Shown here: piece by piece, positions 1 to 7,921 of the stretch | How positions within the stretch are numbered: position 1 is the stretch's first letter | How the letters are laid out: each line of letters opens with the position of its first letter | Assembly: GCA_021160245.1 (NCBI GenBank) | Contig: JAGHCW010000033.1 | Coordinates: forward strand, 1-7,921 | Source: a bacterium | Lineage (GTDB): Bacteria; B130-G9 | DNA length: 7,921 nucleotides | Reading direction: 5' to 3' | Program-made: the position numbers and the translations under genes | Notes under the pieces: generated by a model | The model's input: the letters and a program-made list of their open reading frames with translations, nothing else | Databases searched by the model: none | Told to the model about the DNA's origin: nothing

Positions 1-1235
1 GGCTTAGGGGGCGTCTGGACTGCACGGGCCTTCCGAGTCGCTGCCGGTGGGGCTGGGGAAGATGACAGGATGTTCGCGCCATCAACGGACTTCTGCAGAG
101 ACGAGAGCTTCTTAAGTAGGGTCTCGACCGAGACCACGTCTTCTATGTGGCAAAGTCCGAGGGCCGCAACCTCAAAGGCGACCCTGGGCATCGACGAGCG
201 AGCCATGTCGTTCTCGACCGGCAGGAGCCTGTTGAGATACTGCAGCAGCCTGTTCTTTCCGATTGCGTCCGCCTGCTTCCGCACGCGCCGCGCCTCGTCC
301 TTCGTCAGCTGAACGACGCTGGATACGTCATCCTTTCCGACGGAAAGCAGAAGCAGCATCTTGTGTAAGTAGGCAACAAGCTCGGAGAAGAAGTTCCGGA
401 AGTTAACGCCCTGTTGAAAGAGCTCATCGACACCCCGTATGACCCGTGTGGGGTCACGGTCAATGAGGGAGTCAACCAGATCGGACAGAAAAGCCGTGTC
501 GGTTACGCTTAGAAGCTCTGAGACATCTCGCTCCGTAAGCCTGCCGGTCGTCATCGAGCGGGCCTGATCGAGTATGCTCTGGGCATCCCGCATTGACCCG
601 CTCGCCTTGTCGCAAATAAACAAGAGGGCATCGTCATCAATATCGATGCCCTCTTTCTGAGCTATTTTCTTGAGGCTCTTCACCATCGCGTCACGACCCA
701 CACGGCGAAAATTGAACCGCTGGCAGCGTGATAGTATCGTGGCCGGAATACGCTCAGGGGCCGTGGTCGCAAAGATGAACTTTATGTGTGGGGGCGGCTC
801 CTCAAGCGTCTTTAGCAGCGCATTGAACGCCGACGTCGTGAGCATGTGAACCTCGTCAATGATATAGACCTTGTAGCGGTCTCGCGTCGGCGCGTACTTG
901 GCATTCTCCCGAAGCAGACGGATGTCCTCAACGCTGTTGTTTGAGGCGCCGTCGATCTCGATCACGTCGAGGCAGTTGTTGCTGGCGATTTCGAGGCAGG
1001 CGTGGCACTTGCAGCACGGGGTCGGCGTCGGCCCGTCAACGCAGTTTAGCGCCTTGGCGAGTATCCTGGCCGTCGATGTCTTACCCACGCCTCGCGGGCC
1101 ACAGAGCAGGAAGGCGTGTGCTATCTTGCCCTGGTGGATGGCGTTTGCCAGCGTCTTGGCAATGTGTTCCTGGCCAACGAGCTCCTCAAAGGTCGCTGGG
1201 CGCCATTTTCTGGCGATTACAAGGTACTCAGACAT
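1..1235 (-). CDS. dnaX: DNA polymerase III subunit gamma/tau (3' end outside window)
   Basis: Clamp-loader ATPase subunit that loads the beta sliding clamp during chromosome replication. 411 codons are visible from ATG at 1235; the gene runs off the left edge, so the C-terminus (tau-specific part, if any) is missing. AAA+ signatures are all present: Walker A GPRGVGKT (residues 46-53), a zinc-binding set C65/C74/C77/C80 with the family spacing, Walker B IIDEVHM (125-131), sensor 1 around ATT (156-158), the SRC arginine-finger motif (169-171) and sensor 2 SGSMRDAQS (212-220). A domain III-like helical region (about 240-365, ending MPRVAFEVA) leads into a Ser/Pro/Ala linker. The start is supported by AGGAG at 1243-1247, 7 bases upstream. 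The propeller gene lies 57 bases upstream on the same strand. Family assignment is effectively certain; only the length is unknown. Confidence 0.97.
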   Translation of the reverse strand, partial: MSEYLVIARKWRPATFEELVGQEHIAKTLANAIHQGKIAHAFLLCGPRGVGKTSTARILAKALNCVDGPTPTPCCKCHACLEIASNNCLDVIEIDGASNNSVEDIRLLRENAKYAPTRDRYKVYIIDEVHMLTTSAFNALLKTLEEPPPHIKFIFATTAPERIPATILSRCQRFNFRRVGRDAMVKSLKKIAQKEGIDIDDDALLFICDKASGSMRDAQSILDQARSMTTGRLTERDVSELLSVTDTAFLSDLVDSLIDRDPTRVIRGVDELFQQGVNFRNFFSELVAYLHKMLLLLSVGKDDVSSVVQLTKDEARRVRKQADAIGKNRLLQYLNRLLPVENDMARSSMPRVAFEVAALGLCHIEDVVSVETLLKKLSSLQKSVDGANILSSSPAPPAATRKARAVQTPPK

Positions 1236-1242
1236 TGATCAA

Positions 1243-1247
1243 CTCCT
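1243..1247 (-). promoter_or_regulatory. dnaX ribosome binding site
   Basis: AGGAG on the minus strand, 7 bases before the ATG at 1235. It fixes the dnaX start. No convincing promoter is seen in the 57-base gap to the upstream propeller gene, so dnaX may be read from a promoter further upstream. Confidence 0.7.
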
Positions 1248-1292
1248 GTGTCCTGAACAACGCGCTATCGTAATCTGCCGCTATAGGCCTAT

Positions 1293-2624
1293 CTACTGAA
1301 GCGTGAACGAGGCGGTATCGCTCGCAAGTATAGCGCTGGCGCCGTCTGTGTAAGTGATGCCCCATGTGTAGGCGCCCTTCTGCATGAACATCGTATCGAG
1401 GTGCGAATTATGTAGATGATAGCCTTCAAGCGTGAGATCGGCATTCAGCGTCAGCGGTATAGGAAATGAGTCAGTGTTTCCCGTCCACCAATAGACCTTC
1501 GTTCCATTTGGCCACTGGAGGGTGATATAAAACGTCCCATGCACGTCAGTTGTGCCTCGGTTGTACACGTTTGCATAAACGTCGAGCGATTCTCCGGACG
1601 CGTAGGTGCTTTTGTCCGTATAGATGTTAACTTCAATATCAGTTGAAACTTCTCGCTCCATATATGAGAGCCCGTCGAGGGTTGCTGCCCACACGTTTCC
1701 ATTCGAATCAAAGCCGACACCTCGGACGGCCGTGCTTCCAATGCCATCCGCAACAACGTTGTCCCACACAGTCCATGTGTCGTTCTGGAACATGAATAGC
1801 CCCTCGCCGTCTGTCGAAATCCATACGCTTCCATCAGGATGCTGTGCGATGTTTCCTGGTCGGCCCGAAAAGTCGCTGTTGAGCTCATTGTACGTCGTCC
1901 AGCTCGTGCCATCAAGGACGCTCACGGCCTCGCCGTCGTAAGCCGCAAACCAAACTCTTTGGGCCCCATCGATCATCACGTCGTATATGTCGTGACCTGC
2001 GATCTGACAGTTTGCCGGAGAATACAAAGTCCAGCTTCCGCCCCTAAGGACTGCTGCACCTTCATCACTTGTGCCCACCCAGATATCGCCATTGGGCGCC
2101 GCCGCGATGGCGCGGATGTCGTTGGTCGCAAGCGAGCTATTGTCCTTCGTGTAGTTCGTGAAGTTAGTCCCATCAAACTCGGATACGCCCGCAGACGTGG
2201 CCAGCCAGATGGTGCCCTCGTAGTCAATCGCGATGTCCTTGACGCTATTGCCGATAATGTCGGAATTTGACGTCATATAGGTCTGCCAGGTCCACCCGGT
2301 TTCATCAAAACGAGAGAGTCCCCGATGATTCGCAATCCACTTGACGCCCTCACCATCGATCACGATCTTGCGGATGTAATTGCCCGCAAGGCCGCTGTTG
2401 TCCTCGTTGAAGAGCTGCCAAGTCGTCCCGTCAAAGAGATGCATGCCATTATAGGTCAGCCCAATCCAGACGCGTCCAACGCTATCGCCGCATACGCACT
2501 GAACCTGATTGTGCTCCAAACTACTATTGTCGGTTCTATATGTGAACCAATCCTGCGCTTGGCAAACGCCAGCGAACAAAGCAATCGCCATCATGACGAT
2601 GACCAATAACTCATACCTTCTCAT
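1293..2624 (-). CDS. Exported seven-bladed beta-propeller protein with C-terminal Ig-like domain
   Basis: 443 residues. Residues 1-23 form a Sec signal peptide (MRRYELL, then a hydrophobic run, likely cut after CQA), so the protein is exported. Residues 25-325 hold seven repeats with the core G-x-VWIxT...FDGTxW..Y...NS.L..N.I; the repeat tryptophans are at 53, 96, 140, 182, 225, 268 and 312, a period of 42-44. This is the 'two-component regulator propeller' type of beta-propeller (Reg_prop-like), but no histidine kinase or DNA-binding domain follows. The last blade lacks its 'W..Y...NS' strand, and residues 26-35 (WFTYRTDNSS) can supply it, closing the ring. Residues 328-443 form a beta-rich domain (YASGESLDVYANVYNRG pattern), like Ig/CARDB-type domains at the end of exported proteins. 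ATG is preceded by AAGGAG at 2633-2638. The ligand is unknown; a binding or sensing role outside the cytoplasm is inference. Confidence 0.9.
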   Translation of the reverse strand: MRRYELLVIVMMAIALFAGVCQAQDWFTYRTDNSSLEHNQVQCVCGDSVGRVWIGLTYNGMHLFDGTTWQLFNEDNSGLAGNYIRKIVIDGEGVKWIANHRGLSRFDETGWTWQTYMTSNSDIIGNSVKDIAIDYEGTIWLATSAGVSEFDGTNFTNYTKDNSSLATNDIRAIAAAPNGDIWVGTSDEGAAVLRGGSWTLYSPANCQIAGHDIYDVMIDGAQRVWFAAYDGEAVSVLDGTSWTTYNELNSDFSGRPGNIAQHPDGSVWISTDGEGLFMFQNDTWTVWDNVVADGIGSTAVRGVGFDSNGNVWAATLDGLSYMEREVSTDIEVNIYTDKSTYASGESLDVYANVYNRGTTDVHGTFYITLQWPNGTKVYWWTGNTDSFPIPLTLNADLTLEGYHLHNSHLDTMFMQKGAYTWGITYTDGASAILASDTASFTLQ

Positions 2625-2632
2625 CTTTTGGG

Positions 2633-2638
2633 CTCCTT
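2633..2638 (-). promoter_or_regulatory. Ribosome binding site of the propeller gene
   Basis: AAGGAG on the minus strand, 8 bases before the ATG at 2624; a near-ideal Shine-Dalgarno that supports the start placed just before the signal peptide. Confidence 0.7.
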
Positions 2639-3051
2639 CTCTTGTTTTTCTATATTGCAGTCAGTCACATCTGCTCTTAGCATCGGCCAGTAAACTCGCA
2701 TATAACAGGCGTCACCTCCTCTATAAGTATTCATACTCAGCAAATCGCGCCTTGCGTGATTTTGCGCCCACCTCGCCCCTATAATCAACAGAGATTTAGT
2801 CCGCGCAGCAAGGAACTCATCTCAGCATTGCGAATCATTTCATCCACATCGTGCGAGGCGCCATTGAAACGCTTGAATACGATTCCATGTATCACTATAA
2901 TCGTCTGGAACGATTGCTAGGGTGTTCTTGGCGCGGTCTCTGCGCGGGATTCAGCCATGTCGTGGAGACTCCCACCTAGGCGACTCAGACATACGGCGAC
3001 GACATCGGCTATCGAACGAAATAACCATCAAATAGAGGGGAGACTTGCCTA
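2639..3051. other. Divergent intergenic region
   Basis: About 410 bases between two divergently transcribed genes. On the plus strand it holds a sigma70-like promoter (2873-2901, listed separately) and the leader of the downstream gene. No good minus-strand promoter stands out; TTGATT with CAAAAT 18 bases later (about 2760-2790, minus) is only a weak match. Short open stretches exist in both strands but have no ribosome site or recognisable similarity. No tRNA or clear terminator was seen. Confidence 0.6.
2873..2901 (+). promoter_or_regulatory. Sigma70-type promoter for the zinc-ribbon/pseudopilin gene
   Basis: TTGAAT (2873-2878), a 17-base spacer, then a perfect TATAAT (2896-2901). It points at the gene starting at 3052. 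The expected transcription start is near 2908, giving a leader of about 144 bases, long enough for leader-level regulation, although no known riboswitch is recognised there. Confidence 0.55.
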
Positions 3052-4131
3052 ATGGAAGAGAAATCCAGCTGCCAGCATTGCGGCGCTTCTGTGGACCCGG
3101 CTGAGGCTAACGACGGCCAATGCCCGGCCTGTGGCCAACCCTTAAACAACGAATCATTGACCGAGGCTGATACGAAAGAGACTGCTGACGGCGAATCCCC
3201 AAAACGCGCGCCTCGGGGGCTCTCGATTGGGCCCTTTCTGATAAGTCTAGGCATCATGCTTATCGCCCTGGCTGCGGTGTGCATTCAATGCGGCTTTAAG
3301 GACTACATTGGAGTCATGGCGATTGCCCTGGTCGGGGGGCTTTCTCTGGTCGTAATTGGCATAATCTACAGCAGTATTTGCTCGTGGCTTACGCTGCGCC
3401 GGCGAGGCGCCCGAGCTCTTTTGGCTCTCTCTGCGATGGTTCTGCTTTTCTCAACAGCAGCGCTGATAGCGATGATGGGCTTGGCCCCGCCCTTGGCCAA
3501 ATATGCCTCCATGCAGTGCAGACCGAGCTTCACGGCCGAGGCGCGACTGCAATCACAGCAGACGAATGAGGCTTATGCCGTGGCCGAGACTATCGCAGGA
3601 GGCATGTATAGGCTCAGGGAAGATATCGCTGATATCGCTATTTTCGCACCGGAGGGCGATGATAAAGGGAGGCGCGTGGATTACCTCTTTGGGAATATGG
3701 GCAAGATGCCGCAGTTCAGCGAGAATGCGGGCAAATCGTGGGGGACCTTGTCTGAGAATCTTCACTTCGTGCTGGCCACAAATGGCCGAACAGCGCCTCG
3801 GTTCAGGTATAAAATCAAGGGGGGATGGGATGGATCATACTTGCGTCAGGATGTGGGCGAGGACCCGTGGGGTTATGCCTATCTCGTCTCGATCAACGGT
3901 CTCGATGGCGGCACCCAGCCGGGCAATAACGTCTGGTGCTTAAGCGCCGGCCAGAATCACATCGTGGATACACCCGCAGATGCGGAGGAACTCAAGGGCG
4001 ATGACATCGGTCGGTGCCTCAATGCCCTGCCCTATTCCGTCCACACAATATACTTGTCGATCAGGCGGTTGCATGCCGAGCGGGAGGTAGAATCACGCAT
4101 CTTGGGCAAACGAGCAAAACGCAAGCACTGA
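3052..4131 (+). CDS. Zinc-ribbon membrane protein with type II secretion pseudopilin G-like C-terminal domain
   Basis: 359 residues, with three parts. First, a cytoplasmic zinc ribbon with two CxxC knuckles (C7/C10 and C24/C27). Second, three hydrophobic helices at about 58-80, 86-110 and 122-145; the basic segments KRAPRG (51-56) and RRRGAR (116-121) fit a cytoplasmic N-terminus and a C-terminus outside the membrane. Third, residues of about 160-320 resemble the globular domain of major pseudopilin GspG/T2SG: VDYLFGNMGKMP (209-220), then GWDGSYL...DPWGYAYLV (258-279), VWCLSAGQNHIVDTP (294-308) and GDDIG (316-320). No prepilin peptidase leader (G-F-T-L-x-E) is present, so it is probably not assembled as a normal pilin. 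The tail (337-359) is strongly basic. The start is supported by a purine-rich GAGGGGAG at 3035-3042, 9 bases upstream. A role linked to secretion or pilus assembly is inferred from the domain alone; no gsp/pil genes are next to it. Confidence 0.85.
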   Translation: MEEKSSCQHCGASVDPAEANDGQCPACGQPLNNESLTEADTKETADGESPKRAPRGLSIGPFLISLGIMLIALAAVCIQCGFKDYIGVMAIALVGGLSLVVIGIIYSSICSWLTLRRRGARALLALSAMVLLFSTAALIAMMGLAPPLAKYASMQCRPSFTAEARLQSQQTNEAYAVAETIAGGMYRLREDIADIAIFAPEGDDKGRRVDYLFGNMGKMPQFSENAGKSWGTLSENLHFVLATNGRTAPRFRYKIKGGWDGSYLRQDVGEDPWGYAYLVSINGLDGGTQPGNNVWCLSAGQNHIVDTPADAEELKGDDIGRCLNALPYSVHTIYLSIRRLHAEREVESRILGKRAKRKH

Positions 4132-4312
4132 TTGAGGCATACGTCATCTCTAGTATGTAAGCAGCACTGTAGTATCCCGCGGGGTCATTGAGACCCTCTC
4201 GGGGACGACAGCAGTTCCGCGGGCGATTTGTTATTGTAGTGTGAAAGCGCGTTGGAGATGTTGTTTAGGGTCGGCTGAGTAAGGTTAGCAAAATCGCTAT
4301 TGGAGCAAAGGT

Positions 4313-4341
4313 TTGACTTGTGGGCCAAATCAACCTAGAAA
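4313..4341 (+). promoter_or_regulatory. Possible promoter before the IS-remnant ORF
   Basis: TTGACT (4313-4318), a 17-base spacer and TAGAAA (4336-4341) form a fair sigma70 match (5/6 and 4/6). Transcription would start at about 4348, only about 10 bases before the TTG start at 4359, leaving no room for a Shine-Dalgarno. It may be an old IS promoter or chance. Confidence 0.35.
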
Positions 4342-4358
4342 CCGCGGGATGAACGCCC

Positions 4359-4760
4359 TTGAAACACCGAGGAAATCAATCAGCAACCGAGCGAAGACTA
4401 CGCTCCAAACTACGGCTTCTGTTGGCCGACGGCGGCATAATGCATGCCAGCGCCGTCGTTATGAGTCGCGTCTGCGGTAAGCCAAACTGCAGATGCACAA
4501 AGGGCCACAAACACGAATCTCTCTACGTCACCAGATACAACGAGGCGGTCAATCAATATGACCTGGACCGAGCCTATAAACATGATCTCACGGCGATACT
4601 ATTTATGGTGCTGACGTTGGCCATAGCACTGACATTGGTCAACGCGTTCTACCTGCTCAACCTAAAGCCGGAGGAAAGAAGCAGATTGGCTAAGAAGTCG
4701 CTGGTGGAACAGTTCAAAGAGGGCTTCCGACATGCTTTGGAGACCTTCGCCCCAACATAG
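4359..4760 (+). CDS. Probable insertion-sequence remnant: DUF6788-like N-terminus joined to a transposase-like C-terminal tail
   Basis: 133 codons opening with TTG at 4359; an in-frame TGA at 4350-4352 lies just upstream, no Shine-Dalgarno is visible, and the first in-frame ATG is at 4440 (residue 28). Residues of about 18-58 carry CGKPNCRC (39-46) followed by GHKHESLYVT, which resembles the small DUF6788-type proteins encoded next to or within some transposon genes. Residues of about 66-133 (YDLDRAYKHDLTAILF, a hydrophobic stretch at 78-101, then basic helices) resemble the C-terminal end of DDE transposases, where a Y.LEHN.GHGK-like motif precedes a hydrophobic helix. No catalytic DDE residues are present. 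My reading is that the middle of a larger element was deleted in frame near residue 60. Alternatively it is a small single-helix membrane protein of unknown function. Expression is doubtful. Confidence 0.5.
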   Translation: MKHRGNQSATERRLRSKLRLLLADGGIMHASAVVMSRVCGKPNCRCTKGHKHESLYVTRYNEAVNQYDLDRAYKHDLTAILFMVLTLAIALTLVNAFYLLNLKPEERSRLAKKSLVEQFKEGFRHALETFAPT

Positions 4761-5060
4761 CGTAGAACCCCAAACGCCGCTAAACACTTGACGTCAGACA
4801 CTCTCCAAGCCCTCCGAAAGGCCGCTCCGTGGCCCATGCGACTCTGCTATCCCCAACATCTGCCATAAATCACCCCACATAACACCACCGGTTGAGCATC
4901 CCCGACTCCCACAAACACCCTACTGCGGAACTGCAGGGAGAATCTTTTAGACCTTGAAGTGCTCTCGCAGTCGTCTTACTCTCTCGATTATCTGGCACGC
5001 CGCAATGGGCACTGCTTACAAAACAGTCAATGTAGTCTTCTTTATCCATAGGGAGGGATT
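4761..5060. other. Intergenic region between the IS remnant and the thioredoxin gene
   Basis: 300 bases without a recognisable gene. It contains the right-hand copy of the 10-base inverted repeat (4925-4934) and the ribosome site of the next gene at its end. Promoter candidates such as TTGAAG with TACTCT 17 bases later (about 4956-4984) match consensus too poorly to call. No terminator with a T-run is seen. Confidence 0.5.
5051..5057 (+). promoter_or_regulatory. Ribosome binding site of the thioredoxin gene
   Basis: GGGAGGG, with GGAG at 5052-5055 lying 5 bases before the ATG at 5061. It supports this start, which places the hydrophobic export segment at residues 14-31. Confidence 0.65.
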
Positions 5061-5651
5061 ATGAGTTCAAACGGCAATCGCCGAAGGCTAGGCAAAGCTC
5101 CTTTGGTCAGCATCATTGGGTTATTTCTCTCGATCTTGCTTTTGGGCATGCTGTCTCAGCAAGCCTGCTCCGATGAAGAAACCACCGGGACCAATTCGCC
5201 GAAGAAGGCGAGGACAAGCAGGAAATCATCGGGGAAGCTCGCGCCGAACTTCAAGCTGAAATCACTCAAGGGCGATGTGGTGGAGCTGAAATCGCTTAGG
5301 GGCAAGGTTGTTGTCATCGACTTCTGGGCTACATGGTGTCCTCCATGCAAAATCACGCTCCCACTCGTGAATAACATCTACAAAAAGACCCGAGGCAAGG
5401 AAGTTGAGGTCTTGGGCATCAACCTCGATCGAGGCTCAATAAGCAAGGTCAAGAGCTTCATAAAAAAGGGCAATCTATCGATGCCAATCTTGATTGATGA
5501 AGGCGGAAAGATTTCAACTAAATACGGCGTCAGAGGCATTCCGACGCTGGTCGTCATAGATCAGGATGGCCATATATACGATAAGCACGTCGGGGCCGAC
5601 AGGTCACTTGATAAAAAGGTTCTTAAGAAGATAGACGAACTTCTCAACTAG
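5061..5651 (+). CDS. TlpA/ResA-type thiol-disulfide oxidoreductase (membrane-anchored thioredoxin)
   Basis: 196 residues. The N-terminus is basic (RRRLGK), followed by a hydrophobic segment (14-31) that serves as signal peptide or anchor, then a Ser/Thr/Lys-rich linker (40-58). C36 lies where a lipoprotein cysteine could be, but the preceding QQA does not fit the usual lipobox. Residues of about 59-196 are a complete TlpA-like thioredoxin fold: LAPNFKLKSLKGDVVELKSLRG entry strands split over 60-81, active site WCPPC (92-96), the cis-proline motif GIPT (159-162) and a DQDG turn (167-170). WCPPC in an exported protein is typical of ResA/TlpA reductases that keep cytochrome c or other extracytoplasmic thiols reduced; the substrate here is unknown since no ccm/ccs genes are nearby. 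Its last 48 bases overlap the convergent glycosyltransferase gene codon-on-codon. Confidence 0.93.
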   Translation: MSSNGNRRRLGKAPLVSIIGLFLSILLLGMLSQQACSDEETTGTNSPKKARTSRKSSGKLAPNFKLKSLKGDVVELKSLRGKVVVIDFWATWCPPCKITLPLVNNIYKKTRGKEVEVLGINLDRGSISKVKSFIKKGNLSMPILIDEGGKISTKYGVRGIPTLVVIDQDGHIYDKHVGADRSLDKKVLKKIDELLN

Positions 5652-6905
5652 CGTCGGCTTGGCGGGCGTGGGAGGCGGCTCGACGGGCGCCTCATCTGAT
5701 TTGTCCGCCGCCAACTTGGGCGCCTTGCAGAACTCATCAAGTGGCTGAGCGATTCTCGCCCACTGGAACTCATCCGCAAGCTCGGACTGGGCTTGCTTCA
5801 TCCGCTCGATCTCATTGTCCGAGGCCTTAAAAAGCTGCAATATCGCATCGACCAATGCGGGGGCGTCCTGTTGGGGAACGGTCAAGCCCGCCCCGCGCGT
5901 TTGAACGAGGCGGCTTATGTAATCGCCATCTGTTGAGATCATCGGCAGCCCGGACCATATATAGTCGAGCGCGCGAGTCCTCAACGAGAAGCGGTTCTCA
6001 ACGTGATCAAAATGCGTGGAAACGCCGGCGTCCGCCTCAAGCAAATAGTTCTGCCGATCTGCATAAGGGACCCATTCGTGGTTAAAAAAGCAGCACTTAT
6101 CCAAAATACCTAGTTCCAGAGCAAGACTCTTCGCCTCGCGCGCAACGCGGAATTGCTCCTTCGGCATTGCCGGATGGGGATGGCGGACACCGAGGAAGAA
6201 CAGCTTTATCGCATCTTCCCTCTTTGATATTTCGCTCATTGCGTAAAGAAGAGTAAAGGGATCGAACCAATTCCATATACCCCCGGCCCAGATCAGGACG
6301 AAATCATCCGGGCCAATTCCCTTAACCACGCCCTTGAGAACCTGCTTCGTGTGTTGAGGCGTTCTGTTCGAGACGCCAAATGGGAGGACGCATACAAGGT
6401 TCTGCAGGCTCTTGTCGGCGCTGTATGTCTTGGGATTTATCCTTCCGAGAGCGGAGAGCATTCCGATCCACAGGCTGCGCTGGTCCTCAGTTCCCGCTAT
6501 GAAGAAATCCCCGGCCATCAGTTGGTCTCTTAGAACCGCAAGGTCAGCCTCGAATTGGTCATCTCCCGAATCGGTCCTGTAAACCTCCAACTTCTCGAGT
6601 ATGAACGGATCGTAAAGGTCCATGACGAGCGGTTTTCCTAGCGATTGGAGAAAGGGATACATAGCGAGCGTGTAAGGAGGTATGACTATGACGTCGCTTC
6701 TCTCGGCAAGCGTACGTAGCGCGGTAGGGTCTCTTTTGAAGGGGAAAATCGAGAAGCCGTCCCCTTTTATGTCCGGCTCATTCTCACATGCGAGCGTCAC
6801 CTCGTGATTCCGGGACAGAACTCGCGAAAGCTCAAAACACCGGATAGCCGGACCGGCCATTTTCTTGGAAACGAAGTCATTGCTAATGACGAGAACCTGG
6901 CTCAA
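5604..6905 (-). CDS. GT4-like (group 1) glycosyltransferase
   Basis: 433 residues from a TTG start at 6905. The reading frame stays open to an ATG at 7028, but that ATG lies in a hairpin repeat and the extra 41 residues look non-coding; the TTG has GAGG 8 bases upstream (6914-6917) and opens directly onto the first Rossmann strand (SQVLVISND), so I prefer it. GT-B layout: the N-terminal domain has MAGPAIRCFELSRVL (16-30) and VTLACENEPD (36-45); the C-terminal nucleotide-sugar domain has LIWAGGIWNWFDP (204-216), LFFLGVRHPHP (236-246), HEWVPYADR (276-284) and HVENRFSLRTRALDYIWSGLP (301-321), the acidic/basic motif region expected around the donor site. It probably transfers a sugar in cell-surface polysaccharide or glycolipid synthesis; the substrate is unknown. 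A Pro-rich linker (405-417) leads to a short amphipathic tail (419-433) encoded entirely by sequence antisense to the thioredoxin gene. Confidence 0.88.
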   Translation of the reverse strand: MSQVLVISNDFVSKKMAGPAIRCFELSRVLSRNHEVTLACENEPDIKGDGFSIFPFKRDPTALRTLAERSDVIVIPPYTLAMYPFLQSLGKPLVMDLYDPFILEKLEVYRTDSGDDQFEADLAVLRDQLMAGDFFIAGTEDQRSLWIGMLSALGRINPKTYSADKSLQNLVCVLPFGVSNRTPQHTKQVLKGVVKGIGPDDFVLIWAGGIWNWFDPFTLLYAMSEISKREDAIKLFFLGVRHPHPAMPKEQFRVAREAKSLALELGILDKCCFFNHEWVPYADRQNYLLEADAGVSTHFDHVENRFSLRTRALDYIWSGLPMISTDGDYISRLVQTRGAGLTVPQQDAPALVDAILQLFKASDNEIERMKQAQSELADEFQWARIAQPLDEFCKAPKLAADKSDEAPVEPPPTPAKPTLVEKFVYLLKNLFIK

Positions 6906-6913
6906 AGTCCTTA

Positions 6914-6917
6914 CCTC
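6914..6917 (-). promoter_or_regulatory. Ribosome binding site supporting the TTG start of the glycosyltransferase
   Basis: GAGG on the minus strand, 8 bases before TTG at 6905. The only in-frame ATG upstream (7028) has no such site and sits inside the repeat, so this site decides the start. Confidence 0.55.
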
Positions 6918-7000
6918 GGGAAGAATTGAGAAGGAGATGATGAGAAAATGGATATGGGCGGATGCGTGGGATGCTGGGAGATACGTCGAATCTGGCTTTG

Positions 7001-7064
7001 TGTAGGAGCGGGGCTTGTCTCCGCCCATCTATATTTTTGGGCAGACACAAGGCCTGCCCCTACA
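7001..7064. repeat. Imperfect hairpin repeat (TGTAGG...CCTACA family)
   Basis: Two 26-base arms (7001-7026 and 7039-7064) pair at 21 of 26 positions around an AT-rich 12-base loop. The ends read TGTAGG and CCTACA, with GCTTGT/ACAAGG and CGCCC/GGGCA inside. Translated, it gives the VGAGLVSA...TRPAPT peptide that often turns up in spurious ORFs, as expected for an intergenic palindromic repeat found in many copies in various bacterial genomes. It lies between two minus-strand genes and could act as a transcript stabiliser or terminator, though there is no T-run. Only one copy is in this window. Confidence 0.8.
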
Positions 7065-7098
7065 TTTTCTATACCGAGATCAACCAACCTGAACAGGC

Positions 7099-7854
7099 TC
7101 AATCGTAACTATCGCCGTCACCTACGCTCCCTCGGATGGCTCTTGATATCCTGTCGCGTATATCCTCGTCAGTCATCGGGTCGGCGAATATCTGCTCTCC
7201 ATTGACGAACAATCCTGATGAGATGCCGTGCTCGTTCAGAATTGCAGAATCATCCGTGTGCAGCTCGTTGAAGATCACGTCTTCGCCGTATTCCTGCGAT
7301 ATCTTCCGCCATCTCTGAAGCTGCCCAAGCCTGAATGGGCACTGACCATTGTAGAAAAAATCAATGATCGCCTTTCCCGCCGCAGGATCACGCGTAAACG
7401 ACTGCGCTCTGAACTTGGGGTCCTGCACACGGCCAAACTTCTTGACCAAGAGTACGCGTTGCTCTTCGCGGTCCACGATCTCGTAACCTAGATGCCTGAA
7501 GAATTTGTAGGGCATGAACCAATACTCATTGTCATATCCCCAAGCGGCCAGACCCTTGGCCTTGGTGTTTTCTGCAATGTCCTTCTCGGCGGCTTCGACC
7601 AGCATTCGCCCGTAGCCCTTTCGGTCCATCTTGCCCGGCCCTAAATCCCAGAGATGAACCATTAGGCAATTGACAAAGAAAAGGTCCTTTCCGACAGCAG
7701 GGCATGGGGCAAGCTCGATCGGCTGATACTCAATGAATCCCAGTGGCACGTCGCCCTTGAAGATGATCTGCCCGCGCAGACCCTTCTTCATCATCCCGCC
7801 AAGCCATTGCCTCTTGACACTAGAGAGCGCCTTAAACTGAGCGTCATAAGTCAT
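7099..7854 (-). CDS. GNAT N-acetyltransferase with YoaP-type C-terminal domain (5' end uncertain)
   Basis: 251 residues from ATG at 7854. Residues of about 1-140 are a GNAT acyl-CoA acetyltransferase domain: helix 5-24, strands QIIFKG and LGFIEYQPI (29-46), the conserved LFFVNCLMVH strand (58-67), CoA-binding DRKGYGRMLVEAAEKD (77-92; the usual Q/R is D) and YKFFRHLGYEIV (116-127). Residues of about 164-240 match the YoaP extension, a thioredoxin-like piece: DFFYNGQCPF (165-174, a single Cys) and GLFVNGEQIFADPMTDEDI (214-232). The substrate is unknown. The frame continues to an ATG at 7872, but bases from 7868 on are the mirror arm of a fold-back palindrome, so those residues are not trustworthy. 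The first GNAT strand and helix seem absent, suggesting the true gene begins beyond the break and is 5'-partial here. No ribosome site is visible for 7854. Confidence 0.85.
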   Translation of the reverse strand: MTYDAQFKALSSVKRQWLGGMMKKGLRGQIIFKGDVPLGFIEYQPIELAPCPAVGKDLFFVNCLMVHLWDLGPGKMDRKGYGRMLVEAAEKDIAENTKAKGLAAWGYDNEYWFMPYKFFRHLGYEIVDREEQRVLLVKKFGRVQDPKFRAQSFTRDPAAGKAIIDFFYNGQCPFRLGQLQRWRKISQEYGEDVIFNELHTDDSAILNEHGISSGLFVNGEQIFADPMTDEDIRDRISRAIRGSVGDGDSYD

Positions 7855-7921
7855 GCAACAGCATGCTAGCATGCTGTTGCATGACTTATGACGCTCAGTT
7901 TAAGGCGCTCTCTAGTGTCAA
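7814..7921. repeat. Perfect 108-base palindrome at the window end
   Basis: Bases 7868-7921 are the exact reverse complement of 7814-7867: two 54-base arms with no loop, centred on GCATGCT/AGCATGC, ending exactly at the last base of the window. The left arm is coding sequence of the GNAT gene. A perfect loopless palindrome that ends at the sequence end is the usual mark of a fold-back artefact from amplification or assembly; a true inverted duplication or a closed hairpin end is less likely. Confidence 0.95.

Follow-up and report, generated by a model that had tools for sequence, protein, structure and literature searches.

The locus described here raises the question of how a pilin-like domain came to be the last part of a polytopic membrane protein, and what such a protein could do. 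To our knowledge, pilins are described as always starting with a class III signal, which enables cutting, membrane extraction and polymerisation. The gene at 3052-4131 (+) of the window (the whole stretch of DNA that was analysed, 7,921 nucleotides) has another layout: it runs as an open frame throughout from its ATG, and its product of 359 amino acids consists of a zinc ribbon, three membrane helices, a pilin/pseudopilin head and a basic C-terminal tail. GC content by codon position (0.57/0.47/0.65) resembles that of the neighbouring genes.

Residues 1-33 hold two CxxC knuckles in the pattern CxxC-x13-CxxC (Cys 7, 10, 24 and 27; 3070-3132 (+)), and by this pattern the N-terminus is a zinc ribbon with putative zinc binding. 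Pfam zinc-ribbon models match it weakly (DZR 0.027, DUF7575 0.0044), none reaching its cut-off, and the segment is modelled at a pLDDT of about 80-86. Hydropathy gives three membrane stretches, at residues 55-84/86, 82-115 and 119-149, which in the model appear as helices 60-79 (TM1, 3229-3288 (+)), 82-115 (TM2, 3295-3396 (+)) and 120-155 (TM3, 3409-3516 (+)). RRRG (residues 116-119, 3397-3408 (+)), a basic patch with a Gly at the prepilin leader-end position, aligns with the KKG of pilins in alignment A3 and is a possible remnant cleavage site. Behind TM3, the helix of residues 162-191 (3535-3624 (+)) is the equivalent of pilin alpha1-C in the VIA alignment and alignment A1, in degenerate form, with the conserved DC... 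and D...WP motifs lost. The head (residues 207-322, 3670-4017 (+)), delimited by alignments, profiles and model, carries the motifs YL-GN-G-MP, W-G-YL, DPWG-Y, SAG and GDDIG, and is followed by a basic tail, helical and some 30 residues long (328-358, 4033-4125 (+); model and alignment A3), which all aligned relatives lack. The TM2-TM3 loop, SICSWLTLRRRGAR, has four positive and no negative charges, and because of this the positive-inside rule predicts a cytoplasmic N-terminus and ribbon with the head outside. In the Pfam scan the window protein has no N_methyl match, which in the canonical pilin reaches 32 bits, and alignment A3 has no acidic residue inside TM3, so that Glu5 is missing. The earlier note had read from the DNA a zinc ribbon, three membrane helices and a GspG-like domain in one protein, oriented ribbon inside and head outside and with no N-terminal class III signal peptide ahead of the domain; sequence, hydropathy, profiles and fold bear out all of this.

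The T2SSG family (PF08334) matches the window protein with 15.1 bits, below the Pfam cut-off of 21, and therefore the GspG-like call cannot rest on Pfam alone. Searches with T2SSG and zinc-ribbon models, which the earlier note had proposed, thus fall short for the window protein itself, but paralogues with the same head domain exceed the T2SSG cut-off (L006, 23.9 bits; L002, 25.7; L053, 21.5). A Coatesbacteria family profile, whose alignment contains the window's own head domain, gives 202 bits (E 7e-60), and a profile made from four canonical pilins only gives 92.5 bits; the resemblance of the head to the pilin/GspG domain is far beyond chance. A sequence search of the PDB with the full protein gave no match. 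In an AlphaFold (AF2) model built from a 24-row alignment (mean pLDDT 78.8, mostly above 90 in the head), the best VIA match is 3fu1_B (Z 9.1, rmsd 2.5, 102 residues), and the top seven matches are all GspG pseudopilins (Z 7.1-9.1), the best unrelated chain reaching Z 4.0. Model residues 164-322 match EpsG/PulG, with residue 164 placed on EpsG/PulG residue 26, and the structural comparison with GspG that the earlier note had suggested therefore comes out in its favour. Foldseek also ranks GspG entries one to six, with a probability of 0.95-0.96 for the two best chains and weak E-values (0.07-0.08). On the predicted structure, the head is a pseudopilin fold.

From its GspG-like features the earlier note had named the domain "pseudopilin G-like"; as to its source this has to be corrected, as the nearest relatives are type IV pilus pilins. 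Relatives of the window protein sit in Candidatus Coatesbacteria MAGs, four of which were searched (G000, G001, G002 and G003; three are same-family genomes beyond the source); a contig scan using the single window protein found no relative, but an alignment-based scan did. Each of the four genomes encodes one canonical GFTLIE pilin (on contigs C190, C108, C34 and C10, respectively), which in G000 adjoins genes for a T2SSE ATPase (PilB), a T2SSF platform (PilC), a second pilin, PilM, PilO and a secretin. A separate cluster on contig C4 of G000 holds a T2SS-type ATPase, GspG, further pseudopilins, GspK and GspD. Against the canonical pilin profile the fusions score 92-215 bits (92.5 for the window protein, 215 for L023, 211 for L010), whereas the genome's true GspG from contig C4 scores only 32, mostly over the common N-terminal helix. 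Derivation from a type II secretion GspG is rejected for this reason, and the head is assigned by profile to the type IV pilus pilins. The comparison demonstrates homology with the pilin encoded beside pilB, of which the head is a paralogue. The window domain is no GspG orthologue, lies outside the gsp cluster and groups with type IV pilus pilins by profile and in a head-domain tree that leaves out GspG. All Coatesbacteria copies cluster together in that tree (99/97), the window copy stands apart from the other polytopic copies and the polytopic label requires at least two changes; on this topology, Glu5-less polytopic anchors arose at least twice in Coatesbacteria.

Where the pilin begins is plainest in L023 (G001 C23), a three-helix paralogue without a zinc ribbon. 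From Gly-1 it aligns gaplessly with the canonical pilin over the first 60 residues (GLGLLWRLAGIAAAGGMILILYSLTFTYMEEGIRTRALGDCRNIS vs GFTLIEVVVVVAIIALLAGILTPLIFKYIDEANETRALGDCRNIS), with 8/28 identities in the first 28 residues (shuffle p 0.003), and its match to the canonical pilin profile begins at the pilin start, the GFTLIE position. Its model has a single helix, 98-150, that begins directly after RKRG, and residues 91-289 superpose on complete PulG from residue 1 (Z 6.4). Alignment and model together make it clear that the last membrane helix of L023 is the pilin's own first helix. In the window protein, RRRG119 is likewise followed by TM3 at the alpha1-N position, but an insertion of about 16 residues precedes the alpha1-C equivalent, and the alpha1 region is modelled as two helices, 120-155 and 162-191. 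Because this insertion breaks the gapless match, the equivalence of TM3 and alpha1-N is inferred here. It is strongly suggested that the last membrane helix of the window protein is the former pilin alpha1-N, with the zinc ribbon and a hairpin of two helices as additions ahead of it.

Coatesbacteria pilin relatives that lack the class III signal and Glu5 sit on anchors of one, three or about five helices, or on a TPR stem. Single-helix copies occur in tandem on G000 C174 (two), on G001 C117 (one) and on G003 C150 (one). The likely counterpart of L023 is L052 (G002 C205, 2543-3517 (+)), with one in-frame stop after the alpha1-C part that is either an error or the mark of a pseudogene; L010 (G001 C154) has about five helices; and L026 (337-1758 (+), the same as L034 1160-2584; G002 C124) has one N-terminal membrane helix, TPR-like repeats recognised by eye and a C-terminal pilin-type head. 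Pfam detects N_methyl in the canonical pilin and in none of the fusions. For the anchors of 1, 3, 3 and about 5 helices, hydropathy apparently puts the head outside in every form, since the helix number appears odd each time. The N-terminal parts of three Coatesbacteria polytopic forms have no detectable homology to that of the window protein (best E 0.037), and those of L023 and L052 match each other weakly (E 9e-4); a single common anchor is therefore unsupported. Among the Coatesbacteria relatives the zinc ribbon is confined to the window copy, and the order zinc ribbon, three membrane helices and pilin-type head occurs only in this one of the four genomes searched. The tandem pair on G000 C174 (L027, 8663-10296 (-)) adjoins an SppA-like signal peptide peptidase gene, named by eye, and the same-strand run of the single-helix pilin-head gene on G001 C117 (L031, 6916-10911 (+)) ends in a PilT-like ATPase gene about 2 kb away.

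Fusions of the same kind are found outside the Coatesbacteria. A search for DUF4190 covered 14 genomes of another phylum, and in one of the proteins found (L117, G386) a zinc ribbon (2.4e-5) and DUF4190 (3.9e-11) are followed by a pilin from alpha1 on; the T2SSG match is 0.047 over profile positions 2-97, and residues 94-257 share 34-58% identity with many ordinary class III-signal pilins (e.g. L164, E 5.6e-23). The order is the same in L165 (G187), which matches residues 2-145 of L117 at E 8.7e-23, and L163 (G268) joins DUF4190 to a pilin head (head match E 2.7e-23). As probably in the window protein, the pilin helix comes last in the membrane, and Glu5 is present in none of the DUF4190-pilin fusions that can be aligned on the alpha1 proline. 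Their hairpin is DUF4190, unlike that of the window protein or anything in the Coatesbacteria genomes searched: DUF4190 (PF13828) is absent from the Pfam matches of the window protein up to E 10, its profile has no match in the four Coatesbacteria genomes, and the idea that the two extra helices of the window protein are DUF4190 was dropped. Because the pilin subfamilies differ, the Coatesbacteria and other-phylum fusions are probably independent, and as judged from these matches a zinc ribbon and hairpin have been grafted ahead of a pilin in unrelated lineages. Five more DUF4190 proteins (L124, L126, L128, L135 and L172) are pilin-like by eye only, from the AIPNF/alpha1 pattern, and are not counted as proof of fusion; Pfam calls none of the first four a pilin. 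Strong T2SSG matches with long frames were ordinary class III-signal pseudopilins in all but one case (L116), their long frames being upstream read-through. In other bacteria, L059, L062, L012 and L116 carry T2SSG/pilin-type heads on a single N-terminal helix with no GFTLxE signal. The literature searched held no paper on DUF4190, on a pseudopilin with a zinc ribbon or on N-terminal pilin fusions; the architecture recurs in unrelated bacteria yet seems unstudied. Both findings on which the earlier note had made its reading depend, a structural match of the head and fusions of the same general kind outside this assembly, are at hand.

Neighbouring genes in the window encode DnaX (identified by eye from the translation), a propeller protein, a thioredoxin-like protein, a glycosyltransferase and an acetyltransferase-like protein. 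Neither the window nor the surroundings of the other polytopic fusions contain pil or gsp genes; a shared operon with such genes was rejected on this basis, and the link to pili is therefore by ancestry only. The survey for domain order and gsp/pil neighbours suggested in the earlier note thus yields the first and not, for the polytopic fusions, the second, and although the protein may, as that note proposed, be a mimic, cap or sensor of some secretion or pilus system, gene neighbourhood lends this no support. Just upstream, 2938-3024 (+) matches the pilin profile (E 5.6e-4 in the genome, 3.5e-5 among window frames) and reads ...HVVETPT, a stop, ATQTYGDDIGYRTK and a closing stop, with one in-frame TAG. 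By this match the stretch is what remains of a decayed canonical pilin-type gene at its 3' end, recognisable over roughly the last 28 codons only, and it stops 27 bases before the ATG of the fusion.

The best explanation, to which a probability of about 0.5 is given, is that the gene encodes an unprocessed, membrane-fixed protein derived from the type IV pilin of the same organism, which would act on the pilus machine or the pilin pool or report on either. Pilins require cleavage by prepilin peptidase, and Glu5 serves to dock each subunit to the free N-terminus of an adjacent one, according to a review (PMC10191384). With no free N-terminus and no Glu5, the window protein would be kept out of the filament and probably remains in the membrane, apart from the pilus. 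As an even number of helices was added ahead of the pilin helix, the head would still lie outside, as in an unprocessed prepilin, and this uncut posture in the cytoplasmic membrane may give access to whatever pilins touch. Pilins, minor pilins or the PilC/PilMNO platform could there be touched by the head and the alpha1-like helix, and the cytoplasmic zinc ribbon could contact a partner inside the cell. On this analysis the fusion would act as a resident pilus assembly partner or as a pilin-pool reporter, the latter being a task that PilS carries out by other means. Several features count against this explanation: the polytopic fusions have no pil/gsp neighbours, the alpha1-C/TM3 region of the window protein is not gapless against the pilin and has lost the D...WP motif, and the zinc ribbon is present in no other Coatesbacteria relative.

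Comparison with known systems places the protein between several of them. With type IV pilins, such as the canonical Coatesbacteria pilin upstream of pilB and the GspG/PulG fold, it shares the sequence family and fold of the head, a last membrane helix at the place of alpha1-N and a head outside; it differs in lacking Glu5 and a class III signal at its N-terminus, and in the two membrane helices and zinc ribbon that precede the pilin part. Modular type IV pilins, of which PilB and PilC of Streptococcus sanguinis are examples, are also pilins with grafted foreign modules, but in the accounts given in PMC8179133 and PMC10191384 the grafts come after an ordinary class III signal at the N-terminus, in proteins that serve as pilus subunits, whereas in the window protein the graft is ahead of the pilin and embedded in the membrane. 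What is new here is a pilin with modules grafted on the unusual, front side. PilS, a polytopic membrane sensor kinase of the PilA level and proposed reader of the membrane pilin pool, senses PilA directly within the membrane (PMC6058289). The likeness is in function only, as the window protein has no kinase domain and carries a pilin head itself.

It is possible, if rather unlikely, that the head was recruited as a general extracytoplasmic domain that binds a ligand or senses the cell envelope and has lost any connection with pili or secretion, and that the zinc ribbon signals inside. The fusions do sit among unrelated genes, their anchors are highly varied and include the TPR stem of L026, and the pilin-packing part is degraded in the window copy. 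A free domain would have no need of alpha1-C, however, and the sister fusions retain the whole pilin including that part.

Prepilin peptidase cuts at the cytoplasmic end of a membrane helix, and the window protein could in principle be a prepilin with a very long leader, cut between RRRG119 and the A that follows; TM3 and the head would then be built into the filament as a minor subunit without Glu5, perhaps at the tip, and the ribbon and hairpin would stay in the membrane. A Gly at -1 follows three Arg where TM3 meets the cytoplasm, RKRG is retained at this position in L023 and a prepilin peptidase gene is present in the genome. The claim of the earlier note that such a protein could not be processed is accordingly too strong, given the potential site at the cytoplasmic end of TM3 and the peptidase gene; the feature actually lost is Glu5. 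Passages of PMC10191384 describe tip-capping pilin subunits naturally without Glu5 and leaders of variable length, and the same review passages do not describe a leader with two membrane helices. Processing of this kind is nonetheless improbable: position +2 holds an Arg and the sequence at the start does not read FTLxE, Pfam finds N_methyl in the canonical pilin and in none of the fusions, and the Gly at -1 is missing in most of the independent DUF4190-pilin fusions.

Least credible is a decaying paralogue or non-functional chimaera, for which the long branch of the window copy in the head-domain tree (0.74), its lost motifs, the pilin-gene remnant just upstream and the interrupted sister fusion in G002 could be cited, but the 359 codons are open with normal codon-position GC, and all four ribbon cysteines and most head motifs are retained.

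If the membrane-fixed pilin derivative is the right reading, its recurrence behind extra helices suggests that pilin folds also serve as resident membrane parts. A more speculative step, offered tentatively, is that front-grafted pilins form an unrecognised and repeatedly evolved class of type IV filament proteins, in which anchored heads with cytoplasmic zinc ribbons would seed, brake or report assembly from within the membrane. Such proteins provide a concrete set for testing pilin counting or filament start in cells.

Two other features of the window were observed. The open reading frame at 4359-4760 (+) encodes 133 amino acids, of which the N-terminal part is DUF6788-like (22.2 bits, cut-off 27.2) and is followed by one membrane helix; it looks like a fragment fused to a membrane segment. 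Positions 6945-7060 are a dispersed repeat, matched by at least 40 sites of the genome; it contains an imperfect inverted repeat (6945-6962/7020-7037) and translates on both strands to GAGLVSA..Y.WA.T.PAPT.
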